A stretch of DNA of 64,000 bases from Marinomonas sp. KMM3893 (GTDB lineage: Bacteria; Pseudomonadota; Gammaproteobacteria; Pseudomonadales; Marinomonadaceae): NCBI RefSeq assembly GCF_004352855.1, contig NZ_SJSC01000008.1:62001-126000 (forward strand). Reading direction: 5' to 3'. Below are positions 1 to 64,000 of the stretch, piece by piece. The translations under genes and the position numbers were made by a program. How positions within the stretch are numbered: the first letter of the stretch is position 1; every line of letters starts with the position of its first letter. The notes beneath the pieces are model-generated. The model worked only from the letters and a program-made list of their open reading frames with translations, searched no databases and had not been told where the DNA came from.

Positions 1-90
1 TTTTGCGGTGCTTATTGGCGTAATGGTTTCCATGAAGATGGCTGCTGGAGTGGCGTACGGGTGGCCAATGGTTTGGGGGTTGAATGGTAA
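1..90 (+). CDS. FAD-dependent amine oxidase-type oxidoreductase, C-terminal end (partial)
   Basis: The first 29 codons of the window read in frame 1 to a TAA at 88-90 and give a tail containing [13 protein letters not shown]. That kind of ending is typical of the NAD/FAD-binding amine oxidase-like proteins (COG2907) encoded directly upstream of DUF1365 and cfa genes. The next gene starts at 84, inside this one, so the two are translationally coupled. Only the last residues are visible, so the family call rests on this short motif and on gene order. Confidence 0.7.
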
Positions 91-881
91 CGGACAAGGC
101 GATCAAGGCTGACGGCTATCACAGTGCTATCTATCATGGCACCGTGAGACATCGTCGGTTTGAACCTAAAAAACATGATTTTAGTTATGCGGTTTTCATG
201 ATGTATTTTGACCTTGATGAACTGGATGAGGTGTTAGCCCTGAGCCCTTGGTGGTCAAAAAAGGCGTTCCGTCTGGCGCGATTTAAACGCCAAGATTATT
301 TTGGTGACGACACAGTGCCGCTAAAAGACGCGGTGCTCAATGCGGTTAACAATAGGCTTGGAACGCAGCTAAATGGCCCGGTTAGGGTGCTCACAAACTG
401 TCGTTATTTTGGGTTTATTATTAATCCTATTACTTTGTATTACTGCTTTAATGAACAAGAGCAGCTTTGCGCCATCTTACTAGAAGTAACGAATACGCCA
501 TGGCAGGAGCGAGTAACTTATGTACTTTCTTGTGATCCGACTCGTCATTCTCAACGTATTATTTTTAATAAAGAAATGCATGTTTCGCCATTTCATCCGA
601 TGAACCATTTTTATGATTGGCGTAGTTCGTTACCAGGTCAGAAGTTGGCGATTCACATGCAGAATAAAGAACAAGATGACAACGAGCGCTGCGTATTTGA
701 TGCGACTTTAACGCTCAATCGAGCGAGTATTTCTCGCTCTGCTTTGGCTAAGGTGTTGTTTAACTATCCTGTTATGACGCTCAAAGTGGCGATGGGGATT
801 TACTGGCAAGCGTTGAAGTTATGGTTGAAAAAAGTGCCATTTCATTCTCATCCAAGCGACGCGTCATCGCATCATAAATGA
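84..881 (+). CDS. DUF1365 family protein
   Basis: A 265-residue protein of the DUF1365 family. The segments [17 protein letters not shown] near the N-terminus, [18 protein letters not shown] near residue 105 and [15 protein letters not shown] near residue 165 are the family's conserved blocks. The biochemical function is not established. Members almost always lie between an FAD oxidoreductase and a cfa-type methyltransferase, as here, and are thought to act in membrane-lipid modification. It overlaps the upstream gene by 7 bases and ends next to the cfa gene, so it belongs to one operon. Confidence 0.85.
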
Positions 882-904
882 TCAAGATAAAGGGGCATGG
901 TTGC

Positions 905-2176
905 ATGAATTCAGTCAGTATCAATAACCAGAAAGTCACTAAGAGCCGCCGCAGTGAGTGGTTTAATGCAGTTGCGAAACGTGTCGTGTTTAGCATGTTA
1001 AAAAAACTCGACGTGGGGCATTTAACCTTAGACGATGAGGGGCAAATGTATGAATTCGGTGAGCCTAAAGAAAGCGCCAGCTACCATGCTCATATACAGG
1101 TTCATAATAAGAATGCGTATCGGGATATTTTCTTAAACAGCAGCATTGGCTCTGGGGAAGCCTATATGAAAGGCTGGTGGAGCTCGTCGGACCTTGTTGG
1201 TGTTATTCGTCTGATGGTTGCGAACCTAAATGTGATCAATAGGATGGATGCCAAACGTCCTATCTGGAGTCGAATGGGCGCCAAAATCGCCCACAAGTTG
1301 AATGCCAACAGTCAGCGAGGGTCAAAGAAAAACATTTCTGCTCACTACGATTTAGGCAACGATTTCTTTTCGTTATTTCTCGATCCTAGCATGATGTATT
1401 CAGCCGCTATTTACCCCAGTAGTAGCGCCTCTTTAGAAGACGCTGCGGTCAATAAACTGGATCGTATTTGCCAAAAACTGCAGCTCTGCGCGGACGATCA
1501 TCTGTTAGAAATCGGAACCGGTTGGGGCGGGATGGCCATTCATGCGGCGCAGCATTATGGTTGTCATGTTACCACGACCACTATTTCCCAAGAGCAATAT
1601 GAGTTTGCTAAACGCCGCGTTGAAGAAGCGGGCTTGAGTGATAAAGTTACCCTTTTATTAGAAGATTATCGAGACTTAACGGGGGAATATGACAAGCTGG
1701 TCTCCATTGAAATGATCGAAGCGGTGGGTCATGAATATTACGACAGCTACTTTAGTAAATGCAGTGAATTACTGAGGCCTCATGGTGTGATGGTGATTCA
1801 AGCGATTACCATTGCCGATCAGCGTTATGACTACGCGCGCGGTTCGGTGGATTTTATTCAGCGTTATATTTTCCCCGGCGGCTGCTTGCCATCGAACCAG
1901 GTGATAGCCCATAAAATAGCCCAAAAAACGGACATGCAGATTATCGGTTTAGAAGACATTACCGAGCATTATGCGAAAACCTTGGCAGATTGGCGGGCTC
2001 GTTTTCACAATGCCCGTCGAGAAGTGCTCGATATGGGGTTCGATGATGTGTTTTGTCGTATGTGGGATTTCTATTTGGCGTATTGCGAAGGCGGCTTTAA
2101 AGAGCGTGCTATCAGCACCGGGCAATTTGTTTTTGCCAAACCTGAGCATCGTTTCGAATTGGCTACGGTACGGTAG
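905..2176 (+). CDS. cfa: cyclopropane-fatty-acyl-phospholipid synthase family protein
   Basis: SAM-dependent methyltransferase that adds a methylene bridge to unsaturated phospholipid acyl chains. The SAM-binding motif LLEIGTGWGGMAIHAA is near residue 205, preceded by the family segment SAHYDLGNDFFSLFLDPSMMYS, and VSIEMIEAVGHEYYDSYF follows. About 423 residues, as usual for the Cfa family. An in-frame ATG exists at 878, but the start at 905 has a purine-rich AAAGGGG about 9 bases upstream and is preferred. It sits third in a tightly packed operon. Clusters of this composition are known in other proteobacteria as targets of the singlet-oxygen sigma factor RpoE/ChrR; no such regulator lies in the visible part. 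Confidence 0.92.
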   Translation: MNSVSINNQKVTKSRRSEWFNAVAKRVVFSMLKKLDVGHLTLDDEGQMYEFGEPKESASYHAHIQVHNKNAYRDIFLNSSIGSGEAYMKGWWSSSDLVGVIRLMVANLNVINRMDAKRPIWSRMGAKIAHKLNANSQRGSKKNISAHYDLGNDFFSLFLDPSMMYSAAIYPSSSASLEDAAVNKLDRICQKLQLCADDHLLEIGTGWGGMAIHAAQHYGCHVTTTTISQEQYEFAKRRVEEAGLSDKVTLLLEDYRDLTGEYDKLVSIEMIEAVGHEYYDSYFSKCSELLRPHGVMVIQAITIADQRYDYARGSVDFIQRYIFPGGCLPSNQVIAHKIAQKTDMQIIGLEDITEHYAKTLADWRARFHNARREVLDMGFDDVFCRMWDFYLAYCEGGFKERAISTGQFVFAKPEHRFELATVR

Positions 2177-2182
2177 AAAGGG

Positions 2183-2707
2183 ATGAAGCCCTTGATGAAT
2201 GCCATGATGTTTCAAGGGGTGTGGTTCGCTTGTGTGTTGGGTGGCGATACGCTGGCGTTGATAATTACGTCAGTGTACTTATTTTTGCATGATCATTACT
2301 TTATGAATAAGCGCTCTGAGTGGCGTTTAGTGTTACTGTTTTTCCTCTTGGGCGTTCTGATAGACGGTAGTTTTTTCCACTTTGGTATTTTCTCCTCATC
2401 AGCCGACGCGCAATATTTTGGTAACCTCCCGCCAATATGGTTGTTGTGTTTGTGGGTGTCGGTTGCCACTTTATTTGCCCATAGCTTGGCCTTTTTGAGA
2501 ACCCGCTATTATTTGAGTGCTATGCTGGGTTTTATTGGGCCAACCTGTAGCTACCTTGCTGGTGTAAAGCTAACTGGTATTTCATTAGCTGAACCTTGGT
2601 GGCTGTCTTTATTTGCCGTTGCTTTAGCTTGGTCGCTGATTTTGCCCGTAGGTGTTTATTACTGCGAAAAATGGGCCTTGTATTCGAAAGAGGATAAGCC
2701 GTTATGA
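2183..2707 (+). CDS. DUF2878 family membrane protein
   Basis: A 174-residue hydrophobic protein with about five predicted membrane segments (for example residues 45-65 and 140-160). The pattern LGVLIDGSFFHFGIF and the length fit DUF2878, a family found beside cfa in stress-related lipid operons. Function unknown. It starts 6 bases after cfa and overlaps the next gene by 4 bases (ATGA), so it is cotranscribed and coupled. Confidence 0.8.
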   Translation: MKPLMNAMMFQGVWFACVLGGDTLALIITSVYLFLHDHYFMNKRSEWRLVLLFFLLGVLIDGSFFHFGIFSSSADAQYFGNLPPIWLLCLWVSVATLFAHSLAFLRTRYYLSAMLGFIGPTCSYLAGVKLTGISLAEPWWLSLFAVALAWSLILPVGVYYCEKWALYSKEDKPL

Positions 2708-3435
2708 TCAAACAATCTATTATTCAAAAACCACTTTTGCCTTTGTTGTTTACGCTTTTTTTAGGGGCGACGTTTAGTCAAATTGCGTCGGCCCAAGAGA
2801 GCTTTCAGAAGGTAGTGGGGTCGGCTTATAGTGTAAAAACTGGTGCGCTTTTATACCGAGAAACGCATACCATCAGTGAAGATGGAAAACACAAGGTGGA
2901 GTATTCAGAGCCGGATGGTTTGGTGTTTGGTCATAAAGTGATTGATGAAAGCCATTCCAAAATTGCGCCAAGCTTTACTCAGACCAATATGCGCAATGGC
3001 GAAGAAATCAAAGTAGACAGCAGTGCCAAGCAAATTGTTGTGCATTATAAAAAAGACCGAGAAACAGAGCGCAAAGTAGCCAGCATTGATTATCAACCGG
3101 GTATGGTGGTGGATGCAGGCTTTAATGCGTTTGTGAAGCAGTATTGGCAGTCGCTAGAGAATGACACCAAAATGGACATTCAATTTGTCGTACCGAGCCG
3201 ACAGTCAACGGTTGGTTTTACCGTGAGTCGCAGCTTATGCAAACCAGACACACAAAAAGGCGCTGAGTGTTTTGTTCTGACCCCAGATTCTTGGGTAGTC
3301 AAAATACTCGTTGACCCTATTTTATTAGCCTATGATTCAGACACAAAACGCTTACTGCGTTTTACCGGTCGTGCCAACATAGCGGATAAAAACGGCGACT
3401 ACCAAGCGGTTGATATCCAATACCACTATTATTGA
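2704..3435 (+). CDS. periplasmic protein of unknown function (cfa operon)
   Basis: A 243-residue protein with a typical signal peptide (residues 1-30, cleavage near ASA-QES). The rest is beta-rich with a repeated pattern of charged strands and one pair of cysteines (SLCKPDTQKGAECF). I do not recognise a named domain. Its place between DUF2878 and the DUF3833 lipoprotein, with overlapping ends, suggests a role at the inner membrane/periplasm in the same lipid-modifying pathway; that is inference from context. Confidence 0.75.
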   Translation: MIKQSIIQKPLLPLLFTLFLGATFSQIASAQESFQKVVGSAYSVKTGALLYRETHTISEDGKHKVEYSEPDGLVFGHKVIDESHSKIAPSFTQTNMRNGEEIKVDSSAKQIVVHYKKDRETERKVASIDYQPGMVVDAGFNAFVKQYWQSLENDTKMDIQFVVPSRQSTVGFTVSRSLCKPDTQKGAECFVLTPDSWVVKILVDPILLAYDSDTKRLLRFTGRANIADKNGDYQAVDIQYHYY

Positions 3436-3458
3436 TTCAGTATTTAGGGGAGCCAGAC

Positions 3459-4019
3459 ATGGCGTTATTAACAAGACGAATGGTGTGGTTAAAAGGAGTG
3501 GTGTTTGCGAGCTTTATCGGCTTGCTCGGCTGTTCCTCCCCAACGGTATCTGAGTATGCCGATAACTCCCCCGATTTTGCGTTATCTCAGTTTTTCTCAG
3601 GCCATCTTACGGCGCATGGCATTTTAAAAAATCGCAGTGGTAAGGTGATTCGGTATTTTGATGCCGACTTACACGGTCAATGGCAAGATGGTGTGGGCAC
3701 GTTAAAAGAAGACTTTGTCTTTGACGATGGTGAAAAACAACACCGCACCTGGACGATGGCCCCAGACAAACATGGGCAATATATTGCAACCGCTAATGAT
3801 GTCATTGGTCATGGTGTGATTCGTCAAGCGGGTAACGCCCTTTTTATGCAGTACGTTTTACGCATCCCTTATGATGGCGATACGCTTGATGTGAGCGTGG
3901 ACGATAGAATGTATCGAGTGAATGATCGTGTTGTTATTAATGAATCTGTACTGAGTAAGTTCGGCTTTGACGTTGGCTATCTGACGTTAGTAATAGAGAA
4001 AGTCGTAGACTCAGAATAA
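3459..4019 (+). CDS. DUF3833 family lipoprotein
   Basis: A lipoprotein of about 186 residues: the N-terminus has a hydrophobic stretch ending in the lipobox LLGC near residue 25, followed by a DUF3833 domain (FFSGHLTAHGILKNRSGKVIRYFDADLHG and later segments). DUF3833 proteins recur beside cfa. An upstream TTG at 3432 is in frame, but the ATG at 3459 has AGGGGAG 8 bases ahead and starts cleanly before the signal peptide. It is the last gene of the cfa operon. Confidence 0.82.
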   Translation: MALLTRRMVWLKGVVFASFIGLLGCSSPTVSEYADNSPDFALSQFFSGHLTAHGILKNRSGKVIRYFDADLHGQWQDGVGTLKEDFVFDDGEKQHRTWTMAPDKHGQYIATANDVIGHGVIRQAGNALFMQYVLRIPYDGDTLDVSVDDRMYRVNDRVVINESVLSKFGFDVGYLTLVIEKVVDSE

Positions 4020-4095
4020 AGCGGGCGATTGTATTTCTTAGGGGCTTCTCTTATCCTTGCGCGGTTCTCTCCCTCATGAAAGCAAAAGGCGTGTT

Positions 4096-4446
4096 ATGGC
4101 AACTCTGGTTTTTCGACTTAAATATGTTCCTGATGAAGAAGCAGACGACATCCGCCAACTGCTGTTTGATAATGATATTCCTTTTTATGAAACATCCGCA
4201 GGCCGCTGGCAAATCTCGTTAGCAGGCATTTGGGTCAAAGAGAAAGAGCAGGCGAAGGCCGCGTTGGCACTCATTCGCGAAGATCAGGCGAAACGCGTAA
4301 CCGATCGAAAGCCGCCAACGCCTTGGGAATGGTTAGTAGGTTATGTCCAATACGCTCGACAAAACCCAGTAGAAAGCCTGTTTACGTTATTTGCGATCTT
4401 AATAATATTAAGTGTTTCTGTGCTGCCTTTCTTGGCTTGGCTTTAA
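4096..4446 (+). CDS. DUF6164 family small membrane protein
   Basis: A protein of about 116 residues beginning MATLVFRLKYVPDEEADDIRQLL, with IPFYETSAGRWQISLAGIWV in the middle and a single C-terminal membrane helix (last 25 residues). This matches DUF6164, a small gammaproteobacterial family of unknown role with a soluble N-terminal domain. I chose the ATG at 4096 because the family begins there; a TTG 13 codons upstream is in frame. Its TAA shares bases with the stop codon of the convergent CBS gene. Confidence 0.8.
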   Translation: MATLVFRLKYVPDEEADDIRQLLFDNDIPFYETSAGRWQISLAGIWVKEKEQAKAALALIREDQAKRVTDRKPPTPWEWLVGYVQYARQNPVESLFTLFAILIILSVSVLPFLAWL

Positions 4447-4859
4447 ACTGGAACGCATTTTTCCTGACTTTGAATCAAAGCCCGCACAACATGCTTGCGG
4501 GTAATGACGCCAATAAGTCGGGTACCTTCCACCACAGGGTAAACTTTAGGTTTGGCCTCCATCATGAGTTTGGCGACTTGTAAGACATGCTGATTCGGAC
4601 TGACGCTTAACACATTATGCTGCATGACGCTGTCTACGCTATTCGATTCATCGCAGTAGTAAGCACTCTGTACTAATGCCGATAACATGTCCTGCTCTGA
4701 GACAAAACCTATTAGGTTTCCATGCTGATCTGCGACAGGTGCGCCAGATAGGTTGTGTTGAGCTAAGCCTATGGCGCATTGCGTGATACTGTTTTCTGGA
4801 TGCACAAAAAAAGTATCTTTGGACATGATGTCTCTCACTAAAAGAGTTTCTGCTGCCAT
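4443..4859 (-). CDS. CBS domain protein
   Basis: A 138-residue protein made of two CBS motifs. The first runs from about residue 8 (VRDIMSKDTFFVHPENSI) to 65, the second from about 75 (VDSVMQHNVLSVSPNQHV) to the end. Pairs of CBS motifs form a Bateman module that binds adenine nucleotides. With no effector domain attached, the partner cannot be named. It is a single gene, and its stop codon overlaps that of the convergent DUF6164 gene. A second stand-alone CBS protein lies at 62842-63267. Confidence 0.88.
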   Translation of the reverse strand: MAAETLLVRDIMSKDTFFVHPENSITQCAIGLAQHNLSGAPVADQHGNLIGFVSEQDMLSALVQSAYYCDESNSVDSVMQHNVLSVSPNQHVLQVAKLMMEAKPKVYPVVEGTRLIGVITRKHVVRALIQSQEKCVPV

Positions 4860-4966
4860 ATTGTTCTCCTTATGACAAACCCATTAAGATTCGATGTTGC
4901 GACTCTTTTAGTGTAGTTCGCTATGGTCGTCCTTGCTGTTTTTTTCTGCGGACTTGAGGCAAATAC

Positions 4967-5935
4967 TCACGCCACTTTAAGCGGTTGTTCTAGAATTTCT
5001 CGATTTTTCTTACGCTGCATTGAGGCGCTAATGAACTGCACGCTGATGGCGCTCACAATCACTAAAAACATACCTAATAGACTTAACATGTCGGCATGAG
5101 AGGATTGAATGATCTCCGGCCACACGCCCCATGCCACGCAAACTTCAGTCAAAATAAAAGCGGTAACAGGAGTGAGTGCGATCGCAGCACTTACTTGAAC
5201 GGTTTGCCAATAACGTAACGCCTGAGCAAATGCTCCGTAAGCGATCAAGGTATTGAAACAGCAAAATGCCGCCACCATGCCATCCGTAAAGGACATCTTG
5301 GTTAGCTCCGCAGGGGAAGAAAAGGGCAACATAACCACCAGAGCATAGCCATAAATAGCGAGCAATATGTTGGATGGCGATAACTGAGTAAAAAGCGATT
5401 TTTGCAGCAATGCGTAGAGTGACCAAGCCAATGCAGACATCTGCACAATGGCAAATCCAATCCAGATGGTATTGCCTTGATTATTCGAAAATACTGGGTG
5501 AAAAAACACCATCATACCGATACCAAGCAAGGCAAAGCAGGCCCATTGTTTGATATGAATGGTTTCCTTTAAGAAAATTAATCCGCCTAATGCTAAGAAC
5601 AGTGGCGCAATTTGAAAACTCAACTGTGCTGAGCCAGGAAGCAAAAACTGTAGGCTCCAAGCAAAGCTGGTGTAGTTGATAATTAAGAAGGTGCCGGCGG
5701 CGGCAATGCGCAGCCAATCCTTTTTGGACAAGCGTTTAAACTCGCCCAGCTTGCCGCGTTGCCACTGCCATAGGGCTAAAATAATGCCGGCCACTGAAAA
5801 ACGTAGCCAGGTTAAGGTGATAGGGTCCGAAAAACCAGATGACAGTTTCAAGGCGATCGGCAGCATTCCCCAGAACAGCACGGTAATACAGCTAAAAAAG
5901 AGGCCATATAGGAAAATTTGTTTTGAGGTGAGCAT
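4967..5935 (-). CDS. DMT superfamily transporter (EamA)
   Basis: An inner-membrane protein of about 322 residues with roughly ten helices arranged as two EamA repeats (motifs FWGMLPIALKLSS in the first half, ALAWSLYALLQK opening the second). Such proteins usually export or import small metabolites; the substrate is unknown. The start at 5935 (MLTSKQIF) is preferred over a reading frame extending to 6031, because an AAGGT precedes it and the extension has no membrane-protein character. It is divergent from a LysR-type regulator at 6046, which probably controls it. Confidence 0.85.
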   Translation of the reverse strand: MLTSKQIFLYGLFFSCITVLFWGMLPIALKLSSGFSDPITLTWLRFSVAGIILALWQWQRGKLGEFKRLSKKDWLRIAAAGTFLIINYTSFAWSLQFLLPGSAQLSFQIAPLFLALGGLIFLKETIHIKQWACFALLGIGMMVFFHPVFSNNQGNTIWIGFAIVQMSALAWSLYALLQKSLFTQLSPSNILLAIYGYALVVMLPFSSPAELTKMSFTDGMVAAFCCFNTLIAYGAFAQALRYWQTVQVSAAIALTPVTAFILTEVCVAWGVWPEIIQSSHADMLSLLGMFLVIVSAISVQFISASMQRKKNREILEQPLKVA

Positions 5936-6045
5936 AATGATGACCTTGAAAAAAAGTAAGGAGCGACTCAGCATCATGGCTTTCCATTGGTGCGAAATCC
6001 AATGCATAATAGTCCTAACCATTATGCACAAATCGGAATTAGCTT

Positions 6046-6978
6046 ATGATCCCCAGCGCGCTACAGCATTTGGATTTGAAATCACTAACAGGGCTTCTGT
6101 ATTTGCTGGAAGAGCGTAATGTTGGGCGTGCTGCAGAGCGATTATTTTTAAGCCAATCGGCGATGAGTCGCCTGTTAAATCGTCTACGCAATGCGTTTGA
6201 CGATCCTTTGTTTATCCGTACCTCAAGGGCCATGGTGCCCACGTCAAAAGCCTTAGCATTAGAAGCCCCCTTAAAGCAGATGCTAGAACAAATGGTGGGC
6301 TTGGGATCCTCGTCTGAATTCCAAGCGCAAAGTAGCCATCGAACCTTTCGTATTCAAACCACGCATTACCAAGCGCAAGCCTATATGCCGGCCATTGCTG
6401 AGCAGTTCTATCAAGAGGCTCCATTCGCTTCGTTAGAGGCCAGCACCTTGACAGAATCTAGCTTGTTGAATCAAGCGGAGCATTCTATTGATGTCGCCTT
6501 ATGCAGTGACTACATACATCTGCCAAAGCGTTTTGAAAAAGTCCTATTAGGGCGTGAAAAGTTTCGTTGTATTATGTCGGCTAATCATGAGCTGGCGAGC
6601 AAAGACAGCATCACCATAGAGGATTATTTGGCGCACTCGCATGTTTTAGTGAATCTAGGAGGGTCTAACCCAGTGGTAAGCGACGCCTTATTAGGTGAGC
6701 GCGCCCGCGAGCGGCATTTTGCTTTTCGCACTCCTTATATGTTGGCCGCGTTGGAAACTGTGGGCAGAACCTCGTTATTAATGAGCAACAGCGGTCTATT
6801 ACCAGAACGTTTTAGCGCCCAGTTTGGGTTGGTGATAAAAGACTTACCGATGGAGTTTCCCTTTCTAGATTATTACTTGAGCTGGCCGAGATCGGCACAA
6901 AATGACCCAGGCGTTATTTGGTTTAGAGGTATTTGCGAACGCGTCGTTAAGACCTTAATACCGTATCCTGCAGATTAG
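6046..6978 (+). CDS. LysR family transcriptional regulator
   Basis: A 310-residue LTTR. The N-terminal winged helix-turn-helix (residues 8-65, LLYLLEERNVGRAAERLFLSQSAMSRLLNRLR) is followed by a substrate-binding domain from about residue 95. It is divergently transcribed from the EamA transporter, with about 110 bases between start codons, the usual layout for an LTTR and its target. The ligand is unknown. Confidence 0.9.
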   Translation: MIPSALQHLDLKSLTGLLYLLEERNVGRAAERLFLSQSAMSRLLNRLRNAFDDPLFIRTSRAMVPTSKALALEAPLKQMLEQMVGLGSSSEFQAQSSHRTFRIQTTHYQAQAYMPAIAEQFYQEAPFASLEASTLTESSLLNQAEHSIDVALCSDYIHLPKRFEKVLLGREKFRCIMSANHELASKDSITIEDYLAHSHVLVNLGGSNPVVSDALLGERARERHFAFRTPYMLAALETVGRTSLLMSNSGLLPERFSAQFGLVIKDLPMEFPFLDYYLSWPRSAQNDPGVIWFRGICERVVKTLIPYPAD

Positions 6979-7048
6979 AGGGGATCTAGTTAGTCCACCT
7001 TAAAGACAAACTCAGTTATACTAACGTTTTGATCAAATCGACAACATT

Positions 7049-8038
7049 ATGGCGGCATTGAAAAACAAACAATCAAAGGGACGACGCACTAATAAGCTTG
7101 AGTTGCACCCACGCAATCCACATCAAGCTCGGTACGACTTTGCGTTGTTAGCGGACTCTTGTCCTGAACTCTCTCATTACATTAAGCCAAATCAATATGG
7201 CAATGAGTCGGTGGATTTTGCTAATCCTGATGCTGTCAAAACGTTAAATCGTGCTCTCTTAAGCCATTTTTATGGTGTGGCATTTTGGGATATCCCAGCA
7301 GGCTATCTTTGCCCGCCTATTCCGGGTCGCGCAGACTACATACATTATCTGGCCGATTTGCTGGCGAGCAGTAACCATGGCGTTATTCCTCGAGGGAAAA
7401 GTGTCAGGGCGCTTGATGTCGGTGTGGGAGCAAATTGCGTTTATCCTATTATCGGTCATCAAGAATATGGCTGGCAGTTTGTTGGTTCAGACGTTAACCC
7501 TATTGCTGTGGCAACCTGCGAAACCATTATTAAATCCAATGCCTGCTTAAAAGGCGCCATCAGTGCTCGCTTGCAACACAATGCAGCCAAGTTATTTGAC
7601 GGCATTTGGAAAGAAAAAGAACGTTTTGATGTGGTGCTTTGTAACCCGCCTTTTCATACCAGCGAAGCCGCTATGCAGAGTGAGTCAAACCGTAAGTGGC
7701 GCGGTGTAAAAGGCAAGGTCGTGACTAACAATCAAAAGCCAGTATTGAACTTTGGTGGCACCGCACCTGAATTATGGTGTGAGGGCGGCGAAGCAGGTTT
7801 TGTGTCTCGAATGATCAAAGAAAGCACGCACTATGCGGATCGCTGTTTTTGGTTTACGTCCTTGGTGGCAAGACAAGGCAATCTTGATGCTATCTACCGT
7901 GCTTTGAAAGAAGCCGGCGCCCGACAAGTAAAAACCATCGAAATGGCCCAAGGGCAAAAAATAAGCCGCTTCGTGGCGTGGAGTTTCTTACAAGACGATC
8001 AAATAGATTACTGGCAAGACAACCACTGGCAATCTTAA
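7049..8038 (+). CDS. rlmF: 23S rRNA (adenine(1618)-N(6))-methyltransferase
   Basis: RlmF methylates N6 of A1618 in 23S rRNA. The 329-residue protein has the family N-terminus (LHPRNPHQARYDFALLADSCPEL), a SAM site around ALDVGVGANCVYPIIG (near residue 125), and the N6-adenine methyltransferase motif NPPF near residue 200. Length and motifs fit. Single gene. Confidence 0.93.
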   Translation: MAALKNKQSKGRRTNKLELHPRNPHQARYDFALLADSCPELSHYIKPNQYGNESVDFANPDAVKTLNRALLSHFYGVAFWDIPAGYLCPPIPGRADYIHYLADLLASSNHGVIPRGKSVRALDVGVGANCVYPIIGHQEYGWQFVGSDVNPIAVATCETIIKSNACLKGAISARLQHNAAKLFDGIWKEKERFDVVLCNPPFHTSEAAMQSESNRKWRGVKGKVVTNNQKPVLNFGGTAPELWCEGGEAGFVSRMIKESTHYADRCFWFTSLVARQGNLDAIYRALKEAGARQVKTIEMAQGQKISRFVAWSFLQDDQIDYWQDNHWQS

Positions 8039-8439
8039 CCTCTTGGGAAGGTGCGAATGCGGCTGATGTTCTTTGTAGAAATAGCCTCACATGTAGCCCC
8101 TTCCTAAGAAGGCCTCGTTAGTTTTTATGGTAACTGCGCTCACTTTCCATTTACTGTTTATTAACAATGTCTTACCCACATCAATCATGCCTCCAATAAG
8201 GCGGCTCGCTTCATTTCTTAATAGTATTATCTTGGCGGAGATTTTTTAATGACGCTTCTATTGAACCTGAGGGATAGATCAATGGTCGAAAAAAGGATAG
8301 TTTCTAATTAAGTCATTAATGCGCCACGGGAGAATGGTTTAACCCTGTTCGTGGTGGGGTGGGTAGTGTGGTGAACTCTTGGCGGTTTCGCTTGTTTAAT
8401 AAGGCATATATTGATGCTTACAGAAGGGAATATACATAG
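8039..8439. other. 400-base intergenic region without a recognisable gene
   Basis: Between rlmF and the GGDEF/EAL gene. It holds no credible reading frame. A short hairpin CCTTC-ctaa-GAAGG at 8099-8112 might help end rlmF transcription, but the T-rich stretch is some distance away. I see no riboswitch or clear operator; the promoter of the downstream gene presumably lies in the right half. Confidence 0.5.
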
Positions 8440-10737
8440 ATGTTAACCAGCTTTCGGTCGCGGTTAATTGCTTTATTGTTGGGCTTGCTTGCGATGGTTC
8501 AGTTAGGAACTGCAGTGGCGGTGCTTAGCTCGTTAAAAGAAGACAATTACAAGCAAGGCGTTCAGGCGATAGACGTAGCGAAAAATGTGTTTGATCTCTC
8601 GTTAGGCAGCCGAGCGGACCAGTTAACCAAAGGCGTAAAAATTTTAGCGTCAGACTTTGGTTTCAAACAAGCGGTCGCTACTCAAGAGATTGGCACAATT
8701 CGTTCTGTTCTTGCGAATCACGGCGCTCGTATTGGCGCCGATGTGTCTTTGCTTATTGCGCCCGATGGCAAGATTATCGCCGCCACGAAAGAGCTTAATA
8801 TCGACCAGACAGTGACGCGTTTAGTGCAATCCGCACGCCGCTCTGGTGGGGCTGCCATCAACACAATGATTTCGTTTGACGGCCAAGCCTATCAATTGGT
8901 TCTGGTGCCAATTAAAGCCCCGAATACCATTGCTTGGGTGGGCATGACTTTTTTATTGGATAAAAAATTAGCCGAACAAATCAAGGCGGTCACAGGGCTG
9001 GATATTAGCTTTTTAGGCGACACGAATGGTGGGCAAGATTTCTCTGGCTATTCCACCTTGCCCGAGCAAGACAAATACGACTTATTTCAAGAGATACAAG
9101 ATGTTGCTGGCATGTCGGAAAAGCCACAATTTACCAATGCGGATAAATACCTTTCGTTGAGCATTCATTTAACCGCTAAGGATCAATGGGGTGTTTTGCA
9201 TCTGCCTTATAAACCCTGGCTTGAAAGCTACAATCGGGCGCGCAATCAATTGTTGTTGATCTTTACTGGGGCGCTGGCGCTGGCATTGTTGGTTGGTATC
9301 TTACTGGCGAGAAACTTGACCGCGCCGATTGAGCGTTTAGTCGAATTCGCTCGGCAAATTGGTTTGGTCGGCAGCGACGCAAAAGCCCCGGCGGTGACGG
9401 GAGAGTTTTGCGTGCTATCCAATACCATGATGTCGATGCAAAGTTCGATCGCGTTGCGCGAAGAGGAGCTGACCAATCGAGCGTTGCACGATTTGCACAC
9501 TGGATTGTATAACCGAAACGCTGTTGAGCAGCACCTAGCAAGCACGCTGCCTCGTGAAAATGGCTGCTTAGTTCTAGTGGATATTCGTCATTTCAAAGAC
9601 CTTAATAATATGTTGGGGTTTGATAACGGAGATGCATTATTACTCAGTGTGACAGAGCGTTTACTCGGTTGGGCGAGTCACGCTGTGATGCAGGCTCGTA
9701 TCGCGGGAGATCAGTTTTTATTAGTGTTTGAAAGCGACATCACACCTGAGCAATGTCACTCTTTATGCGCCTGTTTTGATCCGGTCTTTATCGTAGAAGG
9801 TTCGGAAGTGCATTTGTCGGTCGCGGTGGGCATTTTGCCTTTTGAAGAAACCATTACCAGCGTCAATGATGCGATGCGCCGTTTGGACATCACCGTTGAC
9901 CGAGCCAAAGAAGAGTCAGCAGGCTTTGCCTTTTACCAAACAGGCCAAGATGAGAGTCATCAGCGCCAGTTGCGCATTATCGGCGATTTATCCACCGCGC
10001 TGGAATCACAGCAAATGTTTGTTGTGTATCAGCCAAAAGTGGGTGTGGCTGGGAAGGATTGTAACGAAGCCGAGGCTTTGGTGCGTTGGCAGCATCCTGA
10101 GTTAGGTTTTATTCCACCCGATGAGTTTATTTCTTTGTTAGAACAGGCTGGCAATATTCAGTTGCTGACCCATTGGGTTATCAACACGGTATTGTCGCAG
10201 TTGCAAGTATGGTGGCGTGATGGGCATAGAATTCGGGTGGCGATTAATTTATCAGCCCATGATTTGGTCAACGAGCAGTTGCCGAAGTTTATTGAGCAGG
10301 CGCTGAAAGAAAACGAATTGCCTGTGGAAGCGTTGGCGTTAGAAGTCACAGAAAGTGCGGTCATGAAAGACCGTAATAAAGTCATTCAAGTACTAAACGG
10401 TTTGCAGTCGTTAGGGATTCATTTAGCGATTGATGATTTTGGCACGGGACAGTCTTCATTGGCGTATTTACGCGAATTGCCGGTCAATGAAGTGAAAATT
10501 GACCGGGCATTTATTCAATACATTGATACCAACAAGGGGGATGAGTTTATTGTGAAAGCATCGATTGAACTATCTCACAGTTTGGGCTTCCAAGTGACCG
10601 CAGAAGGCGCCGAGAATATCGAAGGTGTTGCGCTTCTTGAGCATTATCAATGTGATAAAATACAAGGTTATTATTTTTCTAAACCACTTATGGCAGACGA
10701 TTTTCTACAATGGCAGCAAGCGTTTCAGCCTGCTTAA
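8440..10737 (+). CDS. c-di-GMP phosphodiesterase-type protein: membrane sensor, degenerate GGDEF, intact EAL
   Basis: 765 residues. An N-terminal membrane helix (6-30), a periplasmic Cache-like sensor (35-260) and a second helix (270-290) precede a HAMP-like linker, then GGDEF (350-500) and EAL (515-760) domains. The GGDEF signature reads AGDQF, so diguanylate cyclase activity is unlikely. The EAL domain keeps EALVRW, NLSAHD, EVTES, DDFGTG, EVKIDRAF, AEGAEN and QGYYFSKPL, that is, the metal and catalytic residues, so c-di-GMP hydrolysis is expected. The degenerate GGDEF may instead bind GTP and regulate the EAL domain. Transcribed alone. Confidence 0.9.
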   Translation: MLTSFRSRLIALLLGLLAMVQLGTAVAVLSSLKEDNYKQGVQAIDVAKNVFDLSLGSRADQLTKGVKILASDFGFKQAVATQEIGTIRSVLANHGARIGADVSLLIAPDGKIIAATKELNIDQTVTRLVQSARRSGGAAINTMISFDGQAYQLVLVPIKAPNTIAWVGMTFLLDKKLAEQIKAVTGLDISFLGDTNGGQDFSGYSTLPEQDKYDLFQEIQDVAGMSEKPQFTNADKYLSLSIHLTAKDQWGVLHLPYKPWLESYNRARNQLLLIFTGALALALLVGILLARNLTAPIERLVEFARQIGLVGSDAKAPAVTGEFCVLSNTMMSMQSSIALREEELTNRALHDLHTGLYNRNAVEQHLASTLPRENGCLVLVDIRHFKDLNNMLGFDNGDALLLSVTERLLGWASHAVMQARIAGDQFLLVFESDITPEQCHSLCACFDPVFIVEGSEVHLSVAVGILPFEETITSVNDAMRRLDITVDRAKEESAGFAFYQTGQDESHQRQLRIIGDLSTALESQQMFVVYQPKVGVAGKDCNEAEALVRWQHPELGFIPPDEFISLLEQAGNIQLLTHWVINTVLSQLQVWWRDGHRIRVAINLSAHDLVNEQLPKFIEQALKENELPVEALALEVTESAVMKDRNKVIQVLNGLQSLGIHLAIDDFGTGQSSLAYLRELPVNEVKIDRAFIQYIDTNKGDEFIVKASIELSHSLGFQVTAEGAENIEGVALLEHYQCDKIQGYYFSKPLMADDFLQWQQAFQPA

Positions 10738-10869
10738 CAGATCGTTGTGCCGCCTTGATGGCTGAGCAATCAGGGCGGTTGCTCATAACAACTAGCAAGA
10801 GTAGCAGCGTCTGAGTTGCGCCAATGTGGTTTGGTTGTATTTATTTTTGAGGGCAAGGTAAGTTCGCAT

Positions 10870-11592
10870 ATGTTGTTTCTAATACGCATGATTTTATTAC
10901 TGATTCTGATTATCGGCGTCACCTTATGGGGGCTGGTTTATTGCGCTTTTAGGTTGGGGTCTAAAGATCGGGTTTATCACCTTAGCAAAATTTTTATTCG
11001 AGTCGCGCCCTTGTTTGGTCTATCAGTAGAAGGTCGAATGGCAGATGCCTCAAAGTCGGTTCCTCAAGCTGTGTATGTGTCTAATCATCAAAACAATTTT
11101 GACCTTTTTACTGTGCCTGTGGTGTTTCCTAAAGGCGCTGTGACGGTGGGCAAAAGCTCTTTACGTTGGGTGCCTTTTTTCGGCGCCTTGTATTGGATTA
11201 GCGGCAATATCATGATCAATCGTGAGAACAAAAAGAAGGCCATCGCAACCATCGATCAAGTCGTGGCGGGGATGAAAACCACCGGATTGTCTATTTTTAT
11301 GTTTCCTGAGGGATCTCGCAGCCGAGGTCGAGGTTGGTTACCGTTTAAGCGAGGGGCATTTCATGCGGCGGTACAAGCTGGCGTTCCTATTATTCCCATC
11401 GTGTGCAGTAATACCCACGAACAAGTGAAGGTGAACCGTTGGAGCAATGGCAAAGTGATTGTTGAAATGCTGCCACCGATCAGCACCGAAGGGTTGCATG
11501 AGACCGATGTCGTGCATTTGGTGAAGCAGTGCGAAACGCTCATGCACGAAACAAAACAGCGCCTAGACGACGAGCTCAAGAACAACGCCTAG
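10870..11592 (+). CDS. plsC: 1-acyl-sn-glycerol-3-phosphate acyltransferase (PlsC type)
   Basis: Acylates lysophosphatidic acid to phosphatidic acid at the inner membrane. About 240 residues: an N-terminal membrane helix, the acyltransferase motif NHQNNFD (HX4D) near residue 75, VGKSSLRWVPFFG, and FPEGSRSRG near residue 145. The start at 10870 is preferred over a TTG at 10816; GGTAAG lies upstream and the hydrophobic anchor begins at once. The C-terminus faces the convergent GTPase gene. Confidence 0.92.
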   Translation: MLFLIRMILLLILIIGVTLWGLVYCAFRLGSKDRVYHLSKIFIRVAPLFGLSVEGRMADASKSVPQAVYVSNHQNNFDLFTVPVVFPKGAVTVGKSSLRWVPFFGALYWISGNIMINRENKKKAIATIDQVVAGMKTTGLSIFMFPEGSRSRGRGWLPFKRGAFHAAVQAGVPIIPIVCSNTHEQVKVNRWSNGKVIVEMLPPISTEGLHETDVVHLVKQCETLMHETKQRLDDELKNNA

Positions 11593-11609
11593 ATGACGAG
11601 CGCTGGCTA

Positions 11610-13025
11610 TTAAGCTGTTCTTTTTGGCCAGCTGCTCTGACGCAGCGTGTCGGTGAGCACCTGAATAAGCGCCTGTTTACTCGCGTGGTCAGCAGCCAAT
11701 TCTTGACTCGCCCACTCTGGGTGCTGTTGAGCGTTCTTCCAGATTGGTGTTAACGTCTCGATTAAGCGTTTAACGTGCTTTTCTTGTGCTTCTTTTTTGT
11801 CTGACGCTGTGTTGTTCAGAGCCGCTGTGTCTAAGTAGTAGGCTTGTTGTGATGCGTGTCCTCGTTGGTCAAGGTGACCAATAAGCGCGAGTCCTCGCAA
11901 ACAGAGCACACCCAATGTGGCGGGTTCAACACACAGGTAATGGCGTCCTGTGAGTTTGCTTTTTAAGGTGTCTTTATAGTGACGACTGGTTTGCCAAGAC
12001 GCGCCTAAAATAGCGCCTATAGTGGTGGCGGCACCTAATGATAAACCACCGGTCATCACATCGATTCCAGCCCCAATCGCGGCGCCGGTCATCGCGCTAG
12101 CCCCAGTGTTTAGTCCCCATTCTTTTAACGTGTCTAGAGCAAAAATATCTTGCTGCCAGGCACCACTTTGAATAGAAAAATTATCAGGTAACACATCCTC
12201 TTCTCGAAACGCATATAGCTGTAATAAGGCGCGAATAAATTGGCTTTCCAAGCGTCTGATTTGGTTTTCAAACTCGCTCACATCGGAGGCCAGAGGAGGG
12301 TGTTGAGCGCAGCGTTTACGACTGCTTGCGGCATTGATTTGTAAGTTGGCGAGTAATTCAATGGCGGCGCTTCGACGTGATTGTGCGGCTTCTTCACGGC
12401 TTTTAAGCAGGGCGTCAATGTCGTTGTAATGGTCGGGCATCAAGCTTTGTAGGCTCTGGTAAAGTCGTTTTTCATCTTCGAAGTAAAAGGCGACCGAATC
12501 ATAGCGTACCACCGCATGAAGGTGGCGAGCCGCTAACACTTTTCGCCATGCCTCTAAGTGCGCGCTGGGCGCCGCGCTGAAATTTAGAATCGGTACTATG
12601 GGTTTACTGGCACTGGCGAGCAGTGTCAGTTCGTCGAGGTATTTACCCAATGGTGCTTGGCGGATATCCACCACGTACAGAATGATATCGCAGCGATCCA
12701 ATTGTTTGAGAATTTTAGCCTCTTGCTCAAACTCATCATTGGCTAAGTGGCTCTGGCAAAAAGGGGCGATCCAATCTGCGCCTTGGTAGGCGGCGAATGG
12801 GGCTTTTTGGCGAGCTTCCCAAAGGCCAATAGAATCTTCAAAGCCTGGGGTGTCGGTCAAGGTAAGCAGGGTTTTTCCGGCCAATGTGAGCACCGCGCTT
12901 TCTACATGGCGTGTGGTGCCTGCTTGATTGCTGATTTCACCAAACGATTGTTGGCGCAGCAAGGTACGAATCAAAGAGGTTTTGCCTGTATTTGCATGAC
13001 CCACTACCAAAAGAGAAATCGACAC
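11610..13025 (-). CDS. Era-like GTPase with DUF3482 domain
   Basis: 471 residues. The G domain begins at residue 1 with the P-loop GHANTGKTSLIRTLL (G1), DTPGFED (G3) near residue 58 and a G4 region near residue 145. A C-terminal DUF3482 region follows, with a glycine-rich hydrophobic hairpin (about 305-350) that could insert in the membrane. It starts two bases after the end of the DUF2868 gene. The two families form a conserved pair of unknown function. Confidence 0.85.
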   Translation of the reverse strand: MSISLLVVGHANTGKTSLIRTLLRQQSFGEISNQAGTTRHVESAVLTLAGKTLLTLTDTPGFEDSIGLWEARQKAPFAAYQGADWIAPFCQSHLANDEFEQEAKILKQLDRCDIILYVVDIRQAPLGKYLDELTLLASASKPIVPILNFSAAPSAHLEAWRKVLAARHLHAVVRYDSVAFYFEDEKRLYQSLQSLMPDHYNDIDALLKSREEAAQSRRSAAIELLANLQINAASSRKRCAQHPPLASDVSEFENQIRRLESQFIRALLQLYAFREEDVLPDNFSIQSGAWQQDIFALDTLKEWGLNTGASAMTGAAIGAGIDVMTGGLSLGAATTIGAILGASWQTSRHYKDTLKSKLTGRHYLCVEPATLGVLCLRGLALIGHLDQRGHASQQAYYLDTAALNNTASDKKEAQEKHVKRLIETLTPIWKNAQQHPEWASQELAADHASKQALIQVLTDTLRQSSWPKRTA

Positions 13026-13027
13026 AG

Positions 13028-14422
13028 TTACTCCTTATCATCCATTAGGCGAAAAAGACGCTCTGGATGAATGCCAGATTCCAGCCCTGTACGTTGCCAA
13101 TCGGTGGCAAATGGGGCGCTCTGTCCATTCGCTATGACTAAAGAGACATCAGGGTGTGAGGTGATCGCGTTTAATAAAAAGCGCCGAGAGCCACGATCAG
13201 GGCTGTGCTCGCCATCCACCAGAATGTACATCGGCTGTGGATGAGGTGTTGCTAAAAAGGCGTGTTGTTGGCTGGCATCATTGAGCATGGTGACAAGGCT
13301 GGCTCCGGCGAGGCAAGTTGGCGCGGCTTGGCTCCATTCAAACAATCCCCATACTTGGCTGAGAGCCTCTTGGGGAAGGACGGTTAGTCTAACTTGCTGG
13401 TGAGCATTGGACGCGCTTGTGTGGCGTTGTGTTTTTGCTTTATCGAGCGTTTCTTTATCGATTATGTGGCTATTGGCGTGTTCTTGATAGCGGCGCTCAA
13501 TGGCTTGCTCTTGTGTTGTTTTGGGTAAGGTTACGCGTTTCAAGCGATACATAAGCAGGCTAATAACACCCAGTAAAAGTCGCGGCAATACGCCATACAA
13601 GATTAAGCTGGCGAGCAGTAAGCTAGCCCAGTGCTGTCTGGTGCTGGCGGATTGAGAAATGATGTCGACGCGGCTGGCAAGAATGTCGACTTGATTGGGG
13701 ACTGTGATCCCCAATAAATTTGGCAGAATACTGAGTTGTTGCGTGAGCCAAAGAAACTGTTGGTCGTCTAATAGTGTGGTTTCCCAAACAAAATTGACCT
13801 GATTGGTGAGCAACAGCAGCAGGGTCATAAGAAAGCCCGCGAGTAAATAACTCAGCCAAGCAGTATGTGAAATAGTGCTTAATAGCCAACGATTAGAATG
13901 AGCAGGGCACTGCCAATGCCAAAATGCCGAACTGGTGTCCGTGTTTATATGTGAATACTTACTAATCTTTTGGTTCAGGAATATAAGGGTGCTGAGCACA
14001 ATGCCTTTCGATTGGTTCGATGAACGTCCCAGCGCCAACATACCAATAAACCAGATGGCGAGATTGATTCCATGAAACCCCAGCATGACGATCAGCAACC
14101 AGAAAATATTCACCTTACCAGACGCTGAGACCGCAAAAGCAGGTGGCACAGCCAGCAAACCTAAGACAAAGGTCAGTGCAAAAAGCAGCAACAAACCGCG
14201 CATAAAATAGCGTCTTAATTGCTCCGCTTGCGCTAGGTAACTTTTCTCTTGTGGCGAGGCGCTCAGCGATTGCAGAGCCCCTTTTAAAGTCGCTGCTTGG
14301 TTGGGTAAGCGAAACTGTGTGTTGGATTCCAACCAAGCGGCAATGGATAACTGCGCACGTTGTGAAAGACCTGTTTTTGGTGCGTTAAGTGGATCTGTTT
14401 TGTGTGGCGACGATAAAGACAT
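13028..14422 (-). CDS. DUF2868 family membrane protein
   Basis: 464 residues with a soluble N-terminal part, about four membrane helices (near 70-90, 105-130, 185-210 and 270-295) and a soluble C-terminal domain. It matches DUF2868 in layout and in its partnership with a DUF3482 GTPase immediately downstream. Its start codon abuts the stop of the deaminase gene, so the three genes are one transcript. The role of the pair is not known; a membrane-bound GTPase switch is plausible but is inference. Confidence 0.8.
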   Translation of the reverse strand: MSLSSPHKTDPLNAPKTGLSQRAQLSIAAWLESNTQFRLPNQAATLKGALQSLSASPQEKSYLAQAEQLRRYFMRGLLLLFALTFVLGLLAVPPAFAVSASGKVNIFWLLIVMLGFHGINLAIWFIGMLALGRSSNQSKGIVLSTLIFLNQKISKYSHINTDTSSAFWHWQCPAHSNRWLLSTISHTAWLSYLLAGFLMTLLLLLTNQVNFVWETTLLDDQQFLWLTQQLSILPNLLGITVPNQVDILASRVDIISQSASTRQHWASLLLASLILYGVLPRLLLGVISLLMYRLKRVTLPKTTQEQAIERRYQEHANSHIIDKETLDKAKTQRHTSASNAHQQVRLTVLPQEALSQVWGLFEWSQAAPTCLAGASLVTMLNDASQQHAFLATPHPQPMYILVDGEHSPDRGSRRFLLNAITSHPDVSLVIANGQSAPFATDWQRTGLESGIHPERLFRLMDDKE

Positions 14423-15670
14423 TTACAAGCTGACTCGTTGAGTAACGGTGGAAGGCTGTCGTTGCATCAAAATTTTGCCATGGCGCAGATTCAATAGTAC
14501 CTCACCTTGGTTACGCAGTACGCTGTAATCGTCTTCGCCGCTTAACAAAATAGCATTGGCTGGATGCCCCTCAACAATGCCGTAGTTTTTCAGCTGCATC
14601 AGTTTGGCGCTGTTGTCGGTAATAAAATCCAAAGCACGAACAAAATCGTCATAGCCCATCATTTGGCAGATATGCAGGCCGAAATCCAGCGAGCGTAACA
14701 GCTTGCCATTACCCAGCGAATACCAAGGGTCGAAGATGGAGTCTTGCGCAAGGCCGACGTTCATTCCTGCCGCGGTGAGCTCTTTAACACGGGTTAAGCC
14801 GCGGCGTTTTGGGTAGGAGTCAAAGCGACCCTGCAGATGAATGCTTTCTGTTGGACAAGAGACAAAATGAATGCCGGAATGCTTGAGCAAACGGAATAGC
14901 TTTGAACAGTAGGCGTTATCGTAAGAATGCATCGCGGTTGTGTGACTTGCGGTGACTCGATCGCCAATCCCAGCTTGCATTGCCTCGTGCGCGAGAAACT
15001 CCAAAAAGCGCGAATTTGGATCGTCGATTTCATCGCAATGCACATCCACTAAACGATCGTACTTCAGCGCTAATTGAATCAGGGTTTTAACGGACTTTTC
15101 GCCCAGCTCTCGAGTGTATTCGAAGTGCGGAATTCCACCGACAACGTCGGCACCGATTTCCATGGCTTGTGCCATTAAAGCTTCGCCATTTGGGTAAGAG
15201 TGAATGCCTTCTTGCGGGAAGGCCACCACTTGAATGTCTAATACGTCTTTTAGCTCGTCGCGCAGCTCACATAGGGTGCGCATAGCAATCAGTGAAGGGT
15301 CTGTGGTGTCGATATGAGTGCGAATGTGCTGCACGCCATTGTCGATCAATAAGGCTAAGGTTTCTTTAACGCGGCGGCGAATATCCTCACGGTTGAGCAT
15401 GGGCTTGCGTTGTGACCAGCGCTCGATGCCTTCAAACAAGGTGCCGCTGCGATTCCATTCTGGTTCGCCGGCGGTTAAGGCTGCATCAAGATGAATGTGA
15501 GGCTCTACAAATGGCGCGCACAACAGCTGCCCACGAGCATCAATGTCACCTTCGCTCGCGGCGAGTGACTTGTCTTGCGCGTTAATGGCAGAAAACAGAC
15601 CTTTTTCGATCTCTATGGTATAGAGCTCGGTTTTTTGTCTTAAGCGTGCATTGATGATTCTCATATCCAT
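14423..15670 (-). CDS. codA: CodA-like amidohydrolase (cytosine deaminase family)
   Basis: 415 residues, an amidohydrolase-superfamily deaminase closely resembling E. coli CodA along its whole length: metal ligands in PHIHLD, QIVAFPQEG-type substrate loop (QVVAFPQEGIHSYPNG), VDVHCDEIDD, ASHTTAMHSY and IHLQGRFDSYPKRRG. It should hydrolyse the amino group of cytosine or a related heterocycle. One active-site loop differs: CodA's GHDDVFDPW reads AQDSIFDPW here, keeping the metal Asp but changing the next Asp to Ser. Substrate may therefore be isocytosine, isoguanine or another compound. First gene of an operon with DUF2868 and a GTPase; no codB-type permease is adjacent. An in-frame ATG two codons later is an alternative start. 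Confidence 0.85.
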   Translation of the reverse strand: MDMRIINARLRQKTELYTIEIEKGLFSAINAQDKSLAASEGDIDARGQLLCAPFVEPHIHLDAALTAGEPEWNRSGTLFEGIERWSQRKPMLNREDIRRRVKETLALLIDNGVQHIRTHIDTTDPSLIAMRTLCELRDELKDVLDIQVVAFPQEGIHSYPNGEALMAQAMEIGADVVGGIPHFEYTRELGEKSVKTLIQLALKYDRLVDVHCDEIDDPNSRFLEFLAHEAMQAGIGDRVTASHTTAMHSYDNAYCSKLFRLLKHSGIHFVSCPTESIHLQGRFDSYPKRRGLTRVKELTAAGMNVGLAQDSIFDPWYSLGNGKLLRSLDFGLHICQMMGYDDFVRALDFITDNSAKLMQLKNYGIVEGHPANAILLSGEDDYSVLRNQGEVLLNLRHGKILMQRQPSTVTQRVSL

Positions 15671-15701
15671 ACTCCATTATGCTGACGGTATTTTATTCAG
15701 A

Positions 15702-16193
15702 CTATGCCTTTGTTTTACCTGATGCTTTTGTTAAAGGCAAAGGTGCTGCGGTTTTCACCGTGCGAATGGCGAAATGGCTTTGAATGTCTTTTACGTGAGG
15801 CAAGTATTGTAGTTTTTTTAAAATGCGCTCGTAGTCTTGTAGATCAACCGCCACGACTTCCAAACGGTAATCCGCGCTGCCAGAAACAAGGTGGGCACTG
15901 ATGATGTCGCTGACCTCTAAAATCGCATTTTCAAAAGCGATGTGTTTGTCGTCTGTGTGGCTTTTTAAGCGCACTTCAACAAATACCGTCATTGAAAATC
16001 CGGCTTTTTGGCGATCAATACGAGCGTGATAGCCCTCGATGACGCCCGCGTCTTCTAATTGCTTAACGCGACGTAAACAAGGGGACGGCGAGAGGTGGAT
16101 TTCTTCTGCTAACGCCACATTGGTTAGGCGGCCATCGGATTGAAGATGAGACAGGATTTCAAGATCGGTTTTGTCCATATTGGCATACTTCAT
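15702..16193 (-). CDS. Lrp/AsnC family transcriptional regulator
   Basis: 163 residues: an N-terminal helix-turn-helix (DLEILSHLQSDGRLTNVALAEEIHLSPSPCLRRVKQLEDAGVI, split over residues 9-55) followed by an AsnC ligand-binding (RAM) domain (65-145). It is divergent from the transporter at 16313, with about 120 bases between them, so it probably controls that transporter and itself in response to an amino acid. Confidence 0.9.
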   Translation of the reverse strand: MKYANMDKTDLEILSHLQSDGRLTNVALAEEIHLSPSPCLRRVKQLEDAGVIEGYHARIDRQKAGFSMTVFVEVRLKSHTDDKHIAFENAILEVSDIISAHLVSGSADYRLEVVAVDLQDYERILKKLQYLPHVKDIQSHFAIRTVKTAAPLPLTKASGKTKA

Positions 16194-16312
16194 ATTTTAT
16201 AGATTGTATTAGGGTGTTATATGCTAAAAAGTAGCCTTTTATAAGGGGTAATAGCAAGGACATGCTCACGGTTCTGCACAGATAATGGCGTATCGATTTC
16301 CGTGAGGTGGCT

Positions 16313-17272
16313 ATGTCACAAATATACCTAGAAAAGTCTCAACAAACCGTGGCGGCCGAGCCTCCAAAATACAAACAATACGCGACCGGGTGGGGTTTTC
16401 GCCTTGGCTTATTAGCGGCCTTGGTGAGCATTTTGATTTGGGCATCTTGGTTGGTCAGTATGCGTGCTGGCATGACCAATTCATTAACCGCCTTTGACCT
16501 GGGCATATTGCGTTTTTCGCCACCGGCATTGCTGTTGTGGCCGATTCTTTGGCGCGCTCGCGGGCAAGTAAAAGCGGTATCGCCGCTGCTGTTATTAGGC
16601 ATTATTTGTGGTGCCGGATTACCATTTTTCTATTTAAGCGCCACAGGGCTAAAGTACGCACCAGCGTCCCATGCCGGTTTATTGATCCTCGGCGCCTATC
16701 CGTTTTTTGTCACCTTGTTGGCGGTGCTTTTTTATCAAGAGAAGGTCAGCCCTGCGCGTAAAATTGGCTTGAGTTTTGTGTGTGCAGGCGTCGTGGTATT
16801 AATGGTTTTATCATTGTTTACCGCACCAGCAGGCACCTGGATAGGGGATTTAATGTTGCTGGGCGCCAGTGTTTTCTGGGCTATATATACCGTAAGCCTT
16901 CGCATTGCTGGTTTGCCACCCTTAGTGTCCACCGCGTTAATGGGATTATCGTCCACCGTGATTCTCTTGTTTATGTACGCCACAGGAATGGTGTCTAGCG
17001 GATTGGCAGATGCTTCGTGGGATATGTTAGCAGGACAGATACTGGTGCAAAGTTTGCTGGTGGGATTGCTGACTGGTTTTACCTATGGGTATGCCATTCA
17101 TAAGTTGGGGGCCGAAAACATGGCGGCCATCGGTGCCTTTACGCCAGTTCTCGCTGCGCTTATTGCCATTCCAGTATTAGGCGAGGCCATTACCAGCTAC
17201 GCTATTGTTGGCTTAGTTCTTGTGAGCGTCGGCGTGCTTATCGCCAGTGGCATCTTGAAAAAACGGCCGTGA
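16313..17272 (+). CDS. DMT superfamily transporter (EamA)
   Basis: About 319 residues, ten predicted helices in two EamA repeats (LVSILIWASWLVSMRAGM opening the first, LLGASVFWAIYTVSLRIAG the second). Divergent from an Lrp/AsnC regulator, a frequent pairing for amino-acid exporters; the substrate is inferred only. The ATG at 16313 is preferred to the GTG at 16307 because GAGGT lies at a normal distance. One of three EamA transporters in the window. Confidence 0.86.
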   Translation: MSQIYLEKSQQTVAAEPPKYKQYATGWGFRLGLLAALVSILIWASWLVSMRAGMTNSLTAFDLGILRFSPPALLLWPILWRARGQVKAVSPLLLLGIICGAGLPFFYLSATGLKYAPASHAGLLILGAYPFFVTLLAVLFYQEKVSPARKIGLSFVCAGVVVLMVLSLFTAPAGTWIGDLMLLGASVFWAIYTVSLRIAGLPPLVSTALMGLSSTVILLFMYATGMVSSGLADASWDMLAGQILVQSLLVGLLTGFTYGYAIHKLGAENMAAIGAFTPVLAALIAIPVLGEAITSYAIVGLVLVSVGVLIASGILKKRP

Positions 17273-17340
17273 TCAAACCGCCACTATTACGACTCTATGA
17301 CCGGTAGGCTGGTTAAAGCAATGTCTATCGGGAGGAAATA

Positions 17341-17585
17341 ACTCTGCGTAAATTTGATGCCTTACTTGTATTTATGGTTTCATCCTAGGGTAGGTCAAGG
17401 CTTTAAGGCTCATCAACAAACGGTCGCCAGCGTTTTCTACACCATGCTTAAATGCTAGCGACAAGCGCGTTAACAATGGGGGCAAGGCGAATGCCCTCAA
17501 GATGTTGTGCTGAAAATACTGTCATTGGCTGAAAAAGACATTGATGTGATGGCCGAGCACATCAAAAGTTATCGATGGAGTATTG
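17341..17585 (+). pseudogene. decayed HigA-type antitoxin remnant
   Basis: Two out-of-frame pieces resemble the intact antitoxin at 18886-19188. The codons at 17347 onward give RKFDALL (intact gene: RKFDALCL). Those from 17414 give QQTVASVFYTMLK, a stop, then QWGQGECPQDVVLKILSLAEKDIDVMA, against VKKWEQGESKPRGAALKMLSLAEKNGIEAIA in the intact gene. The spacing between the two pieces is about 14 bases shorter than in the intact gene, and there are two in-frame stops. This is a broken paralogue, not a functional gene. Confidence 0.7.
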
Positions 17586-17586
17586 G

Positions 17587-18252
17587 ATGAATCTATATAA
17601 GTTTCAAACGATCAATAACCTTTCGTTAGAAGGGTTAATCAAACATAGCCTATATTTTGCCAGAACTGATCAGTTAAATGACCCAACAGAAGGCATGTTT
17701 GCTTTAGAGGGGCACAGTAAAGATTTAAAAAAATTTGGCATTCTTAGTATGACGAAAGGGGAGCCTTCTCAAATAGAAAACTCCCCTTTTATGTGGGCGC
17801 ATTACGGCAATGAATTAAAAGGTTTCTGTTTGGTGTTTGGCTTCGACAGCTTTGTTTCAAGCATAGAGAGTGCCGTTTTATTCAATGGAGATGTGCATTA
17901 TCAATCGGGTAGAACCTTGTTAGATCCCTTGTCTAGCGACCAAGGGCCAGAGCCGCTATCCGGTGTTGATCATGAGGTTTTGCGCGACAAAAACATGTAT
18001 CGAAACCTCTTTTTCCAAAAGCCGAAAGAATTTGAGAATGAAAGGGAATATCGTTTTATAACGGAAAAATCCGACTCTCTGCAATATGATAAGAAGTCCT
18101 TGTCTAAAATCATCATCGGCGAGCGGATGGAGAGCTGCGATGAAACCGTCTTACTGAGCGTGCTAGGAAACTTAGGGCTGTTAAACAAAGTAGAATACGC
18201 GTTCGTACAAAAAGACAGTTTTAAGATCCAGATCGGAAAATTCTTCCTCTAA
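17587..18252 (+). CDS. DUF2971 family protein
   Basis: About 221 residues with the DUF2971 features LYKFQTINNLSLEGLIKHSLYFA, DQLNDPTEG and MWAHYGNELKGFCLVF. The family is scattered among bacteria, often in defence or mobile neighbourhoods, and has no assigned reaction. The start at 17587 is chosen because GGAG lies 6 bases upstream; an ATG at 17575 is also in frame. AT content is higher than in flanking core genes, and it lies between a dead antitoxin and a live toxin-antitoxin pair, consistent with acquired DNA. Confidence 0.82.
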   Translation: MNLYKFQTINNLSLEGLIKHSLYFARTDQLNDPTEGMFALEGHSKDLKKFGILSMTKGEPSQIENSPFMWAHYGNELKGFCLVFGFDSFVSSIESAVLFNGDVHYQSGRTLLDPLSSDQGPEPLSGVDHEVLRDKNMYRNLFFQKPKEFENEREYRFITEKSDSLQYDKKSLSKIIIGERMESCDETVLLSVLGNLGLLNKVEYAFVQKDSFKIQIGKFFL

Positions 18253-18291
18253 CCCCCTCAAAAATCGATAAAACCACCCTCTTTATGTCTT

Positions 18292-18331
18292 AAAAAGCCG
18301 CTCCCATTTCTGAAGGCGGCTTCTCATTTCT
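18292..18331 (-). terminator. terminator-like hairpin, copy 1 of a repeated element
   Basis: AAGCCGC and GCGGCTT pair around a 14-base loop; on the minus strand the hairpin is followed by a T run. About 36 of 40 bases match the element at 19249-19290, which is the likely terminator of ettA. It has no ettA-like minus-strand gene directly upstream here, so it looks like a duplicated or displaced copy. Confidence 0.6.
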
Positions 18332-18489
18332 AACCCTACACGATCGCACTGCGTTGCAAACGCATAACTTGAGCCATAGCGATCGGCTTTTAAGGTGCTT
18401 AGTTGAAGTGTCTAAAAGAGTGCTACAGTGAAATAGATGGCAAGATAAAACAAACACAGGATGTGTAGAGTATTGTTGAAATACTACCC

Positions 18490-18497
18490 AAGGAGGG
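18490..18497 (+). promoter_or_regulatory. strong ribosome binding site that decides an unusual toxin start
   Basis: AAGGAGGG is a near-perfect Shine-Dalgarno sequence. The next in-frame codon able to initiate the toxin frame at a normal distance is ATT at 18507; there is no ATG, GTG or TTG in that frame between the upstream TGA and the ATG at 18552. Confidence 0.65.
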
Positions 18498-18506
18498 TAT
18501 ACTTTT

Positions 18507-18893
18507 ATTTATAAGACAAGAGCGTTTTGTTCTTTAACTAAGAAAGAAGGCATGTCTGATGCAGATTTGATTCAGGCATGTGACGAAATAAAGCGAGGTT
18601 TGATCGATGCGGACTTGGGCGGATCGCTTTATAAAAAGAGAGTTGCGTCAGGAAATAAAGGTAAGAGTGGAGGCTTTCGTACTCTGATTGGTGCGGTTAT
18701 TGGTGAGAAGTACTTCTTCTTATATGCATTTGCCAAGAATCAACGAGCAAATATTTCTCATCAAGAAAAACTCGCACTTAGAGAGTTGGCTCAAACTTTT
18801 ATTTCTTTCGATTCGGAAGAGATAGATCGCCTGATCTTGTCTGGTGAATTAACGACAGTCGGTGCTAGTGGGAAAGGAGAGGATCATGAGTGA
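18507..18893 (+). CDS. HigB/RelE-like toxin, probably started at ATT
   Basis: RelE-type mRNA interferase family toxin. The conserved blocks are GLIDADLGGSLYKKRV, GKSGGFRTLIGA, YFFLYAFAKNQRANIS and LALRELAQ. The first ATG is at 18552, but the codons before it read YKTRAFCSLTKKEG, which matches the normal N-terminus of this family (usually YKT..F..W.KKEG), and an AAGGAGGG stands ahead of them. The only usable codon is ATT at 18507, giving 128 residues. The family Trp is replaced by Leu. Either a rare AUU start limits toxin synthesis or the start has been lost and the toxin is weakened. It overlaps the antitoxin by 8 bases. Confidence 0.75.
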   Translation: MYKTRAFCSLTKKEGMSDADLIQACDEIKRGLIDADLGGSLYKKRVASGNKGKSGGFRTLIGAVIGEKYFFLYAFAKNQRANISHQEKLALRELAQTFISFDSEEIDRLILSGELTTVGASGKGEDHE

Positions 18894-19188
18894 TATTTTA
18901 ACATCTGTACATAAAACGGCCAAAGGGCTAAGCAAAGCTGGTGTGATAGACAAAACGACTATGCGTAAGTTTGATGCATTGTGCCTCACGTCTATCCATG
19001 AATTTACGCCTGAGAAAGTTCGTCAACTGCGACTGGCTAACAACCTCTCCCAACCTGTTTTTGCTCAATACTTAAACGTCAGCGATAAACTTGTCAAAAA
19101 ATGGGAACAAGGCGAAAGCAAGCCTAGAGGTGCTGCGCTGAAAATGCTGTCGCTGGCTGAGAAAAATGGAATCGAAGCGATCGCTTAA
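18886..19188 (+). CDS. HigA-like antitoxin (helix-turn-helix)
   Basis: About 100 residues; the C-terminal half is a Cro/C1-type helix-turn-helix (VRQLRLANNLSQPVFAQYLN, then VSDKLVKKWEQGESKPRGAA), typical of antitoxins encoded downstream of their toxin in HigBA-type pairs. The start at 18886 is preceded by AAGGAGAGG; a GTG at 18862 is in frame but less likely. It should bind and neutralise the toxin and repress the operon. Confidence 0.87.
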   Translation: MSDILTSVHKTAKGLSKAGVIDKTTMRKFDALCLTSIHEFTPEKVRQLRLANNLSQPVFAQYLNVSDKLVKKWEQGESKPRGAALKMLSLAEKNGIEAIA

Positions 19189-19248
19189 ATTTTATACACC
19201 GAACCAGAACCTTCCCCTTTTGTCTTCCAAGTGTTCATGAAGGCCAAT

Positions 19249-19290
19249 AAAAAAGCCGCTTCCATTTCTGAAAGCGGCTTCTCATTTCTG
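19249..19290 (-). terminator. rho-independent terminator of ettA, copy 2 of a repeated element
   Basis: AAGCCGCTT and AAGCGGCTT form a perfect 9-bp stem; on the minus strand the stem is followed by TTTTTT. It lies 30 bases beyond the ettA stop codon. The nearly identical copy at 18292-18331 brackets the toxin-antitoxin pair together with this one. Confidence 0.8.
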
Positions 19291-19319
19291 TACCAAGCAA
19301 TCCTATTAAATAGAATTAA

Positions 19320-20981
19320 TTACGCATCAATACGTTTGTATTTGATACGAGTTGGTGTCGCGTCGTTACCGGTACGTTGTTTGTAGTCGGCTTCGTATTC
19401 TGCGTAGTTCCCTTCGAAGAAGACGGCTTTAGAGTCGCCTTCGTACGCTAGGATGTGTGTGGCGATACGGTCAAGGAACCAACGGTCGTGGGAAATAACA
19501 ATCGCGGCGCCTGGGAAGGCCAATAGCGCGTCTTCCAGTGCACGTAAGGTTTCTACGTCAAGGTCGTTGGTCGGCTCATCCAGTAGCAATACGTTGCCGC
19601 CTTCTTTAAGTAATTTCGCAAGGTGCAAACGGTTACGCTCACCACCAGACAGATGCTTAACCAATTTTTGTTGATCAGACCCTTTGAAGTTAAAGCGACC
19701 AATGTAAGCACGAGACGGCACCTTGTAGTTGTGAACCGTGATCATGTCTTGGCCGTCAGCGATTTCTTCAAAGACGGTTTTGTCACCGTCCAATTCACGC
19801 ATTTGGTCTACGTAAGCAAGCTGTACGGTTTCGCCTATGGTGACTGTGCCTGTGTCGGGTTGTTCGATGCCTGCGATCATTTTGAACAGCGTCGATTTAC
19901 CCGCACCGTTACCACCAACAACACCAACGATCGCGCCTTGCGGTACCACCATGTTGAAGTCTTCTAGTAGCATCTTGTGTTCGAAGCTTTTGCTAACGCC
20001 TTCGATTTCGATGACTTTAGAGCCAAGACGTGGTCCTGGTGGAATGTACAATTCGTTGGTTTCGTTACGATCTTGGAACTCTTGAGAGTTCATTTCTTCG
20101 AAGCGAGCCAAACGTGCTTTGGATTTAGACTGACGACCTTTGGCGTTCTGGCGAACCCACTCAAGTTCCGATTTAATGGCTTTTTGGTGAGAAGCTTGTT
20201 GCTTCGCTTCGCTGGCCAATCGAGCGTCTTTTTGCTCCAACCAAGACGAGTAGTTGCCTTCGTATGGAATACCGTGACCACGGTCAAGTTCCAGAATCCA
20301 GCCCGCTGCGTTGTCTAGGAAGTAACGGTCATGGGTAATGGCGACCACTGTGCCTGGGTAGTCTTTCAAGAAACGCTCTAGCCAAGCCACGGATTCTGCA
20401 TCCAAATGGTTGGTAGGCTCGTCGAGAAGTATCATGTCAGGCTTGTTTAGCAATAGACGACAAAGGGCAACACGGCGACGTTCACCACCAGAAAGGTGCT
20501 CTACTTTCGCGTCCCAGTGCGGCAAGCGAAGGGCGTCGGCGGCAACTTCAAGCGCGCGCTCTAGGTTGTGGCCTTCTTTCGCTTCGATCAAGGCTTCAAG
20601 TTGGCCTTGCTCTTTTGCTAGCGCATCGAAGTCAGCATCTGGCTCTGCGTATTCCGCGTAAACGGCATCCAAGCGGGCCATCGCTTCAATAACGTCAGTA
20701 AAGGCTTCTTCAACAATGCCACGGACGTTCTTTTCTGGATCAAGATGAGGTTCTTGCTCCAAGTAGCCGATTTTGATGCCCGGCATTGGGCGAGCTTCAC
20801 CGTTATGTTCAGTGTCTACGCCTGCCATGATGCGAAGCAGTGTGGATTTACCAGAACCGTTAAGACCCAATACACCAATCTTGGCGCCAGGGAAGAAAGA
20901 AAGAGAGATGTCTTTAAGAATCTCGCGTTTAGGAGGTACGACTTTCCCTACGCGGTTCATGCTGTAAACAAACTGAGCCAT
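19320..20981 (-). CDS. ettA: energy-dependent translational throttle protein EttA (ABC-F)
   Basis: A 553-residue ABC-F protein with no membrane domain. Two ATPase cassettes: Walker A GLNGSGKST near residue 40 and GGNGAGKST near residue 350, signatures LSGGERRRVAL and LSGGERNRLHL, and the arm/linker region between them. EttA binds the ribosomal E site and gates the first elongation steps according to the ADP/ATP ratio. The start MAQFVYSMNRVGK at 20981 matches the family; an upstream in-frame ATG at 21026 is rejected. Confidence 0.95.
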   Translation of the reverse strand: MAQFVYSMNRVGKVVPPKREILKDISLSFFPGAKIGVLGLNGSGKSTLLRIMAGVDTEHNGEARPMPGIKIGYLEQEPHLDPEKNVRGIVEEAFTDVIEAMARLDAVYAEYAEPDADFDALAKEQGQLEALIEAKEGHNLERALEVAADALRLPHWDAKVEHLSGGERRRVALCRLLLNKPDMILLDEPTNHLDAESVAWLERFLKDYPGTVVAITHDRYFLDNAAGWILELDRGHGIPYEGNYSSWLEQKDARLASEAKQQASHQKAIKSELEWVRQNAKGRQSKSKARLARFEEMNSQEFQDRNETNELYIPPGPRLGSKVIEIEGVSKSFEHKMLLEDFNMVVPQGAIVGVVGGNGAGKSTLFKMIAGIEQPDTGTVTIGETVQLAYVDQMRELDGDKTVFEEIADGQDMITVHNYKVPSRAYIGRFNFKGSDQQKLVKHLSGGERNRLHLAKLLKEGGNVLLLDEPTNDLDVETLRALEDALLAFPGAAIVISHDRWFLDRIATHILAYEGDSKAVFFEGNYAEYEADYKQRTGNDATPTRIKYKRIDA

Positions 20982-21110
20982 AAGCGAGTAATAATCCTGA
21001 AATAGATGAATGAATAGACGAAACACGCCTCGTTTTTACGGCGATTTTTTAACCGTTAAAAACCAGGGGTGCTGATAAAACAAAGTGCGCTAAGGATAGC
21101 ACAGCTGACC

Positions 21111-22016
21111 CTAATGCAGAATAATCAGAGAGGCTCCTATAACAACTAAAATTGCCCCTAACCAAGCACCAAAAGAAGGTATTTGTCGGGTCGTTATCCA
21201 AAGCCCCGGCAAGATCAGCACGGGCACTGTGGCAGATAACGTGGTCACGAGCCCCACGTCAGCATGGCCGATCCCCCAAACCAAAACACTCATGCCGATG
21301 ACCATGCCAACAATCGCGATCGTCATTAAGCCCAGCGCATCTTTGTACGTCAGTTGTTGAAAAGAAAGCGCCGTCGCCGGTAAGCGATGACGGTAGTAAA
21401 GGCCGTAAGCAAGCGCCAGAGCAATGGCGCCAGTGGAAACGCGAAGTGCTGAGACGGCAATCGGGTCTGCGCCATCCAACAGTGCGGGTTTGCTGAGCAA
21501 GGCGCCACTGGCTTGGCCTAAGGCGCCACCTAATGCCATCAAGATGCCCACACTCAAACGACCTTTGGTCTGTTCCCAGTCATGGCTTTGAGTACGTCTG
21601 CCGAACAGGATAGCAATGACGACACCGGTGAGTACTAAACCACAAGCGAAGAGTTGCCATAGGGTCAGTGTTTCATTTAAAAACAACCAGCTTAGTAAAA
21701 TCGAGATAGGAGCGTTGGTCGCAAACAAGATGCCCGCGCGTCTAGGGCCAAGCCGGTGAACCGCGCTGAATAAGCAGGTGTCACCCAAGAAAATGCCTAA
21801 TATGCCCGACAACATAACGCTGTTTTTATGTTCCCACAAAGAAGGGTCAAAGCGCTGGGTGAGGAGGCTAATACAGAGCAAAATAGTACTGGCGGTAAGG
21901 ATTCGAAAGGTGTTGAATCGCATGGTGCCAAAGCGGCCAATCAATCTAGGGGCCATTAAACTAGAGATGGTCCAGCACAGTGCTGCGACGAGCCCAGATA
22001 ATTCCGCGAAAGGCAT
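21111..22016 (-). CDS. DMT superfamily transporter (EamA)
   Basis: 301 residues, about ten membrane helices in two EamA repeats (LSGLVAALCWTISSLMAPRL and VGILMALGGALGQASGALLSK). It resembles YdcZ/RhaT-like permeases of unknown substrate. It is transcribed away from nrdR, with a shared 284-base spacer. Third EamA protein of the window. Confidence 0.85.
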   Translation of the reverse strand: MPFAELSGLVAALCWTISSLMAPRLIGRFGTMRFNTFRILTASTILLCISLLTQRFDPSLWEHKNSVMLSGILGIFLGDTCLFSAVHRLGPRRAGILFATNAPISILLSWLFLNETLTLWQLFACGLVLTGVVIAILFGRRTQSHDWEQTKGRLSVGILMALGGALGQASGALLSKPALLDGADPIAVSALRVSTGAIALALAYGLYYRHRLPATALSFQQLTYKDALGLMTIAIVGMVIGMSVLVWGIGHADVGLVTTLSATVPVLILPGLWITTRQIPSFGAWLGAILVVIGASLIILH

Positions 22017-22249
22017 GTCATGTCCTTATTAAAATGCTTATGAGAGGCTTTGTTAAGCGCCTTTATTGTATTTATCGCATTGTACAAAGGTCTCAGTTTA
22101 TAAATCCAATGCTTCTTAATTAAAGTACTCATTGGAGGCTAAGCCAGCATTGCGAGAGCCATGACCCAAATCACTGTATGGGGGAATGCTTGTGTGTCGT
22201 TTGGTAGCTATATTAAAGTGAGGTTGGTATTATTCTGGTTAGAAAATAG

Positions 22250-22281
22250 AGCCGTTCAGGCGGCTTTTTCATCCTTTTTTA
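22250..22281 (+). terminator. terminator-like hairpin upstream of nrdR
   Basis: AGCCG-ttcagg-CGGCT is followed by TTTTTC and, after a short gap, TTTTTT. It lies 20 bases before the nrdR start, so it would either end a short leader transcript or act as an attenuator for the nrdR-ribD operon. Confidence 0.5.
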
Positions 22282-22300
22282 CAGTCATTCTGGAAACGCC

Positions 22301-22801
22301 ATGCGATGTCCATTTTGCGGAACGCAAGATACCAAAGTTGTAGATTCCCGCCTAGTCTCAGAAGGTTCTCAAGTGCGCCGTCGACGTGCTTGTAGCCATT
22401 GTCAGGAGCGCTTTACTACGTTTGAAGTGGCCGAGTTACAGATGCCCAAGTTAATCAAAAGCGATGGTAGCCGAGAGCTTTTTGACGAAGAAAAATTACG
22501 CAGTGGTATTTTAAAAGCCATTGAAAAGCGTCCAGTGAGTATTGAAGCAGTAGAAACCGCCATTACTCGGATCATGGAAAAAATGCAGGCGACAGGGGAG
22601 CGCGAGTTACCATCGCGTTGGACCGGTGAGGCGGTGATGGACGAATTACAGCGTCTTGATCAAGTGGCCTACGTTCGTTTTGCTTCCGTGTACCGAAGCT
22701 TTAAAGACATTAGTGAATTCCGCGATGCTATTGATCATCTAGAAAGCAACAACGACGACGATCAACCATCCCCTGTATTGAAAGAAGAGAAGAAATCATG
22801 A
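22301..22801 (+). CDS. nrdR: transcriptional repressor NrdR
   Basis: NrdR represses ribonucleotide reductase genes in response to ATP/dATP. 166 residues: an N-terminal zinc ribbon (MRCPFCG and CSHCQERF supply four cysteines) and an ATP-cone domain from about residue 50 ([21 protein letters not shown]). The stop overlaps the ribD start by 4 bases. The nrdR-rib cluster is conserved in gammaproteobacteria. Confidence 0.95.
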
Positions 22802-23964
22802 CCTATAACCACGAATATTGGATGGCGAAAGCGCTGCAACTGGCCCGTAAAGGTCTGTACTCCACGCACCCAAACCCAAGGGTGGGTTGTGTTCTGGTGA
22901 AAGATGATGAGTTGATTGGCGAGGGCTACCATATTCGCTCTGGTGAAGGTCATGCCGAAGTGAATGCGATTGCGAATGCCACACAAGACGTGGCCGGTGC
23001 GACGGCGTATGTGACGCTAGAGCCATGTAGTCATCAAGGCAAAACGCCACCCTGTGCCGACGCCTTGGTGAAAGCCGGTGTGGCACGCGTGGTTTTCGGC
23101 ATGCAAGACCCTAACCCTGCGGTGTCAGGAAAAGGGCTGACTAAACTAAACAAAGCAGGCATTGACGTCATAGGACCCGTGTTAGAAGCACAATGTGAAG
23201 CATTGAATCCAGGCTTTGTTAAACGTATGCGTGAAGGCTTGCCTTTTATTCGAGTGAAATTGGCCATGAGCGTCGATGGTCGCACCGCGATGGAATCCGG
23301 TGAAAGCCAATGGATTACCGGCGCGGAGGCTCGTCAAGATGTGCAGCGCTTACGAGCGCAAAGCGATGCGGTTATTACCGGTATAGGCACTGTCTTGGCT
23401 GATAACCCAAGCATGACGGTACGTATTAATGAGGCTGATCAGGCGATTGAAGCAAAACGGGTTCGCCAGCCGCTACGTGTTGTGATGGACACGGCCTTGT
23501 CGATTCTTCCAGAAGCCAAAATTCTCTACCCAACGAAGCAAGCCTGTGTGTTTGTGTTGGAAGATGAAGTGGAATCTGAGCACTTGGATGTCTTACAAGA
23601 GAAAGGCGTGAATGTGCGTTTTGCGCCCCGTGGTGATGACGGTCGTTTGGATCTGCTAGATGCCATGGAACAATTGGCCGACGCGGGCATTAATGAAGTG
23701 CTGGTGGAAACCGGTGCTGAGCTTGCTGGTGGCTTTTTACAAGCCGGTTTGGTCGATGAAATAGTGGTTTACATGGCGCCTAAATTGCTGGGGTCAACCG
23801 CTCGACCTATGTTTCAACTACCATTAGATAAGATGGATGAAGCGCTGAATTTAGAATTAACCTCAGTGCGTCAAGTAGGTCAAGATTTGCGTTTGGTCTA
23901 TGTGCCTCAATATTTAGAATTTGAAGAAGATGACAGCGACTTAGACGAAGCACCTCAAGAGTAA
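22798..23964 (+). CDS. ribD: bifunctional diaminohydroxyphosphoribosylaminopyrimidine deaminase / 5-amino-6-(5-phosphoribosylamino)uracil reductase
   Basis: Second and third steps of riboflavin synthesis. 388 residues: an N-terminal zinc deaminase (HAEVNA and [11 protein letters not shown], near residues 50-85) and a C-terminal reductase from about residue 150 ([42 protein letters not shown]). Coupled to nrdR through an ATGA overlap. Confidence 0.95.
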
Positions 23965-24130
23965 GCTGGCCAGTTTTCGACGATAAGCACGATGAAGCAA
24001 AGAAAAGACTCGCTGAATCCGTGGGGCTTTTTTATCAGAACAAGGGTTTATTGGGCGTCTCCATTAGGTCACGCCTTGGCGTATTTTAAAATACATACAA
24101 CGACAACCATGAATAAGAAGTGAGAAAAAC

Positions 24131-25273
24131 ATGGCGTTAAATAGTGTAGATGAAATTTTAGCCGATTTCCGTCAGGGTAAAATGGTTATTTTGATGGACG
24201 ATGAAGACCGCGAAAATGAAGGCGATTTGATCGTTGCAGCAGAATGCATTACTCCAGAAATCATTAACTTTATGGCGGTTCATGCCCGTGGCCTGATCTG
24301 CTTAACGCTGACTCCGCAGCGTTGCCAACAGCTGAATTTACCCTTGATGGTGAATGACAACGGCACGGTTTATGCGACCAACTTTACCCTCTCGATAGAA
24401 GCGGCAGAAGGCGTCACGACAGGGATTTCTGCGGCAGACCGAGCCTTGACGGTTAAGCGTGCCGTGATGGCGAACGCGAAACCCTCTGATATTGTTCAGC
24501 CGGGTCATGTGTTCCCATTAATGGCACGTGCTGGTGGTGTATTAAGCCGTGCAGGACACACCGAAGCAGGCTGTGATTTGGCTCGTATGGCAGGCTATGA
24601 AGGGGCTTCTGTGATCGTTGAAATAATCAATGATGATGGAACTATGGCGCGTCGACCAGATTTAGAGAAGTTTGCCGAGAAACACGGCATAAAAATTGGT
24701 ACAATTGCCGACCTGATACATTATCGTACGCTGAATGAGACCACAGTGGTTCGTGAAAACGAGCGTACCGTGCAAACTGAAGCGGGCGAATTCAACCTAA
24801 TTACCTATCGTGATACCGTTCAAGGCTTATCGCATCTTGCTTTTGTGAAAGGTGAGATTAAAGATGATGAGCCGAGTTTAGTGCGTGTTCATGTGGCCGA
24901 TCCTGCGCGTGATTTCGCAGGCATTATTTGTGAATCAGACGAACCACGTTGGTCGATGAGCAAATCACTTGAATACATAGGTAACGCTGGGCAAGGTGTG
25001 GTTGTGTTGATCGACAGCCCAGAGAAAACGAATGATTTAGCGAGCAGCTTCGAAGCGTCGTTATCTCCTCCAGCTGGAAAAGGACCAGATAAAAGTGGTT
25101 CTGGTACCTATTTGACAGTCGGCACAGGGTCACAAATTTTGCGAGACCTTGGTATTCGTAAAATGCGTTTATTAAGCTCACCGAAGAAATTTTCGGTGAC
25201 GGGCTTCGATTTAGAAGCGGTTGAATTTATTCCTTATCCGGGTGCAGACAATGCAGCCGTGAAACAAGATTAA
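24131..25273 (+). CDS. ribB: 3,4-dihydroxy-2-butanone 4-phosphate synthase with degenerate GTP cyclohydrolase II domain (RibBX type)
   Basis: 380 residues. The N-terminal DHBP synthase domain is complete: [19 protein letters not shown] and [16 protein letters not shown]. The C-terminal part aligns with GTP cyclohydrolase II (ending [19 protein letters not shown]), but the zinc-binding C-X10-C-X-C region reads [17 protein letters not shown], and the catalytic RQEGRGIGL loop reads DSPEKTNDL. So it should make DHBP from ribulose 5-phosphate but not perform the RibA reaction; a separate ribA is needed elsewhere. Such variants have been described in proteobacteria as RibBX. Confidence 0.92.
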
Positions 25274-25284
25274 GAGAGATGATA

Positions 25285-25761
25285 ATGAACGATATTACTA
25301 CTTACGAAGGTAACTTCTCAGCACCAGGAGCGAAATTTGCGCTTGTCGTTGGTCGCTTTAACAGCTACATCGTTGAAAGTTTATTAGAAGGTGCTGTGGA
25401 CACATTAGTGCGTCACGGTATTCGCAAAGAAGATTTAACCATTGTTCGTGCACCTGGTGCATTTGAAATTCCAGTGGTGGTAAAAAAAGTGGCTGACCAA
25501 GGAAAGCACGATGCCATTATCGCATTAGGTGCGGTCATTCGCGGTGGTACGCCACATTTTGAATATGTGGCTGGTGAGTGTGTGAAAGGCCTTGGCCAAT
25601 TAGCGCTACAATATGGTATTCCGGTATCTTTCGGCGTGTTGACCGTAGATACCATTGAGCAGGCGATTGAGCGTGCGGGCACAAAAGCGGGTAACAAAGG
25701 GTCAGAAGCAGCAATTTCTGCCCTAGAAACCGTGGCTGTCCTACGTAGTCTGGATAACTGA
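25285..25761 (+). CDS. ribH: 6,7-dimethyl-8-ribityllumazine synthase
   Basis: Condenses DHBP with the aminouracil to lumazine, the penultimate riboflavin step. About 158 residues with [33 protein letters not shown] and [16 protein letters not shown], where His of PHFEY is the catalytic base. The start at 25285 is chosen because AAGAGAG would be too close to the ATG at 25279. Confidence 0.95.
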
Positions 25762-25769
25762 GGCAGAAA

Positions 25770-26270
25770 ATGAGCGAAGTGGAAACAACAAACGACCAAA
25801 ACCCAGCACCGAAACGTAAGGCGAAAAAACCTTCACGTTCTCAAATGCGCAGTGCTTCTCGTCGTTTGGCATTACAGGCGATTTACCAATGGCAGATGAA
25901 TCATTCCGCTGTCAGTGAGATCGAAACACAGTTCACCCTAGACCAAGACATGAGCGATTGTGATAAGGCCTACTTCCGTGAATTGTTGCAAGGCGTGACT
26001 AGCCGTGCGAAAAAACTAGATGATTTGTTTGAAGAGCTGCTAGACCGTTCTTTGAGCGAACTAGACTCTATTGAGCTTGCCGTGATGCGCATCGGTGCGT
26101 TTGAGTTATCTGAGCGTTTGGATGTTCCATATCGTGTTGTTATCAACGAAGGCGTTGAGCTGGCGAAAGGATTTGGCGCGACAGAAAGCCACAAATACGT
26201 AAATGGTATTCTTGATAAGCTTGCCCAGCGTGTTCGTCGCGAAGAAATTGCCGCACGTCGTAATAGCTAA
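25770..26270 (+). CDS. nusB: transcription antitermination protein NusB
   Basis: Part of the antitermination complex on rRNA operons (binds boxA with S10). 166 residues with a basic N-terminal extension (first 25), then the all-helical NusB fold (RRLALQAIYQWQMN, RVVINEGVELAKGFGATESHKYVNGILDKLA). It lies 8 bases after ribH, in the conserved rib-nusB order. Confidence 0.94.
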   Translation: MSEVETTNDQNPAPKRKAKKPSRSQMRSASRRLALQAIYQWQMNHSAVSEIETQFTLDQDMSDCDKAYFRELLQGVTSRAKKLDDLFEELLDRSLSELDSIELAVMRIGAFELSERLDVPYRVVINEGVELAKGFGATESHKYVNGILDKLAQRVRREEIAARRNS

Positions 26271-26383
26271 AATATCGTCTTATGGTCATGGTGGGCGTGG
26301 GTAATAATACGATCGCCTTGCCCGTTTTGATGCTGTATGAGCGATGTGAGTCAATAAGATAACGCCATTATAAAATGGCAAAT

Positions 26384-26427
26384 AGCCCCCGCAGGATGAC
26401 TGAAAAGTGATCGTGCGGGGGCTTTTT
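26384..26427 (+). terminator. rho-independent terminator after nusB
   Basis: AGCCCCCGCA and TGCGGGGGCT form a perfect 10-bp stem with a 20-base loop, followed by a T run. It ends the nrdR-rib-nusB operon. Confidence 0.9.
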
Positions 26428-26712
26428 TATGGCCAACACTTGCCTTAGGGACAAGCGGTAAAATAAGGCGTCAATAACGGGCTCTCTTAACGTCTTGGAT
26501 GGCGTTAATAGATAAGATAATGGCGGTGTGAGTCGATGTGCTTTTAGATGTGGGTTATAGACTGAAAAATGCCACCTTCACTAGGATAAATGGTCTTTTG
26601 ACGTCCCCTTAGTGGTTGCATCGACGGTGATAGATTACGTTTTTAGCCTGTTCACCAGGTGCTAAAGACGAGCCATTGTTTATAAATCAAATGCGTGTTG
26701 ATAGGGATGTTT
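26428..26712. other. intergenic spacer before the MFS gene
   Basis: Together with 26271-26383 this makes a 440-base gap between nusB and the MFS gene. Apart from the terminator I see no gene, repeat or operator. The right part presumably carries the MFS promoter. Confidence 0.4.
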
Positions 26713-27996
26713 ATGGTTCAAGTCTTATTGCGGGTCTGGGCTTTGTTGCTGGGTATTGTCCTGATTATGTTGGGCAATGGTATGCAATTCACGCTCATTG
26801 GATTGCGTGGCGGAATCGAAGGCTTCTCAGCGGCGGAGCTGGCGATTATCACCTCTGGCTATTATATGGGGTTTTTATTAGGCGCTCGTTTTTCACCTTT
26901 ATTGATTCTTCGTGTTGGGCATGTGCGAGTGTTTGCGGCGCTTGGCAGCTTTATGTCCGCCGGTGTGATTGCTTTGCCGTTGCTCGCAGAGCCTTGGGCT
27001 TGGACGATATTGCGTTTGCTGTTGGGGTTTTGTATGTCGGGTATTTATGTGGTGGCAGAGAGCTGGTTGAACGCCGCCGCGAGTAATGACACACGAGGTA
27101 AGGTGCTGTCAGCTTACATGATTGCCCAAACGCTTGGTGTTATCGGTGCTCAAGGATTATTAGGCTTTGGTGATGCGAGCAATTCTGCACTCTTTATTGG
27201 TGCTTCTATATTGGTGTCTATTTCTTTTGCGCCGATTCTGTTATCGGTCACATCGGTGCCGGTTGTGGAAGTAACCAAGCCAATGTCTTTAGCTACGCTC
27301 TTTGCTGGATCCCCATTAGGGACGGTAGGTATTTTTCTGTTGGGTGGAGCGTACGCGGTGCAAACAGGGATGGGGGCCGTTTTTGGTAGCCAAATTGGTA
27401 TGACGGCGAACAATATTGCTCTGTTTGTGGCTGTCTTGTTTGTCGGTGCGCTTATTCTCCAATACCCCATAGGATGGCTGTCTGATCGGGTGGATCGGAG
27501 TAAGTTAATCCTTGGTTTGTCTTGTGTTGGCGGCATTTTTTGTGTGATGGGCTGGTATTTTGGCGATGTTTTTTGGGTGCTAATGGTCACCGCTTTCTTT
27601 TCTGGTGGGGTGACTGTGCCGCTTTATTCGCTGTTTCTTGCATACACAAATGACTCCTTATCCACCGATGATATGCCAGCAGCGTCAGGCGGTTTGGTGT
27701 TTACCTTTGGGTTGGGTGCCATCGGCGGGCCTCTCGTTAGTGGTTGGATGATGCAAACGTTTGGCCCCTTTGTGTTCTGGTTGGTGCTGGCGGTGACCTT
27801 TGCCGCCATCGCTTGTTATGCCTTGTATTGCATGACGCAACAAGGGGTTGTGGTGCCCGTCGAAGAAACCGACAGTTATTTGGGCGTGTTACCAACAGCG
27901 ACGGCGGTCGCAGTAGAAGCGGCTGGGGAGTGGGCGGTTGAGCACAGTGAAGCCGAAGCTGAAGCTGAAAAAGAAGAGCGTGATCAAGACGGTTAG
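26713..27996 (+). CDS. MFS transporter
   Basis: About 427 residues with twelve predicted helices. The loop after helix 2 reads GARFSPLLILRVGHVRVFAALG, a divergent MFS motif A, and the cytoplasmic loop near residue 260 holds GWLSDRVDRSKLILG. A 45-residue acidic tail rich in Glu and Ala ends the protein. Substrate unknown. The ATG at 26713 follows AGGG by 6 bases; a GTG at 26695 is in frame. The gene separates nusB from thiL, which are adjacent in many relatives. Confidence 0.86.
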   Translation: MVQVLLRVWALLLGIVLIMLGNGMQFTLIGLRGGIEGFSAAELAIITSGYYMGFLLGARFSPLLILRVGHVRVFAALGSFMSAGVIALPLLAEPWAWTILRLLLGFCMSGIYVVAESWLNAAASNDTRGKVLSAYMIAQTLGVIGAQGLLGFGDASNSALFIGASILVSISFAPILLSVTSVPVVEVTKPMSLATLFAGSPLGTVGIFLLGGAYAVQTGMGAVFGSQIGMTANNIALFVAVLFVGALILQYPIGWLSDRVDRSKLILGLSCVGGIFCVMGWYFGDVFWVLMVTAFFSGGVTVPLYSLFLAYTNDSLSTDDMPAASGGLVFTFGLGAIGGPLVSGWMMQTFGPFVFWLVLAVTFAAIACYALYCMTQQGVVVPVEETDSYLGVLPTATAVAVEAAGEWAVEHSEAEAEAEKEERDQDG

Positions 27997-28067
27997 CATC
28001 AGAGTGTTAGATAAATTGCTGACGTTTTGCAGTATTATAGGGCGACTTATATTAACGATAGATAGCA

Positions 28068-28364
28068 ATGACCATTCCGATTAAAAATGTCACCGTCCCT
28101 GAAGTCTCGTGCTCCAATTGCGAGGCCTGTTGCTGTCGTCTAGAAGTGATGATCATTACCGATACTGGCGTTCCTGAAAAACACATTTCTGTGGATGAAT
28201 GGGGCGCTGAAACCATGCTGCGTTTAGACGATGGTTGGTGTTCGGCAGTCGACCGTGAAACCTTAATGTGTACCATCTATGAAAATCGTCCTTGGATCTG
28301 CCGAGAATTCGAGATGGGTTCCTATGAGTGTTTGGATGAAAGGGCTGAGATTTTAGGTCGTTAA
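28068..28364 (+). CDS. YkgJ family cysteine cluster protein
   Basis: 98 residues with a cysteine pattern CSNCEACCCRLE near residue 12, CSAVDRETLMCTIYENRPWICREFEMGSYEC in the second half. This is the CxxxCxxCC-type cluster thought to bind zinc or an iron-sulfur centre. Function unknown. Confidence 0.88.
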   Translation: MTIPIKNVTVPEVSCSNCEACCCRLEVMIITDTGVPEKHISVDEWGAETMLRLDDGWCSAVDRETLMCTIYENRPWICREFEMGSYECLDERAEILGR

Positions 28365-28536
28365 CGCCGAATCAAAGTAACGATCCACAACCTGCTTTGC
28401 GCGTTTTCGAGTCGCAGCTGTCGCGCCAATGGGGTATCCTCTTTACGGATCAATGGCAGCCTCTATAAAGATCAGTATGAAGCAGATATGGGGCTGTAAT
28501 TAAGGCATTACGTCGTATCAGAAAAAGGGCATTCTA

Positions 28537-29487
28537 TTGAAAGAATTTGAGTTAATACAAAACATCTTTCAAGCGTCAATGATGGCCAACACACAGGGTC
28601 GTGACGATATTCTAGTTGGCATTGGAGATGATTGTGCTCAGGTGGCTGTGCCCTTGGGACAAAGCTTGGTTTTTTCCATGGATACCTTGGTGGAAGGGCG
28701 TCATTTTCCAATCGACGCGGACCCGGTGGATATTGGTTATCGAGCCGTAGCAACGTGTGTAAGTGATTTGGCGGCGATGGGCGCGAAACCTGCGTTCTTT
28801 ACGCTGGCATTGACGATACCCGAATCAGACCCACAATGGCTCGCAGGGCTTGCGCAAGGCATGGCCGAATTGGCGGAGCCGATTGGCTTGATTCTCGTCG
28901 GTGGAGACACCACCAAAGGCCCATTAACTCTGACTCTACAGGTTCATGGCTACGTAGAAGCCGATCAGGTGCCGTTGCGTTCCCATGCCAAGGTGGGCGA
29001 TGACATTTATGTGACTGGATTACTGGGCGATGCCTCCGCTGCTGTCCCTATTGTGACGGGTGAGGTGCAAGTCTCCAGTGAGCGTTTTGATTACTTTTAT
29101 GATCGCTTTTGGCGCCCTACGCCGCGCCTTATTGCCGGTATGGCGTTGAAGAGAGTCGTGCACGCCATGATGGATATTTCCGATGGACTGGCGCAAGACC
29201 TTCAGCACATCGCCAAAGCCTCTAACGTTGGGGTCATGCTTGATGCTCACGCGTTGCCTATTTCTGATATCTTGTGTCAGTGGCAACCAGACACCGCGAT
29301 TGCGTTGGCCTTAACGGGCGGCGACGATTATGAACTTTGCTTTACCGCTGCTCCTGAAATGGCTGAAGAAATTGCCTTGATCACACAAACGCTGCATTTG
29401 CCTTGTAATAAAGTGGGGCGCATTGTGGAATCTGGCTTTGAAATCGATGGTTATCATGGCGAGCGTCACGGCTGGCAACATTTTTAA
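28537..29487 (+). CDS. thiL: thiamine-monophosphate kinase
   Basis: Phosphorylates thiamine monophosphate to the diphosphate cofactor. 316 residues with GIGDDCAQV near residue 30, MDTLVEGRHF, the ATP-site GGDTTKGPLTLTLQVHG, MDISDGLAQDL and TGGDDYELCF. The start is a TTG at 28537: the protein must begin KEFELIQ, as in other ThiL proteins, AAAGGG lies upstream, and no ATG is available. It precedes pgpA, a conserved order. Confidence 0.94.
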   Translation: MKEFELIQNIFQASMMANTQGRDDILVGIGDDCAQVAVPLGQSLVFSMDTLVEGRHFPIDADPVDIGYRAVATCVSDLAAMGAKPAFFTLALTIPESDPQWLAGLAQGMAELAEPIGLILVGGDTTKGPLTLTLQVHGYVEADQVPLRSHAKVGDDIYVTGLLGDASAAVPIVTGEVQVSSERFDYFYDRFWRPTPRLIAGMALKRVVHAMMDISDGLAQDLQHIAKASNVGVMLDAHALPISDILCQWQPDTAIALALTGGDDYELCFTAAPEMAEEIALITQTLHLPCNKVGRIVESGFEIDGYHGERHGWQHF

Positions 29488-29548
29488 AGACTTGATAGCG
29501 ACGGTTATCAACTTTGTATTTAGATTTTAATAAACACGGAAAAGATTC

Positions 29549-30031
29549 ATGGCTCATCCTGTTCCTCGTTCAATTTGGCGTAATCCCATTCATTTTTTGG
29601 CGTTTGGCTTAGGGTCTGGCGCTGCGCCAAAAGCCCCAGGTACATTTGGTACTTTGGCTGCGGTCATTCCATTCTTTTTTGTTCTGCAACATCTGACGGA
29701 TCAAGCGTATTTAGTAATGCTGATCGTCACCTCTTTAGTCGGCATTTACTTGTGCCACAAAACGGCCAAAGACCTCGGCGTGCATGATCACTCTGGTATC
29801 GTTTGGGATGAATTTGTCGGTTACTGGATTACCATGTGGCTAGCACCAGCAGGTTGGTTTTATATTGTGCTGGGCTTTGTGTTATTTCGCTTATTTGATA
29901 TTTTGAAACCTTGGCCGATTTCTTGGTTGGACAAAAATGTTCATGGTGGTTTCGGTATTATGGTGGACGATATTCTAGCGGGCGTGATGTCATTCGTTGT
30001 GCTGCAAGCCTTGGTACACTTTGTTTTTTAG
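29549..30031 (+). CDS. pgpA: phosphatidylglycerophosphatase A
   Basis: Dephosphorylates phosphatidylglycerol phosphate in the inner membrane. 160 residues with the family blocks FGLGSGAAPKAPGTFGTLAA, KDLGVHDHSGIVWDEFVGYWI and FDILKPWPISWLDKNVHGGFGIMVDDILAG, and four predicted helices. It follows thiL as usual. Confidence 0.94.
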   Translation: MAHPVPRSIWRNPIHFLAFGLGSGAAPKAPGTFGTLAAVIPFFFVLQHLTDQAYLVMLIVTSLVGIYLCHKTAKDLGVHDHSGIVWDEFVGYWITMWLAPAGWFYIVLGFVLFRLFDILKPWPISWLDKNVHGGFGIMVDDILAGVMSFVVLQALVHFVF

Positions 30032-30070
30032 TGCCTAGAAACCTGCTGTTTCTTTGTTATGGTTAGATTT

Positions 30071-30107
30071 AAAAGCCACCATTCGCTAAGCGTATGGTGG
30101 CTTTTTA
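30071..30107. terminator. bidirectional terminator between pgpA and the acetoin reductase
   Basis: AAAGCCACCAT and ATGGTGGCTTT pair around a 10-base loop, with a T run on the plus side and an A run on the other. It serves pgpA and possibly the convergent reductase gene. Confidence 0.88.
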
Positions 30108-30134
30108 ATGTTGTCTTTTATGTTTGCTAAACGA

Positions 30135-30914
30135 TTAGCGATAGACCATGCCGCCATCGATTAATGGGGCTTGCCCTGTCATATAATCCGAGTCTGGGCC
30201 GGCAAGATACGCGACAAAGTTAGCGACATCTTCAGGTGTTTGCGCCCGTCCAAGCGCAATCCCTTCAACATATTTTTTGTAGGTTTCACCTTCGGGAACA
30301 CCAGTAATTTCGGAAAAACGCTTATCAATCTCAACCCACATATCTGTCCCTACGACACCTGGGCAATACGCATTGACGGTAATGCCTTGGCTTGCGTACT
30401 CTTGCGCAGCGGCTTGGGTTAACGCACGTACGGCAAATTTTGTTGCTGAGTACACGCCGAGCAAGGCAAAACCATTATGACCAGCAATGGAAGAGGCGTT
30501 GATTATTTTGCCTTTCTGCTTGCGCTCTATGAACTTTTTCGCCGCCGCTTGAATCCCCCAAAGTGTACCTCCAACGTTTACTTGTTGGATTTTTTCAAAC
30601 TCTTCTGGGGTAACGTCTGCAATGGCTTGAACCTGTGCAATGCCAGCGTTGTTTACCATGATATCAAAGCCATCTAAGACTTTTTCAGCGTGATCGACTG
30701 CCGCATAAACTTGTTTTTGGTCACTTATATCCGCTGTAAAAATGGCTGTCTTACGACCTAATGCTTCTATTTTTCGTGCCACCGCTAGAATTTTTTCTTC
30801 GTTTAAATCAACCAACGCAATATCCGCACCTTCCTTTGCTAGGCGAAGTGCAATAGCTCGTCCAATGCCCTGTCCTGCACCTGTTACAAGTGCGACCTTA
30901 CCGTGTAATGACAT
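30135..30914 (-). CDS. budC: short-chain dehydrogenase, acetoin/diacetyl reductase type
   Basis: 259 residues. Classical SDR with [16 protein letters not shown] (NAD(H) binding, residue 12), NNAGIA (90), catalytic Ser in SSIAG, YSATK (YxxxK, near 155) and C-terminal [14 protein letters not shown] and [13 protein letters not shown]. The sequence fits (S)-acetoin-forming diacetyl reductases, which interconvert diacetyl, acetoin and 2,3-butanediol. Single gene; exact substrate is inferred from resemblance. Confidence 0.85.
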
Positions 30915-31159
30915 AACTGACTCCTTGTGGGTATGATTCAGGCAATATTGCTTGTGAGAAGGCTGTTTGTTTTATAAGCCATCCGTTGGGTTTGAGTTTA
31001 CAGCTCTTATAGAGGGTGGGATTAGATATAGATCAATAAATGAACAGATTGTCAGGTGAGTTTTAATGGCGCTACTCAACGTATGGGTTAGAGCGCTATT
31101 TAAAGGCAAGTTATGTTTTAATTCACATCATCATGATATTGAACAGAGTGTTTATCTAA

Positions 31160-31606
31160 ATGTATGCAATAGAAGCAAAAGACGTTTTGAGGTATTTTTT
31201 GGGGGACTGGAAAGTACAGCGCACGATTTCGGGATTTGGGGAGATCCCTGGGGAAGCCAGTTTTCATCGCCATGCGGACAATAAACAATGGCTAGACTAT
31301 CAAGAAGCCATGGTATTGCCGAATTCAGATCAGCAAAAGCCCAATGCATTTCGCCGTTACAGTTACCGGATGACGGCGTCTGGCTTTGATATATTTTTCT
31401 CGGATGGGGCAACAAAAGGGGACTTGTTTTTGAGCTTTGCTTTTACCCAGGCCAGCACATTAACGTCTCATCATTTATGCATTAAAGATCATTACGACGC
31501 CACCTTTGAATTTCTCTCAGAGCATGAGTTTGCGCTGAGTTTTAGTGTGGTTGGGCCGAAAAAAGATTACGCCATTCAAACTCGTTTTACCAAGCTGCTG
31601 GCTTAA
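31160..31606 (+). CDS. DUF6314 family protein
   Basis: 148 residues with FLGDWKVQRTISGFGEIPGEASF near the N-terminus, FSDGATKGDLFLSF and HLCIKDHYDATFEFLSEHEFALSFSVVGPKKDY, the pattern of DUF6314, a small lipocalin-like beta-barrel family. Function unknown. Single gene. Confidence 0.78.
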   Translation: MYAIEAKDVLRYFLGDWKVQRTISGFGEIPGEASFHRHADNKQWLDYQEAMVLPNSDQQKPNAFRRYSYRMTASGFDIFFSDGATKGDLFLSFAFTQASTLTSHHLCIKDHYDATFEFLSEHEFALSFSVVGPKKDYAIQTRFTKLLA

Positions 31607-31635
31607 ATAGTAGCGAGTGTTGCGCGACTGAATTC

Positions 31636-31708
31636 AGGCATAAAAAGCCAATCTTGCAGTGACCCTCCCATAGTTTGACTATTTAATGACAGGGGGCTTT
31701 TTATGCCT
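31636..31708. repeat. 73-base element with 14-bp perfect terminal inverted repeats
   Basis: AGGCATAAAAAGCC at 31636-31649 is the exact reverse complement of GGCTTTTTATGCCT at 31695-31708; the 45 bases between them hold a smaller CCCT/AGGG pairing. It lies between the convergent DUF6314 and ABC permease genes, so it may be a bidirectional terminator with an unusually long loop, or a short non-autonomous element. Confidence 0.6.
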
Positions 31709-31733
31709 AGTTGGAACAGTGCGCCGTCTTTAG

Positions 31734-32540
31734 TCAATGATGGTCATTGCGTTTTAAGTGCGTTTCAAAGCCGCGAATAATCAGCGATAAGGTCAGGGTT
31801 AGCACCAAATACATAAAGGCCACGACATTATAAGTCTCAAAAAATTGAAACGATGATGCGCTGAATATCTTGCCTAGCTGTGTGATGTCTTGCACACCCA
31901 GTACCGATACCAAGGCAGAATCTTTGATCATGGCCACAAAGTCGTTGCCCAGTGGCGGCAGGATTTTTCGAATGGCTTGTGGAAAGGTAATAAAGCGGAA
32001 GCGTTGCCAGTTAGACAACCCAAGCGCCTGTGCCGCTTCGATTTGCCCTTTACCTACTTCTTGGATACCCGCTCGGAACACTTCTGCAATAAACGCACTG
32101 TAGCTAATGGATAACGCAAAAATAGCTCGCCACAACATACTGAAATCACGGGTGCGCGCTTTTTCTAATACGCCCGCATCAATGGGTATTTGCAACACCC
32201 AGTTATAGAGTTTAACCAGTTCAGGTGCGCCCACAAAAGCGATATAAAACAATAAAACAAGAACCGGAATGCCACGAATGATTTCCACATAAAAACGGCT
32301 AAATTCTCGTATGGCTCGCCACCGAGAAAAGCCCGCTAAGGCAATCAGCAAGCCGATAATACTGGCCAGTAAAAAGGCGCTAAGGGTGACGCCCAGTGTG
32401 GTTAATAGGCCTTTACTTAATACCCCAGCAATACGCTGATAGCTTTGGTCTGCGACCATGTGCCAAAGTAGCGTTATAGAAATGATAATGGTTGCGACTA
32501 GCCACCAAGGCGTTCGTTCTAAGGTCTTTTTAAAGGGCAT
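31734..32540 (-). CDS. polar amino-acid ABC transporter permease
   Basis: Inner-membrane permease of a HisM/GlnP-type uptake system. About 268 residues, five to six helices, with the EAA loop EAAQALGLSNWQRFRFITFPQAIRKILPP near residue 180. It lies downstream of the binding-protein gene on the same strand. The frame extends to an ATG at 32597, but that codon is inside a 15-bp hairpin; the ATG at 32540 is preferred, though neither has a good ribosome site. No ATPase gene is adjacent. Confidence 0.87.
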   Translation of the reverse strand: MPFKKTLERTPWWLVATIIISITLLWHMVADQSYQRIAGVLSKGLLTTLGVTLSAFLLASIIGLLIALAGFSRWRAIREFSRFYVEIIRGIPVLVLLFYIAFVGAPELVKLYNWVLQIPIDAGVLEKARTRDFSMLWRAIFALSISYSAFIAEVFRAGIQEVGKGQIEAAQALGLSNWQRFRFITFPQAIRKILPPLGNDFVAMIKDSALVSVLGVQDITQLGKIFSASSFQFFETYNVVAFMYLVLTLTLSLIIRGFETHLKRNDHH

Positions 32541-32590
32541 AATGATCAAAATAGCTAGACCGCCGGATGGCGATCGGATGAATTCAAACA

Positions 32591-32622
32591 GAGCCATCGC
32601 GTTATGAATAACGCGATGGCTC
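32591..32622 (-). promoter_or_regulatory. intercistronic hairpin between binding protein and permease
   Basis: GAGCCATCGCGTTAT and ATAACGCGATGGCTC are perfect reverse complements with a two-base loop, starting 8 bases after the stop codon of the binding-protein gene. There is no T run, so it more likely protects the upstream message from 3' decay, which would raise the binding protein over the permease, than terminates. Confidence 0.75.
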
Positions 32623-32629
32623 AGAAGGC

Positions 32630-33424
32630 TTAGTGGTGTTGATTGTAATCAAAGAACCATTTTTGATTTAGCGCGTCCATTGTGCCATCTTTTTGCATGC
32701 TCTTAATCGCGGCGTTAATGGGTTGTCGCAGATCAGATCCCGGCGTCAGAATAAAGCCAAAATCTTCTGAGCCAAGTGGGCCACCAACGATTTTAAAAGC
32801 GCCTGGGTTGGCGCCGATGTAACCACGAGCAGATGTCGCGTCCATTAATACGCAGTCTACATCGCCAGTCTTTAGCGCTTGAACGGACGCGCCAAAGGTT
32901 TCGAGCAAGGTGATTCTTGGGTTATTTTCGTTGCCATCCAAAACATCGTACACCGCCACGTAAAAGTTTGTGGTGCCAGGTTGGGCGCCAAATTGAAGGT
33001 CTTTATTGGCGGCAAAGGATTTGGCATCATCAAAGCGATTTTCGTCGGCTCTTACCAGCATAAATTGTTGTGAGGTCATATATGGAATCGAAAAGTCGAT
33101 TTGCTGCGCTCGTTCTGCATTGATCGTGATGCCATCCATACCAATGTCATATTGGCCTTGTTTCACCCCTTGGATCATGGTGTCCCAGCTGCTTAATTGC
33201 CAATCGACTTTGGCGTTTAGGCGATGAGCTATTTCGTTCATTGCATCGTATTCCCAACCAATGCCTTTACCTGTTTCTGGGTCTGCAAAGTTTAGTGGCG
33301 TGTAAGCATTTTCGGTTACCGCGACAATGGTGCGACCTTTTAAATCTGGTAAATTGTCTGCTTGGCTTAGTCCACTGAACGTAACAGCGACAGTAAGAGC
33401 AAGACATGAAATAAGAGATTTCAT
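32630..33424 (-). CDS. amino-acid ABC transporter substrate-binding protein
   Basis: 264 residues with a signal peptide (1-22, cleavage after SQA) and an SBP family 3 domain: TENAYTPLNFADPETGKGIGWEYDAMNEIA, WDTMIQGVKQGQYDIGMDGITI, IDFSIPYM and LKTGDVDCVLMD. It captures a polar amino acid in the periplasm for the permease encoded next. Specificity cannot be read from the sequence. Confidence 0.9.
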   Translation of the reverse strand: MKSLISCLALTVAVTFSGLSQADNLPDLKGRTIVAVTENAYTPLNFADPETGKGIGWEYDAMNEIAHRLNAKVDWQLSSWDTMIQGVKQGQYDIGMDGITINAERAQQIDFSIPYMTSQQFMLVRADENRFDDAKSFAANKDLQFGAQPGTTNFYVAVYDVLDGNENNPRITLLETFGASVQALKTGDVDCVLMDATSARGYIGANPGAFKIVGGPLGSEDFGFILTPGSDLRQPINAAIKSMQKDGTMDALNQKWFFDYNQHH

Positions 33425-33689
33425 GAATGGTTGTCCTTCGAAGGCAAATAATTAAGGGAATGATCGATCATTTTGGTGAGATTATACACAGGTCAATAAT
33501 AGTCGACTACGCCATCCTAATGAGAGTGAATCAATGATCGTTATATTGCGAGTTTAAACGAGGATTAAGTGGGGGTGAAGTGGCAACTTTTTGGCTAAAA
33601 GCGTATATTCCCTGCTTTATTAAGGTTCGTAACATCGCGACGCTGATTGGTCAGATAGCGGCGTTTTTTTCTGAGAATATAAGGGTGCT

Positions 33690-34511
33690 ATGACGCGCGA
33701 ATTGGATCAAAAACAAGCTTTTCAGACACATTGCTTGGCGCAGATGGGGGTGACCTCATGGTTGTCCGCTCCGAGCGGTGTGGCGGGGACTGTGTTTTAC
33801 GCGCCTCAGCCTTGGGCGATGGATCAGGCATTTGAGCCCAGCGCAGTGCCAACCGCGAGTCGGGTTGCGCCGACTCAAGGGTTTGAGTCTGGTTTGCCAG
33901 AGCCTATGGCGAAACCAGTCGCGCCAGAAGAAAAAGAGCAGTCGGTGGCGTATTTGCGCGAGCAATTGAATGCTGGCCCTGAAATCATTGTCGAGGACTT
34001 ACAACCGATCGAAGAGCTGGCCGTCGATATCGATGTCCCCGTCCATGTTGCGCCGCTAACCTCATCGATCACTCACATTGAGTTAAGAGCCTACGCGCTC
34101 GCCAATCAGTTACTGATTGTGAGCGAAGTGCCTGTGTCTTTCTCGCAGCAAGAAGACATTGACCGTTTGGCGGTTAAAATGGGGCAGGCACTATTAAAAA
34201 CACCGATTGAAGAATGGACGAGTCGTGGCTTGTCTTGGCCTGGTGCCTTGCGAAATCCTCACTTTTTAACACGACAAGATTGGCTGTTAGGCGCGCTCGA
34301 GCGTTTTATTATAGGGCTTACATCGACCTTTACTGGCACGCCAAAAGTGGTGCTGGCAGGCGATAATATCGCCACACTGTTTGACGAACTGCCAGCAGAG
34401 TGCGAACTAAAAGCCTTCCCTGTGGCACGCATTGTGAGTCTGCCTGAGCTGTTCCGTATTCCTGAGTTACGCAAAGACGCTTGGCAAATTATGCAGCGTG
34501 CCTTGTTTTAA
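33690..34511 (+). CDS. candidate DNA polymerase III psi subunit (HolD-like)
   Basis: 273 residues, no named domain at first sight. The N-terminus reads HCLAQMGVTSWLS, like YLEQMGITQW of E. coli psi. The region ELRAYALANQLLIVSEVP resembles psi's strand VRLVMVAND, and the C-terminus ends RIPELRKDAWQIMQRALF, like psi's ARAALWQQI segment. A proline- and acid-rich linker (residues 45-125) is extra. The gene stands directly upstream of rimI, the position of holD in E. coli, and pseudomonads are known to have a long, cryptic psi. The call is inference from weak similarity plus position. Confidence 0.6.
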   Translation: MTRELDQKQAFQTHCLAQMGVTSWLSAPSGVAGTVFYAPQPWAMDQAFEPSAVPTASRVAPTQGFESGLPEPMAKPVAPEEKEQSVAYLREQLNAGPEIIVEDLQPIEELAVDIDVPVHVAPLTSSITHIELRAYALANQLLIVSEVPVSFSQQEDIDRLAVKMGQALLKTPIEEWTSRGLSWPGALRNPHFLTRQDWLLGALERFIIGLTSTFTGTPKVVLAGDNIATLFDELPAECELKAFPVARIVSLPELFRIPELRKDAWQIMQRALF

Positions 34512-34598
34512 TGCTTTTGTATTCGCCCTTCTGCTCGTAGCAGCGGGCGTTACTCGGTGTTGTCTCACCTTTTACTTTATAACGGAAATCATTCAGTC

Positions 34599-35078
34599 AT
34601 GGCCTCGTTTCTTATTCGCCACGCCACACTCGACGATCTCAACGCCATTGTGCAGCTTGATCAAGGATCAAATCCTCATCCTTGGAATGCATCGCTGATT
34701 GAAGAGGCGCTTATGTCACGCGCTAACTGGGTCATCGAAGCGACGCTAGAAGCAGATGACACCATCGCGCAGAAAGATGAAACCACATTGCTTGGCTGGC
34801 TGACCGCGTCTTTATTGTTCGAGCAATCGGAGCTTGAGCTTATCGTGGTGGATCGGGCGCAACGTCGCCAAGGTTTCGCGAAGCAGCTGTTGTCCGCTTG
34901 GACGGAAGAAATGGCGAGCAAAGGGGTGGTGGAATACCTGTTAGAAGTACGCGAGTCTAATCTGGGCGCCATCCAGCTTTATCGTTCGTTAGGTTTTGAG
35001 GAAGTAGGGCGCCGCAAAAATTATTATGTGACAGATCAAGGTAAAGAAGCCGCGTGTTTGTTTACCTTAAGCGTCTAA
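34599..35078 (+). CDS. rimI: ribosomal-protein-alanine N-acetyltransferase RimI
   Basis: GNAT acetyltransferase that acetylates the N-terminal alanine of ribosomal protein S18. About 159 residues with the acetyl-CoA loop RAQRRQGFAKQLLSAW, followed by EVRESNLGAIQLYRSLGFEEVGRRKNYY, the C-terminal RimI block. The ATG at 34599 is preferred to a TTG at 34557. Confidence 0.9.
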   Translation: MASFLIRHATLDDLNAIVQLDQGSNPHPWNASLIEEALMSRANWVIEATLEADDTIAQKDETTLLGWLTASLLFEQSELELIVVDRAQRRQGFAKQLLSAWTEEMASKGVVEYLLEVRESNLGAIQLYRSLGFEEVGRRKNYYVTDQGKEAACLFTLSV

Positions 35079-35141
35079 AAGCAGGCGCACGCCCTGTTAA
35101 ATCTCATTGAATAGCACAAACAGAAAATAAGGAATCATATT

Positions 35142-35693
35142 ATGAGTCAGGTATTAGTCCCTATTGCCAATGGTAATGAAGACATTGAAGCCATCACTAT
35201 TATTGATGTGCTGCGCCGTGGCGGCGTTGAAGTGACCGTTGCCAGTGTTCACGAGGTGAAAAACATCACAGGTGCCAATGGCTGTAAAATTGAAGCCGAT
35301 GTGCTACTCACCGACGTGGCTGATGTGCAATACGACGCGATTGTTCTTCCCGGCGGCATGCCAGGGGCTGAGCATTTACGCGATTGCGAGTTGTTAATCG
35401 ATATGCTGGAAAAGCATGATATTCAAGATGCTTTGTTGTGTGCGATATGTGCTTCTCCTGCCGTAGTGTTTGGGACCCATGGTTTTGTCGTAGACAAACA
35501 AGCAACCTGTTACCCAGGATTTGAGTCTGGTTTGACGGGCGCGCAATACATGGCGGATCAACCGGTCGTTATGGATGATAATATTATTACTGGGCAAGGA
35601 CCGGCCGCTGCCATGACGTTTTCGTTGGCGGTATTGGCGAACCTAAATGGATATGAAAGCGCTCAAGAAGTAGCCAATGGTCTTTTGTGTTAA
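35142..35693 (+). CDS. yajL: DJ-1/YajL family protein
   Basis: 183 residues of the DJ-1/PfpI fold: VPIANGNEDIEAITIIDVLRRGG with a conserved Glu, VLPGGMPGA, and the reactive Cys in LLCAICASPAVV (near residue 105). YajL protects against carbonyl and oxidative damage; a deglycase activity has been proposed. Single gene upstream of carA. Confidence 0.92.
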   Translation: MSQVLVPIANGNEDIEAITIIDVLRRGGVEVTVASVHEVKNITGANGCKIEADVLLTDVADVQYDAIVLPGGMPGAEHLRDCELLIDMLEKHDIQDALLCAICASPAVVFGTHGFVVDKQATCYPGFESGLTGAQYMADQPVVMDDNIITGQGPAAAMTFSLAVLANLNGYESAQEVANGLLC

Positions 35694-35952
35694 TAGATTG
35701 TGGTGGAATAGTTATTCTTGACCAAAAAGTCAATTAAAATCAGCCCTAAAGCCATACTTTTTCCGTATTTGGGCGGCTTTGCGGTGGACGCTCACGGCGT
35801 ATAAGAGTAAAATTGGGCAGATTTTTTGAACGCGAGATCTATTGGCAATTGATCAATAGATGAACGGCAAAAACGCAATTTCTTAAAAGCGAGATGAGCC
35901 GATGGTTCTCTCGCTTTTTTGCAACCTGATAGGCTCTAAACGGGAGGTTCCT

Positions 35953-37083
35953 TTGGCAACATCAGCGATTCTGGCTCTGGAAGACGGCACTGTATTTAAA
36001 GGGGTGTCGATCGGAGCGGATGGCTCCTCAACAGCCGAAGTGGTTTTCAACACTTCGATGACTGGTTATCAAGAAATTCTTACAGATCCTTCCTATGCTC
36101 GACAAATGGTCACTTTGACCTATCCCCATATTGGGAATACTGGCGTTAACTCTGAAGATGAAGAATCCAACAATGTCTGGTGTGAAGGTTTGATCATTCG
36201 TGATCTTCCTTTAGTTGCTAGCAGCTGGCGTTCAGAAGAGTCGTTAGACTCTTATCTAAAACGCAAAGGCGTAGTGGGCATCGCTGACATTGATACGCGT
36301 AAATTGACTCGTATTCTACGAGAAAAAGGCGCGCAAGCGGGTTGCATCATGGCAGGTGAGAACCTAGATGAAGCAGCAGCGATTGCCGCAGCGAAAGGTT
36401 TTCCTGGCCTAAAAGGCATGGATTTAGCGAAAGAAGTGTCTGCGAAAGAGTCTTACCAGTGGACCGAGTCAACTTGGGATCTGGTAAAAGGTCATACCAC
36501 GCCTGAATCATTCGACTTCCACGTTGTGGCTTATGACTTTGGTGTGAAGCAAAACATTTTGCGCATGTTGGTTGAGCGCGGCTGCCGTCTAACGGTTGTG
36601 CCTGCACAAACACCAGCAAGTGACGTGCTTGCCTTGAATCCAGATGGCGTTTTCCTTTCTAACGGCCCTGGTGACCCAGAGCCATGTGATTACGCGATTC
36701 AAGCGATCAAAGAGATCCTAGAAACAGACATTCCTGTTTTTGGTATCTGTCTTGGTCATCAGCTATTGGCATTGGCCTCTGGCGCGAAAACGAAGAAAAT
36801 GAAATTTGGTCACCACGGCGCTAACCATCCAGTACAAGCCATTGAAAAAGGCACTGTGATGATTACTAGCCAGAACCACGGTTTCGCGGTAGATGAAGAT
36901 ACTTTGCCTGCCAATCTTAAGATGACGCACAAATCCTTGTTCGATGGTTCTTTGCAGGGGATTTCCCGTACTGATAAGAGCGCGTTCAGCTTCCAAGGTC
37001 ACCCGGAAGCGAGCCCAGGGCCGCACGACGTTGCGCCACTGTTTGATCAGTTCATCGAAAACATCAAAGCCACCAAAGCCTGA
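35953..37083 (+). CDS. carA: carbamoyl-phosphate synthase small subunit
   Basis: Glutaminase subunit of carbamoyl-phosphate synthase. 376 residues: the N-terminal domain ([19 protein letters not shown]) and a class I glutamine amidotransferase with [12 protein letters not shown] (catalytic Cys near residue 265) and the [10 protein letters not shown] His/Glu. The start is TTG at 35953, with GGAGG 5 bases upstream; the E. coli gene also starts with TTG. An ATG at 35902 in the same frame would add 17 residues unlike the family. Confidence 0.95.
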
Positions 37084-37099
37084 GCAGGAACGAAATACT

Positions 37100-40000
37100 A
37101 TGCCAAAGCGTACTGACATAAAAAGCGTCTTAATTTTGGGTGCAGGTCCTATCGTTATCGGTCAGGCCTGTGAATTTGACTATTCTGGTGCTCAAGCGTG
37201 TAAAGCGCTGCGCGAAGAAGGTTTCCGCGTCATTCTAGTGAACTCTAACCCAGCCACTATCATGACCGACCCTGTGATGGCGGATTCAACGTACATCGAG
37301 CCGATCGAATGGCAAACCGTTGAAAAAATCATCGAGAAAGAGCGTCCAGATGCTGTGCTACCAACCATGGGTGGCCAAACGGCGCTGAACTGTGCGTTGG
37401 ATCTTGAGCGTCATGGCGTACTAGAAAAATACAATGTTGAAATGATTGGTGCGACGGCGGATGCCATCGACAAAGCGGAAGACCGTAATCGTTTCGACCA
37501 AGCAATGAAAGCCATTGGTCTTGAATGTCCGCGTGCCGGCATTGCACACAGCATGGAAGAAGCATTGCAAGTTCAATCAGAGCTTGGCTTCCCTTGTATC
37601 ATTCGACCTTCTTTTACCATGGGCGGCACCGGTGGCGGTATCGCGTACAACATGGAAGAGTTTGAAGAAATTTGTACTCGTGGTTTGGACTTGTCGCCAA
37701 CCAACGAATTGCTAATCGATGAATCTTTGATCGGTTGGAAAGAGTACGAGATGGAAGTTGTCCGTGACAAAAAAGACAACTGCATCATTGTTTGTGCGAT
37801 CGAAAACTTCGACGCAATGGGTGTTCACACCGGTGACTCCATTACGGTTGCGCCAGCACAAACTCTAACAGACAAAGAATACCAAATCATGCGTAACGCT
37901 TCTTTAGCGGTATTGCGTGAGATTGGTGTTGAGACTGGTGGTTCAAACGTACAGTTTGGTATGGATCCGAAAACAGGCCGTTTGGTTGTTATCGAGATGA
38001 ACCCACGTGTGTCTCGTTCTTCTGCCTTGGCATCCAAAGCGACGGGTTTCCCTATCGCGAAAATCGCAGCGAAATTGGCGATTGGTTACACCCTAGACGA
38101 ATTGCAAAACGACATCACTGGCGGTCAAACACCAGCGAGCTTCGAGCCAGCAATTGACTACGTTGTGACTAAGATCCCACGTTTCACATTCGAAAAATTC
38201 CCAACAGCGAACGATCGCCTAACGACGCAAATGAAGTCGGTTGGTGAGGTGATGGCGATTGGCCGTACTTTCCAAGAGTCTTTGCAAAAAGCATTGCGCG
38301 GTTTGGAAGTGGGCGCGGATGGCTTTAATCCTCAATTGGATTTCGCAGAAGAAAACAGCAAAGAAAAACTGGCGTATGAGCTTCAAAATCCAGGTGCAGA
38401 CCGCATTTGGTACATTGGCGATGCGTTCCGTTCTGGCATGACAATCGATGAGATTTACGCGGTGACTGGCGTTGATCATTGGTTCCTAGTTCAGATCGAA
38501 GACTTGATCAAAGAAGAAGCGGGTCTGGCTGACAAAGGTCTCGTCGACATGACTTACGACGTGATGCGTCGTTTGAAACGCAAAGGCTTCTCTGACTCAC
38601 GTCTAGCGAGCTTGTTGCAAGTGACTGAGAAGTCATTGCGTGAGCGTCGTTACTTGGTTGACGTGCATCCTGTCTACAAGCGTGTTGATACTTGTGCGGC
38701 TGAATTCGCAACCAACACAGCGTACATGTACTCCACTTATGAAGATGAGTGTGAAGCGGCGCCAACAGACAAAGAAAAAATCATCATTCTAGGTGGTGGT
38801 CCAAACCGTATCGGTCAAGGTATCGAGTTTGATTACTGCTGTGTACACGCGGCGCTAGGCTTACGCGAAGCGGGCTACGAAACCATCATGGTGAACTGTA
38901 ACCCAGAAACCGTTTCTACCGATTACGATACCTCGGATCGTTTGTACTTCGAACCAGTTACTCTGGAAGATGTGCTTGAAATCGTTCGCAAAGAAAAACC
39001 AAAAGGTGTCATCGTTCAGTTCGGTGGTCAAACACCACTGAAAATTGCTCGTGCCTTGCAAAATGAAGGCGTGCCTATCATTGGTACGACGCCAGAAGCG
39101 ATTGACCGTGCAGAAGACCGTGAGCGTTTCCAAAGCATGATTCAGCGTTTGGGTTACAAACAGCCGCATAATGCGACCGTTCGTAGCGTTGACCAAGCCG
39201 CAATGAAAGCCGCTGAAATCGGTTACCCTCTAGTGGTTCGCCCATCTTATGTACTGGGTGGACGCGCAATGGAAATCGTGTATAACGAAAAAGAATTGAT
39301 GCGCTACATGACCACGGCTGTGAAAGTGTCAAACGACAGCCCAGTGTTGTTGGATCACTTCTTGAATGCGGCGATTGAGATCGACATCGACTGTATCAGT
39401 GATGGTAATCAAGTGGTTATCGGCGGCATCATGCAGCATATCGAACAAGCGGGTGTTCACTCTGGTGACTCTGCGTGTTCTTTGCCTCCTTACTCATTGC
39501 CTGCGAATGTTCAAGATGACATCCGCGAAATGATTAAAAACATGGCGCTTGAGCTTGGTGTTATCGGTTTGATGAACACTCAGCTTGCTGTACAAGATGG
39601 CGAAATCTATGTGATCGAGGTAAACCCTCGTGCCTCACGTACTGTACCGTTTGTTTCTAAGTGCATCGGCCGCTCTTTAGCGCAAGTCGCGGCATTGGTT
39701 ATGTCTGGTAAAACGCTAGCAGAGCTTGGTTTCACAAGTGAAATCATTCCTTCTTACTACAGCGTGAAAGAAGCGGTCTTCCCGTTCAACAAATTCCAAG
39801 GTGTTGACCCTATTCTTGGCCCTGAAATGAAATCGACTGGTGAAGTCATGGGTGTTGGCGATACGTTCGCTGAAGCCTTTGGCAAAGCGGTTCTAGGTGG
39901 TGGTACTGTGTTGCCAACGTCTGGACGTGCCTTTATCAGTGTTCGTGACATGGACAAAGAAGGGGCGGTTGACGTAGCGCGTCGTCTTTCTGAGCTAGGT

Positions 40001-40315
40001 TTTGATATCGTTGGTACCGAAGGTACTGCGAAATACTTAGCAGAGCATGGCGTAGCGGTAAATAAAGTCAACAAGGTGAATGAAGGTCGTCCACACATTG
40101 TCGATATGCTGAAAAATGGTGAAATTGATTATATTATCAACACTACTTCCGGCACTCAGGCAATTGCTGACTCTTCGGTCATTCGCCGCACAGCATTGCA
40201 GCGCAAGGTTTGTTACACTACTACATTGGCCGGCGCTGAAGCGACTAGCATGGCGATCAGCTTGAAGGGTGAAACCAAAGTTAGAAGACTGCAAGATTTG
40301 CACTTGGGGAAATAA
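37100..40315 (+). CDS. carB: carbamoyl-phosphate synthase large subunit
   Basis: 1071 residues, the usual length. Two homologous ATP-grasp halves ([29 protein letters not shown] opening the first, [21 protein letters not shown] opening the second near residue 560), and a C-terminal MGS-like allosteric domain from about 935. It makes carbamoyl phosphate for arginine and pyrimidines. A reading frame extends upstream to 36944 inside carA, but [10 protein letters not shown] is the family start. Confidence 0.97.
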
Positions 40316-40791
40316 TGAAAAAAGTACCAATGACGGTAGAAGGTGAAGCTAGCTTACGCGAAGAGCTAAATCACCTTAAAACCGTAGTTCGTCCACGAGT
40401 GATTGCTGATATTGCAACCGCTCGTGAACACGGCGATTTAAAAGAAAATGCGGAATATCACGCTGCACGTGAAGAACAGGGATTTGCTGAAGGTCGTATT
40501 AAAGAGATCGAAGGCAAGCTGTCTGATTCACAAGTGATCGACGTTAAGGCAATGCCAGCAACGGGTAAAGTTGTGTTTGGTACCACTGTCACCTTATATA
40601 ACGTAGATACTGAAGCGACTGTGACTTACCGTATCGTAGGTGATGATGAAGCAGACGTGAAGCTGAAGAAAATTTCTTACGCTTCTCCGATTGCCAAAGC
40701 CATCATTGGGAAAGAAGAGGGCGACGAAGTCCTTGTTAAAATTCCAAGCGGTGAAGCAACGTATGAGATTGAGAAAGTCGAATACATTTAA
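40315..40791 (+). CDS. greA: transcription elongation factor GreA
   Basis: 158 residues: an N-terminal coiled coil ([46 protein letters not shown], with the acidic tip) and a C-terminal FKBP-like domain ([27 protein letters not shown]). It rescues backtracked RNA polymerase by stimulating cleavage. It overlaps the carB stop by one base, so carA-carB-greA form an operon. Confidence 0.96.
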
Positions 40792-40817
40792 TTTGTATTA
40801 GATGATTTCATTCTTCT

Positions 40818-40852
40818 AAAAGCCACGATGTGAAAGCATCGTGGCTTTTTTT
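40818..40852 (+). terminator. rho-independent terminator after greA
   Basis: AAAGCCACGATG-tgaaag-CATCGTGGCTTT, a 12-bp perfect stem followed by a T run. Confidence 0.92.
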
Positions 40853-40985
40853 ATGCCTAACGAGAAGGTAGATTGTTAACAAAAAGCTTAAAGAGTTTAG
40901 TCTTAATGACTAATTATAAAATTAAAGTGATGTATTTATAATGGCTTCAATTCGTTATTACCCTTATAACTCGTTGGAGAAGATG

Positions 40986-41642
40986 ATGGCTCACCAAATT
41001 ATTCAAGACTTGAACAGCCGCTATACGGCTAAAAAATACGATGCGGATAAGCGCATTTCGCCTGAAAACTTGGATGTGATTAAAGAAGCGATCCGCTTGT
41101 CAGCTTCTTCGATCAACTCTCAGCCATGGAAATTTGTTTTGGTAGAAAGTGATGAAGGTAAACAGCGTTTACATGATACCTTTGCCAATAAGCATCAGTT
41201 CAATCAACTGCACGCGAAAGAAGCCTCACATACTTTATTACTGGCATACGATCCTGCGTTTACCAAAGACAAATTTAGAAAACGTGTAGATGCTGAAGTA
41301 AGCTCAGGTCACCTGCCAGCTGAAATGTACGATACCTTCATGGGCGCTTATGCATTCGCTGAAATGAACACGGATGAAGCAGGTAATAACGCGAGCTGGA
41401 CTAAAGCACAGGTCTACTTAGCGTTAGGAAACATACTGCACACCCTAGCGCGCCTAGGCATTGCCTCTACGCCAATGGAAGGTGTTGATCCTGAATTGAT
41501 TGGCGAAAAATTTGCAGCAGAATTAGACGGTCATGTGTGTGAAGTAGCCTTGGCAATGGGTTACCACAAAGACGGCGACGACTGGAACCACGGTCTACCA
41601 AAAGCTCGCCTAGCGATGGACGATATTATCGCGACCGCCTAA
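40986..41642 (+). CDS. nfsB: nitroreductase family protein (NfsB-like)
   Basis: FMN-dependent NAD(P)H nitroreductase, about 218 residues. RYTAKKYDADKRISPENLDVI, SASSINSQPWKFVLVES and VYLALGNILHTLARLGIASTPMEGVDPE match E. coli NfsB blocks. The ATG at 40986 is preferred (GGAG 6 bases upstream) over in-frame ATGs at 40983 and 40941. Single gene. Confidence 0.9.
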   Translation: MAHQIIQDLNSRYTAKKYDADKRISPENLDVIKEAIRLSASSINSQPWKFVLVESDEGKQRLHDTFANKHQFNQLHAKEASHTLLLAYDPAFTKDKFRKRVDAEVSSGHLPAEMYDTFMGAYAFAEMNTDEAGNNASWTKAQVYLALGNILHTLARLGIASTPMEGVDPELIGEKFAAELDGHVCEVALAMGYHKDGDDWNHGLPKARLAMDDIIATA

Positions 41643-41673
41643 TCGAACCGTTAGACACTTCTCGCGAATATAG

Positions 41674-41705
41674 AAAGCCATCTTGTGAAAGCAAGGTGGC
41701 TTTTT
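41674..41705 (+). terminator. rho-independent terminator after the nitroreductase gene
   Basis: AAAGCCATCTTG-tgaaag-CAAGGTGGCTTT with a T run; the loop is identical to that of the greA terminator, and one T-G pair is present in the stem. Confidence 0.9.
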
Positions 41706-41713
41706 GTTTTACT

Positions 41714-41842
41714 ATGAAATACAGCTGGCAGAACCCTGATTGGCCAAATTTCACCTTTGACGAAACGCAATGCCGAGATGCTTTGTATCAGTACGCGTTA
41801 GAGGCTGGTCGCTTGTCTGAATGCAGGATCCGACTGTTTTGA
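41714..41842 (+). pseudogene. N-terminal fragment of a Fic/DUF4172 protein
   Basis: ATG at 41714 opens a 42-codon frame beginning MKYSWQNPDWPNFTFDET and continuing through QYALEAGRLSE before a TGA. This is the opening of Fic-family proteins with a DUF4172 N-terminal domain (W.W..PDWP.F.WD pattern). The rest of such a protein, including the HPFxDGNGR Fic motif, is absent downstream. I read it as a truncated remnant. Confidence 0.65.
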
Positions 41843-41985
41843 AGGTGGCGGCAGAAATACGAGGTATGGGGCGGTGTTACCTGATTAAGGGAGTCCGCTG
41901 ATCATGTCCTGAGTGTGATTTGTTGATTTGCTTTGAGTGTTTACTTTATACTCAGTGGTACAGAATTAAGTACAGGAAATAAGTA

Positions 41986-42237
41986 ATGGATGCTATCAGT
42001 TATACCACAGCTCGGGCCAACTTAGCGAAGACGATGGCCAAGGTTTGTGATGATCATTCGCCAGTCATTATTACGCGTAAAAGCGAGAGCCCAGTTGTCA
42101 TGATGTCGTTAGAAGATTATGAGGCCATGCAAGAGACCACCTACTTACTACGTTCACCAGCAAACGCAAGAGTATTGCTGGAATCCATTGCCGAGCTGGA
42201 AGCAGGTAAAGGTGTTGAAAGAGAATTGATTGAGTGA
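41986..42237 (+). CDS. yefM: YefM/Phd family antitoxin
   Basis: 83 residues: MDAISYTTARANLAKTMAKVCDDHSPVIITRK and VVMMSLEDYEAMQETTYLLRSPANA match YefM closely. It binds its own promoter and neutralises YoeB through its C-terminal helix. The stop overlaps the toxin start by 4 bases. Confidence 0.94.
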   Translation: MDAISYTTARANLAKTMAKVCDDHSPVIITRKSESPVVMMSLEDYEAMQETTYLLRSPANARVLLESIAELEAGKGVERELIE

Positions 42238-42488
42238 AGCTGACGTATTCAACTGCGGCTTGGGATCAGTATCTTTATTGGCAGAGCACGGATAAAAAAG
42301 TACTAAAGCGTATTAACTTACTGATTAAAGATATTCAGCGCGAACCCTATGAAGGGATTGGCAAGCCTGAACCTTTAAAGCATGGTCTTGCGGGCTATTG
42401 GTCTCGCCGGATTAATGATGAACACCGAATTGTTTATAAATATCAAAACGATGTCATATTGATAGCGCAGTTACGATATCACTATTAA
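42234..42488 (+). CDS. yoeB: YoeB/Txe family toxin
   Basis: 84 residues, GTG start. A RelE-fold ribosome-dependent mRNA endonuclease: W and QYLYWQ near the start, the catalytic Glu in KPEPLKHGL, Arg in SRRINDEHRIVYKY and the C-terminal RYHY are all present. Coupled to yefM. Confidence 0.94.
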   Translation: MKLTYSTAAWDQYLYWQSTDKKVLKRINLLIKDIQREPYEGIGKPEPLKHGLAGYWSRRINDEHRIVYKYQNDVILIAQLRYHY

Positions 42489-42549
42489 GTCTTCTGTTTG
42501 AGTCAGGCTTGATGTTATCTGAGTAGAGAAGCGCCAAGTGAGCTGACTA

Positions 42550-42584
42550 AACAAAAACACCGGCCTCGCCGGTGTTTTTGTTTA
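42550..42584. terminator. bidirectional terminator between yoeB and the iron-uptake operon
   Basis: ACAAAAACACCGGC-ctc-GCCGGTGTTTTTGT, a 14-bp stem with T runs on both strands; it serves both convergent operons. Confidence 0.93.
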
Positions 42585-42606
42585 TAGCGTCTTATTTAAG
42601 TAATGG

Positions 42607-43146
42607 TTAAGACTGTGGGTATTTGAATTTAAAATCGACTTTGAATGGTTTGAACCAAGAGGGTACGCCAGTGGCTTTGTCTACGTGGTGTAAGAAGCCT
42701 TTTTCGTCTGGTGCCGTGTATTGAAGGTGGGCAATGTAAGTGCCTTTGCCTTTTAGTTGTACGGAATGCGCATAGTGTGGACCATCGCCAGCGGTCATTG
42801 GCAGCATCTGACCGTACTCCATAAAGCTTGGGTCACCAACTTTCGTCACGACATAATTTATGCTCATGTAAGGAATCCAAGCGCCATTAGGAAAGCCCCA
42901 TTGGTTGTCTTGAGTTGCATGCACATCAGATTCGAGATGCACTACGTCCTTGCCCATTATCATTGAGGCTGGAGAAGGGTCAGTCTTAATATCAACTAGA
43001 TAAGACGAGGCGATTTCCATGCCATCTTTATGGATGGGACCACCAACTGGGTATTCTCGGGCGCTTGCGTATTGACTCATGAGGGCGGCGCTGCAAAGTA
43101 ACGCGGTGAAGGAAAGCGCTTTTTTCACATTATTAGTGAGTTGCAT
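42607..43146 (-). CDS. periplasmic iron transport protein, P19/FetP family
   Basis: 179 residues with a signal peptide (1-29, after YASA). The mature part begins REYPVGGPIHKDGMEIASSYLVDIK and holds the metal-binding pattern HLESDVHAT, PYMSINYVV and GPHYAHSV (Met and His ligands) typical of P19/Tp34 proteins, which bind iron and copper and feed FTR1-type permeases. It overlaps the FTR1 gene by 14 bases. Confidence 0.9.
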   Translation of the reverse strand: MQLTNNVKKALSFTALLCSAALMSQYASAREYPVGGPIHKDGMEIASSYLVDIKTDPSPASMIMGKDVVHLESDVHATQDNQWGFPNGAWIPYMSINYVVTKVGDPSFMEYGQMLPMTAGDGPHYAHSVQLKGKGTYIAHLQYTAPDEKGFLHHVDKATGVPSWFKPFKVDFKFKYPQS

Positions 43147-43969
43147 TTAGAGTGTCCTTATTTTGGTTGTGGCTTTGTTTAAGTCGTTGAGTGGTTAGAG
43201 AAATAACGCACAAAACGGTACACCAGGTGAGTATTTGCACCCCCATAGGGGTTGCGGTGTAGCCAATAACAGAATGGGCTAATACACCGCCCCAACCGTT
43301 ACTGGATAAGAGAAAAGAGCTGTCCCAAACTTGCGAGCCTAACTGGGGCAAAAAGCCTATGTTCGCTAGAATACCAACGGCTTGGCTGGATAAACCGGCT
43401 GCAATCAAGGATAAAATTACGTTGCTGGACGAAAAAATGTAACGCAGAGGAATCATCACTATGCCGCGGTACAGGGAGTAGGTGACTAAAACGCCCAGAG
43501 CGGTGCCAAGTAAGCCACCAAGCAGCATGGAATTTTCGGTTAAACCAGACGATAAAAAGAGGCTGTATAAAAACAGCACCACTTCAGACCCTTCTCGTAA
43601 TACCGCAATGGCAATCACGATCACAATGGCGAAGCTGCCTTTTCCTTCCAACAGTAGGCCCTTGATGTTCTGACGACTTTTTTCGGCGATTTCGCGGCCT
43701 TTTACCGACATCCAGATGTTTTGCCAAGCGAGCATCAAGGTAGCAATGGCTAGAATAGACGCGGTAAAAACCTCTTGTCCGTAGCCTGACAGAGAGTCTT
43801 CTATTAAGCTGGTGAATTTTGCTAGCAGCACTGCGCCAAGTAGGCCAAGAACGATGCCAGAGACCACCTGAAGGCGAATGGTTAAGCCTTTACAGGCCGC
43901 GGCGACGATGGAAATAATCAATCCAGCTTCGAGTACTTCTCTAAATACGATGAGTAAAACAGCAAGCAT
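43133..43969 (-). CDS. FTR1 family iron permease
   Basis: 278 residues, seven predicted helices. The two REXXE iron-binding motifs are present: REVLE in helix 1 (residue 10) and REGSE in helix 4 (near residue 125). It should move ferric iron across the inner membrane after ferrous iron is oxidised or handled by P19 and the cupredoxin. Between those two genes in the operon. Confidence 0.93.
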   Translation of the reverse strand: MLAVLLIVFREVLEAGLIISIVAAACKGLTIRLQVVSGIVLGLLGAVLLAKFTSLIEDSLSGYGQEVFTASILAIATLMLAWQNIWMSVKGREIAEKSRQNIKGLLLEGKGSFAIVIVIAIAVLREGSEVVLFLYSLFLSSGLTENSMLLGGLLGTALGVLVTYSLYRGIVMIPLRYIFSSSNVILSLIAAGLSSQAVGILANIGFLPQLGSQVWDSSFLLSSNGWGGVLAHSVIGYTATPMGVQILTWCTVLCVISLTTQRLKQSHNQNKDTLNATH

Positions 43970-43983
43970 GCCTGCGGGTGTCC

Positions 43984-44316
43984 TTATGGGAGTTTAACGT
44001 TAACTATGCCGACTACGTTGGAGGCGTAGTCATTAAAAAAGTGGTATTTACCTGCTTTTAACGGCCCGGTATACACAGATATTTTCCCCTTAGGTACGAT
44101 GATTTTTTCAAATTTCATGTCGTAGCTTTCAAGCTCTGCCACCTTGTTTGTGTTGTTGATTAGTTCGATTTTGATGGCTTTATTTGGTGGGGCTGTGAGT
44201 GTTTTCGGAGAAAATCCGTCAGCATTGAGTTGCAATTGAAGGGTAAGCCTTTCTGCGTAAGCCGGTAAGCTAAGTGCTGAAAAGATAGAGGCTAAAAGCA
44301 AACAACGTAATAGCAT
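43984..44316 (-). CDS. periplasmic cupredoxin-domain protein
   Basis: 110 residues with a signal peptide (1-21, after AYA) and an EfeO-like cupredoxin domain: LNADGFSPKTLTAPPNKAIKIELIN and the C-terminal GKYHFFNDYASNVVGIVNV. The Cys of classical blue-copper sites is absent. First gene of the operon behind a Fur-type box; it probably shuttles or oxidises iron with P19 and FTR1. Confidence 0.85.
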   Translation of the reverse strand: MLLRCLLLASIFSALSLPAYAERLTLQLQLNADGFSPKTLTAPPNKAIKIELINNTNKVAELESYDMKFEKIIVPKGKISVYTGPLKAGKYHFFNDYASNVVGIVNVKLP

Positions 44317-44372
44317 GAGGTTTCTCTCTTTGTTTTAGAAAAGCGAAGGCTTTGTCCAAAGTAAATAAGTAG

Positions 44373-44387
44373 TGATAATTGTTATCA
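44373..44387. promoter_or_regulatory. Fur box-like operator
   Basis: TGATAATTGTTATCA is a palindrome with the GATAAT/ATTATC half-sites of the Fur consensus. It lies 57 bases upstream of the cupredoxin-FTR1-P19 start and points to repression by iron. Confidence 0.78.
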
Positions 44388-44602
44388 GTACGATTGTTGA
44401 TTCTCCTGCTTCGCGGTGATCTGCGTCAATTGCATGATGTGTAATTTCTAGCTTTGTCAGTAATGTTTACCTGACGCACAAATAGTGTAATTAATGGGGG
44501 AGAAGAGAATTATATGGCAAAATAGAGGCCTTAGGTCGGTTCCTTTCAAAATGAAAGCTGACGCTATCACCCCGTTATTTAGGAAAGTAGAAACCACAGA
44601 TT

Positions 44603-44941
44603 ATGTCTTATCCTCCTTGTCCAAAGTGCCAGTCTGAGTATGTTTACCAAGATCAAACGAATTTACTGTGTCCAGAATGTGGTCATGAGTGGAATCCTGA
44701 AGAAGTTGCCACAGAGCAAGAAAGCCTGGCGGTCAAAGACGCCAACGGTACCCTGTTAGCAGAAGGCGATAAGGTCACTCTTGCCAAAGACCTCAAAGTG
44801 AAAAGCAGTTCTTTGGTGCTGAAAATAGGCACAAAAGCCGTGATCAGGCGCATTTTTGATAAAAAAGATCATCAGCTCGACTGTCGGGTGGATGGTGCTG
44901 GCGAAATGATGGTGACCGCTAAGTTCGTGAAAAAAGCCTAG
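44603..44941 (+). CDS. yjdM: PhnA/YjdM zinc-ribbon protein
   Basis: 112 residues. An N-terminal zinc ribbon (CPKCQSEYVYQDQ and CPECGHEW, four cysteines) and a C-terminal SH3-like PhnA domain (LAVKDANGTLLAEGDKVTLAKDLKVKSSS). Despite the old name it is not part of phosphonate breakdown in most bacteria. Single gene. Confidence 0.92.
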   Translation: MSYPPCPKCQSEYVYQDQTNLLCPECGHEWNPEEVATEQESLAVKDANGTLLAEGDKVTLAKDLKVKSSSLVLKIGTKAVIRRIFDKKDHQLDCRVDGAGEMMVTAKFVKKA

Positions 44942-44984
44942 CCATATCTTTAGCAGGGAGCGGTAAGAGGTAAACCCCATAAAC

Positions 44985-45012
44985 AAAAACACCAGCCGAG
45001 GCTGGTGTTTTT
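44985..45012. terminator. bidirectional terminator between yjdM and pgi
   Basis: AAAAACACCAGC and GCTGGTGTTTTT pair around four bases, with T runs on both strands. Confidence 0.9.
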
Positions 45013-45060
45013 AGTGGTGCTATCAGAAACCTGAGCGTTTATGGCTTAATGATTAGGCCA

Positions 45061-46707
45061 TTAAGCTTGTGCTTTTTTGAAGGCATTGATCAAGGCTTGG
45101 GTAGAGGCATCCAGTGCGCTGTTGTCGCTGTCGCTAACAAGGCGGTTGAAGATGTCGGTTCCCAATACTTTGCCTAGTTCAACACCCCATTGGTCAAATG
45201 AGTTGATGCCCCAAATGGTGCCTTGTACAAAAGTACGGTGCTCATAAAGGGCGATCAATGCACCGACGGTTTCTGGTGTCATTTTATCGGTAAGCAGCGT
45301 ATTACTTGGTCGATTGCCTTTGATCACTTTGTGCGGTGCAATGGCTTCGACCTGTTCAGGCGTCGCGCCTGCATCACGCAGTTCTTGTTTTGCTTGTTCA
45401 AGCGTTTTGCCGACCATTAAGGCTTGCGACTGACTTAAGCAGTTAGCGAACAATTGTGCGTGATGATCTTTAATTGGGTTATGCGATGCTAATGGTGCAA
45501 TGAAGTCCACAGGCACAAGGCGCGTGCCTTGATGCAATAACTGGTGGTAAGCGTGTTGACCGTTGGTGCCAGCGCCGCCCCAGATGATTGGCCCTGTGTC
45601 TGTCTCAACGCCATCGCCATTCAATAAATTCGCTTTACCGTTACTTTCCATATCAAGCTGCTGAATATGAGCAGGCATTGCACGTAGGTAGTGGTCATAA
45701 GGAATCAAAGCGTGAGTTTGTGCGTTGTGGAAATTGATGTACCACACGCCCAAAGCGCCCATGATGACGGGGATGTTTTCTTCAAATGGTGCGGTGCGAA
45801 AATGCTCATCCATTTGGTGAGCACCGTCTAGCAGCGCGTAGAAGTTATCCATGCCAACGGCGATCGCAACCGGCAAGCCAATTGCTGACCAAAGGGAGTA
45901 ACGTCCGCCCACCCAATCCCACATCGGGAAGATGTTTTCTTTGGCCATGCCAAACGCAACGGCTTTTTCGACGTTCGAGCTGACCGCAGCAAAGTGCTTG
46001 CTAACGGTCTCTTGGGAGCCGCCATTGGCTAAGAACCAATCGCGTGCTGCATTGGCGTTTGATAAGGTTTCTAGAGTGCCAAACGTTTTAGAAGAGATCA
46101 CAAAAACGGTGGTTTCTGGATTGAGCTGTTTTAGCTTACCAGTGATATCGGAGCCATCAATGTTGGCGACGAAATGCACCTTGATGTCGTCTTTTTTGTA
46201 GGGTGTAAGCGCTTCCGCTACGACTTTTGGTCCTAGGTAAGAGCCACCGATACCGATCGAAACCACATCAGTGATGCGCTGATCAGAGTAGCCGCGCCAT
46301 TCGCCACTGTGTAGCTGCTGAACAAACTTGCCCATTTGCTCTAGGGTGTCACGAACCTCTGCTAGGACATTAACGCCATCTACCATGAGCGATTCTTGTG
46401 CTTGGCTCGCGCGCAAGGCAATGTGCAACACAGAACGGTCTTCTGTGTTGTTAATGTGTTCGCCGCTGAACATGCCTTTAATCGCCGTCTCTAAACCGGC
46501 TTCTTTAACCAGTTCAATTAACAGTGCTAAGGTTTTTTCATTAACGCGGTTTTTTGCGTAATCTAATGTCCAGCCAGCGGCTTTGGTAGTGTACTTCTCG
46601 GCACGATTTTTATCCTTTTCAAACAAGGATTTCATTTCAACAGAGTCGATTTCTTTTTGGTGCTCTGCCAGTGCTTGCCAAGCACTAAGTTGGGTAGGTG
46701 AATGCAT
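45061..46707 (-). CDS. pgi: glucose-6-phosphate isomerase
   Basis: 548 residues, full length. Sugar-phosphate isomerase blocks [19 protein letters not shown] (near 150), [12 protein letters not shown] (205), the catalytic Glu region [13 protein letters not shown] (275), and [14 protein letters not shown] (510). Interconverts glucose 6-phosphate and fructose 6-phosphate. Last gene of the pcnB-folK-panBC-pgi row. Confidence 0.96.
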
Positions 46708-46734
46708 TACAATCTCCCTTGGTCTTAAAGTGAG

Positions 46735-47586
46735 TTAGGCCAGTTCAATGCGTATATTGTCGATTAAACGTGCGTTGCCTAGGTATGCCGCGGCCAAAAT
46801 GACCAGGCTTTTCTCTTCTTCTGACGGTGTTTGTAAATTATCTTGTGCGCGGATTTCGAAATAATCACGACGGAAACCAGCCGCTTCAAGCTTCTGTTGA
46901 GCTTGTTCGCGAATGTCCTCGTGACTCGCACGGTTTTCTAATAGCGCGTCTTTTGCCCACAACAAGGTTTGGTACATGGCAGGGGCGATGCGTCTTTCTT
47001 CTTCTGTTAGGTAGCCGTTACGCGAACTCATGGCTAAGCCATCATCGTTACGCGCAATATCGACGCCAATAATGCGAACGTTAGAACTTAGGTCGCGCAC
47101 CATATCTTCAATGACTTTAAGTTGCTGAAAGTCTTTGTTGCCGAATATGGCACAGTCTGGCTGAACAATGTTAAACAATTTTGTCACAACGGTGGAAACA
47201 CCAACAAAATGTCCTGGGCGAGAAGCGCCACACAAAATATCAGATAAACCGACAACTTCGATTTGTGTTTGGCTGCGTTTGCCATCTGGGTACATTTCTT
47301 TTGCGTCTGGGGCAAATAAGTACTGACAGCCATTGGCCTCAAGCACTTTTTTGTCTTCTTCTAGTGTTTTTGGGTAGCGCTCTAAGTCTTCGTTTGCGGA
47401 AAATTGCATAGGGTTAACGAAGATGGAAGAGACCACTACATCGCCTTCTGTCACCGCACGTCGAATAAGAGACATGTGGCCATCGTGCAAATTGCCCATG
47501 GTTGGCACGAACGCAATGCTTTTGTCTTGTAGGCGTTCTTTTTTTAGTGCGGCACGAAGTTCAGCAACTGTGTGAAAGGTTTTCAT
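46735..47586 (-). CDS. panC: pantothenate synthetase
   Basis: Joins pantoate and beta-alanine using ATP. 283 residues with FVPTMGNLHDGHMSLIRRA (the HIGH-like HDGH), FVNPMQF, and NKDFQQLKVIEDMVRDL; GLAMSSRNGYL is the KMSKS-like loop. It overlaps panB by 4 bases. Confidence 0.96.
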   Translation of the reverse strand: MKTFHTVAELRAALKKERLQDKSIAFVPTMGNLHDGHMSLIRRAVTEGDVVVSSIFVNPMQFSANEDLERYPKTLEEDKKVLEANGCQYLFAPDAKEMYPDGKRSQTQIEVVGLSDILCGASRPGHFVGVSTVVTKLFNIVQPDCAIFGNKDFQQLKVIEDMVRDLSSNVRIIGVDIARNDDGLAMSSRNGYLTEEERRIAPAMYQTLLWAKDALLENRASHEDIREQAQQKLEAAGFRRDYFEIRAQDNLQTPSEEEKSLVILAAAYLGNARLIDNIRIELA

Positions 47587-48410
47587 GATTTAAATCCGTG
47601 TTCTGCTGCAGGGAATTGTTGGTTTTTTACTTCGTAAACATAGGCTTCAAAAGCGTCTTGGATACTACGGCCGTCGGTTAAAAAGTTCTTCACGAAACGA
47701 GGACGTTTGCCTATGTTGGCCCCCAGCATGTCGTGCATGACCAGCACTTGTCCATCTGTGTGTGGGCCTGCACCAATGCCGATAGTCGGCACGGAAACCG
47801 CGTCTGTTAGGGTTTTACCAAGCTCAGTTGGAATGCATTCGTAAAGCAATACATCGGCACCGGCTTCGACCAAAGCAAGCGAGTCTGCGAGTAATAAGTC
47901 TGCCGCTTGCTGGCCTTTACCTTGTACTTTGTAGCCGCCGAGTTTGTTAACAAACTGAGGCGTTAGACCCAGATGCGCACACACAGGGATGCCACGATTA
48001 CTGAGCGCTTGAATGATGTCTTTTAGCCAAGCAGCGCCTTCTATTTTTACCATGTTGGCACCGGCTTGCATGAGTTTGCCAGCGTTTTCCAGTGCATGTT
48101 CGGTGGAGTTGTACGTCATGAAAGACATGTCTGCCAGAATAAAGGCATTGGTGTTGCCGCGTTTGACTGCCGCCGTGTGGTAACACATGTCTTCAATGGT
48201 GACGGGTAACGTGCTGTCGTGCCCCTGAATAACCATGCCAAGAGAGTCGCCAATCAGAATAGTTTCAACACCTGCTTCGTTCATGACGTGAGTAAAGGTG
48301 GCATCATAGCTGGTCAAACAGGTGAACTTTTCTTTGTTTTCCTTCATTTTTTGAAGATCAGACAAAGAGATTGGACGGCCGAGCTTTTTTTCAGAGTTGT
48401 TTGAATACAT
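47583..48410 (-). CDS. panB: 3-methyl-2-oxobutanoate hydroxymethyltransferase
   Basis: First step of the pantoate branch. 275 residues: CLTSYDATFTHVMNEAGVETILIGDSLGMVIQGHDST, ADMSFMTY, VKIEGA and GIGAGPHTDGQVLVMHDMLG include the Mg and substrate sites. It starts 3 bases after folK; pcnB, folK, panB and panC appear to be one transcript. Confidence 0.96.
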   Translation of the reverse strand: MYSNNSEKKLGRPISLSDLQKMKENKEKFTCLTSYDATFTHVMNEAGVETILIGDSLGMVIQGHDSTLPVTIEDMCYHTAAVKRGNTNAFILADMSFMTYNSTEHALENAGKLMQAGANMVKIEGAAWLKDIIQALSNRGIPVCAHLGLTPQFVNKLGGYKVQGKGQQAADLLLADSLALVEAGADVLLYECIPTELGKTLTDAVSVPTIGIGAGPHTDGQVLVMHDMLGANIGKRPRFVKNFLTDGRSIQDAFEAYVYEVKNQQFPAAEHGFKS

Positions 48411-48413
48411 AGA

Positions 48414-48899
48414 TCATTCTTCTTCTATAGAAACCAAATCGCTGGTATCAAGTTGGCGTAAATGCTCTGCCACGGTTTTGCCGTTAGCCAGAAGCATTTC
48501 TGGTGCCAGATCCATAAGGGGACGGATGACGAACCCTCTTTCTAGCATGTAAGGATGAGGAACAGTGAGGCGAGGTAAATCAATGGTCTCATTGTTATAT
48601 AGCAATAAATCAAGGTCGAGTGTGCGCGGCCCCCAATGACGTTCTCGGACGCGATGGTGCGCTTGCTCAATACTTTGCAAGACGTCGAGTAGTTCGATCG
48701 GGGTTAGCTGGGTTCGCACGGAAGCCACTGCGTTGACATAGTCCGGTTGATCCTGAGGACCAACCGGTTTGCTGGAATAGAGTGTGGAAACGTGAAAATC
48801 GGCCAAATCTGGGTGTGCAGACAAGTGCTCAATAGCGCTGTGCATTTGAGCTATTGGCTCTTCTAAATTACTACCAAGTCCAATATAAGCCAGTTTCAC
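48414..48899 (-). CDS. folK: 6-hydroxymethyl-7,8-dihydropterin pyrophosphokinase
   Basis: Folate pathway enzyme. 161 residues with YIGLGSNLEEP, STLYSSKPVGPQDQPDYVNAV and the ATP-site RHWGPRTLDLDLLLYNN. Located between pcnB and panB as in Pseudomonas. Confidence 0.95.
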   Translation of the reverse strand: MKLAYIGLGSNLEEPIAQMHSAIEHLSAHPDLADFHVSTLYSSKPVGPQDQPDYVNAVASVRTQLTPIELLDVLQSIEQAHHRVRERHWGPRTLDLDLLLYNNETIDLPRLTVPHPYMLERGFVIRPLMDLAPEMLLANGKTVAEHLRQLDTSDLVSIEEE

Positions 48900-48910
48900 T
48901 CTGGTCCCTC

Positions 48911-50341
48911 TTATTCTTCAGGAGTTTCTCTTTGCGGTGCATTGCTCTTTTTACGACGACGGGGGCGACGTTTCTTCGGCCCTTCTTTGTCGTTCGCACG
49001 AAGGTCAATGCTCTTAATTAGTTCTCTTTGTTCGTTTTCATTGGCAAATTGGAAAGATTCCCACCATGCGCCAAGGCCACCTAGTTCAGTGCCGCTTAAT
49101 TCGCGAATCAGCAAGAAATCAAAGGCCGCACGAAAACGAGGGTGATCAAGCAAGACAAAGGCACGTTTACCGTAGCGCTTTGGTAAGCGGAACTGCATAT
49201 CCCAAATCTCACGCATTGGCGTTGAGAAGCGTCTAGGGATCGCAGTAGAAGCCACTTGATTATCCAGTACCATGCTTGCGGCTTGATGAAGTGCTGGAGT
49301 CGCAGGCATGCCTTGTGACTGAAATTCTTCATGACGCAGCACAACGCTTGGCCACAACATCACGGCATACAAGAAGTAGGGCGCTGTTGTTTTGCCTGTT
49401 TGAAGTCGCTTGTCGGTATTTTCTAAACCTTGAAGGATAAACGCTTCAGGGTTGAGATCGTCACGTTTCCAGCCGCTAACCAGCAGTGCTTCTGTGTCAG
49501 GGAATAAGTACTTGAATAAGCCGTATTGACGTAGCAGATGGAAGGTTTTGATGCCGTTGCCGCTGCCAAGTAATTTGAGGACTTCTTCAAACAAACGGGC
49601 AGGCGGAATATGGTCTAGTAAATGCGCCATTTCTTTGATCGGGGCGGCGGTTTCTTCATCAATATCAAAGCCTAATTTACCCGCGAAGCGAATCGCACGT
49701 AACATGCGTACAGGGTCTTCTTGATAGCGTTGTCTCGCGTCGCCTATGATGCGAATTTTTTTATTCGCAATGTCTTCTAGGCCGCCACAATAATCGTGGA
49801 TGCTAAAATCTTGGACATTGTAATACAGGGCGTTAAAAGTAAAGTCGCGGCGTTCGGCGTCTTCTTCAATGCTGCCGTACACGTTGTCACGTAGCACGAT
49901 GCCATGGGCAGAGCGGGCTGAGTCTTTCCCTTTCAGGGACTCTTGTGGCTTGCTTGCACTGTCTTCTTGAGCGGAGGGTGCTCGGAAGGTAGAGACTTCG
50001 ATAATCTCACGGCCAAATGTCACGTGAACAAGGCGAAAGCGTCGGCCAATGAGTCGTGAATTTGAGAAAAGGTCGTGGATTTCTTCTGGGGTCGCGTTCG
50101 TCACGACATCGAAATCTTTCGCGTCAACACCAATAAGGTGGTCGCGAATACAGCCACCAACAAGGTAAGCATCGAAGCCAGCTTTGTTTAGGCGATAGAG
50201 AACTTTGACTGCGTTCGGGCTTAAATTTTGGCGAGATAAGCTGTGATCGCTGCGCGGAATAATAATGGGGTAAGTCTGAGCCTTTGGGGAGGCAAAGATT
50301 GAGGTGGCTTTACGTACCAGAGATTTTAATCCTGTAAGCAT
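48911..50341 (-). CDS. pcnB: poly(A) polymerase I
   Basis: Adds poly(A) tails to RNA 3' ends and promotes decay. 476 residues: the nucleotidyltransferase head AYLVGGCIRDHLIGVDAKDFDVVTNATPEEI (near 55-85), FRLVHVTFG, RRDFTFNALYYN, the RNA-binding domain and a basic C-terminal tail (KKRRPRRRKKS). The usual downstream neighbours folK-panB-panC follow. The gene is preceded by the region carrying the predicted CrcZ-like RNA. Confidence 0.95.
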   Translation of the reverse strand: MLTGLKSLVRKATSIFASPKAQTYPIIIPRSDHSLSRQNLSPNAVKVLYRLNKAGFDAYLVGGCIRDHLIGVDAKDFDVVTNATPEEIHDLFSNSRLIGRRFRLVHVTFGREIIEVSTFRAPSAQEDSASKPQESLKGKDSARSAHGIVLRDNVYGSIEEDAERRDFTFNALYYNVQDFSIHDYCGGLEDIANKKIRIIGDARQRYQEDPVRMLRAIRFAGKLGFDIDEETAAPIKEMAHLLDHIPPARLFEEVLKLLGSGNGIKTFHLLRQYGLFKYLFPDTEALLVSGWKRDDLNPEAFILQGLENTDKRLQTGKTTAPYFLYAVMLWPSVVLRHEEFQSQGMPATPALHQAASMVLDNQVASTAIPRRFSTPMREIWDMQFRLPKRYGKRAFVLLDHPRFRAAFDFLLIRELSGTELGGLGAWWESFQFANENEQRELIKSIDLRANDKEGPKKRRPRRRKKSNAPQRETPEE

Positions 50342-50453
50342 TAGACGACAAATTTTAGTTAGCGAAAACTGTATTCTACACGTGTGGCTAAAAAGTTACA
50401 CGAGTATTAGAGTATTCAAATTGGAAGATTTTAGTGTGACGAGCGTAGGGGGG
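50342..50453. other. leader region of pcnB
   Basis: About 110 bases between the predicted end of the CrcZ-like RNA and the pcnB start. On the minus strand it presumably holds the pcnB promoter or carries read-through transcripts; no clear element was recognised. Confidence 0.4.
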
Positions 50454-50484
50454 AAGCGATTATTTAAAAACAAAATAATCGCTT
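50454..50484 (-). terminator. hairpin at the predicted 3' end of the small RNA
   Basis: AAGCGATTATTT and AAATAATCGCTT form a perfect 12-bp stem with a 7-base loop. There is no T run after the stem on the minus strand, so termination here is uncertain. Part of its sequence can instead pair with 50610-50623. Confidence 0.45.
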
Positions 50485-50758
50485 TGGATACATGAAGATA
50501 CTAGTTCCGAAAACAAAGTGGGTGCTGCTTATGCAGTTCTACTCAGGTTTTATTTTTATTATTGCAATGTTTTCATTGCCCGAAGGCTTCTATATCTAAA
50601 AAAATCAATTATCCAAAGCGATTTTCTATCCATAGCCTCAAGTTTTTATTTTTGTTTTAAGAGGCTACGGTGTTCTTATATTTTATTTTTATTGTTAAGA
50701 ACTTACACACGACGACTAACTTATTCTTATTCTTGGTCAATCTTATTATCGTTGTGAT
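50454..50758 (-). ncRNA. predicted CrcZ/CrcY-like small RNA (Hfq/Crc decoy)
   Basis: Read on the minus strand from about 50756. A-rich AANAANAA motifs occur at 50720-50734 (AAGAATAAGAATAAG), 50679-50696 (AACAATAAAAATAAAATA), 50640-50658 (AAAACAAAAATAAAAACTT) and 50546-50565 (GCAATAATAAAAATAAAACC). Two lie in loops closed by GTTCTTA/TAAGAAC (50672-50702) and TAGCCTC/GAGGCTA (50633-50667). A hairpin with a 12-bp stem at 50454-50484 may mark the 3' end. A sigma-54 element lies just upstream, and the gene sits between cbrB and pcnB, where Pseudomonas has crcZ. CrcZ-type RNAs bind Hfq/Crc through such motifs and lift catabolite repression. Function and ends are inferred. Confidence 0.72.
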
Positions 50759-50766
50759 CTATATAA

Positions 50767-50783
50767 GGCATTTCTTGTGCCAA
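50767..50783 (-). promoter_or_regulatory. sigma-54 (-24/-12) promoter element
   Basis: On the minus strand TTGGCACAAGAAATGCC has TGGCAC at -24 and TGC at -12, with exactly ten bases between GG and GC, as RpoN promoters require. It predicts a transcript starting near 50756 and is matched by the sigma-54 activator gene immediately upstream. Confidence 0.75.
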
Positions 50784-50860
50784 AAATGATAATTCATTGA
50801 ATTGTATAGGATTTGCCATTTTGTTGTTCATATTTTTTACAATATCTTGCTTATTTTTTG

Positions 50861-50897
50861 TGTTATTTGGTAACAAGTGTTACTTATCATTTGTTAC
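50861..50897 (-). promoter_or_regulatory. cluster of TGTTAC/GTAACA half-sites, candidate activator site
   Basis: GTAACA at 50870-50875, TGTTAC at 50878-50883 and 50892-50897, plus a near match TGTTAT at 50861-50866. They lie about 80-115 bases upstream of the -24 element and overlap the end of the cbrB-like gene. From memory, TGTTAC/GTAACA half-sites are those reported for CbrB in Pseudomonas; the spacing differs here. Confidence 0.55.
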
Positions 50898-52307
50898 TTT
50901 TTTGGGTATGCCAAGTTTTTGTCGTCTTTCCCACAGACTTTTTCTAGAGATGCCCAAAGATTGTGCAAGTTGGGTCTCGGTCATCTTGTGTTGGTGCGTC
51001 AGAACAAAATGTTTGAAGTAATCGTCCAGCGTGGTGCCATCTAATGGTGTAGATAGTTCAGCGCTTGTGGTGTTCGCTTTAGGGCTGGCTAAATGGCTTG
51101 CTAGCTTTAGGTTGGCCGCCTCTACTCTATGAGTAGGGCTGAGAATAACGGCGCGTTCGATGGCGTTTTCGAGCTCTCGTACATTGCCAGGCCAATTGTG
51201 GGCGCGAATCGCTTTATCAAACTCTTTGTTGTAATCCAACGCGGCGCGATTGTGCTTTTTGCAGGCCTTTTCAAGCAGGAATTTGGCGATCATAGAAATG
51301 TCGTCGCTGCGCTCACGTAAAGGCGGAATAAGCAGTTCCATGACATAGAGGCGGTAATACAAATCTTCTCGGAAATAGCCCTTGCGGACCATGTCGATTA
51401 GGTCTCTGTGTGTCGCCGTGACTAAGCGGACATTGACCTTGGTCGATTGAATGGCGCCCACACGGCGTATTTCACCTTCTTGCAGGACACGCAATAATCT
51501 AGCTTGGGCTTCAAGGGGTAGCTCACCTATTTCATCGAGGAAGAGTGTGCCATTGTCCGCTGCGAAAATAAGCCCGTCGCGGGCAGAAACCGCACCGGTA
51601 AAGGCGCCTTTCTCATGACCAAATAACTCTGATTCTATTAGGTTTTCTGGGATGGCGGCGCAGTTTACGCTGATCAAAGGGTTGTCATGTCTGGTGCTTA
51701 AATTATGCAGAGCTTTCGCCACCAACTCCTTACCGGTTCCTGATTCGCCGCGGATCAGTACGGTCACATCTGTACCAGCGACTTTTCTGATGTCGCTGAA
51801 GAGTTCTTGCATGGGAGGGCAGTTGCCTATGATGCCGCTGTCTAAGGCGCCTAAGTTTTCCGCTTCCTCTTCTTTTTCGGAGCGCGCAAACAAGAGTGGC
51901 GCCGCGAGCTCAGGTTCTGATTCGGCGTTTTGTTTGTGTTGTGGCGTGGTGTTTTCTAAGGCATCAATAACGTGTTTTAAAAGCTGTTCTGAGTCAGTCG
52001 GCAAGGGGAGATAATATTTTGCACCCATTGCCATCGCGTCTATACCGTTATTGAGGCTAGGGCGAGCGTCTAAGACTAGGCGCGGCGGTGTGCCTGCTAG
52101 TGCCGATTGGGTGTTTTCTAACGCGGCTAGAATGACTTGATCAATCAGCAAAAGGTCAAAGTCTGCCAGCTCGTAATACTTGTTCGCTTGCTCAAGGGAG
52201 TAGCTTAAGTTGACTTGAAATCCGTAGCGAGAAAGCCAGCGGTCTGCGTCTTTGAGTGGTGAGTCTTCAGGACAGATTATCATTATATGATGCATTTCAG
52301 GTGTCAC
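50880..52307 (-). CDS. cbrB: sigma-54-dependent activator, CbrB-like
   Basis: 475 residues. A receiver-like domain (1-120) keeps an acidic pair (CPED) and an Asp in LLLIDQ, but the conserved Thr/Ser and Lys positions read LDARPS and YLPLP, so it is degenerate. The AAA+ domain (about 155-395) has GESGTGKE (Walker A), ESELFGHEKGAFTGA (sigma-54 contact), FLDEIGELP (Walker B) and GNVRELEN. A Fis-type helix-turn-helix ends the protein (TQLAQSLGISRKSLWERRQKLG). Position before pcnB and after gluQRS matches Pseudomonas cbrB; its kinase gene cbrA is not adjacent here. Confidence 0.82.
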   Translation of the reverse strand: MTPEMHHIMIICPEDSPLKDADRWLSRYGFQVNLSYSLEQANKYYELADFDLLLIDQVILAALENTQSALAGTPPRLVLDARPSLNNGIDAMAMGAKYYLPLPTDSEQLLKHVIDALENTTPQHKQNAESEPELAAPLLFARSEKEEEAENLGALDSGIIGNCPPMQELFSDIRKVAGTDVTVLIRGESGTGKELVAKALHNLSTRHDNPLISVNCAAIPENLIESELFGHEKGAFTGAVSARDGLIFAADNGTLFLDEIGELPLEAQARLLRVLQEGEIRRVGAIQSTKVNVRLVTATHRDLIDMVRKGYFREDLYYRLYVMELLIPPLRERSDDISMIAKFLLEKACKKHNRAALDYNKEFDKAIRAHNWPGNVRELENAIERAVILSPTHRVEAANLKLASHLASPKANTTSAELSTPLDGTTLDDYFKHFVLTHQHKMTETQLAQSLGISRKSLWERRQKLGIPKKVTNDK

Positions 52308-52386
52308 CTCTTGTAACCAATGTAACGATTATACACATCGGCCGGTTAACAGCTAGAGCGGAGTAGGTGTGTCTGTGCTGGAAGCC

Positions 52387-53268
52387 TTATAAGAAGTGAA
52401 GATCTTCTGGTGCAATGACGGTGGTGGTTTTTTGAGCGAGTCGCTGAGGTTGCCATTGTTGAACCGCGAGGTTCAGCGCTTCTTCTATATTGCTTGCTTT
52501 GTCTGCGTTGATGTCTAGGTAGCTTAGCGCGCGTTTTAAGGTGGTTAAATCGCCGTTTAAAATGGCTTTGGCATGATTTTGCTTGCTGATTTTCTCGGCC
52601 GCTTGATTGACGACAAGAGGTATGTGGCCAATGGCCGGAGCTTGCCAGCCGAATAAACGGTAGAGGTGCAGTTGTTGTGCGGTGGTTTCAATGAGGTCAG
52701 CGCCACGCACTAGGTGGGTAATGCCTTGCAAATGATCGTCGACCACAACCGCGAGCTGGTAAGAGAAATAACCGTCTTTACGTTTGAGTACGGGGTGGTT
52801 GCCATCCAGATCGTCGGGAAAAAACATGTCGCCTTGAATAAGATCTTGGTACTGGTACTGTTCGCGATTAATTTTGAGTCGCCAAGAGTGAGGGTGCTCG
52901 ACATCGCTTTGACAGATTTGCGGGTGTAAACCGGAGAAGGCTTGTAATGATTGTCTCGTGCAATTACAGGGAAAAGCATGAGCGGTCTGCTTAAGCTTGG
53001 TTAAATACGTTTCATAGGTGGCGGAATGCTCACTTTGTAAACGTACCGGCTCATCGCTGATTAATTGATAACTGGTTAGCGTGGCGAGAATCTGTTGTGT
53101 GAATTCAGGGCGACAGCGAATCGCATCGACGTCTTCTATGCGGACTATCCAGGTGCCGTGATGGCTCCTTGCATCCACATAGCTCGCGAGTGCAGTGACA
53201 AGCGAGCCTAAGTGGAGTGGGCCGGTTGGCGAGGGAGCAAAACGGCCACGGTAACTTGATGAAATCAA
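52387..53268 (-). CDS. gluQRS: glutamyl-Q tRNA(Asp) synthetase
   Basis: Attaches glutamate to queuosine of tRNA-Asp. 293 residues, a truncated glutamyl-tRNA synthetase: RGRFAPSPTGPLHLGSLVTALASY (HIGH site) at the N-terminus, CNCTRQSL zinc region near 100, YSYQLAVVVDDHLQGITHLVRGADLI and KISKQNHAKAI in place of KMSKS; no anticodon-binding domain. It starts one base after dksA ends. Confidence 0.93.
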   Translation of the reverse strand: MISSSYRGRFAPSPTGPLHLGSLVTALASYVDARSHHGTWIVRIEDVDAIRCRPEFTQQILATLTSYQLISDEPVRLQSEHSATYETYLTKLKQTAHAFPCNCTRQSLQAFSGLHPQICQSDVEHPHSWRLKINREQYQYQDLIQGDMFFPDDLDGNHPVLKRKDGYFSYQLAVVVDDHLQGITHLVRGADLIETTAQQLHLYRLFGWQAPAIGHIPLVVNQAAEKISKQNHAKAILNGDLTTLKRALSYLDINADKASNIEEALNLAVQQWQPQRLAQKTTTVIAPEDLHFL

Positions 53269-53269
53269 A

Positions 53270-53704
53270 TTAACCGCCGATTTGTTTCTCTTTGATTTCG
53301 GCCAATGTTTTGCAATCGATGCACATGGTCGCCGTTGGGCGAGCTTCTAATCGACGGATGCCGATTTCAATGCCACATTCGTCGCAAAAGCCGTAGTCAT
53401 CTTCATTGATTCGCTCAATGGTTTGAGAAATCTTCTTAACCAATTTGCGTTCACGATCGCGCGCGCGCAGTTCTAGGCTGAATTCTTCTTCTTGGCTGGC
53501 ACGGTCATTAGGATCTGCGTAGTTTACTGCTTCTTCCTTAAGGTGGTTAACGGTGCGGTCAACCTCTTCCATTAGCCCCTGCTTCCAGTTAAGCAAAATG
53601 CTTTTGAAATGCGCCAACTGGTTCTCGTTCATGTATTCTTCACCGTCCTTAGCAACGTAAGGTGTGAAGTCCTTCATTAATGATTCCGGGTTCGTACTTG
53701 GCAT
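53270..53704 (-). CDS. dksA: RNA polymerase-binding transcription factor DksA
   Basis: 144 residues: a coiled coil with the acidic tip (NYADPNDRASQEEEFSLELRARDRERKL) and a four-Cys zinc finger (CDECGIEIGIRRLEARPTATMCIDC). Acts with ppGpp at rRNA and amino-acid promoters. The ATG at 53704 follows GAGG by 8 bases and gives the family length; the longer frame up to 53827 is not family-like. Confidence 0.95.
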   Translation of the reverse strand: MPSTNPESLMKDFTPYVAKDGEEYMNENQLAHFKSILLNWKQGLMEEVDRTVNHLKEEAVNYADPNDRASQEEEFSLELRARDRERKLVKKISQTIERINEDDYGFCDECGIEIGIRRLEARPTATMCIDCKTLAEIKEKQIGG

Positions 53705-53722
53705 ACGCATTGCCTCATTTCG

Positions 53723-53746
53723 CAGGTTGCCCTTTATGGTAACCTG
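53723..53746 (-). promoter_or_regulatory. hairpin in the dksA leader
   Basis: CAGGTTGCC and GGTAACCTG pair (8 of 9 positions) around six bases, about 20 bases upstream of the dksA start and just before its ribosome site. It may affect translation or be an operator; no known regulator was recognised. Confidence 0.45.
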
Positions 53747-53865
53747 TAAACTATAAAGATTAAGTGGTTTATTTTTCGGCCGGAAACTTACCAGATAATT
53801 TGGCGTTAAACCACATTTTTTGCGCAAATATTCATGAAAATGTTGAATTAGGTTGAGAAACAGAT

Positions 53866-55032
53866 ATGTCTAAGCAAAAGTTAGCCTCGCGAGTTGAGAA
53901 AATTTCACCATTCCAAGTCATGGCTGTGATGGAGAGAGCAAAGCAGTTACAGGCGGATGGCAACGATGTAATACATCTTGAAGTAGGCGAGCCTGATTTT
54001 GTCGCGCCACAAGCGATCAATGACGCGGGTATTCAGTCTATTGAAGACGCCAAAACAGGTTATACCTCAGCGACTGGGCTACCGGAATTAAAGCGCAAAA
54101 TTAGTCAGCATTACCAAACGCGTTATCAAGTCGAGGTGGCGCCTGAGCGGATTATCGTGACACCGGGAGCGTCTGGCGCCTTGTTGTTGATGGCGTCCTT
54201 GATGGTAAACGAAGGGGATGAGGTGTTGATGCCTGATCCTTGTTATCCATGTAACCGCCATTTTTTAATACAGGCTGGCGCTCAAGCGAAGATGATTGAG
54301 ACCTTACCTGAGCAGGCGTTTGAGGTGGATCTTGAAGCACTGCCGTCTTACTGGAGTGAAAAGACATCAGGGCTTTGGTTGGCTTCTCCGTCAAACCCAA
54401 CCGGCGCTGTGTTGAGCAAGGAATATCTCGCTCAGGCTTGGCAGCAGACGCAAGCGCTAGGTGGTCATCTGTTGGTGGATGAAATATACCAAGGGCTGGT
54501 GTTTGAAGGGGACGATTTTACGGCCTTGTCGATTGATGATGATATTTTTGTGATCAATAGTTTTTCTAAGTATTTTGCCATGACTGGCTGGCGACTAGGT
54601 TGGATCGTGGTGCCCGAATGGGCGATTGAAGGGGCGACTAAACTGGCGCAAAACTTGTTTATTTCGGCCTCTAGTGTGGCGCAACACGCGGCTATTTCGG
54701 CTTTTGAGCCTGCGGTTCTTGAAGAGTGTGAAACTCGACGCCAAATATTAAATCGCCGTCGTTTAACATTATTAGAAGGGCTGGAGCGCATTGGTTTGCC
54801 TGTTGTGGCGCCAGCACAAGGGGCATTTTATGCTTATGTGGATGTCTCAGGTATTACGGATGACGCCATGTCATGGTGTTTGCAATTGCTGGAAGAAGAG
54901 AAGGTGGCATTAACACCAGGAGCGGATTTCGGGCTTAAAAACGCCCATAAATATGTGCGCTTTGCTTATACCTGTGATGAAGCGCGATTGAATGAGGCAC
55001 TGGCTAGAATTGAACGTTTTATCCAATCCTAG
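53866..55032 (+). CDS. PLP-dependent aminotransferase (class I/II)
   Basis: 388 residues of the aspartate aminotransferase fold. VIHLEVGEPDFVAPQAI (near 35), TPGASGALLLMASLM, the PLP-contacting ASPSNPTGAVLS, and the Schiff-base Lys in NSFSKYFAMTGWRLGW (near 228) are present. Amino-donor specificity is not readable. Divergent from dksA; convergent with lptG. Confidence 0.9.
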   Translation: MSKQKLASRVEKISPFQVMAVMERAKQLQADGNDVIHLEVGEPDFVAPQAINDAGIQSIEDAKTGYTSATGLPELKRKISQHYQTRYQVEVAPERIIVTPGASGALLLMASLMVNEGDEVLMPDPCYPCNRHFLIQAGAQAKMIETLPEQAFEVDLEALPSYWSEKTSGLWLASPSNPTGAVLSKEYLAQAWQQTQALGGHLLVDEIYQGLVFEGDDFTALSIDDDIFVINSFSKYFAMTGWRLGWIVVPEWAIEGATKLAQNLFISASSVAQHAAISAFEPAVLEECETRRQILNRRRLTLLEGLERIGLPVVAPAQGAFYAYVDVSGITDDAMSWCLQLLEEEKVALTPGADFGLKNAHKYVRFAYTCDEARLNEALARIERFIQS

Positions 55033-55041
55033 CAAGCGCTT

Positions 55042-55071
55042 AGACGCGGCTAATAAGTGTTAGCCGCGTCT
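55042..55071. terminator. bidirectional terminator overlapping the lptG 3' end
   Basis: AGACGCGGCTAA-taagtg-TTAGCCGCGTCT is a perfect 12-bp stem between the convergent aminotransferase and lptG genes; its right arm lies inside the last lptG codons. Confidence 0.8.
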
Positions 55072-56121
55072 TCTCATTAAGAGAATGCCGGACAGCAAGC
55101 AAATAACAATAGGAATACTGACACCGACGGCAGGTGGAAAGCCTGTCGCGACGCTCATGCGGCCAAATAGGTTGAGGCCGTTTTGAAACGCCAAACCAAT
55201 CATAACGCCAGAAAAGATCCGCCCACCCATGGTGGATGATCGTAAAGGGCCGAAAACGCTAGAAAGCGCGACCAGTACTAAAGCAATGCAGGCGATAGGG
55301 CGCAGGGCTTTGCTCCAGAATTCAAGGGCATATTGCGCGCCATCTTGCTTTTGTGTTTCCAAATACAGCTGGTAAGTACGCAGCTGGCTTAGTGACAAAA
55401 AGTCAGGCTCTTGCGATGCTAGGTACAGATGCTCAGGTTTGATGCTAACCGACCACTTCTCAGAGGGAAGTGTTTGTACTTTAATGTGGTCTGGGTAGAA
55501 CACTGTCTTTTTCACGTCCGCTAATAGCCACTGTGTGTCATTGATGTGAATGGCGGATTTTGCATCGGTAATGCTTTTTAAGTGCTGCCCGTCGGGTGAA
55601 AAGATTTTAATGCCGTACAGTTTGCCAGAACGATCTGCTGCGTTAATGTAGACAAAGTTATTGTCTGCTTTGAGCCAGACACCACCGGTTAAGGCAAAAT
55701 TCCCTTCTTTTTGATCTTGTAGTTTCTCCACTAGGTTGGCTTTTTGTTCCGCGACAGGGGCCACAAATTCGGACAGTCCCATGCCAAATAAGGCAACAAA
55801 GATAATCGGTTGGCAGGCGGACAGACCAATGCGCCAAATCGGCATGCCGGCAGCGCGCATGACCGTTAATTCAGACGTTGAGGCCAATGTCCCTAGGCCC
55901 ATTAGAGTGCCAATAAGCGATGAGATTGGAACGTACTCTGCAAACTTACCTGGCAGGCGGTATAAGAGCACCTGAAGAATAGACTGCACAGTATAGTCAT
56001 CGCTTACTTTCTTGATTTGATCGATAAACGCGATGGCGGTATCCAGTCCAAGCAGTACAAACATAACGACTAAGAAGGACCAGAGAACACTGGTGGCGAC
56101 GTATCTGTCTATTTTATTCAT
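55060..56121 (-). CDS. lptG: LPS export ABC transporter permease LptG
   Basis: 353 residues: helices at both ends (near 10-30, 60-80, 100-120, 280-350) and a large periplasmic beta-jellyroll domain between. With LptF it forms the inner-membrane channel of the LptB2FG complex that extracts lipopolysaccharide. It overlaps lptF by 8 bases. Confidence 0.94.
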   Translation of the reverse strand: MNKIDRYVATSVLWSFLVVMFVLLGLDTAIAFIDQIKKVSDDYTVQSILQVLLYRLPGKFAEYVPISSLIGTLMGLGTLASTSELTVMRAAGMPIWRIGLSACQPIIFVALFGMGLSEFVAPVAEQKANLVEKLQDQKEGNFALTGGVWLKADNNFVYINAADRSGKLYGIKIFSPDGQHLKSITDAKSAIHINDTQWLLADVKKTVFYPDHIKVQTLPSEKWSVSIKPEHLYLASQEPDFLSLSQLRTYQLYLETQKQDGAQYALEFWSKALRPIACIALVLVALSSVFGPLRSSTMGGRIFSGVMIGLAFQNGLNLFGRMSVATGFPPAVGVSIPIVICLLSGILLMRRRG

Positions 56122-57274
56122 TACTTAGACTCGTATCTTGAGGGTCCGGCGATTGCGCGTTTGGTAATCGCGCATTTTTTCGACTAAACATCTGATTGTA
56201 TTGGACAAACAGTCCTATTGCGATGCAGAGGAATATGCCATGAATCCACCAAAGTCCCAAATAATCAGGGATTTTGCCTTTTCCTATGGCTGTTTTTCCC
56301 CAAATTAACAGGGCCATATAGAGAATCATGAGTAAGATGGCGGGCAGCATTTTGAAGAAACGCCCTTGCCTTGGGTTAACCTGACTCAAGGATAAACCAA
56401 TGATCGAAAGGATGGGGATCATCACAACCAAGGCGATTCGCCATTGCAGTTCTTCTTGGTCTTCTGGGTCGGCGCTGCCTAATAAAGACAAGGTGCTGCG
56501 TGTTTCTGGATCGGTTATCGACGCTTGCGGGGCGCTTTCCATACGCATCGCATACGTATCAAATTCTGTTACCCGATAAGTGGCCGTTCCGGGCACGCCT
56601 TCGTATCGTACTCCGTTTTTAAAGACCAGATAATTTTGGCCGTTTTTGGAGTCCATTTTGATTTCTTCGGCGTAGGATGCGAGCATCTGAACAGGAATGG
56701 ATTTGCCATTTTCTCGCACAAAGTCGGACAAGAAAACATCGTTCATCCAACCTTCGTCAGGGGTAAAGCTGTCAATATAAGTGGTGCGTTGCCCATCGCC
56801 TTGGAAACGTCGCGGCAATAAGAAAGAGAAGGTAGAGAGTTGTCCCTGTTCATCGGCGGCTTTGACGGCGTGATATTCGCTGGTTGGCGTGAGCCAAAAG
56901 TTTAATCCCGCGCTAAGGGCCAGAACGATGCCTGCAATCCCTAACGTATAACCGGCTAATTTTAACTTGCTGATGCCGCTTGAAAACAACACAGACATTT
57001 CATTTTCAATATAAAGGCGGCCAAAGGTCAGTAGCAGCGATAGGAAAAACGCAATCGGCAAAATGATTTGAACAAACGATGGGATGTGAAAGCCGAGAAT
57101 CGTAAAAAGGAACTCGAAGGTCATTTTTCCTTCGGTCGCTCGCCCTAAATAGGATACAAAACGGCTGCTTAAAATAACGAGAAGTAAAATTAGCGTCACT
57201 CCGGCAGTTGACACTAACACTTCTTTCGCCAAGTATCTGAATAGTCTCAAAGTCACCTCAATTGGATGCCGCAA
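56114..57274 (-). CDS. lptF: LPS export ABC transporter permease LptF
   Basis: 386 residues, six helices with a central periplasmic domain ([41 protein letters not shown]). Partner of LptG in lipopolysaccharide transport. Divergent from pepA, the usual arrangement. Confidence 0.94.
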
Positions 57275-57375
57275 CGTGCGGAGAGTTGATTACAAATCTA
57301 AAGCCCCCATTATCTCGTGGTAAGAAGGACATTATCCAGTTTTTTTTAAAAAGTTATTATTTTGAGGAATCTCTC

Positions 57376-58839
57376 ATGAATACGACATTATTTGATCGCG
57401 CCTCTGCGGTTCAAGCAGACCTACTTGTCACCTTTGTGCCAAGTGAAGGTGCGTTCCCTGAGTCTACTGCTTGGGTTGATGGCAATGCAGATGGCCAGTT
57501 GTCACAATTGCGAGAAAGCGGCGTTTTCAAAGGCGGTTTAGCGCAAACATTATTATTACCAAGCGTCACCCAAGATTTTGCTCAGCCAGTGTTATTAGTG
57601 GGTATTGGTAAAGAAGCTGAGTTGAGTGATATGCAAGCGCGCAAAGTCATTGCAGCGGTAGCGGCTCAAATCAAATCACTGCCATACGCTACGGTAGCGC
57701 TTGCTAGCCGTGCTCTAGTATTGAAGCAGCGTTCACAAAGTGAAGTAACGGCATTGATCGCGCAGTGGCTGAATGAAGGTTTCTACAACTTCCTAGGCTT
57801 TAAGCAAGACGACGCAGAGAAAAGCACGAAAGTCACCAATCTATTGATCGAAGGCGATGACGAAGCGGCGCTAGCGATTGGTACGGCAACGGCAAACGGT
57901 TCCGCGTTTGCTCGCCAGCTAGGCAATCTGCCAGGTAACGTATGTACACCGAATTACCTTGCGTCGAAAGCACAACACTTTGGCGAAGAATATGGCATTG
58001 ATGTTGAATTGCTAGATGAAACCAAAATGGATGAGTTAGGCATGCATTGTCTACTGTCTGTGGGTCGTGGTAGTGATCAGCCAAGTTATTTGATCGTGAT
58101 GCATTACCGTGGTGGCGAAGCAGATGAAGCGCCTCACGTCTTGCTGGGCAAAGGGATTACCTTCGATACGGGCGGCATTTCGTTGAAACCAGGTCCAAAA
58201 ATGGACGAAATGAAATACGACATGTGCGGTGCAGCGAGCGTATTCGGCACCATGAAAGCCATTTGTGAATTGAAGCCTAAGCTTAACTTCACGGCGGTTG
58301 TTGCTGCGGCTGAGAATATGCCAAGTGCCCGCGCGACCAAGCCTGGCGACATTGTGAAAACCATGTCTGGTAAAACGGTTGAAGTGCTTAATACCGATGC
58401 CGAAGGCCGTCTTGTCTTGTGTGATGCACTGACTTACATCGAACGCTTTAAGCCTAAGTCTGTGGTGGATATCGCGACTCTGACAGGCGCTTGCGTTGTG
58501 GCACTAGGCAGTGTGAACTCTGGTATGTACGCAAACGATGATGCGGTAGCAGCGTCATTGAAAGAAGCCAGCCAGATTTCTGCCGATAAAATTTGGCAAA
58601 TGCCTCTTAACGAAGAATACCAGCAACAGCTTGATAGTAACTTTGCTGATATTGGCAACATTGGTGGCCCAGAAGCGGGTTCTGTGACCGCGGCTTGTTT
58701 CTTGTCGCGCTTTACCGGTTCTTACCCTTGGGCGCACTTGGACATCGCGGGTGTGGCGTGGAGCGGCGGCGCGGCTAAAGGCGCGACGGGTCGTCCTGTT
58801 GCTCTCTTGACTCGCTACTTGTTGGATAAAGCCAACTAA
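57376..58839 (+). CDS. pepA: leucyl aminopeptidase
   Basis: M17 dizinc aminopeptidase, hexamer; in E. coli also a DNA-binding protein. 487 residues with the N-terminal macro-like domain and the catalytic domain from about 160: [46 protein letters not shown], and the ends [14 protein letters not shown]. The ATG at 57376 follows GAGGAA; the longer frame from 57262 overlaps lptF and is not family-like. Confidence 0.95.
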
Positions 58840-58871
58840 GCACAGAGTTGTTACTACGATAATCTTTTCTG

Positions 58872-58906
58872 AAAAGCAGCAATGGTGTCCATTGTTGCTT
58901 TTTTTA
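58872..58906 (+). terminator. rho-independent terminator after pepA
   Basis: AAAAGCAGCAATGG and CCATTGTTGCTTTT pair, with one G-T pair, followed by a T run. Confidence 0.88.
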
Positions 58907-59112
58907 TGCGTCAAAAAAGTAAGGTAAAGCGTTCGAGTGGGTTTTTCGAGACAGGTTAAAAGGCGCCCTTTGCGGCTTGTTAAGCGTGAGAGGGTAGACA
59001 TTTTAAGCCTTGAGTGCGAAAGTTGATGGAATAAATTCCGATCAATTAAGCCTTGTTGTTTATTTGTTATCGCTTCTGTTTCTTTATTTACTATTTTATT
59101 GGTTAGTGTCTT

Positions 59113-59598
59113 ATGCCTGATTTAGCCTCACAAATTGAAGAGAGTGTTCTGGACGACCCTGCAATAGATGGCTCTGTTTTAGAGGGCAGTGCTTTTCAGG
59201 ACGCTGAATTTACAGACAATGAGTTTGAGCCTGATGAAGACACCTTGATTACGGCGCTGCGAAACCAAGACGATATTCCAATTCTTATGGACATAGTCGC
59301 TGAGAAATTGGCGGCATCAGCCAGTCAGGAAGGTCAGCTTTCTGAGGCAATGGAAGGTTTTAGTAGCGCTCAAAATGACGCTATTCCAGTATTATTGAAG
59401 GAAGAGCAAGCGACACCATTGATTGAGCCTGAAACAAGGCTTGAAAGCATGGTTGAAACAACGCAACAAGACAGTGAAGCAGACGACAGGCAGGCGCTCA
59501 TTGCACAGGCAGTGACGGCCGTGCTTGAGAAACGCTTGCCGGATCTCGTGCAAGAAGTGCTTCAGGCGATGGACGAATTATCGACGCAAGAGAAATGA
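59113..59598 (+). CDS. small acidic protein between pepA and valS
   Basis: 161 residues, strongly acidic, low-complexity first half (many Asp, Glu, Ser), and a helical C-terminus ALIAQAVTAVLEKRLPDLVQEVLQAMDEL. The segment DDIPILMDIVAEKLA resembles small proteins (DDIPxLxxVV) encoded between holC and valS in pseudomonads. No DNA polymerase III chi subunit (HolC) is found here, where one is usual. Function unknown. Confidence 0.7.
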   Translation: MPDLASQIEESVLDDPAIDGSVLEGSAFQDAEFTDNEFEPDEDTLITALRNQDDIPILMDIVAEKLAASASQEGQLSEAMEGFSSAQNDAIPVLLKEEQATPLIEPETRLESMVETTQQDSEADDRQALIAQAVTAVLEKRLPDLVQEVLQAMDELSTQEK

Positions 59599-59718
59599 AT
59601 GACGCGATTGGCAGATTCGAGACCATCGACCAGCCTCAGGTTATTCTTTATCTCGCGATGACGCGCTATAATTCACCAAATTCAATTTACCTCTCTACAA
59701 GAGCTTTAAGACACCATA

Positions 59719-62502
59719 ATGGAAAAGACCTACCAACCACAGAGTATTGAACAACCTATTTACAAACGTTGGGAAGAGGGCGGCTATTTTGCTCCTCAAG
59801 GCAACGGCACCCCTTTCTCCATCATGATTCCGCCACCAAACGTCACTGGCAGTCTGCACATGGGGCATGCGTTTCAGCATACCTTAATGGACGCTATGAT
59901 TCGTCGTGAGCGAATGAAGGGCAAACGCACTTTGTGGCAGCCAGGCTGTGACCACGCTGGTATCGCAACGCAAATGGTTGTAGAGCGCCAACTGGCGGCT
60001 CAAAACACCACACGTCATGACCTTGGTCGTAAAAATTTCCTAGAAAAAGTATGGGAATGGAAAGACCAGTCAGGCGGCACGATTTCTGATCAAATGCGTG
60101 TCTTGGGTGATTCTGTTGATTGGCAGAAAGAGCGCTTCACAATGGACCCAGGTATGTCTGCGGCGGTACAAGAAGTGTTTGTACGCTTGTACGACGAAGG
60201 CATCATTTACCGCGGTCAGCGTCTTGTTAACTGGGACCCAGTTTTACACACGGCCATTTCTGATTTGGAAGTTATCTCAGAAGAAGAAAATGGCTTCATG
60301 TGGTATTTCCGTTATCCATTAGCGGATGGCGCGACAACCACCGATGGTAAAGACTACATAGTGGTGGCAACGACTCGCCCAGAAACCATGTTTGGTGATG
60401 CGGCGGTGGCGGTTGCACCGGATGATGAGCGTTTTACAGACCTTGTTGGTAAATTCGTTGAATTGCCGCTTGTTGGTCGTCGTATTCCTATTGTAGCCGA
60501 TGAGTATGTCGATAAAGAATTTGGTACTGGTTGCGTGAAAATCACCCCAGCCCATGACTTTAATGACTACGAAGTTGGTAAGCGTCACGACATGCCGTTA
60601 ATCAACATCTTAACGGACGATGCGACCATCAATGACACGGCGCCAGAAAAATACCGTGGTATGGATCGTTTTGTAGCGCGTAAAGCCGTTGTTGCAGACT
60701 TTGATGCGTTGGGTTTGTTGGAAAAAGTAGCCGACCATAAATTAAAAGTGCCTCGCGGTGAGCGTGGTAATACCGTAATCGAACCGTACCTGACTCAGCA
60801 ATGGTATGTGGCCGTTGAAACCTTGGCCAAACCAGCCATTGAAGCGGTTGAAAACGGCGATATCCAATTTGTGCCTAAGCAGTGGGAAAATACCTACTTT
60901 GCTTGGATGCGTGATCTGAACGACTGGTGTATCTCTCGTCAGTTATGGTGGGGACATCAAATTCCAGCTTGGTACGATGCAGACGGTAAGTTCTACGTCG
61001 GTAAAGACGAAGCGGAAGTCCGTACTAAGTACAGCCTAGCCGATGATGTGACACTGACCCAAGACGAAGACGTATTAGACACCTGGTTCTCTTCGGCATT
61101 GTGGACCTTTGCGACTCAAGGTTGGCCTGAAGAAACCCAAGACTTTAAAGAGTTTAGTGAGTCGGATGTGTTGGTAACCGGCTTCGATATTATTTTCTTC
61201 TGGGTGGCCAGAATGATCATGATGACTCTGAAGTTCACGAAGAAAGTACCTTTTAAAACGGTGTACATTACCGGTCTAATCCGTGATGAACGCGGTGATA
61301 AAATGTCGAAGTCGAAAGGCAACGTAATCGATCCATTGGATTTGATTGGCGGTATCGATATTGAATCCCTTGTTAAGAAACGCACTTACGGCATGATGCA
61401 GCCGCGTCTTGCTGAAAAAGTAGAGAAGAATACGCGCGACACCTACCCAGAAGGCATTCAAGCTTATGGTACCGATGCGCTTCGCTTTACGCTTTGTTCT
61501 CTTGCTTCTGGTGGTCGTGATATCAAGTTCGATTTGAATCGACTTGAAGGCTACCGTAATTTCTGTAACAAAATTTGGAACGCTACCCGTTACGTTCTGA
61601 TGAACACAGAAGATCAAGATTGTGGTCAAAATGGTGCGGATGTTGAGTTGTCATTGGCGGATAAGTGGATCATTTCTCGCTTACAACATACGGAAGATGC
61701 GGTAAATCGCGCGTTTGAAACTCATCGTTATGACCTTGCTTCACAAGCCCTGTATGAGTTTATGTGGCACGAGTACTGTGATTGGTACTTAGAGTTATCT
61801 AAACCGGTACTTTGGGATGAAAATGCCACGGCCGCTCAGTTAACAGGAACACGCCGTACCTTGGTTCGTGTGTTGGAAACCTTCTTGCGTTTGGCGCATC
61901 CAATGATGCCGTTCTTAACAGAAGAAATTTGGCAACGTGTGGCACCATTGGCCGGTGTTGCAGGTGACACTGTGATGGTGATGGAATACCCAGAAGCCAA
62001 CGAAGCGAAAAAAGACGCGCAAGCTGAAGCCGATATTGAATGGCTGAAAGGGGTGATTGAAGGGGTTCGTAATATTCGTGGAGAAATGAATATCGCGCCA
62101 TCAAAACCTCTGGATGTATTATTCCGCAATGGCACTGAACAAGACAAAGCTCGCTTAGACGCCAACCTGGCTTTCTTGCAAAAATTGGCCAAGCTAGAAA
62201 CCATAACTTGGTTGAACGTAGGCGATGACGCACCTATGTCGGCGACGGCGTTGGTCGGCGATATGGAAGTCTTGGTGCCTATGGCAGGTCTGATTGATAA
62301 AAATGCAGAATTGGCCCGTTTGCAAAAAGAAATAGATAAGGCGACGAAAGATTTAGAACGCATTGAAGGCAAATTATCAAACGAAAGCTTTGTGGCGAAA
62401 GCCCCAGCGGCTGTGGTCGATAAAGAGCGTGCGAAGTGCGACGATCTTCGTCTGACAGTAAGCAAACTGGAAGAACAAAAAGCGAGCATTGAATCGCTAT
62501 AA
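59719..62502 (+). CDS. valS: valyl-tRNA synthetase
   Basis: 927 residues, class I synthetase: [29 protein letters not shown] with HIGH-type MGHA (near 45), the editing domain (200-340, [10 protein letters not shown]), [17 protein letters not shown] (KMSKS, near 530), the anticodon domain, and a C-terminal coiled coil (870-927). Confidence 0.97.
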
Positions 62503-62511
62503 GTAAGTAGT

Positions 62512-62540
62512 AATGCCAGACATGTTTTGTGTCTGGCATT
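62512..62540 (+). terminator. hairpin after valS
   Basis: AATGCCAGACA and TGTCTGGCATT form a perfect 11-bp stem with a 7-base loop. No strong T run follows, so it may be a weak terminator or part of the cold-shock gene leader. Confidence 0.6.
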
Positions 62541-62579
62541 CGTTGCATTCTATAAAAATAAAAAAAGAGGCAATACGTA

Positions 62580-62837
62580 ATGGAAAGAATTTCTGGAAAA
62601 GTAAAATGGTTTAATGACTCTAAAGGCATTGGCTTCATCAAAAGAGAAGCGGACAGTGATGTCTTTGTGCATTACAAATCCATTTTATTGGACGGCCATA
62701 AAACGCTAAAGAAAGGTCAATCTGTGACCTTTGAATTGGCTACGACTGAGTTTGGTCATCAGGCGATAGAAGTCCGTTTAGAAGAAGAGTCGTCTTCTGC
62801 TGTGCAAGAAGACGAGTATCGGACTGCGAACGCGTAA
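62580..62837 (+). CDS. cold-shock-domain protein
   Basis: 85 residues: a CspA-type domain with VKWFNDSKGIGFIKRE (RNP1, where KGFGFI is usual) and DVFVHYKSI (RNP2), then a 17-residue acidic tail not found in standard Csps. It should bind single-stranded RNA/DNA. Single gene, convergent with the CBS gene, 4 bases between stops. Confidence 0.9.
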   Translation: MERISGKVKWFNDSKGIGFIKREADSDVFVHYKSILLDGHKTLKKGQSVTFELATTEFGHQAIEVRLEEESSSAVQEDEYRTANA

Positions 62838-62841
62838 CGGC

Positions 62842-63267
62842 TTACTGGTTTTTCTCGAGCAGCATTTTGTGCGCAAGCTTAACAAAGTCTACTGGCGTTA
62901 AAATGCCCAGTAGCTTGTTGTTTTCGACAACCGGTAAGCAGCCATATTTATTTTCGATAAAAAATTCGGCTGCCGTATCCAAACTGACACCTGGTTCAAT
63001 AGTAAGAATGTCTTTATTCATTACTTTGGAAACAGGTGTTTGCTCTTCTTTTTTCGCCAGTTGCTGAGTGCCAAATTGACTGACTAAGTAGAAGGCATAA
63101 CGAAGGTATTCTCGTTGCGTTAGCATGCCAATGCATTCACCGCTTTGATTAACAATTGGCAAATTACGAATGTTTTTGTCGTGCATGAGTTCTTTTGCTG
63201 CGGCTAACGAGCTGTCTGCTTCGAGTGTGGCTAAATTTGTCACCATCAAATCTGCAACGGTCATCAT
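62842..63267 (-). CDS. CBS domain protein
   Basis: About 141 residues with two CBS motifs: MTVADLMVTNLATLEADSSLAAAKELMHDKNIRNLPIVNQSGECIGMLT (roughly 1-55) and VSKVMNKDILTIEPGVSLDTAAEFFIENKYGCLPVVENNKLLGILT (75-130). A nucleotide-sensing Bateman module without effector domain. The ATG at 63267 follows AAGGAAG; a TTG at 63291 is in frame. Confidence 0.88.
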   Translation of the reverse strand: MMTVADLMVTNLATLEADSSLAAAKELMHDKNIRNLPIVNQSGECIGMLTQREYLRYAFYLVSQFGTQQLAKKEEQTPVSKVMNKDILTIEPGVSLDTAAEFFIENKYGCLPVVENNKLLGILTPVDFVKLAHKMLLEKNQ

Positions 63268-63373
63268 AGTTTGAGCTTCCTTTTTTCCCAATTTTTATTC
63301 CAGCAAGTGTGGTGCAAGCTGTCTTCAAAAGCAATTATATTGCCATGAGTCAAATCAACAATAGGGCGAGTAA

Positions 63374-63865
63374 ATGATCAGCGATGAAGAGTGGATGGCG
63401 AAAGCGCTATTATTAGCAGAGCAGGCGGCGGCCGACAGTGAAATTCCGGTGGGGGCGATCGTTGTCTTGGACGGGGAAGTGATTGGCGCGGGTTATAATT
63501 CGCCTATCTCACAATGCGATCCAACGGCCCACGCTGAGATCCAAGCGCTTCGCGATGCCTGTCAAAAGGTGAATAACTATCGCTTAACTGGAGCAACGCT
63601 GTACGTCACATTAGAGCCTTGTTCTATGTGTGCAGGTGCCATTGTTCATTCTCGTGTAGCGCGCGTCGTGTACGCGGCCACCGAACCCAAAAGTGGTGTT
63701 GTAGAAAGCCAAGGTGCTTTTTTTGAGGCGCCATTTTTGAATCATAAAGTCGAAGTGAGTGGTGGTGTATTGGCGGAAAAAGCCTCGCTGCAACTAACAC
63801 AGTTCTTTCAATATCGCCGTGAGCAAAAAAAGAAGCTCAAACAATTGGCGAAAAAGGCCATATAG
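63374..63865 (+). CDS. tadA: tRNA adenosine(34) deaminase TadA
   Basis: Converts A34 to inosine in tRNA-Arg(ACG). 163 residues: MAKALLLAEQAAADSEIPVGAIVV, the zinc-deaminase HAEIQAL, and PCSMCAGAIVHSRVARVVYA, with the proton-shuttling Glu in HAE. The basic C-terminus is typical. Confidence 0.95.
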   Translation: MISDEEWMAKALLLAEQAAADSEIPVGAIVVLDGEVIGAGYNSPISQCDPTAHAEIQALRDACQKVNNYRLTGATLYVTLEPCSMCAGAIVHSRVARVVYAATEPKSGVVESQGAFFEAPFLNHKVEVSGGVLAEKASLQLTQFFQYRREQKKKLKQLAKKAI

Positions 63866-63872
63866 TCGTTTT

Positions 63873-63895
63873 TTTTCTGCATTTAGTGCAGAAAA
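63873..63895. terminator. hairpin after tadA
   Basis: TTTTCTGCA and TGCAGAAAA form a perfect 9-bp stem with a 5-base loop, 5 bases after the tadA stop. Confidence 0.6.
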
Positions 63896-63983
63896 TTCAG
63901 ACACTGCTGGCCTCTATTTGGGTCATTGATTTAAAATACCCGCACCATTTCCCCCAAAACTACCAAGTGAGGCAATACTCGAC

Positions 63984-64000
63984 ATGCTAACCCTGCATGG
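63984..64000 (+). CDS. purL: probable phosphoribosylformylglycinamidine synthase, first codons (partial)
   Basis: The last bases read ATG and then the codons for LTLHG. GAGG lies 11 bases upstream. PurL proteins start with a similar pentapeptide (LxLRG) and purL is often close to tadA. Only six codons are visible, so this is a weak call. Confidence 0.4.

Follow-up and report, generated by a model that had tools for sequence, protein, structure and literature searches.

The RNAs CrcY and CrcX of Pseudomonas and CrcY of Azotobacter are sponges that are driven by CbrB and RpoN and carry A-rich runs. RsmY/RsmZ and CsrB differ from this type, in that their protein is CsrA/RsmA and their motif is GGA. 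CrcZ of Pseudomonas aeruginosa (RF01675), as described in passages of PMC4063720, is a 407-nt RNA with six (A-R-N)n runs, encoded between cbrB and pcnB and equipped with a sigma-54 element; the same passages state that the distal face of Hfq binds the A-R-N motif and compare CrcZ with RsmY/RsmZ and CsrB as RNA decoys that titrate a post-transcriptional repressor. P. aeruginosa encodes both Crc and Hfq and has catabolic genes with runs near their starts. Passages of PMC8871633 call CbrAB unique to Pseudomonadaceae and describe the gene order only in Pseudomonas and Azotobacter, passages of PMC6296734 call it exclusive to Pseudomonadaceae, and one of the two sources attributes this exclusiveness to the conserved cbrA-cbrB-crcZ order. 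Transcripts of cbrA and cbrB were reported in mesopelagic seawater metatranscriptomes, according to a passage of PMC5073097.

By their titles, publications that bring together CrcZ, cbrB and pcnB all deal with Pseudomonas, and in titles and abstracts we saw no CrcZ outside Pseudomonas and Azotobacter, with subscription journals thinly covered. Our literature search, equally thin for such journals, found nothing on CrcZ in Marinomonas or Marinobacter and nothing related to Crc/Hfq in Marinomonas. Judged by titles, it found no study of CrcZ in Halomonas, and in the parts of an Acinetobacter Crc paper that were available CrcZ appears in the reference list only.

Here we analyzed a stretch of 64 kb of Marinomonas DNA (the window), together with related genomes, and report that the gap between its cbrB-like gene and pcnB very probably encodes a CrcZ-type Hfq decoy RNA that works like CrcZ. 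The proposed role is that of a sponge RNA that would soak up Hfq and switch on genes for less-favored foods, as CrcZ does in Pseudomonas. From the sequences we infer its transcription, the dependence on RpoN and CbrB, the binding of Hfq and Crc, the effect on translation and a new input. What is new is the wide spread of the arrangement and a sensor-less version of the circuit. The wider spread likely enlarges the reach of Hfq/Crc carbon-catabolite control, and the genus offers a structure-conserved sponge RNA to study as well as a natural experiment on the input of CbrB when the kinase and most of the phosphorylation pocket are gone. The circuit can be tested on its predicted targets, which belong to fatty-acid and propionate degradation.

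Gene Order and Features of the Locus

On the minus strand the genes follow one another in the order gluQ, cbrB-like, gap, pcnB and folK (Table 1). The family matches of pcnB, gluQ and folK exceed the curated NCBIfam cut-offs, the cbrB-like protein stays below the cut-off in all 25 NCBIfam families shown, and there is no cbrA between gluQ and cbrB in the window. For the start of cbrB, the ATG at 52295 is more likely than the GTG at 52307. We compared the cbrB-pcnB gap in 35 genomes of the genus, namely the genome of the window and 34 relatives.

A sequence-only reading of the window had proposed a CrcZ-like RNA between the two genes, with its own -24/-12 element, TGTTAC/GTAACA half-sites and four A-rich clusters, and had seen no protein gene there. 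We recovered all of these: the placement and the promoter element recur in all 35 genus genomes and the pattern of three hexamers in 33, all four clusters could be located, and no open reading frame is conserved on either strand across the 35 genomes. Its CrcZ-type interpretation gains support from the position, the promoter element, the hexamers, the runs, covariation, the genes for Hfq, Crc and RpoN, and runs on the target side. Three results go beyond that reading: the genus has no cbrA, its CbrB has a degenerate receiver, and the RNA is unlike Rfam CrcZ in sequence.

Table 1. Features of the cbrB-pcnB locus, with positions in the window.
Feature	Positions	Strand	Remarks
pcnB, poly(A) polymerase I, downstream marker gene	48911..50341	minus	TIGR01942, E 3.8e-161
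Predicted CrcZ-type Hfq-decoy RNA, ~290 nt	50467..50756	minus	Unit in 35/35 genus genomes; fold z = -6.9
3′ domain, helix 50625-50610/50490-50470 around run 4 (50563-50550), then T-tract	50467..50629	minus	Nearly invariant
Hairpin 3, run 3 (50656-50643) in loop	50630..50670	minus	7/10 pairs change on both sides
Hairpin 2, run 2 (50696-50683) in loop	50672..50702	minus	Fold and covariation
Hairpin 1, run 1 (50734-50721) in loop	50706..50756	minus	Fold and covariation
-24/-12 (sigma-54) promoter element TGGCACAAGAAATGC, TGGCAC-N6-TGC at 50782-50768	50768..50782	minus	35/35 genus genomes; RpoN in genome
IHF-like site ATTCAATGAATTA, between hexamers and promoter, weak	50790..50802	minus	TCA-N5-TTR in 30/35
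CbrB-type hexamers GTAACA (50897-50892), GTAACA (50883-50878) and TGTTAC (50875-50870), overlapping the end of cbrB	50870..50897	minus	Consensus hexamers from passages of PMC8871633
cbrB-like sigma-54 activator	50880..52295	minus	Receiver degenerate; AAA+ and HTH domains conserved
Two GTTACA half-sites, between a TATAAT box and the cbrB start	52312..52326	minus	By eye; kept in most of 35

Promoter Element and Upstream Sites

The pattern TGGCAY-N6-TGC occurs four times in the 64 kb, where shuffled sequences have a mean of 1.6; since 8 of 100 shuffles reach at least four, the match alone is not significant, and it is its conservation that counts. The distance from the cbrB stop codon to the element is 90-111 nt in 34 genus genomes and 261 nt in one. 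Upstream of it, our script matched the pattern GTAAC-GTAAC-TGNTAC in all but two genomes; L035 has the hexamer pattern outside the scanned stretch, and L038 is without the third site. The hexamers of the predicted CbrB sites are present and fixed in the genus, and their order and spacing are unlike the published consensus: the genus has GTAACA-N8-GTAACA-N2-TGTTAC, whereas passages of PMC8871633 give TGTTAC-N12-14-GTAACA-N15-19-GTAACA for Pseudomonas.

The core of the IHF-like site stands at one fixed distance from the -24 in the 30 genomes that have it. The full 13-base IHF consensus, which we assumed in naming this site, is matched with at most one mismatch within the 45 bases searched in 25 of the 35 genomes. 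An IHF site between the CbrB sites and the promoter has been described for CbrB targets of P. putida, in passages of PMC6296734.

Ahead of cbrB itself, the two GTTACA half-sites sit in a strongly conserved stretch (TGTGTATAATCGTTACA...GTTACAAGAGGTGACA); their sequence and position suggest possible autoregulation by CbrB.

Loss of CbrA and the Degenerate Receiver of CbrB

We searched 56 genomes with the cbrB-like protein: the genome of the window, 34 of the same genus and 21 from other families of the order. Matches at E <= 1e-100 were found in 53 of them, comprising all 35 of the genus and 18 of the 21 from other families. With CbrA, for which the query came from a Pseudomonas-like genome, the result was 0/35 in the genus, the best matches having 27-32% identity over part of the query. 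These partial matches cover approximately the first 600 residues, the transporter part, and mostly belong to a protein of ~1150 aa encoded elsewhere, which we presume may be of the acetate-sensing CrbS type. Among the genomes from other families, 17 of 21 have a CbrA match with 39-100% identity, 100% being the query's own genome; in one of them the match is split in two.

The receiver domain of the genus CbrB retains Asp52 in all 35 genomes, and in all of them Thr76 is replaced by Asp and Lys98 by Leu. Of the acidic pair, Glu8 is found in 0/34 and an acidic residue at position 9 in 1/34. As an acidic residue often stands at position 10, the phosphorylation pocket may not be wholly empty. The 18 CbrB sequences from other families all keep Asp9 and Lys98, and 17 keep Thr76. 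Mean identity between the genus and these families is 0.24 for the receiver, 0.61 for the AAA+ domain and 0.58 for the HTH domain (computed without G048, see below); within the genus it is 0.80 for AAA+ and 0.81 for HTH. CbrB of the genus thus shares with Pseudomonas CbrB, as passages of PMC8871633 and PMC6296734 describe it, the AAA+ and HTH domains, the TGTTAC/GTAACA hexamers and the gene neighborhood, and differs from it in a receiver without the acidic pair, the Thr and the Lys. Neither an intact phospho-receiver nor the CbrA of a CbrA-CbrB system was found in the genus. It follows that the genus CbrB is unlikely to depend on phosphotransfer from CbrA, that its regulation cannot be a plain copy of that in Pseudomonas, and that dependence of the RNA on CbrB as it operates there cannot be assumed.

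These same results, the missing CbrA and the degenerate receiver, would be expected if the Hfq sponge were no longer driven by CbrB at all, another sigma-54 activator having taken over after the loss of CbrA and cbrB having become a mere neighbor; the own genome has 13 further matches to the CbrB query, which would provide candidates. We regard this as unlikely, since the AAA+ and HTH domains of CbrB have stayed conserved both within the genus and toward other families, and the hexamers upstream of the promoter remain fixed. For the CbrB-driven decoy RNA, we lean, with modest confidence, toward a circuit that was unplugged from its sensor: CbrA would have been lost and the receiver become atypical while CbrB and the sponge RNA were retained, the RNA being frozen in a genus-specific form and CbrB acting as a one-component or level-controlled regulator, perhaps with autoregulation. 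Much of the order would then have inherited CbrAB-CrcZ-Hfq/Crc from a common ancestor, and Pseudomonas would not have invented it.

A separate case from the genus is G048 (locus L056), a genome of 1.9 Mb from another family, which has no CbrA match above 31%. Position 52 of its CbrB is Glu, in place of the phospho-acceptor Asp, possibly an always-on form, and the locus still has the promoter element and A-rich runs ahead of pcnB.

Extent, Fold and Conservation of the Predicted RNA

We placed the 5′ end of the RNA by convention 12 nt past the GC of the -12 and took the T-tract as its 3′ end. In every genus genome the promoter element is followed by a unit of 286-294 nt, and all units end in AAAGCGATTATTT and a T-tract. 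The folding energy of the window RNA is -74.4 kcal/mol, far below that of 200 shuffles (Table 1). Its 5′ 131 nt are predicted to form three hairpins, each with one A-rich run in the loop, and the fourth run lies within a long 3′ helix domain. The sequence-only reading had placed two runs in hairpin loops closed by 7-bp stems; the loops are indeed predicted, for three runs instead of two, with stems of 7, 7 and 10 bp.

In the alignment of the 35 sequences, 94.1% of the cells of the 5′ hairpins are paired, against 90.2% in shuffles and 23-47% in slid structures; the hairpins are favored over the slid versions because they were derived from these same aligned sequences. Eleven pairs have changes on both sides, compared with 4.4 in shuffles, and the number of cells with both-side compensatory changes is 46, compared with 12.1 (0/500 shuffles reach 46). 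Further pair types, 30 against 28.5, are not above shuffles. The evidence is clearest for hairpin 3, all cells of which are paired (100%), and weaker for the outer part of hairpin 1 (84.8% paired); hairpin 1 is absent in this form from single-sequence folds of L010 and L038-L040. In the 3′ domain 99.5% of cells are paired and just two pairs have both-side changes, so that covariation contributes less to the case for its pairing than invariance and the T-tract do. The conserved 3′ helix and T-tract look like a terminator.

Beyond the T-tract lie some tens of bases in which the genus gaps diverge, and another conserved stretch, CACGTGTAGAATAC with a TAGAAT box, was noticed by eye at 50371-50384 of the minus strand, ~30 nt before pcnB. 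It is largely kept in the relatives compared and looks like a separate promoter of pcnB. This bears on another reading, in which the conserved structure is a cis-acting leader of pcnB, a structured 5′ UTR whose 3′ helix is a regulated attenuator. The unit lies on the same strand directly upstream of pcnB, and a helix followed by a T-tract may allow read-through into the gene, as this reading would have it; its probability is nevertheless very small, given that the alignment breaks down right after the T-tract, where pcnB appears to have a promoter of its own, that no A-rich run stands at the pcnB start in any of 34 genus genomes, and that other families retain the promoter element and the runs with differing sequence between them. 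That the region holds a gene for a small protein, or a protein gene in antisense, can practically be dismissed: the window does offer an open frame of 79 aa on the plus strand, but the longest frames on both strands vary in length and sequence over the 35 genomes and the alignment contains single-base gaps.

Two further observations concern the 3′ end. The 3′ helix is almost invariant in the genus though CbrB has diverged there to ~60% identity; pairing alone is insufficient to explain this, and something else may read the sequence. A local hairpin (AAGCGATTATTT...AAATAATCGCTT, 50454-50484, minus strand) could compete with the 3′ helix; it was seen by eye in the window and a few relatives only and is therefore probably not general.

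A-Rich Runs

The four runs of the predicted decoy RNA (Table 1) each consist of 14 nt of AAN repeats. Dinucleotide shuffles of its 290 nt have a mean of 0.23 such runs, and 0/2000 reach four; when four relatives were tested in the same way, no more than 1 in 1000 did so. Every one of the 35 genus genomes has four or more runs that are (AAN)3AA or longer. With the run columns placed by the window sequence, 3 of the 40 A-phase columns vary (13/1376 letters), compared with 9 of the 16 N-phase columns (69/560 letters) and 113 of the 234 columns of the RNA outside the runs. Several (A-R-N)n or AANAANAA runs of the predicted RNA are thus under selection, and their period of three, with the A-phase nearly frozen and the N-phase variable, is what binding to the distal face of Hfq predicts.

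Comparison With Rfam CrcZ

A scan of the whole window against Rfam returned nothing at the gathering cut-off. The covariance-model search for CrcZ that the sequence-only reading had advised gave no match at the cut-off: RF01675 reached 8.2-11.0 bits in this region at a permissive threshold, its cut-off being 95, and membership in this family was rejected. These scores lie below those of chance matches to unrelated families, e.g., a snoRNA at 23 bits. Across 244 genomes of the order, Rfam CrcZ was found at E <= 1e-3 with strict filters in 50 genomes (11 over the cut-off) from 22 of 112 genera; the window's genus, represented by 10 of the 244, had no such match.

Conversely, we searched with a model built from the 131 positions at the 5′ end. 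At E up to 10 it gave one strong copy in each of seven genus genomes; no second, CrcY-like copy appeared in these seven, further matches having E of 2 or worse. In this the genus differs from Pseudomonas and Azotobacter, where CrcY/CrcX and CrcY, respectively, are extra copies. With stricter filters the model matched 10 of the 244 genomes, all from the genus, and 0 of the 234 others. Sequence homology to Pseudomonas CrcZ is therefore not shown, and the resemblance lies in position and in features of functional type. By position and architecture the unit is the CrcZ of this genus; by sequence it is outside the Rfam family. Compared with the P. aeruginosa CrcZ described above, the genus RNA is without a significant Rfam match, has four runs in ~290 nt and lacks the upstream kinase CbrA.

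Hfq, Crc and Candidate Target Genes

The own genome encodes one Hfq, RpoN and two exonuclease III family proteins. One of the latter has exonuclease III (1ako) as its best match, and the other has Pseudomonas Crc (4jg3, E 4.8e-78) and is the Crc ortholog. By eye, LQD and CG-x replace LQE and GD-F/W in this ortholog, as in Crc, and it retains SDH where Pseudomonas Crc has SQH; we take LQE, GD-F/W and SDH to be catalytic motifs of active enzymes. At the position of Tyr25 in Pseudomonas-like genomes Hfq has Phe, and the aromatic ring is kept.

For candidate targets we took the window and 20 stretches of the own genome that amount to 400 kb; in these a simple script called 363 genes. The 8-base AANAANAA was found at -30..-1 of 19 genes and is not commoner than the other 14 six-A patterns (11-20). 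The 11-base (AAN)3AA was found at -30..-1 of 8 of the 363 genes, with 0-3 genes at other offsets, and shares first place among 84 patterns with two others. The eight genes encode FadD, FadB, an acyl-CoA dehydrogenase, PrpB, PrpC, a glutathione-independent formaldehyde dehydrogenase, a DctP solute-binding protein and a MocR-like regulator; seven of the eight are catabolic or serve uptake, and five fall in two clusters. Among 20 random genes without the motif, ~7 are also catabolic or serve carbon uptake on a lenient reading of Pfam names (the strict NCBIfam threshold names five of the 20), which makes the seven of eight suggestive, not decisive. Catabolic mRNAs with Hfq/Crc-type runs near the start, as seen with CrcZ, are present in this genome; the 8-base motif alone is not enriched.

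We then examined 29 genus genomes drawn for this purpose, of which 25 yielded prpC and 28 fadB. With the own genome included, AANAANAA is present at -32..-1 of prpC in 24/25, of fadB in 25/28 and of prpB in 15/25; leaving out the own genome, in which the genes had been picked for the motif, the counts are 23/24, 24/27 and 14/24. A control stretch taken farther upstream of each gene has it 5 times for prpC and 0 times for fadB and prpB. In many relatives the run stays beside the Shine-Dalgarno sequence while the flanks diverge. Ahead of the starts of pcnB, cbrB and gluQ in the genus it was found in 0/34, 0/34 and 0/35, respectively, one pcnB and one cbrB having been dropped as their start was not placeable and the gluQ starts being approximate.

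Proposed Mechanism

RpoN holoenzyme, activated by CbrB bound to the GTAACA/TGTTAC hexamers ~90-115 bp upstream of the promoter element, would start transcription, and the resulting RNA of ~290 nt would end at the 3′ helix and T-tract. Its three hairpin loops and the 3′ domain would offer four (AAN)n runs to the distal face of Hfq, and Crc would probably join Hfq on them. When abundant, the RNA would titrate Hfq/Crc off the (AAN)n runs that closely precede genes for catabolism and uptake, and the putative targets, for fatty-acid and propionate degradation, formaldehyde oxidation and a TRAP solute-binding protein, would be freed for translation. The input to the RNA in this genus would not be phosphotransfer from CbrA, and might be the level of CbrB, a ligand or a protein partner of the receiver.

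Distribution of the Arrangement in the Order

The 18 loci with CbrB from other families (L041-L058) include 15 with a match to pcnB, up to 2.8 kb away. The promoter element and at least two A-rich 8-mers are present in 13 of these 15 (12 of 14 without the Pseudomonas-like L041). Single deviating loci are L055, with two single 8-mers only, L045, with runs and no GC at -12, and L053, with a gap of 189 nt and neither feature. Three loci are without a match to pcnB; L044 has the element and the runs, and L043 and L046 do not.

A CbrB search was swamped by other sigma-54 activators; of at least 80 loci with titles we considered the first 16 (L106-L121). pcnB adjoins cbrB in 11 of the 16. Each of these 11 carries at least one CbrB hexamer as well as a strong -24/-12 element with A-rich runs after it. 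The other five are without a strong promoter element that runs would follow; L109 among them ends 334 nt after cbrB. The titles of the 11 include Pseudomonas, Serpens, Neptunomonas (a MAG), Litchfieldella, Halomonas, Dasania, Gilvimarinus and two MAGs with broader titles; Neptunomonas belongs to Oceanospirillaceae, Gilvimarinus to Cellvibrionaceae and Dasania to Spongiibacteraceae. As predicted from these loci, the cbrB-RNA-pcnB arrangement is found in a dozen or more further families of the order, among them 12 of the 14 other families sampled that have pcnB within reach.

Several gaps hold more than one unit or element. In Dasania (L112) the gap has two units in tandem, both of them with TGTTAC-GTAACA-GTAACA, a -24/-12 element and A-rich runs, and thus apparently encodes two putative CrcZ-type RNAs side by side. 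The gaps of L047 and L050 have two promoter elements each.
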